Assembly (NCBI RefSeq): GCF_900176275.1
Contig: NZ_FWXD01000026.1
Span: forward strand, 1 to 48,274
From: Andreprevotia lacus DSM 23236
GTDB taxonomy: Bacteria > Pseudomonadota > Gammaproteobacteria > Burkholderiales > Chitinibacteraceae
Length of the DNA: 48,274 nucleotides
Reading direction: 5' to 3'
This document shows positions 1-48,274 of the stretch, piece after piece. Every line of letters begins with the position of its first letter. The stretch's first letter is position 1. The notes below the pieces were generated by a model. That model was not told the origin of the DNA, did not search any database, and saw nothing but the letters and a program-made list of their open reading frames with translations. A program made the position numbers and the translations under genes.

Positions 1-1191
1 ATCGAAGGCAAGTCTGTGGTGCGCAACAACGACACCTGCACGCTCAACGGCGGCAACTGTCCGGGGCTGTACGTCACGATGCCGATACCCGGCGGTTTGG
101 TTCAGGGTGGCAAGCTGACCAAAACCGCCGACCCCGCAAAGGTGTTGACCCCGGCACAGCTCAAAGCCTGGTCTGAAAAAGCATGGGCTTGGGCAAAAGA
201 AAATGCAGCCAAGGGTGTGGAAGGTGCCAAGTCCATGCTGCACGAAGTCGAGCAAGCGCTCGACAAGCCTGTGGAAGGTGTAACCGGCTTTGCCAAAGAT
301 ACGGCCAACGTCACCGTGGGCGGTGCGAACCTCCTGTCCATGCTCGCCTCTGCCGAAGGGGCCAGCTGGGTGCAATACGCCGAGTCCATCAGTCCGACAC
401 CCGGTGGCGAAGCCATCAAGGCACAGGCAGAGCAAATCCTGCAAAACCCGGGTAGCATTCCACTCATTCCGGAGCCCTTTCCGAATCTCACCGATGCGGA
501 AAAGGGCGGAGCCTTGCTGAGTAACCTGTCGCCCAAAGCCGGTGCAAAGTTACTTGTCGTTGGTATGACCAAGGCTGTGGGCAAAGACCTTGAAAAGGCA
601 CTGGTCAAGGAAGGCGCCAAGGCACTGGAGAAAAGCGCGGCCAAAGATGCCGAGAAAGCTGCACTCAAGAAAGCTGAGGAAGACGCCGCGAAGAAGCAGG
701 CAGAAGAAGCGGCCAAGAAGAGCAAGCCGCATGAGCCGCAGAAAGAGGGCAAGCCCAAAGGCGAAGGTAGTCCCGGTGATGGTGCCAAGGTCAAGCCAAA
801 ATCAGAGGTCAAGAAAGGGAAAAATCGTAAGCCAAGGCAGCCGAGAACATACGAGAAAAAGGTGATTAATGAAGATGGGTCCGTCACCTACACGTTAAAA
901 GGTAAAAATGGGAAAACATTTGACGTAACATATCGCGACGGATATCCAGATTTTTCGCCTTATAAATACAATGGCCCCGGCAAATCCGAGGTCGAAATCA
1001 ACATGACCGGCAACAACACCACAGATTTTAAAGCGGCCAATCAAAAAGCTGGTTTTGGAGATCAGGCGTACAGTCATCCTGAAGGGTATACCTGGCATCA
1101 CCATCAGGATGGGAAGACCATGCAGCTTATTCGCGAAGATGCACATGCTGCGGCCCCCCATACCGGTGGTGCATCGGGTTCTAAGTATTGA
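1..1191 (+). CDS. Polymorphic toxin, 3' part: PAAR-like (DUF4150) remnant, linker and WHH-type HNH nuclease tip
   Basis: The reading frame is open from base 1, so the true start lies outside the window. The first residues (EGKSVVRNNDTC, then NGGNCPG) match the end of the DUF4150 PAAR-like domain found on secreted (T6SS-type) effectors. A linker follows, then a Lys/Ala/Glu-rich, probably coiled-coil stretch at about residues 190-275. The last 110 or so residues hold DGYPDFSPY, GYTWHHHQDGKTMQL and HTGG, the pattern of the HNH/Endo VII WHH nuclease family used as DNase toxin tips. Base composition drops to AT-rich near the start of that tip, as expected for a swapped toxin domain. Two SUKH immunity genes follow directly. 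The family reading is firm; DNase activity and export by a type VI system are inferred. Confidence 0.85.
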   Translation: MEGKSVVRNNDTCTLNGGNCPGLYVTMPIPGGLVQGGKLTKTADPAKVLTPAQLKAWSEKAWAWAKENAAKGVEGAKSMLHEVEQALDKPVEGVTGFAKDTANVTVGGANLLSMLASAEGASWVQYAESISPTPGGEAIKAQAEQILQNPGSIPLIPEPFPNLTDAEKGGALLSNLSPKAGAKLLVVGMTKAVGKDLEKALVKEGAKALEKSAAKDAEKAALKKAEEDAAKKQAEEAAKKSKPHEPQKEGKPKGEGSPGDGAKVKPKSEVKKGKNRKPRQPRTYEKKVINEDGSVTYTLKGKNGKTFDVTYRDGYPDFSPYKYNGPGKSEVEINMTGNNTTDFKAANQKAGFGDQAYSHPEGYTWHHHQDGKTMQLIREDAHAAAPHTGGASGSKY

Positions 1192-1199
1192 GGTTGGTG

Positions 1200-1634
1200 A
1201 TGTTTAAAATTAATGAAAAAGATTTTGACCAATTCCGAGAGTCATTCGAAAGAGCTAAGGGGATTGAGCTTCCGGATGATTATGTATTCTTTTTGAAGAA
1301 GGTGGACTTACCTGATTTTTTGGAAGTCAATTTTTCTCAGCATGAATTTGCCAATGCTACAGTCATCAAGAATTGGTATGGGTTTGGTGTTCGGAATGAA
1401 ATAAATTTGAACACAAACTACGACTTTTATGTTTCCTCTGGTAGAGTTCCTTCTGAAGTTCTTCCCATAGCGGAGGATGTCGCAGGAAACTTGTTTTGCT
1501 TGGGGCTAAAAGGTGATTCGCAAGGCCGTATTTATTTTTGGGATCATGAAGAAGAGCTAAATGTAGAGAATTTAAGCGACTTGACTGTTGTGGCAAATAC
1601 ATTTCGTGACTTTATCAGAGCAATTGCAACTTGA
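1200..1634 (+). CDS. SUKH (SMI1/KNR4) family immunity protein, first copy
   Basis: A protein of about 144 residues with the SUKH layout: an N-terminal helix ending GIELPDDYVFFL, a middle strand region, and a C-terminal part with LPIAEDVAGNLFCLGL and GRIYFWDHEEE. SUKH proteins are the commonest immunity partners of nuclease toxins and act in the cytoplasm by binding the toxin tip. I chose the ATG at 1200, with AGG six bases upstream, over a TTG at 1188 that has no better ribosome site. It begins 8 bases after the toxin stop, so it is almost certainly co-expressed. It lacks the NGG found in the second copy. The gene is AT-rich, unlike the housekeeping genes to the right. Confidence 0.8.
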   Translation: MFKINEKDFDQFRESFERAKGIELPDDYVFFLKKVDLPDFLEVNFSQHEFANATVIKNWYGFGVRNEINLNTNYDFYVSSGRVPSEVLPIAEDVAGNLFCLGLKGDSQGRIYFWDHEEELNVENLSDLTVVANTFRDFIRAIAT

Positions 1635-1647
1635 TGCTGGAGGCGCT

Positions 1648-2094
1648 ATGACCTCAATTTTAGAACAAAGAAGCCAGATAGGTGTGGATGTTCTTGATGG
1701 GCTGGAAAAGAAATTTGGAATTTCATTTTCCGATGAATATAAATCTTTTCTCATCAATACAAATGGTGGGAAACCTAGCCCAAAGCGTTTTGTTACGCTA
1801 GATAAGAAAGTGGAGTCCATGGTTGTACGCTTCTTTTCTGCAGGGACTAATGAAGAAGAGTCTTTGGAGGTAGAGTACGAAGAGTATGTTGCTAGTGGTG
1901 CCATCCCATCTGACTTCATTCCAATTGCATACGATCCTGCCGGAAATAGGGTATTGCTTTGTGTCGGCGGTGAGGGGCGGGAAAGTATTTATTACTGGTC
2001 TGTTGACGAAGAGCCAGAGGAATTTTCCTGCTCAAGGAAGTATATGAGAAAAATTTCGAACGGATTTAACGAATTTTTTGATGGTCTTTTCTAA
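1648..2094 (+). CDS. SUKH (SMI1/KNR4) family immunity protein, second copy
   Basis: A protein of 148 residues, clearly paralogous to the gene before it: EEYVASGAIPSDFIPIAYDPAGN parallels the same stretch of the first copy, and FLINTNGGKP carries the NGG loop usual in SUKH proteins. The start at 1648 is supported by CTGGAGG a few bases upstream; a longer frame from 1588 would overlap the previous gene. It follows that gene by 13 bases, making a toxin-immunity-immunity run. Either the two copies both bind the WHH tip or this one is an orphan immunity gene kept from a replaced toxin. The AT-rich composition supports acquisition by transfer. Confidence 0.8.
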   Translation: MTSILEQRSQIGVDVLDGLEKKFGISFSDEYKSFLINTNGGKPSPKRFVTLDKKVESMVVRFFSAGTNEEESLEVEYEEYVASGAIPSDFIPIAYDPAGNRVLLCVGGEGRESIYYWSVDEEPEEFSCSRKYMRKISNGFNEFFDGLF

Positions 2095-2190
2095 AGAGTC
2101 GGGGTTTTGTTTGGTTTTTTAGACTGTCCCATTAAATTTTGGAGTGAAGTTGTTGAAGGGCTGCGATTGGGGAAATTGGGAGGGTTTTAT

Positions 2191-2514
2191 TTGAACAGTT
2201 TAACTAGTCGATCATTGGAAGAGCTTCGGCAGCTACGGATTGAGCTTGATACGGTCATTGCAGTTCGCCGCCAGGAGGGATGCCAAGCCCTCTTGGACGA
2301 ACTCAAGGCCTTGGCTGCTGAGAAGGGCTTCTCGCTGCGCGAGCTATTGGGCGAGCCAGAGAAGCCGGCCAAGCAGAAGACCAAGATCAAGGGGATAGCC
2401 CGCTACCGCAATCCCCAGGATCGCAATCAGACCTGGACCGGCCACGGCCGCAAGCCGCAGTGGGTCGTCGATTTCCTCTCCGCCGGCGGCCAGCTGGATC
2501 AGCTCAGGATTTGA
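2191..2514 (+). CDS. H-NS-like nucleoid protein
   Basis: A protein of 107 residues from a TTG start. The N-terminal half (SLEELRQLRIELDTVIAVRR) is the helical oligomerisation region of betaproteobacterial H-NS proteins. The C-terminal half (IARYRNPQDRNQTWTGHGRKPQWV) is the AT-minor-groove DNA-binding domain, with GHGRKP in place of the usual GRGR/K core. The TTG at 2191 has GGGAGG seven bases upstream and gives the standard family N-terminus; an ATG-less extension from 2107 does not look like the family. H-NS-like genes are often carried on islands, where they silence AT-rich cargo. It lies just downstream of the AT-rich immunity genes, which are plausible targets. Confidence 0.8.
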   Translation: MNSLTSRSLEELRQLRIELDTVIAVRRQEGCQALLDELKALAAEKGFSLRELLGEPEKPAKQKTKIKGIARYRNPQDRNQTWTGHGRKPQWVVDFLSAGGQLDQLRI

Positions 2515-2531
2515 ACTGCGGTATCGCCAGA

Positions 2532-3131
2532 ATGAATACTCCCCAAGCGCGGACCAAGGCGGCGTTGTTCCACGATGTGCACACCGGCAAATTGCTGCGC
2601 CAGCGCGCGCTGATTCGTCTGTCTGCGCACACCAAGGAAGACTTGCTGCTGGCCGCTCAGCAAGCCTTGCACACAGCCGGCCATTGGCAGGACGACGTGG
2701 CGATCCCGATCCGACCACGCACGCTGGGGCCACATCAAGGGCGAGTCTTGACGTTGATCGGCAGTCAGGTTTCGCCAAGAGTGTGGTTTGCCGATGGGCA
2801 GCACTGGATGGCTGCACTGCAGACCCTGTACTTCTTTACCGACAGCTATGAGCGGGCGCACTACCTGCGCCCGTTGCTACCGGCCTTTGCCAATCGCGAT
2901 GCTTTCAGCCATTGGCTGCAGCATTTCTCTTCCCGCCCATTTGAAGCAGCCACCATTGCGCTGATCTTGTCACGGACCTCCTCCATGACACGGCAGCTTT
3001 CTGCGCTGCTGGCGGTGGAGATGGACAGGGAAGCCTGGATACAAGGGGTAAGCACGGTGCCGCTTGCGCTGGCTGCTCAGCTCATGGGGCGTTTCGACTT
3101 TCAAGCGCCGCATGAAATACCATCAAATTGA
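2532..3131 (+). CDS. Unrecognised protein, about 199 residues
   Basis: I do not recognise this family. The frame beginning MNTPQARTKAALFHD starts 17 bases after the H-NS-like stop and runs 199 residues with balanced amino-acid use. It has a basic N-terminal third, an aromatic middle (LQTLYFFTDSYERAHYL) and a predicted helical C-terminus, with no signal peptide or membrane segment. No good ribosome site precedes the ATG at 2532, so it may be translationally coupled to the gene before it. Overlapping frames on the other strand (2344-2861) are rich in Arg, Pro and Ser and look like shadows. It is part of the same accessory block; no function is proposed. Confidence 0.5.
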   Translation: MNTPQARTKAALFHDVHTGKLLRQRALIRLSAHTKEDLLLAAQQALHTAGHWQDDVAIPIRPRTLGPHQGRVLTLIGSQVSPRVWFADGQHWMAALQTLYFFTDSYERAHYLRPLLPAFANRDAFSHWLQHFSSRPFEAATIALILSRTSSMTRQLSALLAVEMDREAWIQGVSTVPLALAAQLMGRFDFQAPHEIPSN

Positions 3132-3165
3132 TTTCTGCCATCCACTTGCTGACCAGGAAACCGCC

Positions 3166-3200
3166 ATGAAAAAGGTAATCAAGTATGGTGGGATAGTCAC
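3166..3200 (+). pseudogene. Possible gene start cut off by the IS element
   Basis: An ATG at 3166 opens a frame (MKKVIKYGGIVT) that runs straight into the left end of the IS at 3201 and stops inside it. GGAAA lies a few bases upstream. It may be the beginning of a gene whose remainder was lost when the IS inserted or when adjacent DNA was deleted. The stretch is short, so this is only a suggestion. Confidence 0.25.
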
Positions 3201-3218
3201 TGAATCGCCCCAACTTCT

Positions 3219-4031
3219 CTAGACACTCTTGAGCCGTTGGAAATACTGCCTTTCAAACTCTACCGGCGATAGCCCGTTTGCGGAACCATGACGACGCTTC
3301 GGGTTGTAGAACAACTCGATGTAGTCGAAGATGTCCCGTCGGGCTTCTTCCCGGTCGTGATAGGTTTTTCGCTTGATGCGCTCCCGCTTCAGCAACTGGA
3401 AGAAGCTCTCCGCAACCGCATTGTCGTGGCAGTTCCCGCGCCGGCTCATGCTGGGTACCAAACGATGCGCCTTCAAGAAGTCCTGCCAGTCATAACTGCT
3501 GAATTGGCTTCCCTGATCGGAATGCACCAGAACTTCCTGCGTGGGCTGGCGTCGCCATACCGCCATCAACAGGGCATTCAAAACCAGTTCCCTGTTGATA
3601 CGTGATTGCATCGACCAACCAATCACCTGCCGCGAGAACAGATCAAGCACCACCGCCAAGTACAGCCATCCCTCATGCGTACGGATGTAGGTGATGTCGG
3701 TTACCCAAGCTTTGTTTGGCGCATCCACGTTGAACTGGCGCTGCAGGTGGTTCGGTGCAACCACCGCCGGGCGTCCACTGTAATGCCCGGGGCGTCGGTG
3801 ATAGCCGGTTTGCGAACGCAGGCTCTCCTGCTTCATCAGCCGTGCCACACGATGCTTGCCGCAGCGCTCCCCTAGTGCCTGTAGGTCGTCATGCACTTTG
3901 CGGTAACCATAGACACAGCCACTCTCCAGCCAGGCTTGTTTGATTTGCCCCAGCAAGCGCTGGTCTTCACGGGCACGGGGCGAATGTGGCTTGGCCTTCC
4001 AGGCGTAGTACCCACTGGGGTGCACGGACAT
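3219..4031 (-). CDS. IS3-family transposase OrfB (DDE integrase core)
   Basis: From the first in-frame ATG this is 270 residues, starting MSVHPSGYYAW. The frame stays open back to the slippery site near 4124, so the natural product is the OrfAB fusion, with FIRAHEQQFPVRRLCRV joining the two. The rve core shows the catalytic triad: WVTDITYIRTHEGW (first Asp), VLVHSDQGSQF (second Asp) and SRRGNCHDNAVAESFF (Glu), with a Lys one turn after the Glu. It ends normally with FERQYFQRL. OrfAB catalyses excision as a circle and reintegration. All key residues are present, so the element may still be active. Confidence 0.93.
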   Translation of the reverse strand: MSVHPSGYYAWKAKPHSPRAREDQRLLGQIKQAWLESGCVYGYRKVHDDLQALGERCGKHRVARLMKQESLRSQTGYHRRPGHYSGRPAVVAPNHLQRQFNVDAPNKAWVTDITYIRTHEGWLYLAVVLDLFSRQVIGWSMQSRINRELVLNALLMAVWRRQPTQEVLVHSDQGSQFSSYDWQDFLKAHRLVPSMSRRGNCHDNAVAESFFQLLKRERIKRKTYHDREEARRDIFDYIELFYNPKRRHGSANGLSPVEFERQYFQRLKSV

Positions 4032-4090
4032 GACACGGCACAGGCGTCGAACAGGAAACTGCTGCTCGTGGGCCCGGATGAAGGCATACC

Positions 4091-4369
4091 TTACCCGGAC
4101 TCCTTGGCAAAGTATGCGGCGGCCTTTTTTAGGATGTCGCGCTCCTCGGTCACCCGTTTCAGCTCTGCTTTAAGCCGGCGGATTTCGCCTTGCTGGTCGG
4201 CAGATTCGGTCGACTTGGTGCGCTTGGGGTCCAAGCGTTTCAGCCATTGATACAGGCTGTGGGCAGATACGCCGAGACGGCTGGCGACTTCTGCGACGGG
4301 ATAACCACGTTCAGTGATCTGCTTGACCGCTTCGATCTTGAACTCTTCAGGGTAACGCGGACTGCTCAT
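4091..4369 (-). CDS. IS3-family OrfA (helix-turn-helix DNA-binding protein)
   Basis: A protein of 92 residues. Residues about 5-45 (YPEEFKIEAVKQITERG, then VAEVASRLGVSAHSLYQWLK) form the HTH_Tnp_1 domain that binds the terminal repeats. A leucine-zipper-like stretch follows (QQGEIRRLKAELKRVTEERDILKK). The ATG at 4369 is preceded by AAGGAGGTG, an excellent ribosome site. The last codons overlap the OrfB frame, and ribosomes slipping back one base at the A6G run make the OrfAB fusion. OrfA alone usually lowers transposition. Confidence 0.93.
   Translation of the reverse strand: MSSPRYPEEFKIEAVKQITERGYPVAEVASRLGVSAHSLYQWLKRLDPKRTKSTESADQQGEIRRLKAELKRVTEERDILKKAAAYFAKESG
4124..4130 (-). promoter_or_regulatory. 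Programmed -1 frameshift site (A AAA AAG)
   Basis: On the minus strand orfA reads CTA AAA AAG GCC, which contains the heptamer AAAAAAG, the standard -1 slippery site of IS3-family elements. Slipping here moves ribosomes into a frame open through RYAFIRAHEQQFPVRRLC into OrfB. I traced this reading frame by hand and found no stop codon between the site and the OrfB ATG at 4031. Confidence 0.85.
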
Positions 4370-4435
4370 GACACCTCCTTCTGGGTCTCAGTTTGAGGCT
4401 CTTGAGGTGTCTAGGAAAGCAGGGGCGATTCAACC

Positions 4436-5383
4436 ATGTTTTTCAATGGTCGCGCATCGACTGAGCTTGGTATGTTTAATCAGTTGTGGGATGGTCAGAA
4501 TTTGACTATCGACCGTCGCGCCGAAAAACAGTCCTTCGTAGTGGAAAATCCGCGTGTCACGTTGTCGCTGTTCCTTCAGCGTGGCCCGTTGGAGCGCTAC
4601 TTCGCGCGACGTGGTGACGAGGCACGGGAATTGGGGTTGCTGGCACGCTGCTTGATCTGCGAACCGCCTAGCACACAAGGCTGGCGCGCAGCGCAGCCAC
4701 AGGAGTGGCAGCATAGCCATCAGGGCTGGCTGCATGAGCGAGCCACCCAGTTGTTGAAGCAAGGCATCGATAAAAACGGCCAGCCCGTTACCGAGCGGCA
4801 GGTCCTACGGTTCGGTGTGGATGCAGAAATCCGCTATTTTCAGCATCTGCAGCAAATCAAGAACGAGCTGATGCCGTGCGGTGCATTTGCCCAAGCGAAA
4901 GACCTAGCTTCGAAGCTTGACCGACAGATTGCGCGTGTCGCGGCCCTGTTGCAGCTTTTTGAAACCGGTGGTCATGAAATTTCGCTGCCGATTTTGAACG
5001 CGTCAATCGAGATCGTCATGTGGTATGCCAACGAATATTTACGCCTGTTCGTACCACCTCCGCCGGTGCCACAACTCAATATTGATGCTGAGGCTGTGTT
5101 TTTGTGGATGCATGGTCGTGCTCTGAAGAACAACAACCGCTACATCATCAAGAACGATGTGCTGAAAGGTGTTGTACCTACCAAGCTGCGTCGTGCGGCG
5201 AACTTGGAGCCGGTGTTGCATCTGTTGGCAAGTCAACAAAGAATCGGGTATTGGCACAGCGGCGGGCTGCAGTATCTCGATATGAGCCCGCAGTTGGTTC
5301 AGGACCCCTTCGATTGGCATCTGGCCGTGGACTCCTATCGCATGCGCCGCAAAAGCAAGAAGTCGTCGATGTTCGTGAGTTGA
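4436..5383 (+). pseudogene. DUF3987 protein, truncated by the IS (N-terminal part missing)
   Basis: The 315 residues begin FFNGRASTELGMFNQLWDGQNLTIDRR, a well-known internal motif of DUF3987 (YfjI-like) proteins, followed by VTLSLFLQRG, ARRGDEARELGLLARCL and STQGWR. In full-length members this motif is preceded by a long N-terminal part carrying most of the ATPase-like region. Here the frame starts four bases after the right end of the IS, with no room for it. The C-terminal part looks complete and ends normally. DUF3987 genes are common on plasmids and integrative elements, where they sit near replication or primase genes. It is probably a non-functional remnant, though the ATG at 4436 could permit a shortened product. 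Confidence 0.8.
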
Positions 5384-5391
5384 TTCCGCTG

Positions 5392-5424
5392 ACGTACTCC
5401 ATGATTAATGATCATGGAGTACGT
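5392..5424. repeat. Perfect inverted repeat, 14-bp arms and 5-base spacer
   Basis: The left arm ACGTACTCCATGAT (5392-5405) is mirrored exactly at 5411-5424, around TAATG. It starts 9 bases after the DUF3987 stop and ends just before the GGAGG of the small reading frame at 5443. It is not GC-rich and has no U-run, so it is unlikely to be a simple terminator. An operator for a dimeric regulator, a recombination site or an RNA hairpin controlling the downstream start are all possible. Confidence 0.75.
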
Positions 5425-5442
5425 ACTTGGAGGTGCGTATCG

Positions 5443-5628
5443 ATGCATGACCATTTCAACTGGGTGAACAGGCGGGGCCATCATGCCGGGGCATTTGAGC
5501 TGTATCTGATGGAAGGCTGGAATGAGCCAGCTCAGTTGAGAAAGCATGGGGGCTGGTGCGAGATGTTCTGCAGAGGTGCAATGGTATCCACGCGGACTTG
5601 GTATACCGAATGGCATACTGATTTTTGA
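5443..5628 (+). CDS. Possible small protein of 61 residues
   Basis: The ATG at 5443 has GGAGG nine bases upstream and opens a 61-residue frame (MHDHFNWVNRRGHHAG at the start) ending in a TGA just before the tRNA-Ser terminator. The product is rich in Trp, His and Cys, with WNEPAQLRKHGGWCEMF in the middle, and has no membrane segment. I do not recognise it. The same frame continues upstream through another frame of the DUF3987 gene, but only the part after the palindrome has its own ribosome site. It may be a genuine small accessory gene or a remnant of a larger one. Confidence 0.35.
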   Translation: MHDHFNWVNRRGHHAGAFELYLMEGWNEPAQLRKHGGWCEMFCRGAMVSTRTWYTEWHTDF

Positions 5629-5662
5629 GAAAAAGAAAAAGCCCCTGAAAAATCAGGGGCTT
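5628..5662 (-). terminator. Rho-independent terminator of tRNA-Ser
   Basis: The stem GCCCCTGA (5641-5648) pairs with TCAGGGGC (5653-5660) around four A residues. Read leftward it is followed by a T-rich run (TTTTTCTTTTTC), so it works mainly for the minus strand. It lies 12 bases beyond the tRNA 3' end. It overlaps the last codon of the small frame on the other strand. Confidence 0.85.
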
Positions 5663-5674
5663 AATCGTATATCT

Positions 5675-5765
5675 TGGCGGAGAGAGGGGGATTCGAACCC
5701 CCGATAGGCTATTAACCTATACACGCTTTCCAGGCGTGCGACTTAAACCACTCATCCATCTCTCC
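5675..5765 (-). tRNA. tRNA-Ser (GGA anticodon)
   Basis: Read leftward from 5765, the gene starts GGAGAGATGG and ends CTCTCCGCCA, giving a 7-bp acceptor stem and an encoded CCA. The anticodon stem CGCACGCC/GCGTG frames the loop CTGGAAA, with anticodon GGA. A long variable arm (TATAGGTTAATAGCCTAT) and the T loop GGTTCGAATCC are typical of tRNA-Ser. It lies downstream of serS in the same direction but has its own promoter and terminator. Its 3' end faces the accessory block, the usual side for island integration. Confidence 0.97.
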
Positions 5766-5779
5766 AGAGAGGAGGGCGA

Positions 5780-5808
5780 ACTATACCTGAGGGAGGACTC
5801 TTTGCCAA
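5780..5808 (-). promoter_or_regulatory. Promoter of tRNA-Ser
   Basis: Reading leftward there is a TTGGCA (-35, 5803-5808), a spacer of exactly 17 bases and a TATAGT (-10, 5780-5785), about 14 bases before the first base of the tRNA. This is close to the sigma-70 consensus and well placed. The 170 or so bases between it and the serS terminator hold nothing I can recognise. Confidence 0.7.
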
Positions 5809-5981
5809 GCCGTGCCGCCGTGTTTCCGGCGCCAGTCTGGCGTTGCGACAGCGTTGTGGCTGGGTGGTGAGGTTTGCTGGACGAATGCAGCTCTTTACCT
5901 GGCTGCGTATTCGCTCAGGATCAACTACTACTGCGCGCGTTCGGCGCTCTGGTGTGATGCCGGGTGCGTTGCCCTGCAGGC

Positions 5982-6011
5982 AAAAAAACAGCGGCTGATA
6001 GGCCGCTGTTT
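5982..6011 (-). terminator. Terminator of serS
   Basis: The stem ACAGCGGC (5988-5995) pairs with GCCGCTGT (6002-6009). Read leftward the hairpin ends in seven T residues. It lies 20 bases after the serS stop and separates serS from tRNA-Ser. Confidence 0.85.
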
Positions 6012-6031
6012 GGTTTGGAGACCCTGAGTAA

Positions 6032-7342
<1,311 letters not shown>

Positions 7343-7404
7343 TTAGCAAATGATACATCGGATTTAGCCATGCTTTGCTTTTGCTAAAAACTTGCTTAGC
7401 TTAT

Positions 7405-8733
7405 TTAGCGTTTGGTGTTGTGTTCGGCCAGCCACGCCGCGTCCAGCTCGGCCAGATGGCGCAGTTTTTCGCCGATCTTGCCTTCCAGCCCGCGTGGCGT
7501 CGGCTCGTAAAAGCGTGTGCCTTCCAGTCCGGCGGGTAGATAGCTTTCGCCGGCGGCATAGGCGTCCGGTTCGTCGTGCGCGTAGCGGTAGGCCTTGCCG
7601 TGGCCCAGTTCCTTCATCAGCTTGGTCGGGGCGTTGCGCAGGTGCACCGGCACTTCGCGGCTCTTGTCGCCGCGCACCAGGGCCCGCGCATTGTTGTAGG
7701 CCATGTAGCCGGCGTTGGATTTGGGCGCGATGGCCAGATAGATGACGGCCTGCGCCAGCGCCAGCTCGCCCTCGGGGCTGCCGAGGCGCTCGAAGGTGGC
7801 GGCGGCATCGTTGCAGATCTGCATCGCGCGCGGGTCGGCGAGGCCAATGTCCTCCCACGCCATGCGCACGATGCGCCGCGCCAGATAACGCGGGTCGGCG
7901 CCGCCATCGAGCATGCGGGTGAACCAGTACAGCGCACCGTCCGGGCTGGAGCCACGCACCGATTTATGCAGTGCGGATATCTGGTCGTAGAAATTGTCGC
8001 CGCCCTTGTCGAAGCGGCGTGCATTCAGGCTGAGTGCGTTGGCAATGAAATCGGCGTCGATTTCGTCGCGTTTGGCCACTTCGGCGGCGGTGGCGGCTTG
8101 TTCGATCAGGTTGAGCAGCCGGCGGGCGTCGCCGTCGGCATAACCCACCAGCGTGCTGATGGCGTCATCGCTGAACTGCAGGGCCGGGTAGGCCTTGCTG
8201 CGCGCGCGTTCCAGCAGGCTGGTCAGCTCGTCGTCGTCCAGTGCCTTCAGTACGTAGACCTGCGCGCGCGACAGCAGCGCGGCATTGACCTCGAACGACG
8301 GGTTTTCGGTGGTAGCGCCGATGAAAGTGACCAGGCCCGATTCAACAAAGGGCAGAAAGGCATCCTGCTGGCTCTTGTTGAAGCGGTGCACCTCATCAAC
8401 GAACAGAATGGTGTGCCGGCCCATGCTGCGATTGCGCTCGGCCTCTTCCATTGCGGCGCGGATGTCCTTCACGCCCGAAAACACGGCCGACAGCGGGATG
8501 AATTCGGCATCGAAATGCTGGGTCAGCAGGCGGGCGAGTGTGGTCTTGCCGACACCCGGCGGGCCCCACAAGATCATCGAATGCGGCTGACCAGAGGCAA
8601 TCGCCAGCGCCAGCGGTTTGCCATCGGCCAGCAACTGGCGCTGGCCGATCACGTCCTCGACGCTGCGCGGACGCAGGCGCTCGGCCAGTGGCTCGCGCGC
8701 TGGCGCGGCGAACAGGTCATTCGCGGACGACAT
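7405..8733 (-). CDS. rarA: Replication-associated recombination protein A (AAA+ ATPase)
   Basis: A protein of 442 residues of the RarA/MgsA/WRNIP1 family, which acts at stalled replication forks. Walker A is GPPGVGKTTLA, Walker B is LFVDEVHRF, and the sensor region has GATTENPSFEVN. The C-terminal tetramerisation and MgsA domain ends normally (GLEGKIGEKLRHL). I chose the ATG at 8733 because AAGGA lies five bases upstream; an in-frame ATG at 8739 and a longer frame to 8772 have worse sites. The start overlaps the end of lolA by 17 bases, the common lolA-rarA coupling, with serS next. Confidence 0.95.
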   Translation of the reverse strand: MSSANDLFAAPAREPLAERLRPRSVEDVIGQRQLLADGKPLALAIASGQPHSMILWGPPGVGKTTLARLLTQHFDAEFIPLSAVFSGVKDIRAAMEEAERNRSMGRHTILFVDEVHRFNKSQQDAFLPFVESGLVTFIGATTENPSFEVNAALLSRAQVYVLKALDDDELTSLLERARSKAYPALQFSDDAISTLVGYADGDARRLLNLIEQAATAAEVAKRDEIDADFIANALSLNARRFDKGGDNFYDQISALHKSVRGSSPDGALYWFTRMLDGGADPRYLARRIVRMAWEDIGLADPRAMQICNDAAATFERLGSPEGELALAQAVIYLAIAPKSNAGYMAYNNARALVRGDKSREVPVHLRNAPTKLMKELGHGKAYRYAHDEPDAYAAGESYLPAGLEGTRFYEPTPRGLEGKIGEKLRHLAELDAAWLAEHNTKR

Positions 8734-9334
8734 CGACATCCTTGGGGGCGATAAAACGGAACTGGCCGGCATCGATCTTGGCGTTGACCACCAGCTGGCT
8801 TACCGCCACACGGGTGGTCTGGCCAAACTGGTCATACAGCACCATCTCGGCCAGTTCACTGCCGCGCAGGCCGATTTCAACGCGGCGGAAGGTTGATTCG
8901 CTGTTGCGCGGTGTGGCCAGCACCCAGGCCAGACCATCTTTGCCGGGCAGGTTGCGCAGCTCGTACTGCTTGTCGATCTGCTCGCCGGCCAGCACGGCGG
9001 CAGGGCTGGCATCCAGCGCGGCCCCCACCTGCTTGATGGTGACCTGCTTGAGGTCAGCGTCGTACAGCCAGACTTGCTTGCCATCGCCGACGATCAGCTG
9101 TTCATAGGGGCTGGCATAGGCCCAGCGGAACTTGCCGGGGCGTTGCACGGCAAAGCTGCCGCTGCTGACTGCCGGCTTGGCACCGGCCTGTTTGCTGAGC
9201 ACGGTTTGCTTGAACTGGCCCTGCATGCTGGTGTTGCCGGCCAGGAAGGTACGCAGGTCGCTGATGGCATCTGCATGTGCGGTGCCGGCCAGCAGCAGGC
9301 TGCCGATCAGCGCGAATTTTTGTATGGCGGTCAA
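8717..9334 (-). CDS. lolA: Outer-membrane lipoprotein carrier LolA
   Basis: A periplasmic chaperone of 205 residues that takes lipoproteins from LolCDE to LolB. From the TTG at 9334 the protein begins with a signal peptide (FALIGSLLLAGTAHA, cut before DAISDL). The mature part has the LolA fold signatures MQGQFKQTV, GKFRWAYASPYEQLIVGDG and VWLYDADLKQVTIKQ. GGGAG lies seven bases before that TTG; a longer frame to 9433 has no signal-peptide logic and crosses a terminator. It is followed by rarA with an overlap. Confidence 0.93.
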   Translation of the reverse strand: MTAIQKFALIGSLLLAGTAHADAISDLRTFLAGNTSMQGQFKQTVLSKQAGAKPAVSSGSFAVQRPGKFRWAYASPYEQLIVGDGKQVWLYDADLKQVTIKQVGAALDASPAAVLAGEQIDKQYELRNLPGKDGLAWVLATPRNSESTFRRVEIGLRGSELAEMVLYDQFGQTTRVAVSQLVVNAKIDAGQFRFIAPKDVDVVRE

Positions 9335-9393
9335 GGAAAGGCTCCCGCGCTGGATAAAGTAGGTAGTGCAAAGATATGGGCGCAAGCGCAAAT

Positions 9394-9420
9394 AAAAAAG
9401 CCCCGCCGGAGCGGGGCTTT
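9394..9420 (-). terminator. Terminator of the OmpA-like gene
   Basis: AAAGCCCCGC (9397-9406) pairs with GCGGGGCTTT (9411-9420) around CGGA. Read leftward it runs into six T residues. It lies 14 bases after the stop of the OmpA-like gene and 60 bases before the lolA start. Confidence 0.92.
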
Positions 9421-9433
9421 CGGGGTGGACCAA

Positions 9434-10132
9434 TTACTTGGTCATGACTTCCTGCACACCCTTCACTTCGATTTCAACGCGACGATCCGGCGACAGGCAC
9501 TCGATCAGCGCCTTGCGGGCCTTGATCTTGTTGCAAGTATCGCCAGTCACCGGGTCGGCTTCGCCGCGCGATTCAGCGTGGATCTTGTCTGCCGGTGCGC
9601 CCTTGGTCACCAGGTAGTCAGCCACGGCCTTGGCACGACGGTAGCCGAGGTCGAAGTTGTACTTGTCGCTGCCGAGGCGGTCGGTGTAACCCACGACGAC
9701 GGCTTGGCCTTCCTTCGGATCCATGCCCTTCACTTCGTCATACAGCTTGTCGAGAGCATCCTTGCCTTGCGGCTTCAGGGTCGACTTGTTGAAGTCGAAC
9801 AGCACGTCGGTGCGCAGTGTGAACTTCTTGCTCTTCACGACCGGGGCAACCGGGGTCGGCTTCACTTCCGGCTTCACTTCCGGCTTCGGTGTTACGACCG
9901 GGGCAGCCTTGGTCGCCTCAACATAGCCCGGGCAGCCCTTCACGATCTTGGCTGCGGACCAGGTGCCGGTTTGCCAGCATTCGCCGATGCCGTTCTTGAC
10001 CACGCCTTCCGGGTTTTCAGCCGAAACGTTGGTCGAGTTGGTCACATAAGCATCAGTAGCGGCGTAAGCCGATGCAGTCATGCCCAGTGCAGCAGCGATG
10101 GCAAGGCTGGAGAGCGTTTGTTTGAGCAGCAT
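9434..10132 (-). CDS. OmpA-family outer-membrane/peptidoglycan protein, RmpM-like
   Basis: A protein of 232 residues with a signal peptide ([15 protein letters not shown]). A short N-terminal region follows with GIGECWQTG, characteristic of neisserial RmpM/class 4 proteins, then a Pro-rich hinge with the repeat PEVKPEVKP. The C-terminal OmpA/MotB domain at about residues 105-225 shows [27 protein letters not shown] and [11 protein letters not shown]. It has no eight-stranded barrel, so it is probably a periplasmic protein that tethers porins to peptidoglycan. The ribosome site ACAAAGGAGAA is very strong. The same region could pair with the candidate small RNA at 26859-26944, an inference discussed in the findings. 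Confidence 0.9.
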
Positions 10133-10173
10133 GGAGATTCTCCTTTGTTAGACGTGTTGGCACTTCTTACTTG

Positions 10174-10204
10174 TATATCAGGGCATTGCCGGAAGGGTTG
10201 TCAA
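10174..10204 (-). promoter_or_regulatory. Possible promoter of the OmpA-like gene
   Basis: Reading leftward, a perfect TTGACA (10199-10204) lies upstream of GATATA (10174-10179), with a 19-base spacer. The -35 is consensus, but the -10 is weak and the spacing is long, so the exact -10 is uncertain. The untranslated leader would be about 35-40 bases. Confidence 0.4.
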
Positions 10205-10301
10205 CTCGCGAGCTGCTTCCCTACATGAACATTATTCTAATGTCCTAACAAATTGATAGGCAAATGAAAACCGCGTGAATTTTTGTACGAATTCATGACA
10301 A

Positions 10302-10330
10302 TTGGAGCACATTGCCGGGCATGATAAACT
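10302..10330 (+). promoter_or_regulatory. Possible promoter of gyrA
   Basis: TTGGAG (10302-10307), a 17-base spacer and TAAACT (10325-10330) make a reasonable sigma-70 promoter about 95 bases before the gyrA start. The 291-base gap between the OmpA-like gene and gyrA holds divergent promoters and nothing else I can recognise. Confidence 0.45.
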
Positions 10331-10423
10331 CGGTATGGAGATGCTTTGCGCGTTTTGGTTCCATGAAATGTGCGGTTGAAGCATCAGTCCCGATCACCTC
10401 GCAGTCGTGTATACACCCGGAAT

Positions 10424-13004
<2,581 letters not shown>

Positions 13005-13027
<23 letters not shown>

Positions 13028-13478
13028 TGCAGAGCCGGTGCATGCACCGGCTTTTTTCGCCCAGATCATGCAGTGGTTCGAGCAATTGCCGCACTGCAAG
13101 CTGCTGGGGATCAAACATCTGAGCTCGTCGGCCGGCAGTGTCACGCTTGAGCTGCCGTTTTCCGACGCCATCATCGGCAATCCGCAAACGCGCGTGCTGC
13201 ATGGCGGGGTGGTCACGACCTTGATCGATACCGCCAGCGGCAGCGCCATCTATACCTTGCTGTCCGCGCCCGAAGCCGTTGCCACGCTGGACCTGCGCAT
13301 CGACTATTTGCGCCCGGCCAAGCCGGATGCGCCGGTGTATTGCACCGCCGAGTGCTACCGCATGACCGAACACATCGCCTTTACCCGCGCCACCGCATTT
13401 CAGGACGATGTCTCCAAGCCGGTGGCCTACGCCGTCGGCACTTTTGCCCGTACCCCGCTGGGCAAGGAGGGCGCATGA
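13005..13478 (+). CDS. PaaI-family hotdog thioesterase, first copy
   Basis: A protein of 157 residues. The hotdog core shows [20 protein letters not shown], then [18 protein letters not shown], the HGG motif of PaaI-type acyl-CoA thioesterases, then [13 protein letters not shown]. The ATG at 13005 lies inside the last codons of gyrA, so translation is probably coupled. The following gene is a second hotdog protein starting on its stop codon. Such tandem pairs may act as a hetero-oligomer. The natural substrate cannot be told from sequence. Confidence 0.85.
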
Positions 13479-13900
13479 GCTGCCCGGACCTGAACGTCGA
13501 CAGCATCGCCGATCTGCAAGCCGTGCTGGCCCGTATTCCCTATGCTGGGCTGATCGGCGCCGAAGTGCGTGAGCACGATGGCGAGCCGCTGTTCGTGCTG
13601 CCTTATCGCGCATCGAATATCGGCAATGTGTTACTGCCCGCCTTGCACGGCGGTGTGATTGGCGGCTTCCTCGAGAATGCCGCAATCTGTCACTTGATGT
13701 GGGCGCACGAGGCGTCGGTGCTGCCCAAGGTGGTGGATTTCTCCATCGATTACCTGCGCAGCGGCCGCCCGCAGGATGTCTACGCCAGTTGCGAGATCGT
13801 GCGCCAGGGCAAGCGGATTGCCAACGTGCTGCTGACTGCCTGGCAGGACGACCGCAGCAAGCCCATTGCCGCCGCACGCGCCCATTTTCTGCTGGCCTGA
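13475..13900 (+). CDS. PaaI-family hotdog thioesterase, second copy
   Basis: A protein of 141 residues whose ATG overlaps the stop of the gene before it (ATGA) and is preceded by AAGGAGG. The core has LPALHGGVIGGFLENAAICHL and VVDFSIDYLRSGRPQD, parallel to the first copy, but the residues after HGG differ (GFLENAA against TLIDTAS), so the two are diverged paralogues. It ends 30 bases before serC. Hydrolysis of some acyl-CoA is likely for the family; the substrate is unknown. Confidence 0.85.
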   Translation: MSCPDLNVDSIADLQAVLARIPYAGLIGAEVREHDGEPLFVLPYRASNIGNVLLPALHGGVIGGFLENAAICHLMWAHEASVLPKVVDFSIDYLRSGRPQDVYASCEIVRQGKRIANVLLTAWQDDRSKPIAAARAHFLLA

Positions 13901-13930
13901 TGGCCCGCTTCCAGCAAGAAGGAAAATTGC

Positions 13931-15016
13931 ATGACCCAGGTGTTCAACTTCAGTGCCGGCCCGGCCGTGTTGCCTCGCGAAGTGCTGCTGCAAGTGCAGC
14001 AGGAGCTGACCGACTGGCACGGTACCGGCATGTGCGTGATGGAAATGAGCCATCGCGGCAAGGAGTTCACGCAGATCATCCACGAGGCCGAGGCCGATCT
14101 GCGCCAGTTGATGGGCATTCCGTCCAACTACAAGGTGCTGTTTCTGCAGGGTGGTGCACACTTCCAGTTCAGCATGCTGCCGCTCAACCTTGCACGCCAG
14201 GATGACACCGTTGACTACGTGAACACCGGTCACTGGTCCAAGATCGCCATCAAGGAAGCGCGCCGCTACGCCAATGTCAACATCGCGGCCAGCAGCGAAG
14301 ACCGCAACTTCAGCTACGTGCCCGATGAAGCCGGCTGGAAGAAAACCGCCAACGCGGCTTATCTCCACTACTGTTCGAACGAAACCATAGGCGGGGTCGA
14401 ATTCCCGTTTATTCCGGATGCCGGCAACGTGCCGTTGATTTGCGACATGTCGTCCAACATCCTCAGCAAGCCGGTCGACGTGAGCAAGTTCGGCCTGATC
14501 TATGCCGGTGCGCAGAAAAACATCGGCCCGTCGGGCCTTACCCTGGCGATCGTGCGCGAAGACCTGCTGGGCCGCGCCCGCCCGGAAACGCCGACCATGC
14601 TGGACTACAAGGTGCAGGCCGACGGTGAATCGCTGTACAACACACCGCCCACCTTTGCCATCTATGTGGCTGGCCTGGTGTTCAAGTGGTTGCTGGCGCA
14701 GGGCGGCGTGCGTGCCATCGAGCAACGCAATATCGAAAAGGCTGCGCTGCTGTATGAAACCATTGATGCATCGGGTGGTTTCTATCATTGTCCGGTCGAC
14801 CGTGCCAACCGCTCGCGCATGAACGTGGCGTTCACGCTCGGTGACGAATCGCTGGATGACGCCTTCCTTGAAGGCGCCAAGGCGCGTGAGCTGCTGCAGC
14901 TCAAGGGCCATCGCTCGGTCGGCGGCATGCGTGCATCGATCTACAACGCCATGACGGTGGAAGGCGTGCGCGCGCTGACTGATTACATGCGTGAATTCGC
15001 AAGCAGCAAGGGTTGA
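13931..15016 (+). CDS. serC: Phosphoserine aminotransferase
   Basis: A protein of 361 residues. It uses pyridoxal phosphate to make O-phosphoserine for serine synthesis, and an analogous step in B6 synthesis. The start MTQVFNFSAGPAVLPREVL is the family signature, and the AAGAAGGAAAA just upstream is a good ribosome site. GAQKNIGPSGL contains the Lys that binds PLP, and MSHRGKEF and HFQFSMLPLNL are conserved. It ends FASSKG and is followed by pheA five bases later. The gyrA-serC-pheA order is common in betaproteobacteria. Confidence 0.97.
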   Translation: MTQVFNFSAGPAVLPREVLLQVQQELTDWHGTGMCVMEMSHRGKEFTQIIHEAEADLRQLMGIPSNYKVLFLQGGAHFQFSMLPLNLARQDDTVDYVNTGHWSKIAIKEARRYANVNIAASSEDRNFSYVPDEAGWKKTANAAYLHYCSNETIGGVEFPFIPDAGNVPLICDMSSNILSKPVDVSKFGLIYAGAQKNIGPSGLTLAIVREDLLGRARPETPTMLDYKVQADGESLYNTPPTFAIYVAGLVFKWLLAQGGVRAIEQRNIEKAALLYETIDASGGFYHCPVDRANRSRMNVAFTLGDESLDDAFLEGAKARELLQLKGHRSVGGMRASIYNAMTVEGVRALTDYMREFASSKG

Positions 15017-15020
15017 GCGC

Positions 15021-16094
15021 ATGAGCGAAGAGCAACTGAAAGTCCATCGTGACGCCATTGATGCCATCGATGCGCAAGTACTGGCGCTACTGAACCAGCG
15101 TGCGCAGCACGCGCGCACCATTGGCGAGATCAAGGGCAGTGGCGTGGTGTACCGCCCCGAGCGCGAAGCGCAGGTGCTGACCCGCATCAGGGAAATCAAT
15201 CAGGGCCCGCTGTCGGACGAAGCCGCCGCCAAGCTGTTTCGCGAGGTGATGTCGGCCTGTTTGGCGCTGGAGCGCCCGCTGACCATCGCCTTCCTCGGCC
15301 CCGAAGGCACCTTCAGCCAGGCTGCGGCCATCAAGCATTTTGGCCACGCGGCCAGCACGCAGGCCTGTGCCTCCATCGACGACGCCTTCCGCGCGGTTGA
15401 ATCGCGCAGCGCCGACTATGTAGTGGCCCCGGTGGAAAACTCGACCGAAGGCGCGGTGGGCCGCACCCTGGACCTGATGGTGAACTCGCCGCTGTCCATC
15501 TGTGGCGAAGTGGTGCTGCGCATCCATCATCACCTGCTGCACCAGGGCCCGGATCGCAGTGCGATCAAGCGGGTTTACTCGCACGCGCAAAGTCTGGCGC
15601 AGTGCCATGAATGGTTGAACAAGAACCTGCCGGCCGATGTCGAGCGCATCTCGGTAGCCAGCAATGCCGAAGCTGCGCGCCTGGCCAGTCTGGATATCAC
15701 TTCGGCGGCGATTGCCGGCGATGCGGCGGCCGAAAAATTCGGCCTGCTCAAGCTGGCCGAGAATATCGAAGACGAACCGAACAACACCACGCGCTTTCTG
15801 GTGCTGGGCCACCAGCACACCACGGCATCGGGCAAGGACAAGACCTCGCTGGTCATTTCCGCACCCAATCGCCCGGGCGCGCTGCATGCCTTGATCGAGC
15901 CGCTGGCGCGCCATGGCGTATCGATGACCAAATTCGAGTCACGCCCCAGTCGCACCGGCCTGTGGGAATACCTGTTCTTCGTCGATGTCGAAGGTCATGC
16001 CAGCGATGCCAGGCTGACTGCCGCGCTGGACGAGCTGCGCGGCACGGCCGCCTTCGTCAAGGTGCTGGGCGCCTATCCCGTGGCGGTGCTGTGA
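15021..16094 (+). CDS. pheA: Bifunctional chorismate mutase / prephenate dehydratase (P-protein)
   Basis: A protein of 357 residues for the last steps to phenylpyruvate. Residues 1-90 are the AroQ chorismate mutase helix bundle (HRDAIDAIDAQVLALLNQRA, IGEIKG, YRPEREAQVL). Residues 95-270 are the prephenate dehydratase domain (TIAFLGPEGTFSQAAA, VVAPVENSTEG, NNTTRFLVLG). The C-terminal ACT domain (TSLVISAPNRPGALHALIEP, SRTGLWEYLFFVD) is the site of phenylalanine feedback. The ATG at 15021 lies directly after serC; an in-frame start at 14991 inside serC is less likely. Confidence 0.97.
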   Translation: MSEEQLKVHRDAIDAIDAQVLALLNQRAQHARTIGEIKGSGVVYRPEREAQVLTRIREINQGPLSDEAAAKLFREVMSACLALERPLTIAFLGPEGTFSQAAAIKHFGHAASTQACASIDDAFRAVESRSADYVVAPVENSTEGAVGRTLDLMVNSPLSICGEVVLRIHHHLLHQGPDRSAIKRVYSHAQSLAQCHEWLNKNLPADVERISVASNAEAARLASLDITSAAIAGDAAAEKFGLLKLAENIEDEPNNTTRFLVLGHQHTTASGKDKTSLVISAPNRPGALHALIEPLARHGVSMTKFESRPSRTGLWEYLFFVDVEGHASDARLTAALDELRGTAAFVKVLGAYPVAVL

Positions 16095-16678
16095 AGGCGG
16101 TTGCGGTCTTCTGCGGCTCGCGCCATGGTGCCGATCCGGCCTATGCCGCAGCGGCGCGCGAGCTGGGCACTCTGCTGGCGCAGCGCGATCTGGCGCTGGT
16201 CTACGGCGGCGGCAAGGTCGGCCTGATGGGCGAGGTGGCCGAAAGCTGCCTTGCTGCTGGCGGTAACGTCATCGGGGTGATTCCCGAGTTCATGGTCGAG
16301 CGCGAGCTGGCGCTGCCGGGCTGCACCGAGCTGCATGTGGTTGACTCCATGCACACGCGCAAGGCGCAGATGGCGGAGCTGGCGGATGCTTTTATTGCCT
16401 TGCCGGGTGGTTTTGGTACTTTCGACGAGCTGTTCGAAATCCTGACCTGGGGTCAGATCGGCCTGCACGGCAAGCCGGTCGGCCTGCTGGATACCGCCGG
16501 TTACTACACCGGCCTGTGGCACTTCCTGCAGCAAACAGTGGCGCAGGGGTTCGTGCGCGAGGCCGAATTCGCCAAGCTGCAATACGCGGCCGAGCCGGCA
16601 CCATTGCTGGATCGTTTACTGGCCACACCGCTGTTGCCAGCGTACTGGGCCAAGGAAGACCTGCAGCGCAAAAGCTGA
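16091..16678 (+). CDS. LOG-family protein (Rossmann-fold phosphoribohydrolase)
   Basis: A protein of 195 residues from a GTG start that overlaps the pheA stop (GTGA). It has the LOG signatures CGSRHGADPAY, VYGGGKVGLMG, TRKAQM and PGGFGTFDELFE. The last two are the catalytic Arg and PGGxGTxxE of enzymes that release free base from nucleoside monophosphates, such as cytokinin activators. Many bacterial members (TIGR00730) act on AMP-like substrates or have no known role. The overlap with pheA suggests co-transcription. Confidence 0.9.
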   Translation: MKAVAVFCGSRHGADPAYAAAARELGTLLAQRDLALVYGGGKVGLMGEVAESCLAAGGNVIGVIPEFMVERELALPGCTELHVVDSMHTRKAQMAELADAFIALPGGFGTFDELFEILTWGQIGLHGKPVGLLDTAGYYTGLWHFLQQTVAQGFVREAEFAKLQYAAEPAPLLDRLLATPLLPAYWAKEDLQRKS

Positions 16679-16753
16679 ACGGTTTGCTGCCGGTCAAGGC
16701 GGCGTGCCGCATGCGCACTATAGTGGTAACGATGACCACTGCGGGAGGTGCTC

Positions 16754-17374
16754 ATGCTTGCCCCGGATTTTATCGAGCGCGCCGGCCAGCCTGCCGATGC
16801 GCGCCACGCCGCTGCGCTGATCTACCAGTCTGATCCTGCCTACTACGATTATTGGTTCGCGCTCACCCCGGAGCTGATCCTGACCAATCTGGCCCTGCTG
16901 TGGCAGGCGGGTGAGGGCTGTTACAGCCATACGCGGCATCAGGTCTGGCTGCGCGGTGATCAACTGGTGGCCGTGGCCTCGCACTATCCGGCGCATGAAG
17001 CAGCCGAACACCACGAGGCGCTGATCCGGCAACTTGATCTGCTGCCGCTCGATGTCTCGGTGCTGCACCGCCACCACGCCCAGCTGGCCTTCCTGTTTCC
17101 CCATGTTCCGCCCGACGCCTGGTATCTGCGCTCGCTGGCGGTGGCGCCGGAATGGCGCGGGCATGGTCTGGGCAGCCGCATCCTGCGCGATATCGTATTG
17201 CGTGCCGATGCGGCCGGGCATGTGCAGGTGCATACCGATGTCGATAGCGGCAATCCCGGTGCGGTGAAGTTCTATGTGCGCCACGGTTTCGAGCCCATCG
17301 TCGAAAGCCGTGTACTGGCGCTGGTGCAGCTCAATCTGCCAGCCAGCTTGCGCATGGTGCTCAGGCGGCACTGA
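16754..17374 (+). CDS. GNAT-family N-acetyltransferase
   Basis: A protein of 206 residues. The C-terminal half carries the acetyl-CoA-binding motif A (LRSLAVAPEWRGHGLGSRIL) and motif B (NPGAVKFYVRHGFEPI), which define a GNAT fold. The N-terminal half is less conserved (DARHAAALIYQSDPAYYDYWF). The ATG at 16754 has GGGAGG five bases upstream. A 75-base gap separates it from the LOG gene. The substrate is unknown. It converges on the diguanylate cyclase gene. Confidence 0.85.
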   Translation: MLAPDFIERAGQPADARHAAALIYQSDPAYYDYWFALTPELILTNLALLWQAGEGCYSHTRHQVWLRGDQLVAVASHYPAHEAAEHHEALIRQLDLLPLDVSVLHRHHAQLAFLFPHVPPDAWYLRSLAVAPEWRGHGLGSRILRDIVLRADAAGHVQVHTDVDSGNPGAVKFYVRHGFEPIVESRVLALVQLNLPASLRMVLRRH

Positions 17375-17380
17375 GCGGAC

Positions 17381-18628
17381 TCAGGCCGCTTCCTCCAGGT
17401 CATCGCTGCAATGCACGCCGTCTGGCGTCATCGCGCAATTGCGGCCGGCGCGCTTGGCTGCATAGAGGGCCTGATCGGCGCGGCGCATCACGTCGCTGAC
17501 GGTATCGCCAGGCATGAATTCGGCCATGCCTATGCTCAGTGTCGGGGCAGGGCCGAAATCGGCAATGGTCAGCGTGCGGATGTGCTTGACGATACGCGAT
17601 GCCACGTGGCCCGCGGTGCGCGCATCGCTGCCGGGCAGCAGTACGGCGAATTCGTCGCCGCCCAGCCGGCCCAGCGTGTCGCCACCACGCAGCACCTCGC
17701 CAATCCGGCCGGTGATGGCACGCAATACCATGTCCCCGGTCAGGTGGCCGCGTGCGTCATTGATCTCCTTGAAATGGTCCACGTCGATGATCAAGAGTGC
17801 CGGGCGTGGCCCGCGCGCGGCAATGGCCTGCAAGCGCTCGGCCAGGAACATGAAATGGCGGCGGTTGGGGATGCCGGTCAGCACATCGGTATTGGCCAGC
17901 TCCATCAGCTGCGACTCGATGGCGCGCAATTCACCCTCGGCGCGCTCGTAGTTCATCAGCAGCAGCGTGCTGAGGGTGATGATGGCCAGCAGCACAAAGG
18001 CAATGAAGGAGAGGCCGAACAGGGGGTCGGTACCGGTCTGTGCACTGGTCAGGCTGTATATGCCGCGTGCCAGCTGGGTGAGCGCACACAGCGCGTAGCT
18101 GCCCAGCAGCAAATCGAGCGTGCCCTGCAATGATTCGTACTGGTTGCGGTAGCCCAGCTGGATCAGGCGTGCGCTCAGCAGCAGGAAACCAAGCGAAAAA
18201 ATGAAAATGGGCATGGCCGCCGGGGCGTTGCCAAGCATGCTGAGCAGCCAGCAGCCGTAGGCAAAGGCCCACAGCAGGTAATCAACCCGTTCGCGCCGGC
18301 CTATGGTTTGCGACAGAAAGCGCCGCAGGCCGGCAGCAATCAGCACCGGTTGCAGCAGCAGCAGGGCATTGCCGAGATGGATGGACCAGAACACCGAATA
18401 CATGTCGCGGCAGGCAATCGCCAGCGCGCTAAGTGCGAAGGCAAACTCACCCGCCACCCAGTGCCAGTAGCCGGGGTAGACGCGCCGCCGCACGCCCATC
18501 AGCGTCATGACGAAGCCGCTGGTAAAGAACACGGCTGCGGCCAGCGTCAGGATGGAGCGAGGGTGAAGGAAGTCGGTGAGAGGGACTGGGTACACGCTCG
18601 CGATTCCTGTGAGCCTCACCCCCAACAT
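17381..18628 (-). CDS. Membrane diguanylate cyclase (GGDEF)
   Basis: About 415 residues with seven predicted membrane helices in the first 250 residues and a GGDEF domain at about 260-410. The active-site motif is intact (GGDEFAVLLP). An inhibitory I-site RGGD lies exactly five residues before it, so the enzyme should make cyclic-di-GMP and be product-inhibited. The linker NTDVLTGIPNRRHF is typical. I chose the ATG at 18628, but the start is uncertain: the frame opens at 18676 and a GTG at 18595 is also possible. There is no periplasmic sensor domain, so the membrane region itself may sense the signal. It is divergent from hisC. Confidence 0.9.
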   Translation of the reverse strand: MLGVRLTGIASVYPVPLTDFLHPRSILTLAAAVFFTSGFVMTLMGVRRRVYPGYWHWVAGEFAFALSALAIACRDMYSVFWSIHLGNALLLLQPVLIAAGLRRFLSQTIGRRERVDYLLWAFAYGCWLLSMLGNAPAAMPIFIFSLGFLLLSARLIQLGYRNQYESLQGTLDLLLGSYALCALTQLARGIYSLTSAQTGTDPLFGLSFIAFVLLAIITLSTLLLMNYERAEGELRAIESQLMELANTDVLTGIPNRRHFMFLAERLQAIAARGPRPALLIIDVDHFKEINDARGHLTGDMVLRAITGRIGEVLRGGDTLGRLGGDEFAVLLPGSDARTAGHVASRIVKHIRTLTIADFGPAPTLSIGMAEFMPGDTVSDVMRRADQALYAAKRAGRNCAMTPDGVHCSDDLEEAA

Positions 18629-18731
18629 AGTGAGCAAAATGCACGATGCAAAGCGTGGCGCGACGGACGTCGGCACCGGTTTGTCGTGGTAATCTTGAGG
18701 TTTCAGTGTGCCAGCCAGTCAGGATAGCCCC

Positions 18732-19832
18732 ATGTCGCTTTGTGATCTTGCCCCCGAATACGTCCGTGCCATTTCGCCTTACCAACCCGGTCGCCCGATC
18801 GAGGAAGTTGCCCGCGAGTTGAACCTCGACCCGGCAAGCATCGTCAAGCTGGCATCGAATGAAAATCCGCTCGGCATCGGCCCCAAGGCCAAGGCGGCGG
18901 TAGCAGCGCAACTGGGTGATCTGGCGCGCTACCCGGACGACGCGGCATTCTCGCTCAAGCACAAGATCGGCCAGAAGTTCGGCGTGAAAGAAAGCCAGAT
19001 CATTCTCGGCGCCGGTTCCAACGACATTCTCGAATTCATCGCGCATGCCTTCCTGGCGCCGGGGGTGTCGTCGGTCTATTCGCAATACACCTTTGCGGTC
19101 TACCCGCTGGCGGTGCAGGCTACCGGCGCCACCGGTATTGAAGTGAAGGCCGTTGATTACGGCCACGACCTAGAGGCCATGCTGGCCGCCATCCGCCCCG
19201 ATACGCGCGTGGTGTGGATCGCCAATCCGAACAACCCGACTGGTACGCTGGCGCGCCCGGGCGACCTGATTGAATTCCTCGAAAAGTGTCCGAAGGACGT
19301 GCTGGTGGTGCTGGACGAGGCGTATACCGAGTTCCTGCCGGCTGAAAAGCGCTCCGACTCGGTCAACTGGCTGCGCCAGTTCCCCAATCTGCTGGTGTGC
19401 CGCACCTTTTCCAAGGCGTATGGCCTGGCGGGCCTGCGCGTGGGTTTTGCGCTGATGAGCGAGGAAGTGGCCGCCATCATCAACCGCGTGCGCCGTCCGT
19501 TCAACGTCAACAATCTGGCGCTGGCAGCAGCAGAAGCCGCGCTGGACGACATGGAATTCCTGCGTGAGTCGGTGCGCATCAACAGCGAGGGCATGGCGCA
19601 GATCACCGGCACGCTGCAGCGCCTGGGCATTCCGTTCATCCAGAGCTGGGGCAACTTCGTGACCTTCCACGTCGGCGATGCCAAAGCGCTGAACCAGTAC
19701 ATGCTGCAGAATGGCGTGATCCTGCGCCCGCTGGCCGGTTACAACATGCCGAACTCGCTGCGCGTGTCCATCGGCCTGCCGCAAGAGAATGCGCGCTTCA
19801 TCGAGGTTCTGGAGCAAGCCCTCGCGGATTGA
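18732..19832 (+). CDS. hisC: Histidinol-phosphate aminotransferase
   Basis: A protein of 366 residues with the class I/II aminotransferase fold. It shows KLASNENPLGIGPKAK, NPNNPTGT, VVLDEAYTEFL and the PLP lysine in TFSKAYGLAGLRVG. The ATG at 18732 has AGGA upstream and gives the family N-terminus. It is not within a his operon. In many betaproteobacteria the hisC copy near serC and pheA is thought to serve as the aromatic aminotransferase, so it may work in phenylalanine and tyrosine synthesis as well as histidine. No tyrA or aroA follows here. Confidence 0.93.
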   Translation: MSLCDLAPEYVRAISPYQPGRPIEEVARELNLDPASIVKLASNENPLGIGPKAKAAVAAQLGDLARYPDDAAFSLKHKIGQKFGVKESQIILGAGSNDILEFIAHAFLAPGVSSVYSQYTFAVYPLAVQATGATGIEVKAVDYGHDLEAMLAAIRPDTRVVWIANPNNPTGTLARPGDLIEFLEKCPKDVLVVLDEAYTEFLPAEKRSDSVNWLRQFPNLLVCRTFSKAYGLAGLRVGFALMSEEVAAIINRVRRPFNVNNLALAAAEAALDDMEFLRESVRINSEGMAQITGTLQRLGIPFIQSWGNFVTFHVGDAKALNQYMLQNGVILRPLAGYNMPNSLRVSIGLPQENARFIEVLEQALAD

Positions 19833-19846
19833 ATCACACCCGCTTG

Positions 19847-19889
19847 AGCCATGAAAAAACGCCGCTGTGTGCGGCGTTTTTTCATGGCT
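19847..19889. terminator. Bidirectional terminator between hisC and the FecR gene
   Basis: A perfect 19-base inverted repeat (AGCCATGAAAAAACGCCGC, 19847-19865, mirrored at 19871-19889) surrounds TGTGT. A six-T run follows the GC stem in each direction, so it can stop transcripts from hisC (rightward) and from the FecR-domain gene (leftward). Confidence 0.95.
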
Positions 19890-19901
19890 GCATCTCGGGC
19901 A

Positions 19902-20558
19902 TCAGTCGTGCTCGTGCCCATAAGCAGAATACTCATAATCGCCATAGCTCTTGCGGAATGGCGGTTTGCGCCCGACCAGCGCTTCAATCAGGGTGAGTTC
20001 GGCATCGGTATGGTTGATGGTCTTGGCCGGGATCAGTACGTCACCATCGTCGTTCACCCAGTAGGGGCTGTCGTGGTGATGGGTCTGATAACGGATTGCC
20101 TTGTCCGGCGCGGCGGTCGGGGTCAGCTCGGCCTTGCCGTAGCACAGGCACACATAGCTGCGGCCGGCTTCGCTCTCCAGGTAGCAGCCGGTGCCGCGTA
20201 TTCCTATCGTGGCGGTGCTGGTGTGCAAGGTGATGTCGCCCTTGCCGAATACGCCCAGCAAGGCGCCGGTTGCCAGCCGCAATACCCGCTTGGCGGCATT
20301 GCCGCCGATTTCCACCCGGCTGTTCTCGCGCTGCAGGAAAGCATCCTTGCCGACCACATAACTCACCTGGCTGTCCGGCCCGGTTTCTACCACATCACCG
20401 TCATGCACCAGATCACCCTGTCGGGCTGGCTTGCCATTGATGCTGACGCTGCCTTTGAGGCTGCGTATGCCCTGCACGATGGCCGGTGCCCCCAGCGCCT
20501 GCAGCGCCCAAAACAGTGGCGAGGCCGCAGCGGCAGCAAGCAGGGTGCGTCGTTTCAT
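19902..20558 (-). CDS. FecR-domain protein with likely Tat signal
   Basis: A protein of 218 residues. The N-terminus MKRRTLLAAAAASPLFW has a twin arginine and a hydrophobic stretch and so resembles a Tat signal. The middle is a FecR domain: GSVSINGKPARQGDLVHDGD, QVSYVVGKDAFLQRENSRVEI and TATIGIRGTGCYLE. The C-terminal part is short, with HHHDSPYW. Classical FecR proteins are inner-membrane anti-sigma regulators of iron uptake, but this one lacks a FecI sigma factor or TonB receptor nearby. It more likely belongs to the secreted FecR-domain group of unknown role. Confidence 0.85.
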   Translation of the reverse strand: MKRRTLLAAAAASPLFWALQALGAPAIVQGIRSLKGSVSINGKPARQGDLVHDGDVVETGPDSQVSYVVGKDAFLQRENSRVEIGGNAAKRVLRLATGALLGVFGKGDITLHTSTATIGIRGTGCYLESEAGRSYVCLCYGKAELTPTAAPDKAIRYQTHHHDSPYWVNDDGDVLIPAKTINHTDAELTLIEALVGRKPPFRKSYGDYEYSAYGHEHD

Positions 20559-20602
20559 GATGTACCTCGGGCGGGATCAACACCTGAGTTATAGCCGGCT
20601 GC

Positions 20603-20637
20603 AAGAAAAAACGCCGGTAAGACCGGCGCTTTTTCTT
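20603..20637 (-). terminator. Terminator of mscL
   Basis: CGCCGG (20612-20617) pairs with CCGGCG (20623-20628), inside flanking A-rich and T-rich arms. Read leftward it ends in six T residues. It lies 14 bases after the mscL stop. Confidence 0.9.
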
Positions 20638-20650
20638 GGGGCTGACTGGG

Positions 20651-21076
20651 CTATTTTTTGAGGGCGTCGCGAATTTCGCGCAGCAGCACGATGTCTTCCG
20701 GCGTGGCCGCCGGTGCTTCCGGTGCGGCGGGTTCGTCGCGCTTGAGCTTGTTCATGGCCTTGACCACCAGAAAGATCGCAAAGGCCACGATGATGAAACT
20801 GATGCAGGTATTGATGAACACACCGTAGTTGAGCGTAACCGCGCCAGCCTTCTGCGCCACGTCAACCGATGCATAGGGGCCGGGTGTCTTGCCTTCTGCC
20901 AGTACAAGGAACATGTTGGCAAAATCGACCTTGCCGATGATGAAGCCCAGCGGCGGCATGATCACGTCCTTGACCAGCGAGTCGACGATCTTGCCGAAGG
21001 CTGCGCCGATCACCACGCCAACCGCCAGATCGACCACATTGCCACGCATGGCAAATTCCTTGAACTCCTTGAGCAT
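20651..21076 (-). CDS. mscL: Large-conductance mechanosensitive channel
   Basis: A protein of 141 residues that opens under membrane tension to release osmolytes. It has [20 protein letters not shown], the N-terminal amphipathic helix and first membrane helix, then [12 protein letters not shown], a periplasmic loop, and a second membrane helix ([21 protein letters not shown]). A charged C-terminal helix follows ([13 protein letters not shown]). The ATG at 21076 has AAGGA six bases upstream; the frame extends further but crosses into rlmM. Confidence 0.97.
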
Positions 21077-21131
21077 GTGCATTCCTTGCTGATGGTATGT
21101 TTGTAAGCCTAGTGGTAGCGCTTCGCTGCTG

Positions 21132-22190
21132 TCAACGCTGGCGCCCGCTGGGGCGGCCCAGATAGCAGGTGATTTCCTCGCGGTCATGGTAGAGCTGCTT
21201 GGCGATCAGCGTGTACTGGATGCCGGCGGCATCCAGCTCGTTGTCGATCAGGTCGAAGCAGCGCTCGATCTCCTGCCAGCGTTTTTTCATCGGCAACTTG
21301 AGGTTGAACACCGCGTGGCGCGTCATGCCGCTGGCAAACCAGCGTGCGATCAGTGCAGCAATGCGCTGCGGTTGCTCGACCATATCGCACACCAGCCAGT
21401 CGACCGGGTGCTGCGGCTTGTATTTGAAGCCGTCTTCGCGCAGGTGTTTCACATACGGGTGAATGGCCATGTCGCCCTTCATCGGGCCGTTATCGATGGC
21501 GAAGACCTTCAGTCCGCGGCTGACCAGCTGAAAGGTCCAGCCGCCCGGTGCTGCACCCAGATCGACGCCGACCATGCCGGCCTTGAGTTTCTGCTCTGCA
21601 TCGGGCACCAGCACCATGAAGGCTTCGGATAGCTTGAGGGTCGAGCGGCTTGGCGCACCGGTCGGCATGCGTACGCGCGCAATGCCCAGCGGCCACGGGC
21701 TGCTGCGCGCCGGATCGGCAATGCAGACAAAGACCTCTTCCATGCTGGGGTAGAACAGGTGCAGGCGCCAGCGGCCCTGCTTGGGCCCCAGGTGCTCGGC
21801 CAGTTCCTTGGCAACGATGCTGCCGAAGCGTTTGCAGAAGCCCGAGAGCTGCTTGCCTGCATCGCTGTCCGGGTGCTCCAGCCACACTTCACTCCATGGC
21901 CCTTGCAAATTGGGCGGCAGCTCGCCCAGCGCGCTCAGCAGCGGGCCGAGGCGGTCACGCTCGCCCAGCTTCACGCGCGCGACGGCAAACACCATCTGGC
22001 GGGCAAAAATAAGCTGGTCGACGCTCAGTTCACGCAGCAGGCGCTGCGCTTCGGCGTAATCGTTGGGGGTGAACAGCACATAGCCGTCGCCGTTTTCCCA
22101 CTCACCTTCATCCTGCAGGTGGGTGGCCAGCTCGCGGCTGCAGTCATCTTCAAATCCGGGGCGGCAATAGAGCAGGAGCGAGGGTGTCAT
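21132..22190 (-). CDS. rlmM: 23S rRNA 2'-O-ribose C2498 methyltransferase RlmM
   Basis: A protein of 352 residues that methylates C2498 of 23S rRNA using S-adenosylmethionine. An N-terminal THUMP-like region begins [18 protein letters not shown]. The RFM methyltransferase domain has the SAM motif [25 protein letters not shown] and [10 protein letters not shown]. It ends ITCYLGRPS. The ATG at 22190 gives the usual N-terminus MTPSLLLY. It lies between the histidine kinase and mscL, in the same direction. Confidence 0.95.
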
Positions 22191-22259
22191 GGCAAGTACG
22201 GCGGGCAAAGGCGCAAGGATAGCAGGGTCGCCGTATCGATGCCCGTTGCATGGTTGTTT

Positions 22260-23807
22260 TCACGCAGTTTCATGCGTTGCCATTCGGGCGGGGGCCGAGA
22301 GCGGGATGCTGATGATGAAGGTTGCGCCTTCGCTGGGCATGCTCTTGACCGCAATGGTGCCAGCCAGCGTCTGCGTGACCAGGTTGTAAACCACGTTCAG
22401 CCCCAGCCCGCTGCCGCCGCTGCCCCGGCGCGTGGTGAAGAAGGGGTCGAAAATCTTGCTCTGGTATTCGTAGGGTATGCCCTTGCCGAAATCGGTAAAG
22501 CTGAGCGTCACGCTGCTGCCTTCCTGTTCGGCATGGATCACCAGGCGTCCTGCCTGGCCCTCCTCATAGGCATGGCTGATGGCATTGGTGATGAAGTTGG
22601 TGATGACTTGCGACAGCGCACCCGGATAGCTATCCATATTGACCGGCTGGACACAATGAATTTCCACCTCCAGCTGGCTGCGCTTGAGTGTGGGGTGCAG
22701 GCTGGCGATCACTTCGTTCAGATACTCGCCCAGCTCGAAGGTGCGGCGGGCTTCCGAAGTCTGGTCCACCGCCACGCGCTTGAAGCTGCGGATCAGCTCG
22801 CCGGCCCGCTCGGCATTGCCCAGGATCAGTTCCGCCGATTGCACTGCAGTATCGCAATAGCGCACCAGGTCTGATTTTTTGACCGCGCCCTCGCTCAGCA
22901 GATCGCGGATCTGGCGGCTTTCCTCGGCCAGGACCGAGGCGCTGGTGAGGATGACGCCGACCGGCGTGTTGACCTCATGCGCCACGCCGGCCACCAACCC
23001 GCCCAGCGAGGCCATTTTCTCGACCTGCACCAGCTCGTTCTGCGCCATTTTCAGCTCGTGGTAGGCTTCATCGGCGCGGAACATGGCGTCTTTCAGCGCG
23101 GCATTGGCATTGCGGCGCTCTTCCAGCTCGGCGAGCAAGCGCGCCGCGATGCGCTGCACGCTTTGCGCCAGCAGGCCGAACTCATTGCGCAGGTTGCCGC
23201 CCAGCTTGAGTTCATCAAGCGAGAAATGCGTCTGCCCGGCGGCGTGATCCAGCGCGCTCGACAGGGTATGCAGCGGCTTGACGATGATGATGTTGAAGCA
23301 GACCACCAGGGTCAGGGTAAGCAGCGCGTCCAGCAGCAGGATTTCGATGATCTTTTCCAGCACCAGCTTGTGCAGGCGCTCATCCATGCGGGCGGTGGAG
23401 ACACGGTATTGCACCACGCCGATGGGCTTGTCCGGTCTTTCCTCGTACACGATCGGCAGGGTGCGGTAGCCCTGCTGATCGGCCGGCAGGGCATCGACGC
23501 GCACCACGTTGCCGTCCCGGCGTTCACGCCCGGCAAACAGCCCGTCATTGGCGCTGACGGCCAGGGTTTCCAGATCGGCCCACTCCATTTGCGCGTCGAG
23601 CACGCGTTGCAGCAGTGCCTGGTCAAAATTCCACAAGATGCCAGGCAAAATGGTGGTCAGCCGCTTTTGCAGCGCCTGCTCGTTTTCTCGCAGGGAAGTC
23701 TGGTATTGCTCGCGGCTTTGCTCGTAGGAATAGACGCCGGAGAGCGCCAGCACCAGCGTGACGGTAAGAATGATGAGCAGATTGAGGCGGGTACGGGTGC
23801 TGTGCAT
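22260..23807 (-). CDS. Orphan sensor histidine kinase
   Basis: A protein of 515 residues. A first membrane helix at about 8-28 (LIILTVTLVLALSGVY) and a second at about 150-170 flank a periplasmic domain of about 120 residues (SREQYQTSLRENEQ onward). A HAMP-like region and a coiled coil follow. The phosphoacceptor His is in GLVAGVAHEVNTPVG. The ATPase domain has the N box (ITNFITNAISHA), the G1 box (FTDFGKGIP), the F box (IFDPFFTTRRGSGGSGLGL) and a final G-rich segment. No response regulator lies beside it, so its partner is elsewhere. I chose the ATG at 23807; a TTG at 23834 is also possible. Confidence 0.92.
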   Translation of the reverse strand: MHSTRTRLNLLIILTVTLVLALSGVYSYEQSREQYQTSLRENEQALQKRLTTILPGILWNFDQALLQRVLDAQMEWADLETLAVSANDGLFAGRERRDGNVVRVDALPADQQGYRTLPIVYEERPDKPIGVVQYRVSTARMDERLHKLVLEKIIEILLLDALLTLTLVVCFNIIIVKPLHTLSSALDHAAGQTHFSLDELKLGGNLRNEFGLLAQSVQRIAARLLAELEERRNANAALKDAMFRADEAYHELKMAQNELVQVEKMASLGGLVAGVAHEVNTPVGVILTSASVLAEESRQIRDLLSEGAVKKSDLVRYCDTAVQSAELILGNAERAGELIRSFKRVAVDQTSEARRTFELGEYLNEVIASLHPTLKRSQLEVEIHCVQPVNMDSYPGALSQVITNFITNAISHAYEEGQAGRLVIHAEQEGSSVTLSFTDFGKGIPYEYQSKIFDPFFTTRRGSGGSGLGLNVVYNLVTQTLAGTIAVKSMPSEGATFIISIPLSAPARMATHETA

Positions 23808-23882
23808 GGCGCGTCGGGCAGGGATTGCTTTCAATCTAGCCGGGACTGCGCCGGCGCGCTAGCGCAGATCGATGTCAATGCG

Positions 23883-24536
23883 CTAGCGCAGGTAGAAGTC
23901 GTCGTCGAAGGTGGTCACCCACTGCGGGCGATAAACCACCAGGATGCTGAGATTGAGCCCGGTGCTGAATGCCTCGGGCCAGCCCATCAGGAAATAGTAG
24001 GGCAGCTGCTCTTCCAGCAGGAAGCTGAACGGATAGGCCCCCGCTGTCCCCAGCAAGACGCAGGTGACGAGACCCGTCAGCCACATGCCGATGGCGCCGG
24101 CGGCAAAGGCGTTGAAGAAAATGTAGACGAAGTAATTGGCCGGCATGCGCGCCCGCGACAGACGCAACAGCAGCACTGTGATCCAGACCGGGGTGCTGCA
24201 TACCAGCCAGTTCAGCCCCAGACTGGCCCATTCGCCGTGTGCGTAGGCCGCCTCGCCGGCGAGGATGGCGGCAATGCTCAGCAAGGCGCGATCCCGCCCG
24301 GCAATCAGCGTCAGCGCGGTGGCGCCCAGCAGATGAAAACTCAGCCCCGGCTGTATGCTGGCCTTGAGCTGCCACATGCCCAGCACCACGACGGTCGCGC
24401 CAAACCAGCCGGTGAGCGCATGCTGGGTTTGCGTCAGCCAGGGGATGCGCCAGGCTGCGCGCACCAGCAGCACCGCAGCCAGCACGCCGGCGACGGCCAG
24501 GATGTCATCGGGAAACTGCGCTGCAGCCAGATTCAT
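23883..24536 (-). CDS. CbiM-like / ECF transporter permease family membrane protein
   Basis: A protein of 217 residues with about six membrane helices (for example ILAVAGVLAAVLLVRAAW and ANYFVYIFFNAFAAGAIGMW). The layout and NYFVYIFFNAF, EAFSTGLNLSILVVYRPQW recall the COG3235 group of predicted energy-coupling-factor permeases. These are related to CbiM, the substrate component of cobalt and nickel uptake. No ATPase or CbiQ-type partner lies nearby. The start at 24536 leaves 13 bases after the hydrolase stop. A metal or vitamin substrate is inferred only from the family. Confidence 0.7.
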   Translation of the reverse strand: MNLAAAQFPDDILAVAGVLAAVLLVRAAWRIPWLTQTQHALTGWFGATVVVLGMWQLKASIQPGLSFHLLGATALTLIAGRDRALLSIAAILAGEAAYAHGEWASLGLNWLVCSTPVWITVLLLRLSRARMPANYFVYIFFNAFAAGAIGMWLTGLVTCVLLGTAGAYPFSFLLEEQLPYYFLMGWPEAFSTGLNLSILVVYRPQWVTTFDDDFYLR

Positions 24537-24549
24537 GGCCGCGATGCGG

Positions 24550-25194
24550 TCAGCCGCGCAAACGCCATTGCTGCTCGACCATGGTGGCAAGCTGTGTCAG
24601 CCGGCCGTGGAAGAAGTGGCCGACGCCGGGCACCACGATCACGGGCAGTTGCTGCGGCCGGGCCCAGTCCAGCACGGCCTGCAGGCTGACGACCTCGTCT
24701 TCTTCACCATGGATGACCAGCGTGTCGGCCGGCACGGCGGGGAAGTCATAACGGCTGACGGCAGGGCCGACCAGAATCAGGCCTTCAACCTCGTCATCTG
24801 CCAGCCGCTGGCGCAAGCGCGATTGCACCAGCGTGCCGAACGAGAAGCCGGCCAGCGTCAGGCGTGGTGCTTCGGGGTGGGCGGCACGCGCATGCGCCAG
24901 CACGGCGGCCATATCGTCCGGTTCGTGCTCGCCGCGGCTGTGCTCACCTTCCGAATTGCCGACACCACGCAGATTGGGGCAATAGCAGTGATAGCCCAGC
25001 CGCGACAACGTCTTGGCCAGCGTATGCACGATCTTGTTGGTAAAGCTGCCGCCTTCCAGCGGGTTGGGGTGCGCGATCAGTGCAATGCCGCGCGCGACGG
25101 GCAGTGCCGATTCGAGCTTCAGGCATTCAAGCTGGCCGGCGGGGCCGGCGATCCACAGCGGCTCGAAGGTGGCGGCTTTGCGTGGCTCGGTCAT
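24550..25194 (-). CDS. Alpha/beta hydrolase (COG2945 type)
   Basis: A protein of 214 residues. The alpha/beta hydrolase core shows GIALIAHPNPLEGGSFTNKI, LRGVGNSEG and the nucleophile elbow GFSFG. Late in the protein come LVIHGEEDEVV (acid) and VPGVGHFFHG (His). The family is small hydrolases of unknown substrate that resemble dienelactone hydrolase. It ends 13 bases before the permease gene and begins about 100 bases after the ferredoxin gene, in a leftward run. Confidence 0.88.
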   Translation of the reverse strand: MTEPRKAATFEPLWIAGPAGQLECLKLESALPVARGIALIAHPNPLEGGSFTNKIVHTLAKTLSRLGYHCYCPNLRGVGNSEGEHSRGEHEPDDMAAVLAHARAAHPEAPRLTLAGFSFGTLVQSRLRQRLADDEVEGLILVGPAVSRYDFPAVPADTLVIHGEEDEVVSLQAVLDWARPQQLPVIVVPGVGHFFHGRLTQLATMVEQQWRLRG

Positions 25195-25293
25195 GGGGCG
25201 TCCTTGCAGGCAGCCAGGCTGCCACTCATGTGTGTGGAATGATGCGGGCGTCGGTTTCGATCGGGCCGTGATGGCCCGGGTGCAAACGGGTGC

Positions 25294-25605
25294 TCAGAGT
25301 TTCAGGCGCTCGACCACACGGCCACCCACGATATGCTCGTTGATGATCTCGTCGATATCGCTTTCGTCCAGATAGGTGTACCAGGTTTCTTCGGGGTAGA
25401 TCACGATCACCGGGCCTTCCTCGCAGCGATCCAGGCAGCCGGCCTTGTTGACGCGTACGCCACCGGGGCCGGCGAGCTTGAGCGCCTTGATCTTGTCCTT
25501 GGCATAGGCCTGCAGACTGCTGGCACCGCAGCGGTTGCAGCTCTGGCGTTCCCCCTCGGGCCGCTCGTTCAGGCAGAAGAAGACGTGGTGCTTGTAATAG
25601 CCCAT
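25294..25605 (-). CDS. Thioredoxin-fold 2Fe-2S ferredoxin
   Basis: A protein of 103 residues beginning MGYYKHHVFFCLNERP, the standard start of this family. Four conserved cysteines fit the 2Fe-2S pattern: Cys11 and Cys23 near the start, and two in KAGCLDRCEEGP; another lies in SCNRCG. WYTYLDESDIDEIINEH is the usual C-terminal helix. GGAGG lies upstream of the ATG. It is a cytoplasmic electron carrier with unknown partner. It starts 13 bases after the stop of an unrecognised protein, with which it is likely co-transcribed. Confidence 0.93.
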   Translation of the reverse strand: MGYYKHHVFFCLNERPEGERQSCNRCGASSLQAYAKDKIKALKLAGPGGVRVNKAGCLDRCEEGPVIVIYPEETWYTYLDESDIDEIINEHIVGGRVVERLKL

Positions 25606-25618
25606 GGCATGCCTCCGG

Positions 25619-26710
25619 TTATTGCTGGGTGACTGGCGGAATGTGCGCCGTGACGAAGAAGGGCAGGCCGTCGGTATCCAGATCGGGCTGCACGGCCTCG
25701 ATCAGCTGGATATCGTCCTGGCGGCATTCGCGGAACAATTCATCGGCGAAGTGGTGGATGCGCTCGGCCGAGTCGAGTGGCGCCAGACGCCAGACAAAGC
25801 CTTCCCAGCGCTCCTTGTCCTCACGCATCGAATAACTGATGCGGATTTCGCCACCCTCATGGCTGGCAATTGTGACCACCGGGGTGTGGCCGTTGCTGCG
25901 TATGCTGCGCAGCGCGTTGCTGGTAGCCACCTGCAAACGGGTTTCCAGCTGCGTAACGCGGCCGGTTTCCAGCGCAGCCAGCCAGCTCAGTGGCACGCGT
26001 GGAATCGGGAACAAGGTCACGCCCGGTGTCTTGAGTGCTTCGCCCAGCTTTTGCTGCAGCGCCAGCGTCCACTGGCCCGGTTGGGCATTGAGCTGGATGG
26101 CCATTGCCGCACCGCGCTGCTGGATGGCCACGCCAACCAGATAGCGCTGGAACACCGCCTCGTCCTTGAACTTGAGCGGCGTGGCCTCGAACGCGCGCGG
26201 CAGGCCCGCAGCGGTATCCTGCAACTGATCGCGCCAGCGTGCCAGCTGCGGCGGGCTGATGCCAGCCAGCTGATCCGGCGTCAGCAGATCGCCCGCCAGC
26301 CATACGTCGGCACCCTCGGCAATCAGGCCGCCGCTTTGCAGCGTGGCGCGGACGGCAGCCGGGTCGATATGGTGAGGCAGGGTGACTTCACCCTTGGCAC
26401 CGGCCACCAGGATGACCGGGATGGCGAACGGCACGGCCCAGCACGCTGCATCAGCGGGGGGATTTTCGACGGCTTCGCGCAGCAGCGCCCACAGCGCCTT
26501 GTAGGCATCCTGCGAAGGTGCTTGCGTCAGTGCGGCATTCAAACCGGCGTTGTCGTTGCTCAGAATGAGTTCTTCAAACAGGCCGGCCAGCGCCGCGCGC
26601 TTTTGCACGGCTACATTGCCGTCGGCTTCGGTCAGCCAGGACATCAGTGCGCGGATGACGGGGTTTTGCGCGTTCACGCGCGGGTACAGGCGGGGGTCGG
26701 GCAGATACAT
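25619..26710 (-). CDS. Conserved-looking protein of unknown function, 363 residues
   Basis: I do not recognise a family. The protein starts MYLPDPRLYPRVNAQNPVIR and has no signal peptide or membrane segment. A helical N-terminal third (AALAGLFEELILSND) leads to a middle with ACWAVPFAIPVILVAGAKGE and a C-terminal alpha/beta part (TPVVTIASHEGGEIRIS). It is acidic and of normal composition. It lies 13 bases before the ferredoxin gene, suggesting one operon, and it is divergent from the candidate small RNA. Confidence 0.75.
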   Translation of the reverse strand: MYLPDPRLYPRVNAQNPVIRALMSWLTEADGNVAVQKRAALAGLFEELILSNDNAGLNAALTQAPSQDAYKALWALLREAVENPPADAACWAVPFAIPVILVAGAKGEVTLPHHIDPAAVRATLQSGGLIAEGADVWLAGDLLTPDQLAGISPPQLARWRDQLQDTAAGLPRAFEATPLKFKDEAVFQRYLVGVAIQQRGAAMAIQLNAQPGQWTLALQQKLGEALKTPGVTLFPIPRVPLSWLAALETGRVTQLETRLQVATSNALRSIRSNGHTPVVTIASHEGGEIRISYSMREDKERWEGFVWRLAPLDSAERIHHFADELFRECRQDDIQLIEAVQPDLDTDGLPFFVTAHIPPVTQQ

Positions 26711-26822
26711 GACGCAAACCGGAATGCAAAGGGTGATTATACCCCCGAGCGGCCGCCGGGAGCTGTGCGGGGCATACAGAAGCGGTGGCCGGCTTTCTCT
26801 GCTCGCAAGGCATTGAATCCAT

Positions 26823-26852
26823 TTGACTATTTGGCCGTTACTTGGGTAAAGT
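26823..26852 (+). promoter_or_regulatory. Promoter of the candidate small RNA
   Basis: TTGACT (26823-26828), an 18-base spacer and TAAAGT (26847-26852) form a near-consensus sigma-70 promoter. Transcription would start at about 26858-26860, just before the hairpin at 26863-26887. It lies in the gap between the unrecognised leftward gene and wbuC. Confidence 0.6.
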
Positions 26853-26858
26853 ACCTAC

Positions 26859-26944
26859 TCTGTTGATGCGCACGCTTAGCGCATTGATAGTTCTCCTTTG
26901 TAGATGTTGTTGGTAGCCCGGGGCGTGTGTTCCGGGTTTTTTTT
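26859..26944 (+). ncRNA. Candidate small RNA with anti-Shine-Dalgarno stretch
   Basis: An RNA of about 86 nt is predicted between a promoter and a strong terminator. The first hairpin pairs ATGCGC (26866-26871) with GCGCAT (26879-26884), extended by wobble and AU pairs, around ACGCTTA. An unpaired stretch follows (26888-26914) containing TTCTCCTTTG, the exact complement of a strong ribosome site. A GC hairpin then ends in eight T residues, the U-tail expected of Hfq-bound RNAs. The same region could instead be a wbuC leader: a leaderless 16-codon frame (MRTLSALIVLLCRCCW) starts at 26866. No known RNA family is claimed. Confidence 0.5.
26915..26944 (+). terminator. Rho-independent terminator 16 bases before wbuC
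   Basis: CCCGGGG (26917-26923) pairs with TTCCGGG (26930-26936) around CGTGTG and is followed by eight T residues (26937-26944). It stands between a promoter and the wbuC start, so it must end either the candidate small RNA or an attenuated wbuC leader. Confidence 0.88.
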
Positions 26945-26959
26945 CGCCGGAATCCCCCG

Positions 26960-27445
26960 ATGTCCCAACCCCGCCTCATCGATCAGGCCACGCTTGCCGC
27001 GCTGGCTGCCGAAGCCGCACAGGCGCCGCGCCTGCGCAAGAACCAGAATTTCCACGCCGACAATGCAGATGCCTGTCATCGCTTGATCAATGCGCTGCAG
27101 CCTGGCACCTACATTCAGCCGCATCGCCATCTGGATGCGGGCAAGTCCGAGTCCATCATCGCGCTGGCTGGCAGCATGGGCGTGCTTTACTTCGACGAGG
27201 GCGGCCGCATCGAGCAAATCTGCGTGATCGCGCCGGGCGGCGCGGTGGTTGGCGTGAACGTACCGGCCGGCACCTTTCACAGCCTGGTGGCGCTCACCCC
27301 CGATTGCGTGTTTTTCGAGAGCAAGGCCGGCCCCTACGCGCCGCTGGAAACGGCAGAAAAGGCAGCTTGGGCGCCAGCAGAAGGAGAGCCCGCTGTCAGC
27401 GCTTATCTGCAGCATATGTTGGTGCATTTCAACGGTCTGACTTGA
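26960..27445 (+). CDS. WbuC-family cupin protein
   Basis: A protein of 161 residues from the ATG at 26960. It matches the WbuC cupin-fold metalloprotein family: RLIDQATLAALAAEA, ARLRKNQNFHADNADACHRLINAL-type text near residue 30, the metal-binding PHRHLDAGKSES, and a second motif FHSLVALTPDCVFFESKAGPY. Homologues occur in O-antigen and other surface-polysaccharide clusters, but none is adjacent here. The ribosome site is weak (CCGGAAT) and a strong terminator lies 16 bases upstream, so how it is transcribed is unclear. Confidence 0.88.
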   Translation: MSQPRLIDQATLAALAAEAAQAPRLRKNQNFHADNADACHRLINALQPGTYIQPHRHLDAGKSESIIALAGSMGVLYFDEGGRIEQICVIAPGGAVVGVNVPAGTFHSLVALTPDCVFFESKAGPYAPLETAEKAAWAPAEGEPAVSAYLQHMLVHFNGLT

Positions 27446-27557
27446 AACATCGCGCTCCGCTTGCATACAGCAGGCATGGACTGCTAAAACGCTCCCATAA
27501 TGTTGCTTGGCATCAACCCGACCGCAATAAGAACACGCAGGGAGCGCGGAGCGCTGG

Positions 27558-29225
27558 ATGGGATACTCACACAAGGATGGCTTGCTGGCCCTGCAGACGC
27601 TGCTGGGCCTGATTGCCGGTGCAGTGCTGGCAAGCCAGTGGAATGGCTGGGCGGGTGGCGTGGTCATTGCCATTGCGCTGCTGCTGGCCGCGCTGGCGGT
27701 CTGGCTGGGCGCACGTGCGCAGGCAGACCTGCGCCGCTTCAATCAGCAGCTTGATACGCTCAGTGCGCAGGGGGCGGGTGATTTGCGCACGCCGCTGCCG
27801 GCCACGGGTGCCTTTGCCGCGCTGGCTGCCGCGTTCAACCGGTTTCGCAGCGGCTTGGCGCAGAGCCTGCACAGCATACGCAGCGCACAGATCAAGGTGT
27901 CGATCAACGCGGTCAAGATCGCCAAGCAAGTCAAGGATGTGACTACCGAGGCCAGCGAGCAGGAAGTGCTGTCGACCGAGATCCTGGCGGGTGCCACGCA
28001 TGCTGCCGAGGCGGTGAATCATGTCCACGCCAGCATCGACATCATTGCCGGCTTTGCGCAGGAACTGGCGCGTGCTGCGTCGGCCACGCGCAGCGATGTC
28101 GAATCGGCCAACATGACCGCGCGCGATGTCGCGCAGCTGATGCAGCAATTCGTCACCGGCATTCAGGAACTGGTGACTGCCAGCCGTTCGATTGCCTCCA
28201 GCGTTGAGCTGATCAAGGGCATTTCCGACCAGACCAATCTGTTGGCGCTTAATGCCGCCATCGAGGCGGCGCGCGCCGGTGAATCGGGCCGTGGTTTTGC
28301 CGTGGTGGCCGACGAGGTGCGCAAGCTGGCCGAGCGCACCCGTGTACTGACCGAGACGGTTGGCGGCAATATCGACCGTATTTCCTCGCAATCGCAGGAC
28401 ACCGCGCGCTCGGCCGAGGAAATCATGCAGAGCGTGAACGAGGCCGCCAGCAATCTGGACGTGGCCAGCCGCCAGCTCAGCGAGTTCAGCAGCGGCGCCA
28501 ACAAGGTGGAAAGCGAGGTCTCCACCATACGTACCGCCGTGGATGAGCTGCGCATCAACCACCAGCAAGTGGTGGGCAATGTCAGCCGCATGCACGAGCT
28601 GACCGGCCACATTGCCGAGCAGATGCGTGAAACCAGCGCGCTGTCCGGCCAGTTGAGTGAATCGACCGAGCGCGTGATGAAAACCGTGGGGCTGTTCCGC
28701 CTGGGTGATCATCGCTTCGACCGCGCCATGGATCAGCTCAGCCAGTGCCAGCAGGACTGCGAGGGCAAGCTGGACGCGATGACGAAGGAAGGCTTCAACC
28801 TGTTCGACCACAACTACCAGCCGATTGCCGGCACCAACCCCACGCAGTACCACACCAGTTACGACCGCGAGTATGAAAAGCGCTTCCAGCAGCTATTCGA
28901 CCGCTATACCCAGCAGGTGCCGGGCTGCGATCTTACCGTGATCTGCCATAACGACCATGCCTACCCGCCCACGCACGTCAGCAAGTACTGCAAGCCGCAC
29001 GGCCCGGACGTGAAGTTCAACACCGGCAACGGCCGCGACAAACGCTTCCACGATGGCAACCCGATGCTGAAGAAATGCTCGCTGGACCGCGACCCGCTGC
29101 TGTTCCAGGCCTATGTGCGCGACGTGGGTGATATCTTCAGCCTGATCTCGGTGCCGGTAAACGTGCAGGGCCGGCACTGGGGTGGGCTGATGATGGCGAT
29201 CGACTACGAAAAACTGATCGACTGA
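27558..29225 (+). CDS. Methyl-accepting chemotaxis protein with C-terminal Cys/His-rich domain
   Basis: A protein of 555 residues. Two membrane helices (about 10-27 and 34-52) are separated by only a few residues, so there is no periplasmic sensor. The signalling hairpin peaks at [20 protein letters not shown], then [22 protein letters not shown]-terminal domain of about 170 residues follows (about 385-555), with six cysteines and many histidines ([49 protein letters not shown]). This is the probable sensor, placed in the cytoplasm. GGAGCGCTGG precedes the ATG. It should signal through CheA/CheW, which are not in the window. Confidence 0.93.
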
Positions 29226-29243
29226 GCCACGCGGTGGCTCGTG

Positions 29244-29270
29244 AAAAACGCGGCCTGGGCCGCGTTTTTT
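29244..29270. terminator. Terminator between the chemotaxis receptor and gntK
   Basis: AAAAACGCGGC pairs with GCCGCGTTTTT around CTGG, with T-runs on both strands. It lies about 20 bases after the receptor stop and 14 bases beyond the gntK stop on the other strand, so it can serve both convergent genes. Confidence 0.93.
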
Positions 29271-29283
29271 GTTTTCAGTTGAC

Positions 29284-29769
29284 CTATTGCAGTGCGGCCA
29301 GAATCCGGGTCACGATGCTGGCTGGTGGCGCTGCAATATCGATCTGCAGCGCACCTATAGGCGCTTCCAGCGTCGCCAGCTGGCTATCCAGTAGTGCCGG
29401 GTTGAAGAAATGGCCACTGCGGCCTGCCAGTCGTTCGGCAAGCAAGGCAGGGCTGCCATGCAGGAAGACGAAACGGATTGCGGTATCGCCTTGGCTCAGC
29501 GCATCGCGGTAGGCCGCTTTCAAGGCAGAGCAGGCGAATACGTGTGGCTGCCCGGCCCGTTGTGCAGTTTCAATCGCAGCGCGGACTGATGCCAGCCACG
29601 GTTGGCGATCTGCATCATCCAGCGGTAGGCCTGCCGCCATTTTTGCCTTGTTGGCGGCGCTGTGCAGGGTATCGGCATCGGTAAACGGGCAGCCCAGCCG
29701 TGCTGCCAGCAGCATGCCTATGGTGGTCTTGCCGCTGCCGGCTACACCCATGACGACGATGATGCTCAC
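29284..29769 (-). CDS. gntK: Gluconokinase
   Basis: A protein of 161 residues that phosphorylates gluconate to 6-phosphogluconate. It has the P-loop MGVAGSGKTTIG, then FTDADTLHSAANKAKMAAGLPLDDADRQPW, the family signature for gluconate binding, and FACSALKAAYRD. The start is a GTG at 29769 that overlaps the acylphosphatase stop (GTGA), so the two are coupled. No gluconate permease or Entner-Doudoroff genes lie nearby. Confidence 0.93.
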   Translation of the reverse strand: MSIIVVMGVAGSGKTTIGMLLAARLGCPFTDADTLHSAANKAKMAAGLPLDDADRQPWLASVRAAIETAQRAGQPHVFACSALKAAYRDALSQGDTAIRFVFLHGSPALLAERLAGRSGHFFNPALLDSQLATLEAPIGALQIDIAAPPASIVTRILAALQ

Positions 29770-30062
29770 AGGGTAGGGTGTTCTTCAAAGCCATCGTACA
29801 GGCCGGCTGCGGCATCGCTGCATTCCAGTCGTTCCACCTGTGCCGAGGGCGGGCCGTGCTGCGCCCAGGCCGCCAAGGCTTCGACCGCTGCCGCTGCGCC
29901 CTGCGCATGGATTTCCACGCTGCCGTCACGGCGGTTGCGCACCCAGCCGCATACGCCAATGCGCCGGGCCGCCAGCACGGTGCTGTAACGGAAGCCGACA
30001 CCTTGCACCACGCCGTAAACGCGCAGCAGGCAGGCGGTGATATCCGGGGTGGGTTGGCTCAT
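29766..30062 (-). CDS. acyP: Acylphosphatase
   Basis: A protein of 98 residues that hydrolyses acyl phosphates. The catalytic Arg is in VYGVVQGVGFRYST and the catalytic Asn is in GWVRNRRDGSVEI, both fully conserved. The ATG at 30062 gives the usual family length; a frame extending to 30239 would be far too long. It overlaps gntK by four bases and follows metG by about 110 bases, with a terminator between them. Confidence 0.92.
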   Translation of the reverse strand: MSQPTPDITACLLRVYGVVQGVGFRYSTVLAARRIGVCGWVRNRRDGSVEIHAQGAAAAVEALAAWAQHGPPSAQVERLECSDAAAGLYDGFEEHPTL

Positions 30063-30133
30063 GGTGGTGGTTTCTGGGCTGGGGGCGGGCATCCACAGCA
30101 TAGCAGCCTGCCAGCATGCCCTGTCTGAATGCA

Positions 30134-30159
30134 AAACCGGCGCTTGCCGCGCCGGTTTG
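30134..30159 (-). terminator. Terminator of metG
   Basis: AAACCGGCG (30135-30143) pairs with CGCCGGTTT (30151-30159) around CTTGCCG. Read leftward it ends in four T residues, a short U-tail. It lies 13 bases after the metG stop. Confidence 0.7.
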
Positions 30160-30171
30160 TCTTGAAGCGGC

Positions 30172-32190
30172 TTACTTGACCCGCATGCCCGGCTTGGCGC
30201 CGGCGTGCGGTTCGAGGATATAGAGCCCGCCATCACCACCTGCCGCCAGCACCATGCCCTCGCTCATGCCGAATTTCATTTTGCGCGGCGCCAGGTTGGC
30301 CACCATGACGGTGTGCTTGCCGATCAGGTCTTCCGGTTTGTAGGCCGATTTGATGCCGGCAAACACGTTGCGCGTTTCGGTGCCCAGGTCCAGTGTCAGC
30401 TGCAGCAGCTTTTCAGCGCCTTCCACGTGCTGCGCATTGGCAATGCGGGCGATGCGCAGGTCCACTTTCATGAAATCGTCGATGCTGATGGTTTCGGTAA
30501 TCGGCGGGATTTCATAATCGGGCGCAGCCACCGGTGCTGCAGCGGGTGCCAGGCTTTCCTTGTTTTCTTCCACCATGGCCTCGATCTGCTTGGGGTCGAT
30601 GCGCGTCATCAGGTGCTGGTAGGGGTTGATGGCGTGGCCCAGCAGCAGGGTAGCGGCATCGGCCCAGCCCAGGGGTGCGACGTTCAGGAAGGCTTCCACG
30701 TCGGCTGCCAGCTTGGGCAGCACCGGCTTGAGATAGATGGTCAGCAGGCGGAAGGCGTTGATCAGTACCGAGCAGACTTCCTGCAGCAGTGCATCCTGGC
30801 CTTCCTGCTTGGCCAGTTCCCACGGCTTGTTCTGGTCGACGTACTGGTTCACTTCATCGGTCAGCGCCATGATGTCGCGCACGGCGCGGCTGTATTCGCG
30901 TGCCTCGAAGCTGGCGGCGATGCCTTCTGCAGCAGCCTGCAGCTTGGCCAGCAGGGGCGAGTTCAGTTCGCGCGACAGTTCGCCGCCAAAGCGCTTGCTG
31001 ATGAAGCCTGCAGCGCGGCTGGCGATATTGATGTACTTGCCGATCAGGTCACTGTTCACGCGTGCGACGAAATCGTCCAGATTGAGGTCGGTATCCTCGA
31101 TGCTGGCATTGAGCTTGGCAGCGTAGTAGTAGCGCAGCCATTCCGGGTTCAGGTGGCGCAGATAAGATTCGGCGGTAATGAAGGTGCCACGGCTCTTGCT
31201 CATCTTGGCGCCGTCCACGGTGAGGAAACCGTGCGCGTTGATGGCGGTCGGCGTGCGATAGCCGGCGTATTCCAGCATGGCCGGCCAGAACAGCGCGTGG
31301 AAATACAGGATGTCCTTGCCGATGAAGTGATACAGCTCGGCCTCGCTGTCCTTGCTCCAGTAGCTGTCGAAATCCAGCCCCAGGCGGTCACACAGGTTCT
31401 TGTGGCTGGCCATGTAGCCGACCGGCGCATCCAGCCAGACGTAGAAATACTTGCCTGGCGCATCGGGGATTTCAAAGCCGAAGTAAGGCGCATCGCGCGA
31501 GATGTCCCAGTCGTTCAGGCCGGCTTCGAACCACTCCTGCATCTTGTTGGCGGCGCCTTCTTGCAGCTTACCCGGCGTTTTCACCCATTCCTTGAGGAAA
31601 GCTTCGCAATCACCCAATTTGAAGAAATAGTGCTCGGAATCGCGCAGCTCCGGTGTAGCGCCGGATACCACCGAATACGGGTTCTTCAGCTCGGTAGGCT
31701 GATAGGTGGTGCCGCACACTTCGCAGTTGTCGCCATATTGATCCTTGGCGCCGCACTTGGGGCATTCACCCTTCACGAAGCGGTCCGGCAGGAACATGTT
31801 CTTCACCGGATCATAGAGCTGGCTGATAGTGCGGCTGACGATCTTGCCGTCCTTTTTCAGCGCATCGTAGATACGGTAGGAAAACTGGCGGTTCTCTTCC
31901 GAATTGGTGCTGTAGTAATTGTCGAAGCCGACATGGAAGCCGGTGAAGTCGCGCAGGTGTTCGCCATGCACGCGTTCGATCAGCGTCTCGGGCGTGATGC
32001 CTTCCTTTTCGGCGCGCAGCATGATGGGCGTGCCGTGCGTATCGTCGGCACAGACATAGTGGCAGGTATGGCCACGCATCTTCTGGAACCGCACCCAAAT
32101 ATCGGTCTGGATATATTCGACCAGATGGCCCAGGTGAATGGCACCGTTGGCGTAGGGAAGGGCGGAGGTAACGAGGATTTTGCGGCTCAT
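30172..32190 (-). CDS. metG: Methionyl-tRNA synthetase
   Basis: A protein of 672 residues. The class I signature is [14 protein letters not shown] and the KMSKS loop is [13 protein letters not shown] zinc-binding knuckle reads [18 protein letters not shown]. The anticodon-binding helical domain follows, then a C-terminal Trbp111-type dimerisation domain ([30 protein letters not shown]), so this is the long dimeric form. The ATG at 32190 gives the standard [16 protein letters not shown] start. The gene ends with a terminator and precedes acyP. Confidence 0.98.
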
Positions 32191-32334
32191 GCGTATGCTT
32201 CTGGCAGGCAATAAAGCGCGATTATAACGCAGCCGCTGCCTTGCTCGAACGCGCTTGTACCTGACCGGACTTTATTCCGGTCGCATTAACCGGTAGATTA
32301 GTAAAAAACCATATAACAAGCACCGGATTTACCC

Positions 32335-32682
32335 ATGTTCGATCCCCGCGAGGAGCTGGCCAGCATCGAGGCCACCTTTGTTCAGCTGCAGCAACTTCTT
32401 GGCATGGACATGCGTGGCGAGCTGCTCGAAGCCTATTTCGTCACCCAGGACGAATGCCTGAAGCGGCTGGCCCAGGCGCTTTACGCGGCGAATAGCAATG
32501 AGGCGGTCGAGGCCGCGCACAAGCTCAAGGGCGCTGCCGCCCAACTCGGGGCGGCGCACATGTCGGTGCTGTGCAGCCAGGTCGAGCAGCATGCGCGTGC
32601 CGGCAGGCTGGACGAGGTGAGGCGGCAGTGGCCACCGATGTCCGAATTGGCCGGCCAATTGGGGCAAGCCCTGAAGCGGTGA
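32335..32682 (+). CDS. Stand-alone Hpt-domain protein
   Basis: A protein of 115 residues made entirely of a histidine-phosphotransfer domain: a four-helix bundle with the phosphoacceptor His in EAAHKLKGAAAQLGA. It would pass phosphate between a hybrid kinase and a response regulator, but neither lies beside it. A 7-bp inverted repeat (GACCGGA, 32263-32269, mirrored at 32276-32282) lies in the 144-base gap upstream, and its role is unknown. A short gap leads to the TRIC-channel gene. Confidence 0.88.
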   Translation: MFDPREELASIEATFVQLQQLLGMDMRGELLEAYFVTQDECLKRLAQALYAANSNEAVEAAHKLKGAAAQLGAAHMSVLCSQVEQHARAGRLDEVRRQWPPMSELAGQLGQALKR

Positions 32683-32747
32683 GCACCGCGCCCGCGTAAA
32701 CTGAAAGCATCGACAACTTCTTTGCCGGCGTGCATGCCGGCGCGGTC

Positions 32748-33377
32748 ATGCCCCTTCTGCATACCCTGTTCCAGTTTGACTGGCTGTACCTGATCGGCAC
32801 GGCGGCGTTTACCGTATCCGGCTATCTGATCGGTGCACGCAAGCAGTTTGACGTGCTGGGCGTGGTGATTCTTGCACTGCTGACCGCTATTGGCGGCGGC
32901 ATGATCCGCGACGTGCTGGTCAACCGCGTGCCACGTATTTTTCTGGATGCCGAGCCGCTTTACACCATCTTCATGACGCTGGCCGTGATCTGGGCCATCA
33001 AGCTGCACCGGCGCAACAAGGGCTTGCTGGTCAAGCTGTTCATCGTGGCAGATTCCATCGGTCTGGTGGCGTTCAGCATTGCCGGTGCACAGGTCGGCAT
33101 AGACGCGCGGCTCAACCTGTTTGGCGTAGCTTTCCTTGGTTTTGTCAGCGCCGTTGGTGGCGGGCTGGTGCGCGACATGATGGTGAACGACGTGCCTTTC
33201 ATCCTGCACGAGGATTTCTATGGCACGGTGGCCATTCTGGTGGCCGTGGCCTTGTTCGGCCTGTACGGGCTGGGTTATGCCGGCCCCATTGTGGCCTGGC
33301 CGCTGTTTGCCGGCGGGCTGGCGCTGCGTTTGATTGCGCATGTGCGCGACTTCCGCCTGCCCAGGGTGGATGCATGA
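32748..33377 (+). CDS. TRIC-type cation channel family protein (UPF0126)
   Basis: A protein of 209 residues with seven predicted membrane helices in two repeats. Each repeat carries the family glycine motif: ALLTAIGGGMIRDVLVNRVP and FVSAVGGGLVRDMMVNDVP. These proteins form trimeric monovalent-cation channels of the bacterial TRIC group. The start is uncertain: ATG at 32748 is preferred, a GTG at 32730 is possible, and neither has a clear ribosome site. Its stop overlaps the NUDIX start by four bases. Confidence 0.92.
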   Translation: MPLLHTLFQFDWLYLIGTAAFTVSGYLIGARKQFDVLGVVILALLTAIGGGMIRDVLVNRVPRIFLDAEPLYTIFMTLAVIWAIKLHRRNKGLLVKLFIVADSIGLVAFSIAGAQVGIDARLNLFGVAFLGFVSAVGGGLVRDMMVNDVPFILHEDFYGTVAILVAVALFGLYGLGYAGPIVAWPLFAGGLALRLIAHVRDFRLPRVDA

Positions 33378-33988
33378 TGCCCCCCGCCAGCGCACTGCTG
33401 CCCTGGCTGCAGGACAGGCTTGCGGGGCATGTTCCGGCCCGACGTGGCGATCATCCTGACCTGTATGTGCACAAGGCGGCTGCAGTGCTGATCGGCCTGG
33501 TATTGCGCGCCGAAGGGCCGACCATCTTGCTGACCGAGCGTGCTGCGCATTTGCCTCATCATGCTGGCCAGATCAGTTTTCCCGGTGGCCGGGTCGAAGC
33601 AGACGACGCCGATGTGATCGCCGCAGCGCTGCGCGAAAGCTGGGAAGAGGTGGGTTTGCCGGCGCAACACGTGCAGGTGGCCGGGCTGCTGGGGCGTTAT
33701 GCCACGGTCAGCGGTTACGACGTGACCCCTGTTGTAGCCTGCATTGATCCGCATGCCTTGCAGTTGCGTGCCGACCCTGCCGAGGTTGCGGCGGTGTTCG
33801 AGCTGCCGGCGGCGGCCTTGCTTGATCCGGCCCGCTACGAGCGCCGTTGGGTTGAGCGACGTGGCATGCGCGGGCGCAGCCATTTCATCGAGTGCGAAGG
33901 GAAGACCGTCTGGGGCGCCACTGCCGGCATGCTGCTGATGCTGGCTGCTGCCTTGGGGCTGCCGGGTGAGCCGCGCGATATTGATTGA
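33374..33988 (+). CDS. CoA pyrophosphatase (NUDIX, NudL-like)
   Basis: A protein of 204 residues. The NUDIX box lies in ISFPGGRVEADD, then AALRESWEEVGL, and TERAAHLPHHAGQISFPGG is the additional signature of the CoA-cleaving NudL group. The family cuts coenzyme A to 3',5'-ADP and phosphopantetheine. ATG at 33374 overlaps the TRIC-channel stop, so the pair is coupled. The 172 bases between its stop and the histidine kinase end hold nothing I recognise. Confidence 0.9.
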   Translation: MMPPASALLPWLQDRLAGHVPARRGDHPDLYVHKAAAVLIGLVLRAEGPTILLTERAAHLPHHAGQISFPGGRVEADDADVIAAALRESWEEVGLPAQHVQVAGLLGRYATVSGYDVTPVVACIDPHALQLRADPAEVAAVFELPAAALLDPARYERRWVERRGMRGRSHFIECEGKTVWGATAGMLLMLAAALGLPGEPRDID

Positions 33989-34160
33989 GTGAGCGGATTG
34001 GGTGTGCGGGATCGGTGGTGTCAACGCAAAACCACTGCCGGTGGTCTTGCACATACTTGCCGCATGGCTTTGCTGATTGTGCTTCGCGCCTTGCCAGCAG
34101 CGCAGTGTCGGGTTCTGCGGCTGCGCTCAAGCCGGGTTGTGTCGGTTGCCCAAGCAGCTG

Positions 34161-35534
34161 TCAGCGGCTCTTGGGCAGTACAACGTGCACGATCAGGCCG
34201 TGCGGCTGTGCATCGCGCAGCTCGACGCTGCCGCCGTGGCGTTCGGCGATTTCCTTGACGATGGCCATACCCAGACCGCAGCCATTGCCCTCGTTCTGGT
34301 TCACACGGAAGAAGCGCTCGAACACGCGTGGCTTCTGTTCGTCCGGAATACCGTTGCCGTCGTCCTCGACGTCGACGATATAGTTTTTGTCGTCTTCTTC
34401 CAGCCGCGCGGTGATGCTGCCGCCGCGTGGAATGTATTTGATGGCGTTTTCGATCAGGTTGATGAACAACTCGCGCAACAGCGCCGGGTTACCGTCGATC
34501 ACGGCACTGCTCAGCGAGGTATCGCAACCCAGGTCCATGCCCGCAGCCAGCGAGCGTGGTACGCACTCGGCGGTCAGCTCGCGCATCAGTTTGGCAAGAT
34601 CGACGCGCACCGTGGGCATGCCATTGGTGCTGCCTGGTTCGGAGCGCGCCAGGGTCAGCAGCTGGTTGACGAGGTGAATGCTGCGCGTGGCGCTGGCGTG
34701 TACCATGTTCAGCCGGTCACGCAGTGTATCGGGCGAGGTTTCGCGCAGCGCCAGTTCGGTTTGCGACTTCAGCCCGGCCAGCGGCGTGCGCAGCTGGTGC
34801 GCGGCATCGGCAATGAAGCGGCGCTGCCGGCTGATGCTCTCGTTGGTGGTCGACAGCAACTGGTTGAGCGCATTGCTGATCGCATGCACTTCCTGCGGGG
34901 CATCCACCAGTTCCAGCGGCGCCAGGTCTTGCGCCGAGCGGTTGCCGACCAGCCGCTGCAGGCGGGTCAGCGGCAGCAGGCCGCGCTCTATACCCCACCA
35001 CACCAGCACGCTCATGGCGATGATGAGTACGCCCAGCGGCAAGGCGGTGGCAACGAGGATTTCGCGATAGAGCTGGCTGTTGAAGGTGCGACCGATCTGC
35101 ACATGCAGTTGCGGGCCGTTGTTGATCTGCTCGATCAGCGAAACCAGCCGCAATGACCCGTGCGTGCCATCGGCGGTATAGAAGGAGGGCTGGCCCGCGG
35201 TTTGTACGGAGTCTGGCGGCGGGGGTAGTGCTGCATTGCCGGCAATCGGCTTGCCCGGCTCGGTCCACACCGAATAAACCAGTGCGTCGTCCGGATTGTC
35301 GTCGATCAGCAGCGGGATGATGCGCGCAAGATCGCCCGCCTGCCCGTGCCCCTGCGGGCCGGCTTGGCGGGCAACTGCCCGCGCCGTCTGCAACAGGCTG
35401 TTGTCGATGACGGCGTTGGCATAGTGCGTCGCAACCTGATAGCTGAGGAAGGCGCCAGCCAGCCACAGCACCAGTTGCGGAAACAGCAGCCACAGCAGCA
35501 GCTGCCGTTTCAGGGAGAACTTACCCTGCGACAT
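34161..35534 (-). CDS. Sensor histidine kinase of the TctE/QseC type
   Basis: A protein of 457 residues. A first membrane helix (LLLWLLFPQLVLWLAGAF) leads into a periplasmic domain of about 130 residues of the 2CSK_N type, then a second helix (ILVATALPLGVLIIAMSVLVW). The phosphoacceptor His is in RFIADAAHQLRTPLAGL. The ATPase has the N box LFINLIENAIKYIP and VEDDGNGIPDEQ, then FERFFRVNQNEGNGCGLGMAIV. It overlaps the response regulator end by 14 bases. Family members sense organic acids or metals; the signal here is unknown. Confidence 0.93.
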   Translation of the reverse strand: MSQGKFSLKRQLLLWLLFPQLVLWLAGAFLSYQVATHYANAVIDNSLLQTARAVARQAGPQGHGQAGDLARIIPLLIDDNPDDALVYSVWTEPGKPIAGNAALPPPPDSVQTAGQPSFYTADGTHGSLRLVSLIEQINNGPQLHVQIGRTFNSQLYREILVATALPLGVLIIAMSVLVWWGIERGLLPLTRLQRLVGNRSAQDLAPLELVDAPQEVHAISNALNQLLSTTNESISRQRRFIADAAHQLRTPLAGLKSQTELALRETSPDTLRDRLNMVHASATRSIHLVNQLLTLARSEPGSTNGMPTVRVDLAKLMRELTAECVPRSLAAGMDLGCDTSLSSAVIDGNPALLRELFINLIENAIKYIPRGGSITARLEEDDKNYIVDVEDDGNGIPDEQKPRVFERFFRVNQNEGNGCGLGMAIVKEIAERHGGSVELRDAQPHGLIVHVVLPKSR

Positions 35535-36219
35535 CCTGTGCGAACGGTTGCTGCTTCTCGAGGAGGTAGCCCAGGCCACGGATGGTACGGATCACCACGC
35601 CACAAGGTTCCAGCTTCTTGCGCAGGCGGTGTACGTACACTTCGATGGCGTTCAGGCCGACTTCGGCATTGTCCGAACCCAGTTCCGACACGATCTGTTC
35701 CTTGGTGACCACGCGATCGATGTTGGACATCAGGATTTCCAGAACGGTCAGCTCACGTGCGGACAGGTCGAGCGGGGTGTCGTTGCACCATGCACGCTGG
35801 CCGGCACGGTCCAGACGCAGGTTACCCAGTTGCTGTACCGATTGCGGCAGGATCTGGCTGCGGCGCAGCAGTGCGCGCAGACGGGCTTCCAGTTCGGCGA
35901 ACTCGAACGGTTTGGCAAGGTAATCGTCGGCGCCGGCATCGAGACCGGCAACACGCTCGTCCAGCCCATCAAGTGCGGTCAGGATCAGGATGGGCAGCGA
36001 CGGTTTGTGCTGACGAACGTTGCGGAGCACGGTCAGACCGTCCATGTTCGGCAGGCCGATATCGAGCACCACGACATCGTAGTCGTTGTGCAGCAGAATC
36101 TGTAAGGACAGCGCGCCGTCGTTGACGCAATCGACCTGGAAGTCCGCCTGGGAAAGGCTGGTTTTCAGCGCATCCGCGAGAATAAGATCGTCTTCGGCGA
36201 GAAAGAGCCGGGTGCTCAT
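35521..36219 (-). CDS. OmpR/PhoB-family response regulator
   Basis: A protein of 232 residues, the partner of the following kinase. The receiver domain has the acid pocket LAEDD, the phosphoacceptor Asp in VVVLDIGLPNMDGLTVL and the conserved Lys in DYLAKPFEF. The winged-helix effector domain has LSARELTVLEILM, VEVYVHRLRKKL-type recognition helix text and IRTIRGLGYLLE. A GGAGG lies just before its start. A small inverted repeat with GTAAG/CTTAC arms is just upstream (36238-36253) and may be an autoregulatory site. Confidence 0.95.
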   Translation of the reverse strand: MSTRLFLAEDDLILADALKTSLSQADFQVDCVNDGALSLQILLHNDYDVVVLDIGLPNMDGLTVLRNVRQHKPSLPILILTALDGLDERVAGLDAGADDYLAKPFEFAELEARLRALLRRSQILPQSVQQLGNLRLDRAGQRAWCNDTPLDLSARELTVLEILMSNIDRVVTKEQIVSELGSDNAEVGLNAIEVYVHRLRKKLEPCGVVIRTIRGLGYLLEKQQPFAQDVAG

Positions 36220-36237
36220 GGGGCTAAACCTCCAGTT

Positions 36238-36253
36238 GTAAGTTGAATCTTAC
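36238..36253. promoter_or_regulatory. Small inverted repeat upstream of the response regulator
   Basis: GTAAG (36238-36242), a six-base spacer (TTGAAT) and CTTAC (36249-36253) form a short palindrome 19 bases from the regulator start codon, in an AT-rich gap. It could be bound by the regulator itself. The match is too short to be certain. Confidence 0.3.
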
Positions 36254-36288
36254 TGCTGAGTTTAACTGTAATTTCTGGAATACCCAAG

Positions 36289-37395
36289 TTAATTTTGATG
36301 CCCGCGTGCGCGTGCGCGCTGCTGGCTTTCCCTTGCCTCGGCCAGGGCCGTTTCGGCTTGCCAGCCCGGCGTGAGCCAGCCTGAAAGCTCGCGGGTTACA
36401 AGGCCGGCCAGCGCGTGTATCCACGCGGGTCTGTCATTCATACAGGGTATATAACGAAAGCCCGTTCCGCCGGCTGACAGGAAAGTTTGCTTGCCTTCCA
36501 TCGCAATCTCTTCGAGGGTTTCCAGACAGTCGGCAACAAAGCCGGGGCAGATCACGTCCAGCTCGCGCACGTTCTTGCGGGGCAGGGTGCTCAATACATC
36601 GCTGGTATAGGGCTTGAGCCATTCGGCCCGGCCAAAGCGCGACTGGAAGGCCACGGTATATTGGTCTGCCGACAGCCCAAGCGCTTCGGCCAGCAGCCGG
36701 CCGGTTTTCAGGCAGTGACAGTGATATGGATCACCCAGATCGAGCGAGCGGCGGGGAATACCGTGAAAGCTCATCAGCAGATGCTGGCCACGACCGTTCA
36801 TCTGCCAGTACTCACGCACCGATTGCGCCAGCGCGGCGATATAGCCCGGGTCGTCATGGAAATGGTGCACGGTACGCACGGCGGGCTGGTTGCGATAGCG
36901 GCGCAGCTGCGCAAATACCGCATCGCCCACGCTGGCGGTGCTGCTGGCGGCGTACTGCGGGTAGAGCGGCACCACCAGGATGCGATCACAGCCGGCAGCC
37001 TTCATCTCGTCCAGCCGGCTGGCTACCGAGGGCTGGCCATAGCGCATGGCATAGTTCACCACCAGCGGCGCCTGCAGTTGCTCGCCCAGATAGCCCTTGA
37101 GCAGGCTGCCCTGCTTGGCGGTCCACATTTGCAGCGGCGAGCCTTCCTTGCCCCAGATGCTGGCGTATTTCAGCGCCGATTTCTTCGGCCGGGTGTTGAG
37201 GATGATGCCGCGCAATATCGGTTGCCAGAGCAGGCGCGGGATTTCGACTACGCGCGGGTCGGACAGGAACTCACGCAGATACGGCTTGAGTGCTGCAGCA
37301 GTCGGTGCGGCGGGTGTGCCCAGATTGACCAGCAATACGCCGATGCGTGGCGGCTGGTCATGCTTGTATGAAGGTTCAGGCAAAAAACGTGGCAT
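36289..37395 (-). CDS. hemH: Ferrochelatase
   Basis: A protein of 368 residues that inserts ferrous iron into protoporphyrin IX, the last step of haem synthesis. It shows [45 protein letters not shown] and the catalytic-histidine motif [36 protein letters not shown] and [17 protein letters not shown] follow. The ATG at 37395 ([13 protein letters not shown]) is the likely start. It lies in the gap between the two-component pair and tgpA, in the same direction. Confidence 0.97.
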
Positions 37396-37459
37396 GGTGA
37401 AATCCGTCAGGCTGAGCGCGGAGCGCTGCATGGCAGCAGCTGCATTGCGCCACTATCAG

Positions 37460-39415
37460 TCAAGGTTTGAATGCGTTGACGCGTCGCTGCAGTTCGAGTT
37501 CCGCGCCGGATCGATTGCGATAGCGCGCCTGCAGATACAGATAGCAGATGCGCTGGATGTCTGCGGCATGCGCAGGCAGTGCGCGCGCGGCACGTTCGGC
37601 AAAGCTGCCCGGGCCCTCATTCGCCCGCTGGGTCAGCTTGTGGCGCGCCAGTTGTGCCACAAAGTGCAACCACAAGCGCTGTGACAGCTCCGGTCGCTGC
37701 CGGCGGCTCTGCAAATGGTGCATGACCACATAGAACAGCACGAACAGCCCCAGGCAGCCACCCAGCCACATCAAGAGGCGCGGCGAGCCGAAATCCTCGA
37801 TGCCCAGGCTGCCCAGCAGTTGCAACTGGCGCTGCGCATCATAACCGATCACCCAGCGGTTCCAGCCATACACCGCACCATCCCAGCGCAGGCGCAGCGC
37901 CGACAGCCACGGGCTGTCGCCGCGTACCAGATAGGGCAGTTTTTGCTTGCCTGCCGCGCTGCGCGCCACGCCCTGCGTGACGCGGCCAGGCGCAACCATG
38001 GCGGTGGGGTCTACCCGCTGCCAGCCACGCGTGGCCAGCCAGACCTCGGCCCAGGCGTGCGCATCGGTTTGCCGCACGATGAAGTAATCCTGATTCAGCT
38101 CGCCGCCCTGATAGCCGGTGACCACGCGCGCCGGTACGCCGGCGGCCCGCATCAGGAAGACGAAGGCGCCGGCATAGTGCTCGCAAAAGCCTGCCTTGGT
38201 GCTGAACAGCAGATCATCAATGGTATTGCGCCCGTACAGCAGTGGCGCATCCAGCGTATAGACAAAGCTGTTGTTGTGCAGATAGGCCAGCGCGGCGTCG
38301 ACACGCGCCTGCGGTGACAGCGGTGCCCAGCTTGCGGCCAGCTCGCGTGCTCGCGGATTGCCCCCGACCGGCAACTGCAGCTCGTCATTGACCAGGTCGG
38401 CGGCCGGTGTGCTGGTGCGCCAGGCCAGCACGCTTTGCAAGGAGATGCGTTTGCGCGAGCTGACCGCCTTGTCGTCCAGCAGTTGCAAGCGGCTGCTCAG
38501 GTGACTGCCCGGCGGCAGGGTGCCGGGCAGTGGTACATCCAGCGCCAGCAGCCAGTTGCGGTTGTGTGGCTCCAGCGTCATCGTATAGCGGACGATATCG
38601 CCCAGCGGCTGCAACTCCGGTGCGGCATCGCCGGGCGCATCCTGCTTGCTGCCCAGTTGTTGCCAGCCTACGCCGTCATAGAATTCGAGCACCGGGCCGC
38701 GCCAGTACAAATCACGCTGCGGCGGCAGCTTGCCATTGAACGAGACCCGGAAGGCCACGCTGTCATCACGCGCGAGGTTGGTGAAGCTGCCTGGCGTCAT
38801 GTCGTCCGACAGGCCGATGCTGGCGCTGCCGCTGTCGTCCGGCATTTGCCATAGCGGCCCGGACAGGCGCGGGAACAGGAAGAACAGCAGCAGCATGATG
38901 GGCAGGGCTTCGAGCACCATCCACGCCGAGCGCTTGTATTCAAATGCATCCAGCTTGCCGTCCAGCCGCTGCCATGCCCGCAGCTGCGCCATGATGGCGA
39001 TGGCGCAGCCTATGGTATAAGCCAGCATCCAGAAGGCCTGCGACACCAGAAACGCCGCGCCGACGGTAAAAAAAGCCAGCAATGACAGCACCCGTGCATC
39101 GCGCCGGTGCTGTGTTTCCAGCAATTTCATTGACAGCAGGCTGGTGAGCAAGGCCACACCGCCCTCACGGCCGAACAGGGTGTGGAACTGCAGGAACACA
39201 ACACCAATCAGCAGTAGCGAATAACCGTAGCGCAGCCAGCGGCGCGGCAGATCGTGCCCTTGCCAGGCCAGCAGGCCACGCCAGCCCAATGGCAACAAAA
39301 TCAGCAGTGCGTGCCACGGGGCCAGCTGCGTCATGTGGGGCAGCAGCGCCAGGAACAAGGCGGCTATCGAGCCATAGAGCGGCTGGCGGGGCAGGTCGTC
39401 GCGCAAGGTGCTCAT
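37460..39415 (-). CDS. TgpA-like transglutaminase, membrane protein (DUF3488)
   Basis: A protein of 651 residues. The N-terminal third has about six membrane helices (IAALFLALLPHMTQLAP, GYSLLLIGVVFLQFH). A periplasmic transglutaminase-like domain at about 370-480 holds the catalytic triad: Cys in TKAGFCEHYAGAFVFLMRA, His in TDAHAWAEVWL and Asp in RVDPTAMV. A further membrane helix and a DUF4129-like tail follow. ATG overlaps the DUF58 stop by four bases. TgpA, DUF58 and MoxR form a conserved operon; TgpA is essential in Pseudomonas but its substrate is unclear. Confidence 0.93.
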   Translation of the reverse strand: MSTLRDDLPRQPLYGSIAALFLALLPHMTQLAPWHALLILLPLGWRGLLAWQGHDLPRRWLRYGYSLLLIGVVFLQFHTLFGREGGVALLTSLLSMKLLETQHRRDARVLSLLAFFTVGAAFLVSQAFWMLAYTIGCAIAIMAQLRAWQRLDGKLDAFEYKRSAWMVLEALPIMLLLFFLFPRLSGPLWQMPDDSGSASIGLSDDMTPGSFTNLARDDSVAFRVSFNGKLPPQRDLYWRGPVLEFYDGVGWQQLGSKQDAPGDAAPELQPLGDIVRYTMTLEPHNRNWLLALDVPLPGTLPPGSHLSSRLQLLDDKAVSSRKRISLQSVLAWRTSTPAADLVNDELQLPVGGNPRARELAASWAPLSPQARVDAALAYLHNNSFVYTLDAPLLYGRNTIDDLLFSTKAGFCEHYAGAFVFLMRAAGVPARVVTGYQGGELNQDYFIVRQTDAHAWAEVWLATRGWQRVDPTAMVAPGRVTQGVARSAAGKQKLPYLVRGDSPWLSALRLRWDGAVYGWNRWVIGYDAQRQLQLLGSLGIEDFGSPRLLMWLGGCLGLFVLFYVVMHHLQSRRQRPELSQRLWLHFVAQLARHKLTQRANEGPGSFAERAARALPAHAADIQRICYLYLQARYRNRSGAELELQRRVNAFKP

Positions 39416-40371
39416 GCGTGCTTTCCGTACAGCGCCAGCGCAGTCAGACAGGCGGCGCAGTGCACCGGGCCCTGGTCCAGCGGCAGCCGGGCGCCGGGCA
39501 GGATCAGCCCATAGCGGTCATCGTTGTTTTCTGCCGCCAGTACCCAAGCGGTCAGTCGCGACAAGCGGGCTTCGTCGCTCATGCCTGGCAGGTCGTGCCA
39601 GTCGAAATGGAAGGACGCGCTTTGCGGACTTTCATATTGTTTCACGCTCAGCCGCTCGTCGCGGGCAGCCTGTTTCCACGCAATGCGGCGGATCGGGTCG
39701 CCCGGCTGATAGCGGCGCAGCCCGGCAAAATCGTCATCGCCGGTGCGTTGTACCTCGCCGCCGGGCTCGGCAGCGCCCTGCGTGCGGTAGGAGGGGGCAT
39801 CGGGCTCGGGGCGCGGGTAAACCAGACAACGTGCATGCAGATTGGCATAACTCCATACCCGGCAGAGCTGGCTGGGGTAATGCGTTTCCAGCCCGAGCTT
39901 GGGCAGGGTCAGCCAGCCACGCTCGGTGGCGCCGACCGGCAGCCATACCTCAACCCCGCCGGGCGGATCGACGCGTGGCACCGCCACCGCGTCATTGTCG
40001 CCCGCGCGCAGCATGATGGCCTGGCGGGGTTTTTCGCTGTCCAGCCGGATGGGGAAGTGCGCCGATTCGCCGGCAAATACCGGCTCGGCCAGACCGGCGG
40101 TCAGCTTCAGCCCCAGCAGGTTGCGAAAACCATGCAACAGGCCGGCATGCCCCAAACCGATCATCAGGAAGGCAAAACTGTAGGCTAGGCTGATCTGGTA
40201 ATTGATGGCTCCCACCAGCACCAGCACAGCCATTGCGGCAAAGGCAAAGCCGAAACCGCTGGGCAGTACATAGATACGGTTGTGCCGCAGCGCCAGCGAG
40301 CTGGCGCCGGGTGGATGACGGCGGGCCAGCCAGCGTTGCCAGCGTTGTTCCAGCCAGGCAGGTCGTTTCAT
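39412..40371 (-). CDS. DUF58-domain protein
   Basis: A protein of 319 residues beginning MKRPAWLEQRWQRW. Two adjacent membrane helices (about 35-75: VLPSGFGFAFAAMAVLVLVG) are followed by a long soluble part with the DUF58 signature GDDDFAGLRRYQPGDPIRRIAWKQAARDERLSVK. It ends 3 bases into the tgpA start and begins 17 bases after moxR. It belongs to the MoxR chaperone-ATPase system; VWA-related DUF58 proteins are thought to be its client or adaptor. The longer frame to 40719 overlaps moxR and is not the gene. Confidence 0.92.
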   Translation of the reverse strand: MKRPAWLEQRWQRWLARRHPPGASSLALRHNRIYVLPSGFGFAFAAMAVLVLVGAINYQISLAYSFAFLMIGLGHAGLLHGFRNLLGLKLTAGLAEPVFAGESAHFPIRLDSEKPRQAIMLRAGDNDAVAVPRVDPPGGVEVWLPVGATERGWLTLPKLGLETHYPSQLCRVWSYANLHARCLVYPRPEPDAPSYRTQGAAEPGGEVQRTGDDDFAGLRRYQPGDPIRRIAWKQAARDERLSVKQYESPQSASFHFDWHDLPGMSDEARLSRLTAWVLAAENNDDRYGLILPGARLPLDQGPVHCAACLTALALYGKHA

Positions 40372-40387
40372 GGTGTGCGGGCCGGGC

Positions 40388-41299
40388 TCAGGGGACGGCA
40401 ACGCTGCCCAGCAGCTCGGCGGCCGAGCGCGGATCGGGGCGGCCGCTGGCCCGCGTGGGCAGGCGGTGGCCAGCCACGCCGGGGAATACCGCTTGTACAT
40501 CCTCCGGCACGACGAAATCGCGGTTATCCAGCCAGGCCCAGGCACGGGCTGCGTTGACGAGGCCCAGCAGCGCGCGTGGTGACAGGCCGTAGGCAAAGTC
40601 GGGGTGGCTGCGCGTGGCGCTGGCCAGTGCCTGCACATAGTCGAGCAAGGCCGGGCTGACATGCAGCGCGGCCACCGACTTTTGCGCGGCCAGCAGCACG
40701 TCGGGCTGTATGGTTGCATCCAGCGTGGCGATCAGGTCGCGCCGGTCCTGCCCGGTCAGCATGGCGCGCTCGGCGCTGGCGCTGGGGTAGCCCAGCTCGA
40801 TGCGCATCAGGAAGCGGTCAAGCTGGGATTCGGGCAGCGGAAAGGTGCCGATCTGATGCTGCGGGTTCTGCGTGGCAATCACGAAAAAAGGCTCGGGCAG
40901 TGCGTGCGTGGCACCGTCCACGGTGACCTGGCGTTCTTCCATCGCCTCCAGCAGTGCCGATTGCGTCTTGGGCGGCGCACGGTTGATTTCGTCGCCCAGC
41001 AGCACCTGCGCAAAGACGGGGCCGTGATGGAAACGGAACTTGCCGCTGTCGCGCTCATAGATCGAGACGCCCAGCAGGTCGGCCGGCAGCAAATCGCTGG
41101 TGAACTGCACGCGCTGGAAGCGCAGCCCCAGGCAGACCGCAAGCGCATGGGCCAGCGTGGTCTTGCCCACACCAGGCAAGTCCTCCAGCAGCAAATGGCC
41201 ACGCGCCAGCAAACAGGCCAGCGCGAGCTTGATCTGGGTTTCCTTGCCGAGAATGATGCGATTGAGTTGCTGGAGCGTGCTGCTGAGTGGATGAGCCAT
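40388..41299 (-). CDS. MoxR-family AAA+ ATPase
   Basis: A protein of 303 residues. Walker A is LLLEDLPGVGKTTLAHAL, Walker B is VLLGDEINRAPPKTQSALLEAMEE, and the sensor and Arg-finger region has FFVIATQNPQHQIGTFPLPESQLDRF. These ATPases act as chaperones that activate or assemble partner proteins, here probably the DUF58 and TgpA products downstream. It begins 34 bases after the stop of the outer-membrane protein gene, in the same direction. Confidence 0.95.
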   Translation of the reverse strand: MAHPLSSTLQQLNRIILGKETQIKLALACLLARGHLLLEDLPGVGKTTLAHALAVCLGLRFQRVQFTSDLLPADLLGVSIYERDSGKFRFHHGPVFAQVLLGDEINRAPPKTQSALLEAMEERQVTVDGATHALPEPFFVIATQNPQHQIGTFPLPESQLDRFLMRIELGYPSASAERAMLTGQDRRDLIATLDATIQPDVLLAAQKSVAALHVSPALLDYVQALASATRSHPDFAYGLSPRALLGLVNAARAWAWLDNRDFVVPEDVQAVFPGVAGHRLPTRASGRPDPRSAAELLGSVAVP

Positions 41300-41332
41300 G
41301 TTCTTGTAATTGGAGACCGTGAGGAAAGCCGG

Positions 41333-42121
41333 TCAAAAGTGTCCGGTAAAGTTGACGCCTATCGTCGGGTCAATATTAAAACGATCTGTTGAAAGGGCGT
41401 TACCGTTTTTGTCTTCCACATAAAGTTTGCCGCCCAGCAGGCCGGTTGCATACAGGTCGATTTGCCAGGAGCGATCCCCCGTATAGCCCACGCGGAAGTA
41501 CACCGGTGTGCCGCTGCTTTGCAGCAATCCATACGGGGCGACTGCGCTGTCGCCCGCCAGGCGGAGGCGGCTCACCTGCCAGCCACCACCGGCGGCAAGC
41601 TGCCAGCGCTGGCTGGGCCGATAGCTGAGCTCAAGCCCGGCCGGCCCGGCGGGGCTGGCAAGGTCCGGATTGCTCAGCAGCCATTGCGGATTGATCTGCC
41701 AGTTGACCAGCACATAGGGCACCACCGTGGTCTGGTCGAGCGAGTGATAGACACCTGCGCCCAAGCCCAGCCGCAAGCCGGGTGATGACAGGGTGCTGAT
41801 GTCGAAGCGGCTGCCGCTTTCCTGGGTGGCAATACCACCGGTCCAGGAACTGGTACGCGCCAGGGTGGGGGTGACCTGGTACAGCCAGTTGTTGCGGTCG
41901 GTATAACCGATGCGGAAACCGAAGCCGCTGCGCAGCCGGGGTTCGGCGGCATTGTCGGGTAGTGGTGCACTGTCGCCTTGCCAGCGTGCGAGGTCCCCCG
42001 TGCCGAAACGCACGCTATCGATACGCCAGCCGGATGGCGCCAGGGCGTCATCCTGCGCGCATGCCAGTACAGGCGCGAGGACGGAAAGAGAGACAATCAA
42101 AGACAACAGTGCATGCGTCAT
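41333..42121 (-). CDS. Predicted outer-membrane beta-barrel protein, unrecognised
   Basis: A protein of 262 residues. A signal peptide (LLSLIVSLSVLAPVLACA) precedes a mature region made of alternating strands, for example NNWLYQVTPTLARTSSW, RLGLGAGVYHSLDQTTVVPY and PVYFRVGYTGDRSWQIDLY. It ends IGVNFTGHF with a C-terminal Phe, the outer-membrane barrel signal. The Cys before the cleavage site is not in a clean lipobox. I cannot name the family. It lies upstream of moxR, DUF58 and tgpA, and may share their transcript. Confidence 0.75.
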   Translation of the reverse strand: MTHALLSLIVSLSVLAPVLACAQDDALAPSGWRIDSVRFGTGDLARWQGDSAPLPDNAAEPRLRSGFGFRIGYTDRNNWLYQVTPTLARTSSWTGGIATQESGSRFDISTLSSPGLRLGLGAGVYHSLDQTTVVPYVLVNWQINPQWLLSNPDLASPAGPAGLELSYRPSQRWQLAAGGGWQVSRLRLAGDSAVAPYGLLQSSGTPVYFRVGYTGDRSWQIDLYATGLLGGKLYVEDKNGNALSTDRFNIDPTIGVNFTGHF

Positions 42122-42309
42122 GGTCGGGGACTCGTCACGCACAGCGACCTAGCTGCTTACTATCATCATGGTTCGCCTTTCAACACAAAGCAAAGGCGCA
42201 GCATGGCTGGATAGCCACCGGCCGGCGGCGTACACTAACCGCCTGGCTCGAAATCGGGCACAACGTGCGAAAACGCCCCAAGGCAGGGCGCCAGACAAGG
42301 GACGCAACA

Positions 42310-43251
42310 TTGCATTCGGCAGATGACGGCATCACCGCTTACCTCACGCATTCGGCCTGCACGCTGCATGACATGGGGCAGGGGCACCCCGAATGCCCGG
42401 GCCGGCTTGCCGCCATCCAGGATCGTTTGATCGCTGCCCAGTTGTGGGATTTCCTGCTGCATGTCGATGCCCCGGCTGCCACCACGGCGCAACTGATGCG
42501 CGTGCACGACGAAGCCTATATCGAGCGCCTGACAACCATGCTGCCCGGCCATGGTTATGTGCATATCGACCCCGATACCGCCATCAACCGCTTCAGCCTG
42601 CTGGCGGCTTATCACGCTGCCGGTGCCGGCATCAAGGCGGTTGATCTGGTCATGCAACGCAAGGCTGCCAATGCGTTCTGCGCGGTACGCCCGCCTGGTC
42701 ACCACGCCGAGCGCAACCGGGCCATGGGCTTCTGCCTGTTCAACAATCTGGCCGTGGCTGCTGCCCATGCGATGGCCGAGTACGGCATCGAGCGCGTGGC
42801 GATAGTCGATTTCGACGTGCACCATGGTAATGGCAGCGAGGACATCTTTTGCACCGACCCGCGTGTGCTGATGGTCGGTTTCTTCCAGCATCCGTTCTTC
42901 CCCTACAGCGGCGATGAGCCGCGTGGCCCCAATATGCTGAATGTGCCGCTGCCACGCGCCACCACCGGTGTGCAGTTCCGCGAGATGGTGGTGGAGAAAT
43001 GGCTGCCCGCGCTGGATGTGTTTGCGCCGCAGTTCATCTTTGTGTCGGCCGGGTTTGATGCACATCTGGAAGACGATATGTCGTCCATGGGCCTCGTCGA
43101 GGCCGACTATGCGTGGGTTACGCGCCAGATCAAGCAGGTGGCGCGCAAGCATGCGCAGGGCCGCATCGTATCGATGCTGGAAGGGGGCTACGATTTGTCT
43201 GCGCTGGGTCGCAGTGTGGCTGCGCACATCAAGGAACTGGCAGGCCTGTAA
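42310..43251 (+). CDS. Histone deacetylase-family amidohydrolase
   Basis: A protein of 313 residues of the class II HDAC/AcuC/APAH superfamily. It has AYLTHSACTLHDMGQGHPECPGRL, VRPPGHHAERNRAMGFCLFNN, VDFDVHHGNGSEDIF with two zinc ligands, and FVSAGFDAHLEDD with the third. It could remove acetyl groups from lysines or polyamines. No ATG lies at the right place; the TTG at 42310 with AAGGG upstream gives the family start. The 188-base gap upstream is shared with the divergent outer-membrane gene. A terminator follows. Confidence 0.9.
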   Translation: MHSADDGITAYLTHSACTLHDMGQGHPECPGRLAAIQDRLIAAQLWDFLLHVDAPAATTAQLMRVHDEAYIERLTTMLPGHGYVHIDPDTAINRFSLLAAYHAAGAGIKAVDLVMQRKAANAFCAVRPPGHHAERNRAMGFCLFNNLAVAAAHAMAEYGIERVAIVDFDVHHGNGSEDIFCTDPRVLMVGFFQHPFFPYSGDEPRGPNMLNVPLPRATTGVQFREMVVEKWLPALDVFAPQFIFVSAGFDAHLEDDMSSMGLVEADYAWVTRQIKQVARKHAQGRIVSMLEGGYDLSALGRSVAAHIKELAGL

Positions 43252-43271
43252 CTGTCCCGCCATTCCGGATG

Positions 43272-43300
43272 AAAAAGGCCGCGTATCAACGCGGCCTTTC
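43272..43300. terminator. Terminator between the HDAC-like gene and pitA
   Basis: AAAGGCCGCGT (43274-43284) pairs with ACGCGGCCTTT (43289-43299) around ATCA. A-runs and T-runs on either side let it act for both convergent genes. It lies about 20 bases from each stop. Confidence 0.85.
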
Positions 43301-43319
43301 GGTTTGCCGGGGCAGGCGG

Positions 43320-44792
43320 TCAGACAAAGATTTTGACCGACAGCCAGAACAAGCCGGCCGACAGGCCCATTGCGGCAGGCAGGGTCAGCACCCAGGCCAG
43401 CAGGATTTTCTTCACCGTGGCGAACTGCACGCCGGTGCCGTTGGCCACCATGGTGCCAGCCACGCCCGAAGACAGCACGTGGGTGGTCGAGACCGGCAGG
43501 CCAAACACGTTGGCCATGCCGATTGCGGCGGTGGCCGTGATTTGGGCACTCATGCCCTGAGCGTAAGTCATGCCCTGTTTGCCGATTTTCTCGCCCACGG
43601 TCTGTACCACGCGCTTCCAGCCCACCATGGTGCCGAGGCCCAGTGCGAGTGCGACGGCAACGATGACCCAGAAGGGCGCATATTCGGTGGTGGCGGTCAG
43701 GTCCTTGCGCAGGTTTTCCAGGTCCTTGCGCTCTTGTGCCGGCAGCGCTGGCAGCTTGGCGACCTTCTTGGCCGTGTCGTCCAGGCACAGCAGGTAGCGG
43801 CGCACCTGGGTGCGGCTGTCCGGCGTTAGTTCGTTGTAGTTCTTGATGCCTTCTACCGATTTGAGCAATGCACTGATGGTCGGCATGGTCAGGCTGGCTT
43901 CGCAGCGGAACTTGGCCGGCATTTCGCTGCCATTGCCTTTGTGCAGCGACAGGTAGTCGCTCAGCGCGGCACCATTGCGTTCGTAGAACTGTTGCAGGTG
44001 CACGGTGGCATCGCGGGTGCGCTCGATCTGGTAAGTGGTGCTGTCCAGATCAAGCACGAATTTGCCCGGTACGATACCAATCAGCACCAGCATGATCAGG
44101 CCGATACCCTTCTGGCCGTCGTTGGAGCCGTGCGCGTAGCTCACCCCCATGGCGGAGAGCACCAAGACCAGACGATTCCAGAACGGCGGATGTTTCTTGC
44201 CGCTGACTTCGCGGCGGGTATCTGGCGTCTTGTGCATTTTGGCCAGTGGCCACTTGCGCTTGAGTGTCCACAGCAGCAGGCCGGCGATGGCAAAGCCCAC
44301 CAGCGGTGACACCAGCAGTGCGAGGCCGATATCGATGGCTTTTTGCCAATTGATCGAAGTGGTCAGCGGTGTGCCAAGCATGATGGCGTTCATCAGGCCC
44401 ACACCAAGGATGGAGCCGATCAAGGTGTGCGAGCTGGATGCCGGCAGGCCGAAATACCAGGTGCCGAGGTTCCACAGGATGGCTGCTGCCAGCAGCGAGA
44501 ACACCATGGCCAGACCCTGGGTGCTGTTGACATTGATCAGCAGGTCTACCGGCAACAAGTGCACGATGGCGTAGGCGACGCCCAGCCCACCGGCAATCAC
44601 CCCGGCAAAGTTGAACAGGCCGGACAGCATTACCGCCAGATTGGGCGGCATGGCCTTGGTGTAGATCACGGTGGCGACCGCATTGGCCGTGTCGTGAAAG
44701 CCGTTGATGAATTCGAATGCGAGCACGAAAAACAGCGCCAGCGCCAGGCTCAGGCCGATGCCCAAGCTTAGCCCGCTGAAAAGATCGAGCAT
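43320..44792 (-). CDS. pitA: Inorganic phosphate transporter of the Pit family
   Basis: A protein of 490 residues with about ten membrane helices in two inverted repeats. Each repeat carries the PHO4 signature: GFHDTANAVATVIYTKAMPP near the N-terminus, and later GMSAQITATAAIGMANVFGLPVSTTHVLSSGV. A large cytoplasmic loop (about 190-375) separates them, as in PitA. It imports phosphate (as a metal-phosphate complex) with protons. It lies between the HDAC-like gene and selO, both transcribed away. Confidence 0.95.
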   Translation of the reverse strand: MLDLFSGLSLGIGLSLALALFFVLAFEFINGFHDTANAVATVIYTKAMPPNLAVMLSGLFNFAGVIAGGLGVAYAIVHLLPVDLLINVNSTQGLAMVFSLLAAAILWNLGTWYFGLPASSSHTLIGSILGVGLMNAIMLGTPLTTSINWQKAIDIGLALLVSPLVGFAIAGLLLWTLKRKWPLAKMHKTPDTRREVSGKKHPPFWNRLVLVLSAMGVSYAHGSNDGQKGIGLIMLVLIGIVPGKFVLDLDSTTYQIERTRDATVHLQQFYERNGAALSDYLSLHKGNGSEMPAKFRCEASLTMPTISALLKSVEGIKNYNELTPDSRTQVRRYLLCLDDTAKKVAKLPALPAQERKDLENLRKDLTATTEYAPFWVIVAVALALGLGTMVGWKRVVQTVGEKIGKQGMTYAQGMSAQITATAAIGMANVFGLPVSTTHVLSSGVAGTMVANGTGVQFATVKKILLAWVLTLPAAMGLSAGLFWLSVKIFV

Positions 44793-44895
44793 GGGAAACT
44801 CTGTGAAGGATTTGTGACCGCAGGATTATCCCAGAAACCGTGCAGGCTTGTCCGGGATTGCACCAAATCAGGCTGCCAGCCGGCGTGAGGCGGGT

Positions 44896-46356
44896 CTACG
44901 ACGAGCAGGACACGCTCAGCGACGTCGCCCAATCTGGTGGCAAGGCAGCATAGTCGGCGTATTCCGGCTGCTCGTCGTACGGGTGGCGCAGGCAGACGAG
45001 CAGGCGGTCCACCTCGCCGAATTCGCCACGCTCGGCCGCGCGGATGGCGATTTCGGCCAGATGGTTACGCAGCACGTAGCGCGGATTGGCTTGCTGCATG
45101 GCGGTGCGTCGCTGGGCATCATCGCCACCTTCTTGTGCCACGCGCTGCTGGTATTGCGCCAGCCAGCCATCGAATGCAGCCCGATCAACGAACAGGTCGC
45201 GCAGCGTGGTGCTGGCGCCCGCTTCGCCTAACGTGCGCCAGAAGTGGGTCCAGTCGGTGCGCGAGGCGTGCATCAGTTCGAACAGTTCGGTCACCAGCGT
45301 CCAGTCGCTTTCCTGCCAGACGGCAAAACCGAGCTTGCGGCGTAGCTGCTCGGCAAAAGCGGCCTCGAACAGCGGCTGGAAGCGGTGCAGTGCGGTAATC
45401 GCGGCGTCACGGTCGGGCAGCAGCGGCAATAGTGCTTGTGCCAGACAATGCAGGTTCCACAGCGCGATTTGCGGCTGCTGGTTGTAGGCATAGCGGCCGC
45501 TGTCATCCGAATGATTGCAGATATGGCCGGCATCAAAGCCATCCATGAAGCCGAACGGGCCGTAATCGAGCGTCAGGCCGAGGATGGACATATTGTCGGT
45601 GTTCATCACGCCGTGGCAGAAGCCGACCGCCTGCCACTGTGCAATCAGCGTGGCGGTGCGCGCGATCACATGATCAAGCAGCGCCAGATAGGCGTTGTCG
45701 GCGCCGTGGCAATCCGGGTAGAAGTGATTTATGGTCCAGTCGGCCAAGGTGCGCAGCAGTTCGTGCTCACCCTGATAGAAGAAGTATTCAAAATGGCCGA
45801 AGCGCACGAAAGTCGGCGCAACCCGCGCGACCACGGCGGCGGTCTCGACCGTTTCGCGCCAGATGCGCTCGGGCGAGCCGGCAATGCCCAGTGCGCGGGT
45901 GGTGGGGATGCCCAGGCCATGCATGGCCTCGGAACACAGGTATTCACGGATTGAGCTGCGCAGCACCGCGCGGCCGTCGCCACGGCGCGAGTAGGGCGTC
46001 TGCCCGGCGCCCTTGAGCTGGATTTCGTGCAGGGTGCCTTGCACGTCGCATGCGTCGCCGATCAGGATGGCGCGACCGTCACCCAGTTGCGACACGTATA
46101 CGCCAAACTGGTGACCGCAATACACGCTGGCCAGCGGCTGCGCATCCGTCGCCAGCCGGTTGCCCACCAGATACTCGGCCAGCGCCGGATCATCACCGGC
46201 GGCGGCAAGCCCCAGCGCCTGTGCCAGCTCGGCATTCCAGTTCACCAGCTGTGGGCCAGGGAGCGGTGTGGGGGGCGTAGGGCTGTAGAATGCAGCAGGC
46301 AATTGGCCAAAGCGCGTGGGGGTGATCAGGTCGGCCAGGGTGTGCATACGCAGCAT
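44896..46356 (-). CDS. selO: Protein adenylyltransferase SelO
   Basis: A protein of 486 residues of the YdiU/SelO pseudokinase family, which transfers AMP from ATP to proteins in redox stress. It shows the family text QLVNWNAELAQALGL, VYCGHQFGVYVSQLGDGRAI, GAGQTPYSRRGDGRAVLRSSIREYL and MNTDNMSILGLTLDYGPFGFMDGFD. The C-terminus ends SLSVSCSS, the position where eukaryotic members carry selenocysteine; here it is an ordinary Cys. It is divergent from ybaK. The start at 46356 or the next ATG (46347) cannot be distinguished. Confidence 0.95.
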   Translation of the reverse strand: MLRMHTLADLITPTRFGQLPAAFYSPTPPTPLPGPQLVNWNAELAQALGLAAAGDDPALAEYLVGNRLATDAQPLASVYCGHQFGVYVSQLGDGRAILIGDACDVQGTLHEIQLKGAGQTPYSRRGDGRAVLRSSIREYLCSEAMHGLGIPTTRALGIAGSPERIWRETVETAAVVARVAPTFVRFGHFEYFFYQGEHELLRTLADWTINHFYPDCHGADNAYLALLDHVIARTATLIAQWQAVGFCHGVMNTDNMSILGLTLDYGPFGFMDGFDAGHICNHSDDSGRYAYNQQPQIALWNLHCLAQALLPLLPDRDAAITALHRFQPLFEAAFAEQLRRKLGFAVWQESDWTLVTELFELMHASRTDWTHFWRTLGEAGASTTLRDLFVDRAAFDGWLAQYQQRVAQEGGDDAQRRTAMQQANPRYVLRNHLAEIAIRAAERGEFGEVDRLLVCLRHPYDEQPEYADYAALPPDWATSLSVSCSS

Positions 46357-46421
46357 CGCGCTTGGTTGAGTTGCTCAGTCGGCTATTGTACCCTCGCAAC
46401 CTTCCGTTCCAGAAACCGGCC

Positions 46422-46919
46422 ATGAGCGAAAAAGCCCCCGTTACCGCCGCCGTGCGCGTGTTGCGCCAGCACAAGGTGGCCTACACCGAACACCTGTATG
46501 AGTACGAGGAAAAGGGCGGTACGACCGTATCGGCACGCGAGCTGGGCGTTGATGAACATGCGGTCATCAAGACGCTGGTGATGGAAGACGAAAACCGCCA
46601 GCCGCTGGTGGTGCTGATGCATGGTGATTGCGAGGTTTCGACCAAGAATCTGGCGCGTTTGCTGCGCAAGAAGGCTATCCATCCCTGCGCCCCCGACATT
46701 GCCAACAAGCATTCGGGCTATATGGTAGGCGGTACTTCGCCCTTCGGCACGCGCAAGGCCATGCCGGTGTATATGGAGCGCAGCATTGCCGCGCTGGAGC
46801 GGATTTACCTCAATGGTGGCAAGCGCGGCTTTCTGGTGGGCTTGCCCCCGGCCGACGTGCTTGCCATCCTGAAACCGACGCTGGTCGATGTGGCCAACGC
46901 GCACGACGAACAGGAATGA
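46422..46919 (+). CDS. ybaK: YbaK-type aminoacyl-tRNA deacylase
   Basis: A protein of 165 residues of the YbaK/EbsC family, which removes cysteine mischarged on tRNA-Pro. It shows AVRVLRQHKVAYTEHLYEYE, DEHAVIKTLVMED, VLMHGDCEVSTKNLARLL and HPCAPDIANKHSGYMVGGTSPFGTRKAMPVYME. The ATG at 46422 gives the standard N-terminus; the frame extends upstream into the selO promoter region. A TPR gene follows after 5 bases, probably in one operon. Confidence 0.93.
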   Translation: MSEKAPVTAAVRVLRQHKVAYTEHLYEYEEKGGTTVSARELGVDEHAVIKTLVMEDENRQPLVVLMHGDCEVSTKNLARLLRKKAIHPCAPDIANKHSGYMVGGTSPFGTRKAMPVYMERSIAALERIYLNGGKRGFLVGLPPADVLAILKPTLVDVANAHDEQE

Positions 46920-46923
46920 AACG

Positions 46924-47346
46924 ATGAGTGTGTTGCCGGCCATTTTGCATGACCAGATCGTGGCGCTGCTCGACGCGGGCGACCGCCTGTTCGAGCGCGG
47001 CGATGACGATGGCGCGCTGAAGAAATACCGCGAGGCCGAAGCGCTGCTGCCGTCCGAGCGCCAGCCGTGGGAGGCCAGCACGCTGGTACTGATCGCCATT
47101 GGCGATACCTTGTTCCAGAAGCGCGATTTTGCCGCTGCGGCCGAAGTGTTGCTCGATGCGCTTGACTGTGCCGGTGGCGAGGAAAACCCCTTCGTGCACT
47201 TGCGCCTTGGCCAGTGCGCCTATGAACTGGGCGAACGCGACAGCGCCCTCGAATCGTTCAAGGAGGCGCTGGCGCTGGGTGGCAACGACATTTTCGAAGA
47301 CGAAGACGACATCTATCTGGGCCTGCTGCGCGACATCCAGCGCTGA
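46924..47346 (+). CDS. Small tetratricopeptide-repeat protein
   Basis: A protein of 140 residues. At least two TPR units are visible: AGDRLFERGDDDGALKKYREAEALLP and IGDTLFQKRDFAAAAEVLLDAL, then LGQCAYELGERDSALESFKEALALGG. It has no signal peptide. TPR proteins mediate protein contacts; no specific partner can be named. It follows ybaK by 5 bases, and a 75-base gap leads to the adenosyltransferase gene. Confidence 0.88.
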   Translation: MSVLPAILHDQIVALLDAGDRLFERGDDDGALKKYREAEALLPSERQPWEASTLVLIAIGDTLFQKRDFAAAAEVLLDALDCAGGEENPFVHLRLGQCAYELGERDSALESFKEALALGGNDIFEDEDDIYLGLLRDIQR

Positions 47347-47421
47347 TCCGGCCCGGCTTTTCAAAATACCTGCCGGCGGCGTGGCGTAAAACCAGATCGC
47401 AGGCGGGCTCAAAGGCAGAAC

Positions 47422-47973
47422 ATGACAGACAGACTGACGACCATCACCACCCGTGGCGGCGATGGCGGCGAAACCAGCCTTGGCGACGGTACGCGCGTGC
47501 CCAAGGACAGCATCCGCATTGCTGCGCTGGGCGAGGTGGACGAACTGAACTCGCAACTGGGCGTAGTGCTTACCGAAACGCTGCCGGCAGAAGTGGTCGA
47601 TTGCCTGACCAAGGTCCAGAACGATCTGTTCGATCTGGGGGGCGAGCTGTGCATTCCGGGCCATGTGGCCATCAGCGAGCGGCAACTGGTGCGGCTGGAA
47701 GAGGCGGTCGCCACCTTCAATGCGCAACTGCCGCCGCTGGCCGAGTTCATTCTGCCCGGTGGTTCGCGCGCTGCGGCGCAGATGCATGTGGCGCGCTGCG
47801 TATGCCGCCGCGCCGAGCGCACGCTGGTGGCGCTGGACAAGGTCGAGGTGCTGGAGGCCACCGGCATCAAGTATCTGAACCGTCTGTCCGACCTGTTGTT
47901 TGTGCTGTGCCGCGTCGCCAACCGTCACGCCGGGCAGCCGGACGTGCTGTGGCAACCCGGGCAAAACCGCTAG
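47422..47973 (+). CDS. PduO-type cob(I)alamin adenosyltransferase
   Basis: A protein of 183 residues (MMAB/PduO family) that attaches adenosyl to cob(I)alamin. The ATP-binding N-terminus is TITTRGGDGGETSLGDGTRV. Other signatures are ALGEVDELNSQLG, FILPGGSRAAAQMHVARCVCRRAERT and KYLNRLSDLLFVLCR. The stop codon TAG at 47971-47973 lies inside the CTAG duplicated at the left edge of the MITE-like element, so the insertion left the reading frame intact. No other cobalamin gene is in the window. Confidence 0.95.
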   Translation: MTDRLTTITTRGGDGGETSLGDGTRVPKDSIRIAALGEVDELNSQLGVVLTETLPAEVVDCLTKVQNDLFDLGGELCIPGHVAISERQLVRLEEAVATFNAQLPPLAEFILPGGSRAAAQMHVARCVCRRAERTLVALDKVEVLEATGIKYLNRLSDLLFVLCRVANRHAGQPDVLWQPGQNR

Positions 47974-48237
47974 GGCCTGTTAACACTTATTTCGCGCTTG
48001 CGCTGGGCCGCAAAGAGGTCAGCTACAAGGCACGCAACGCAGGCAATAACCGGTTATTGCCAAGGCGCGTAACGCCGTAGATGGCCTCTTTGCGGCCCAG
48101 CCCTGCGGGTTCGGGGTATTTCGGGCGGTTCGCTGCGTTGCAAACCGCTTGCGGTACCCGTACCGCGGCGCGTTCTGCGCCTTGCGCTCCATCCCGAACT
48201 ACCCCGAACGCAAGCGTGAAATAAGTGTTAACAGGCC
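47974..48237. mobile_element. MITE-like palindromic element, 264 bp, with CTAG duplication
   Basis: The ends are inverted repeats of about 29 bases with one mismatch (GGCCTGTTAACACTTATTTC at the left, mirrored at 48209-48237). CTAG flanks it on both sides (47970-47973 and 48238-48241), consistent with a 4-bp duplication. Inside are nested inverted repeats: GGGCCGCAAAGAGG (48005-48018) with its mirror at 48085-48098, a 20-bp palindrome at 48042-48061, and GTTCGGGGTA mirrored near 48205. There is no protein-coding gene in it. It looks like a non-autonomous element mobilised by an IS5-type transposase that targets CTAG (YTAR), but the family is inferred. The 33 bases after it hold nothing I recognise. 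Confidence 0.8.
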
Positions 48238-48274
48238 CTAGCTTGCTTGCCGGCGCGGCGTGCAGCTATTTGCC

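Follow-up and report, generated by a model that had tools for sequence, protein, structure and literature searches.

A one-site relative of the NmsR small RNAs in Chitinibacteraceae, with an ompA-like mRNA as candidate target

The window analysed here, a whole stretch of 48,274 nucleotides from contig C60 of the 4.6-Mb assembly of Andreprevotia lacus DSM 23236 (Chitinibacteraceae, Neisseriales in the NCBI taxonomy), carries a conserved, structured gene that displays homology and synteny with the NmsR RNAs, has one anti-Shine-Dalgarno (anti-SD) site where these have two, and is absent from three genera of its own family. Judged by its sequence, the stretch is almost certainly the gene of a small regulatory RNA (sRNA), and the decisive evidence for such a gene is comparative. 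The named known counterpart is NmsRA/NmsRB of Neisseria, also designated RcoF/NgncR_162/163 (Rfam RF02877), of which the window RNA is a divergent syntenic homologue, shortened and keeping one ribosome-site-blocking segment.

Taken as a whole, we consider it probable that this is a one-site, NmsR-descended, trans-acting anti-SD sRNA, with ompA as its chief predicted target. A sigma-70 promoter would drive an RNA of about 86 nt that stops at an intrinsic terminator and acts in trans, its ancestry lying in the NmsR/double-hairpin anti-SD family of Betaproteobacteria; the loss of 11 nt between two TTTCTCCT repeats would have fused anti-SD1 with anti-SD2 and eliminated the middle stem-loop, so that a single exposed site remains, with a TGTTGTTGGT-like extension particular to this lineage after it. 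Pairing with mRNA leaders over the Shine-Dalgarno sequence and the bases upstream of it would block ribosomes and repress translation, the chief predicted target being the ompA-like mRNA. Blockage of ribosome sites in trans is the most likely activity of this RNA.

Architecture and conservation of the RNA

The locus comprises the following elements:

26823..26852, plus strand: promoter TTGACT-18-TAAAGT, read directly
26859..26944, plus strand: predicted sRNA gene of ~86 nt, with a putative start
26860..26890, plus strand: 5' hairpin (SL1) of 12 bp
26889..26914, plus strand: 26-nt single-stranded region, holding the invariant TTCTCCTTTGTAGATGT
26891..26900, plus strand: single anti-SD site TTCTCCTTTG, read directly and unpaired in folding
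26915..26944, plus strand: intrinsic terminator, whose hairpin, the second here, corresponds to the third stem-loop of NmsR
25619..26710, minus strand: divergent neighbour of 363 aa, matching neither Pfam nor NCBIfam families at E 0.001
26960..27445, plus strand: wbuC-family cupin (TIGR04366), downstream, context only

The -35 box TTGACT (26823-26828) and the -10 box TAAAGT (26847-26852) are separated by an 18-base spacer and constitute the single sigma-70-like site found on both strands between positions 26000 and 28000 (mean of 0.2 in shuffles). Further, the TTGAC of the -35 box is identical in 21/21 loci, in upstream regions that have otherwise diverged at most positions. For the 86-nt RNA, the folding energy is -31.2 kcal/mol, compared with -21.0 +/- 2.9 in 200 shuffles (z -3.49, no shuffle being as good), with a mean unpaired probability of 0.86 along the anti-SD stretch. 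The terminator consists of a stem at 26915-26938 and eight T at 26937-26944; a terminator scan by itself was unexceptional, with 3 found against 1.6 expected. Promoter, 5' hairpin, exposed TTCTCCTTTG and eight-T terminator thus all lie where the preliminary description of this DNA had placed them, as direct reading and folding agree.

A blastn search with a 136-base query revealed the homologous RNA in 21 of 100 genomes, all of them Chitinibacteraceae and corresponding to 21 of the 43 genomes of this family. The same 21 were recovered by a model, R1, that was built from 20 of these loci, its family matches being therefore obtained by construction; each genome displayed one R1 match at E<0.01 (21/21), which indicates that there is no tandem sibling. 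Seventeen consecutive nucleotides, TTCTCCTTTGTAGATGT (26891-26907), are invariant in 20/20 aligned rows (drawn from the 21 loci, with L013 left out) while both hairpins vary. Compensatory changes in both hairpins, which had been proposed as a check, are present: both-sided changes affect 5 of the 12 SL1 pairs and 4 of the 10 terminator pairs. In SL1, 89.4% of cells are paired, compared with 38-50% with slid partners (23 rows, 20 of them distinct, comprising 17 family and 6 NmsR-type rows, with four near-copies left out); in the terminator, the corresponding values are 94.9% and 5-68% (18 of the 21 family rows, with three near-copies left out). In folding, the anti-SD site is exposed with a mean probability of at least 0.74 in 20/21 family RNAs, the exception being L011, which refolds and has this site mostly paired (0.24 unpaired). 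Minimum-energy folds contain two stem-loops, SL1 and the terminator, in 20/21 family RNAs.

In a collection of named genomes, the core pattern occurred in 17 stretches: 13 from eight genera (Silvimonas, Amantichitinum, Andreprevotia, Jeongeupia, Chitinilyticum, Formivibrio, Chitiniphilus and Chitinolyticbacter), one from a proteobacterial MAG that is itself one of the family genomes, and three from unrelated bacteria, for which about two are expected by chance according to our estimate. The 22 family genomes without the RNA make up three genera (g6, g7 and g11), where neither R1 nor RF02877 found it; the core pattern yielded 6 sites in 5 of these genomes, none inside such an RNA as judged by eye.

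Relation to NmsR and to the double-hairpin RNAs

The preliminary description had proposed a trans-acting type of sRNA with an exposed anti-SD sequence, akin to the neisserial sibling sRNAs, which agrees with a gene conserved in 21/43 family genomes and with its predicted function; its remark that it knew of no named family with this sequence finds no support, given the homology with RF02877, which lies below the cut-off of that family. At their own cut-offs, Rfam models called no family at the sRNA locus. With relaxed thresholds, RF02877 (NmsRb) aligned end to end (model positions 1-91, SL1 and terminator included) with 23.7 bits against a cut-off of 52, and its best score within Chitinibacteraceae, 41.2, is also below this gathering cut-off. 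Among the 21 genomes with the RNA, the model recovered this locus in all but G002 and G009 (19/21), and it matched nothing in the 22 without. When 150 whole genomes were searched at E<=1 with stricter filters, 6 exceeded the cut-off, all outside Chitinibacteraceae; sub-cut-off matches were also found in 2 of 14 control genomes. Conversely, R1 matched the NmsR-type loci L024, L025 and L026 with E values from 4e-6 to 5.5e-5 (in 73 kb), and L023, L027 and L028 with 0.0013 to 0.0066, all of these loci having been preselected by RF02877.

Synteny points in the same direction. The divergent 363-aa gene adjoins the sRNA in 20 of the 21 family loci (L022 being the exception) and, in other families, stands beside 6 of 22 loci: five of the six over the RF02877 cut-off (L024-L028), with wbuC following in L027 and L028, and one of the 16 below it (L035). 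The gene is absent beside the remaining over-cut-off locus, the Neisseria-type L023. This common neighbour, together with the reciprocal RF02877 and R1 matches, supports orthology both by place and by sequence.

SL1, the ATAGTTTCTCC and TTTCTCCTTTGTAGA core and the terminator are common to NmsR and the window RNA. However, NmsR has two anti-SD sites and three stem-loops and occurs in Neisseria as tandem siblings, whereas the family RNA has one site in 21/21 loci, two stem-loops and a single copy. NmsR-type RNAs read GTTTCTCCTCTATTTCTCCTTTGTAGA, that is, anti-SD1 and then a small stem-loop, TCTAT[TTCTCCTTTG]TAGA, bearing anti-SD2. In the family RNA, the sequence is GTTTCTCCTTTGTAGATGTTGTTGGT, with one T fewer in the window (GTTCTCC), and the removal of 11 nt between TTTCTCCT repeats converts the former sequence into the latter. 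From this we infer an 11-nt deletion, under which the TAGA of the family RNA would be a relic of the missing middle stem. The TGTTGTTGGT-like extension is peculiar to the Chitinibacteraceae RNA.

Published work reports that the NmsRs repress six enzymes of the TCA cycle, with gltA, sdhC, prpB, prpC and sucC among their targets, that both anti-SD regions are required for five of six targets, and that NmsR levels increase without RelA (PMC5362039); the gonococcal siblings are described with three stem-loops and with repression of the first-found targets through ribosome-site blocking (PMC9973317). The Betaproteobacteria also harbor double-hairpin or toxic sRNAs (RF02278; bdhR1, S17) that carry CU-rich anti-SD sequences between hairpins, as here, although with two sites, GTCTCCTCC...CCTCCTT, against one in the window sRNA, which scores 14.8 bits with RF02278 (cut-off 50). 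The resemblance of the Burkholderia double-hairpin RNAs to the NmsRs has already been remarked (PMC5688073). Bordetella S17 is processed to 67 nt, has a 27-nt core common across Betaproteobacteria and was likened to bdhR1; neither Neisseria nor NmsR was met as a word in that text (PMC11722255). Since L025 and L027 are each matched by RF02877 and, just below its cut-off of 50, by RF02278 (48.5 and 44.5 bits), the two families look like one superfamily. NmsR of Neisseria would thereby be linked to the double-hairpin/S17 RNAs of Burkholderiales through a common core and Rfam matches, and the NmsR-type RNAs of several families would be further tied by their common neighbour gene. Titles and the beginnings of abstracts among the literature matches listed, with few subscription journals included, contained nothing on this RNA in Chitinibacteraceae or on a one-site NmsR.

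The window genome also has a canonical two-site RF02278 RNA, L289 (G000:C28:1165-1228; 52.3 bits), upstream of genes reading as rplM, rpsI and argC. At E<=1, RF02278 matches were obtained in 43/43 family genomes but also in 8/14 controls, and exceeded the cut-off in 8/43; the two-site sequence was present in 20/20 loci read from nine genera, among 30 loci returned (those of g10 and g11 being unread). In other families, G068 carries an over-cut-off NmsR-type RNA (L024) together with a two-site RNA of RF02278 appearance (L286), both kinds thus coexisting outside Chitinibacteraceae, and G144 carries three NmsR-like RNAs below the cut-off (L284, L285 and L030) that are not in tandem.

An ompA-like candidate target

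The best predicted target lies in the window itself:

9437..10132, minus strand: OmpA-family gene (PF00691)
10136..10163, minus strand: part of the ompA leader whose predicted pairing with the single-stranded region spans the Shine-Dalgarno sequence (-34.4 kcal/mol)

This leader was picked as the best of twelve AAAGGAGA-N-ATG sites in the window genome, one of which is the sRNA's own complement. Two bulges apart, its predicted pairing covers almost all of the 26-nt region. At -32.8 kcal/mol it ranks first among 285 sampled leaders, whose mean is -13.9 (sd 3.9) and of which the runner-up reaches -22.6; this ranking leaves out a two-codon frame opposite the sRNA. The number of leaders expected by chance to reach the ompA energy genome-wide is 2.7 with a Gumbel fit; a normal fit gives 5e-10 per gene. 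The other 20 genomes with the RNA served as the test, with a single consensus sRNA used for all. Mean z values by genus were -4.2 (g1), -2.2 (g5), -2.2 (g2), -2.6 (g4), -1.3 (g10), -1.7 (g8) and -1.7 (g3) with the RNA, and +0.3 (g6), -0.15 (g7) and +0.35 (g11) without it, so pairing exceeds background in seven of the eight genera with the RNA and in none of the three without. In the eighth genus, g9, OmpA is present in several copies; z values were +0.05, -0.58 and -1.17 for the best protein matches, and other copies pair better. Its mean of -1.3 was obtained with the copies first chosen, when, from eight candidate rows in three genomes, one per genome was kept after seeing the pairing and not as the best protein match, five being dropped.

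With g9 excluded, all 18 genomes with the RNA lie at or below -18.0 kcal/mol and all 22 without it at or above -17.0, the mean with the RNA being -21.5 (p 3.7e-8, kinship ignored). With the best g9 protein matches included, the means are -20.7 and -13.8 (p 4.3e-8, kinship ignored), and all 26 rows give p 5.9e-7 (kinship ignored). Shine-Dalgarno strength is alike in the two groups (-7.3 and -6.6). Seven other genes (gntR, sdhC, sdhD, sdhA, sdhB, sdhE and gltA) differ by 0 to 3 kcal/mol, compared with 7 for ompA, although the controls sdhA, sdhB and sdhE lean the same way.

The two-site RNA of the window genome does not favour ompA (z +0.5). In nine genomes from outside the family that have NmsR-like RNAs (six over the RF02877 cut-off and three below; G068 has two OmpA matches, of which the longer was taken), ompA pairing is at background in eight, the remaining one, G054, ranking second of 285. 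From both results, the pairing looks specific to the window-type RNA and to Chitinibacteraceae. Outside the window's genus, the ompA pairing is interrupted by loops, and a genome's own sRNA pairs slightly better with ompA than foreign ones do (mean z -2.37 against -2.10), a weak difference. On these pairing predictions, ompA is a candidate that we consider somewhat less likely than not to be a true target. MicA and RybB are enterobacterial sRNAs that repress outer-membrane proteins; the likeness to them is the predicted pairing over the ompA Shine-Dalgarno sequence, without a claim of homology, and unlike them the window sRNA has a sigma-70-type promoter.

A different reading of the same sRNA makes it a general metabolic regulator of central carbon and amino-acid genes, as NmsR is, with the ompA pairing incidental. 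The NmsR targets cited above speak for it, a short anti-SD fits many leaders, and sdhA, sdhB and marginally sdhE lean in the direction of ompA (p 0.0018, 0.023 and 0.05). Conversely, the family RNA does not favour by pairing energy the gltA and sdhC leaders that NmsR represses: these leaders, the two NmsR targets compared, do not separate the genomes that have the RNA from those that lack it (MWU p 0.55 for gltA and 0.51 for sdhC), sdhC is at background on average, and gltA pairs a little more strongly than background in both groups, leaving both genes unsupported as retained NmsR targets. We regard this general regulator as rather unlikely.

Returning to the ompA-directed reading, the RNA may, within Chitinibacteraceae, have acquired an outer-membrane protein gene as its new target. 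A fuller history, which we find conceivable and yet doubtful, would have one site lost by repeat deletion and a 3' extension gained, the RNA re-aimed from central metabolism to ompA, the leader co-evolved with it and its pairing gone where the RNA was lost, and the two-site paralogue left with the old work. With relatives that have one site, two sites or no such RNA all in a single family, and ompA as a named candidate target, the group would constitute a natural experiment on the second anti-SD site.

Near-perfect 17-nt sites (at most 2 mismatches, the sRNA itself excluded) showed no clear excess, with 11 among the 21 genomes that carry the RNA and 6 among the 22 that lack it; those with a start codon no more than 14 nt away and a frame of 60 codons or longer numbered 6 and 3. 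Near-matches to the complement of the sRNA core occur in single relatives in the leaders of L091, L185, L189 and L192, whose products read by eye as a UxaA-like hydratase, an M48-like protease, a bacteriohemerythrin-like protein and an HPr-like protein. At L089 (G029), ACATCTACAA, complementary to the core, occurs twice upstream of a gene with a product starting MSQVTLGGNPVP. In 6/6 genomes of g1 and g8, the ompA-like gene (9437-10132 in the window) and the sRNA (26859-26944) share a contig, at a distance of 16-27 kb.

Neighbouring genes and absence of the RNA

The 363-aa gene is present in 22/22 RNA-free family genomes, with wbuC within about 0.3 kb of it in 13/13 genomes of g6 and g11 and at about 1.1 kb in one of nine of g7; two of the three RNA-free genera thus keep the locus otherwise. 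R1 applied to these 22 loci gave one weak, chance-like match (15.3 bits, E 0.46). Since the RNA adjoins the same 363-aa gene in other families, the sequences favour loss as the likelier reading of its absence from g6, g7 and g11. A quick tree of 40 of the 43 genomes (G031, G037 and G041 absent) requires at least two changes in presence or absence; some of its placements are odd (G001 is separated from its genus, and G010 sits on a long branch), and it was used solely for the statement that there was more than one change. RNA presence is clustered on this tree, so the genomes are not independent.

This neighbourhood also bears on whether the stretch is a leader or attenuator acting in cis on wbuC and ending in a terminator by chance. 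In the window, wbuC begins 16 nt past the T tract, and it lies downstream in 14/21 loci; however, it is missing within 1.5 kb in the other seven, where the core is unchanged, and 14 of the 22 RNA-free genomes have it near the 363-aa gene. We discard the cis leader as highly improbable. A 16-codon peptide gene or a chance sequence is the least credible of all, to the point of being negligible: an ATG frame of that length exists in the window, and Silvimonas-type loci and L012 have another open ATG frame of 20-35 codons, but the 16-codon frame is found in 1/21 loci (the window, and 0/20 others), the other frames vary in length or are missing, and both hairpins co-vary. The preliminary description, which had asked whether conservation follows that frame or wbuC instead of the hairpins, is refuted on neither point.

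A match of DUF805b to the minus strand of SL1 (19.5 bits against a cut-off of 35.6, E 0.0035 for 351 bases) was taken as chance. Elsewhere, the window holds a tRNA gene at 5678-5765 on the minus strand (Rfam, 56 bits).
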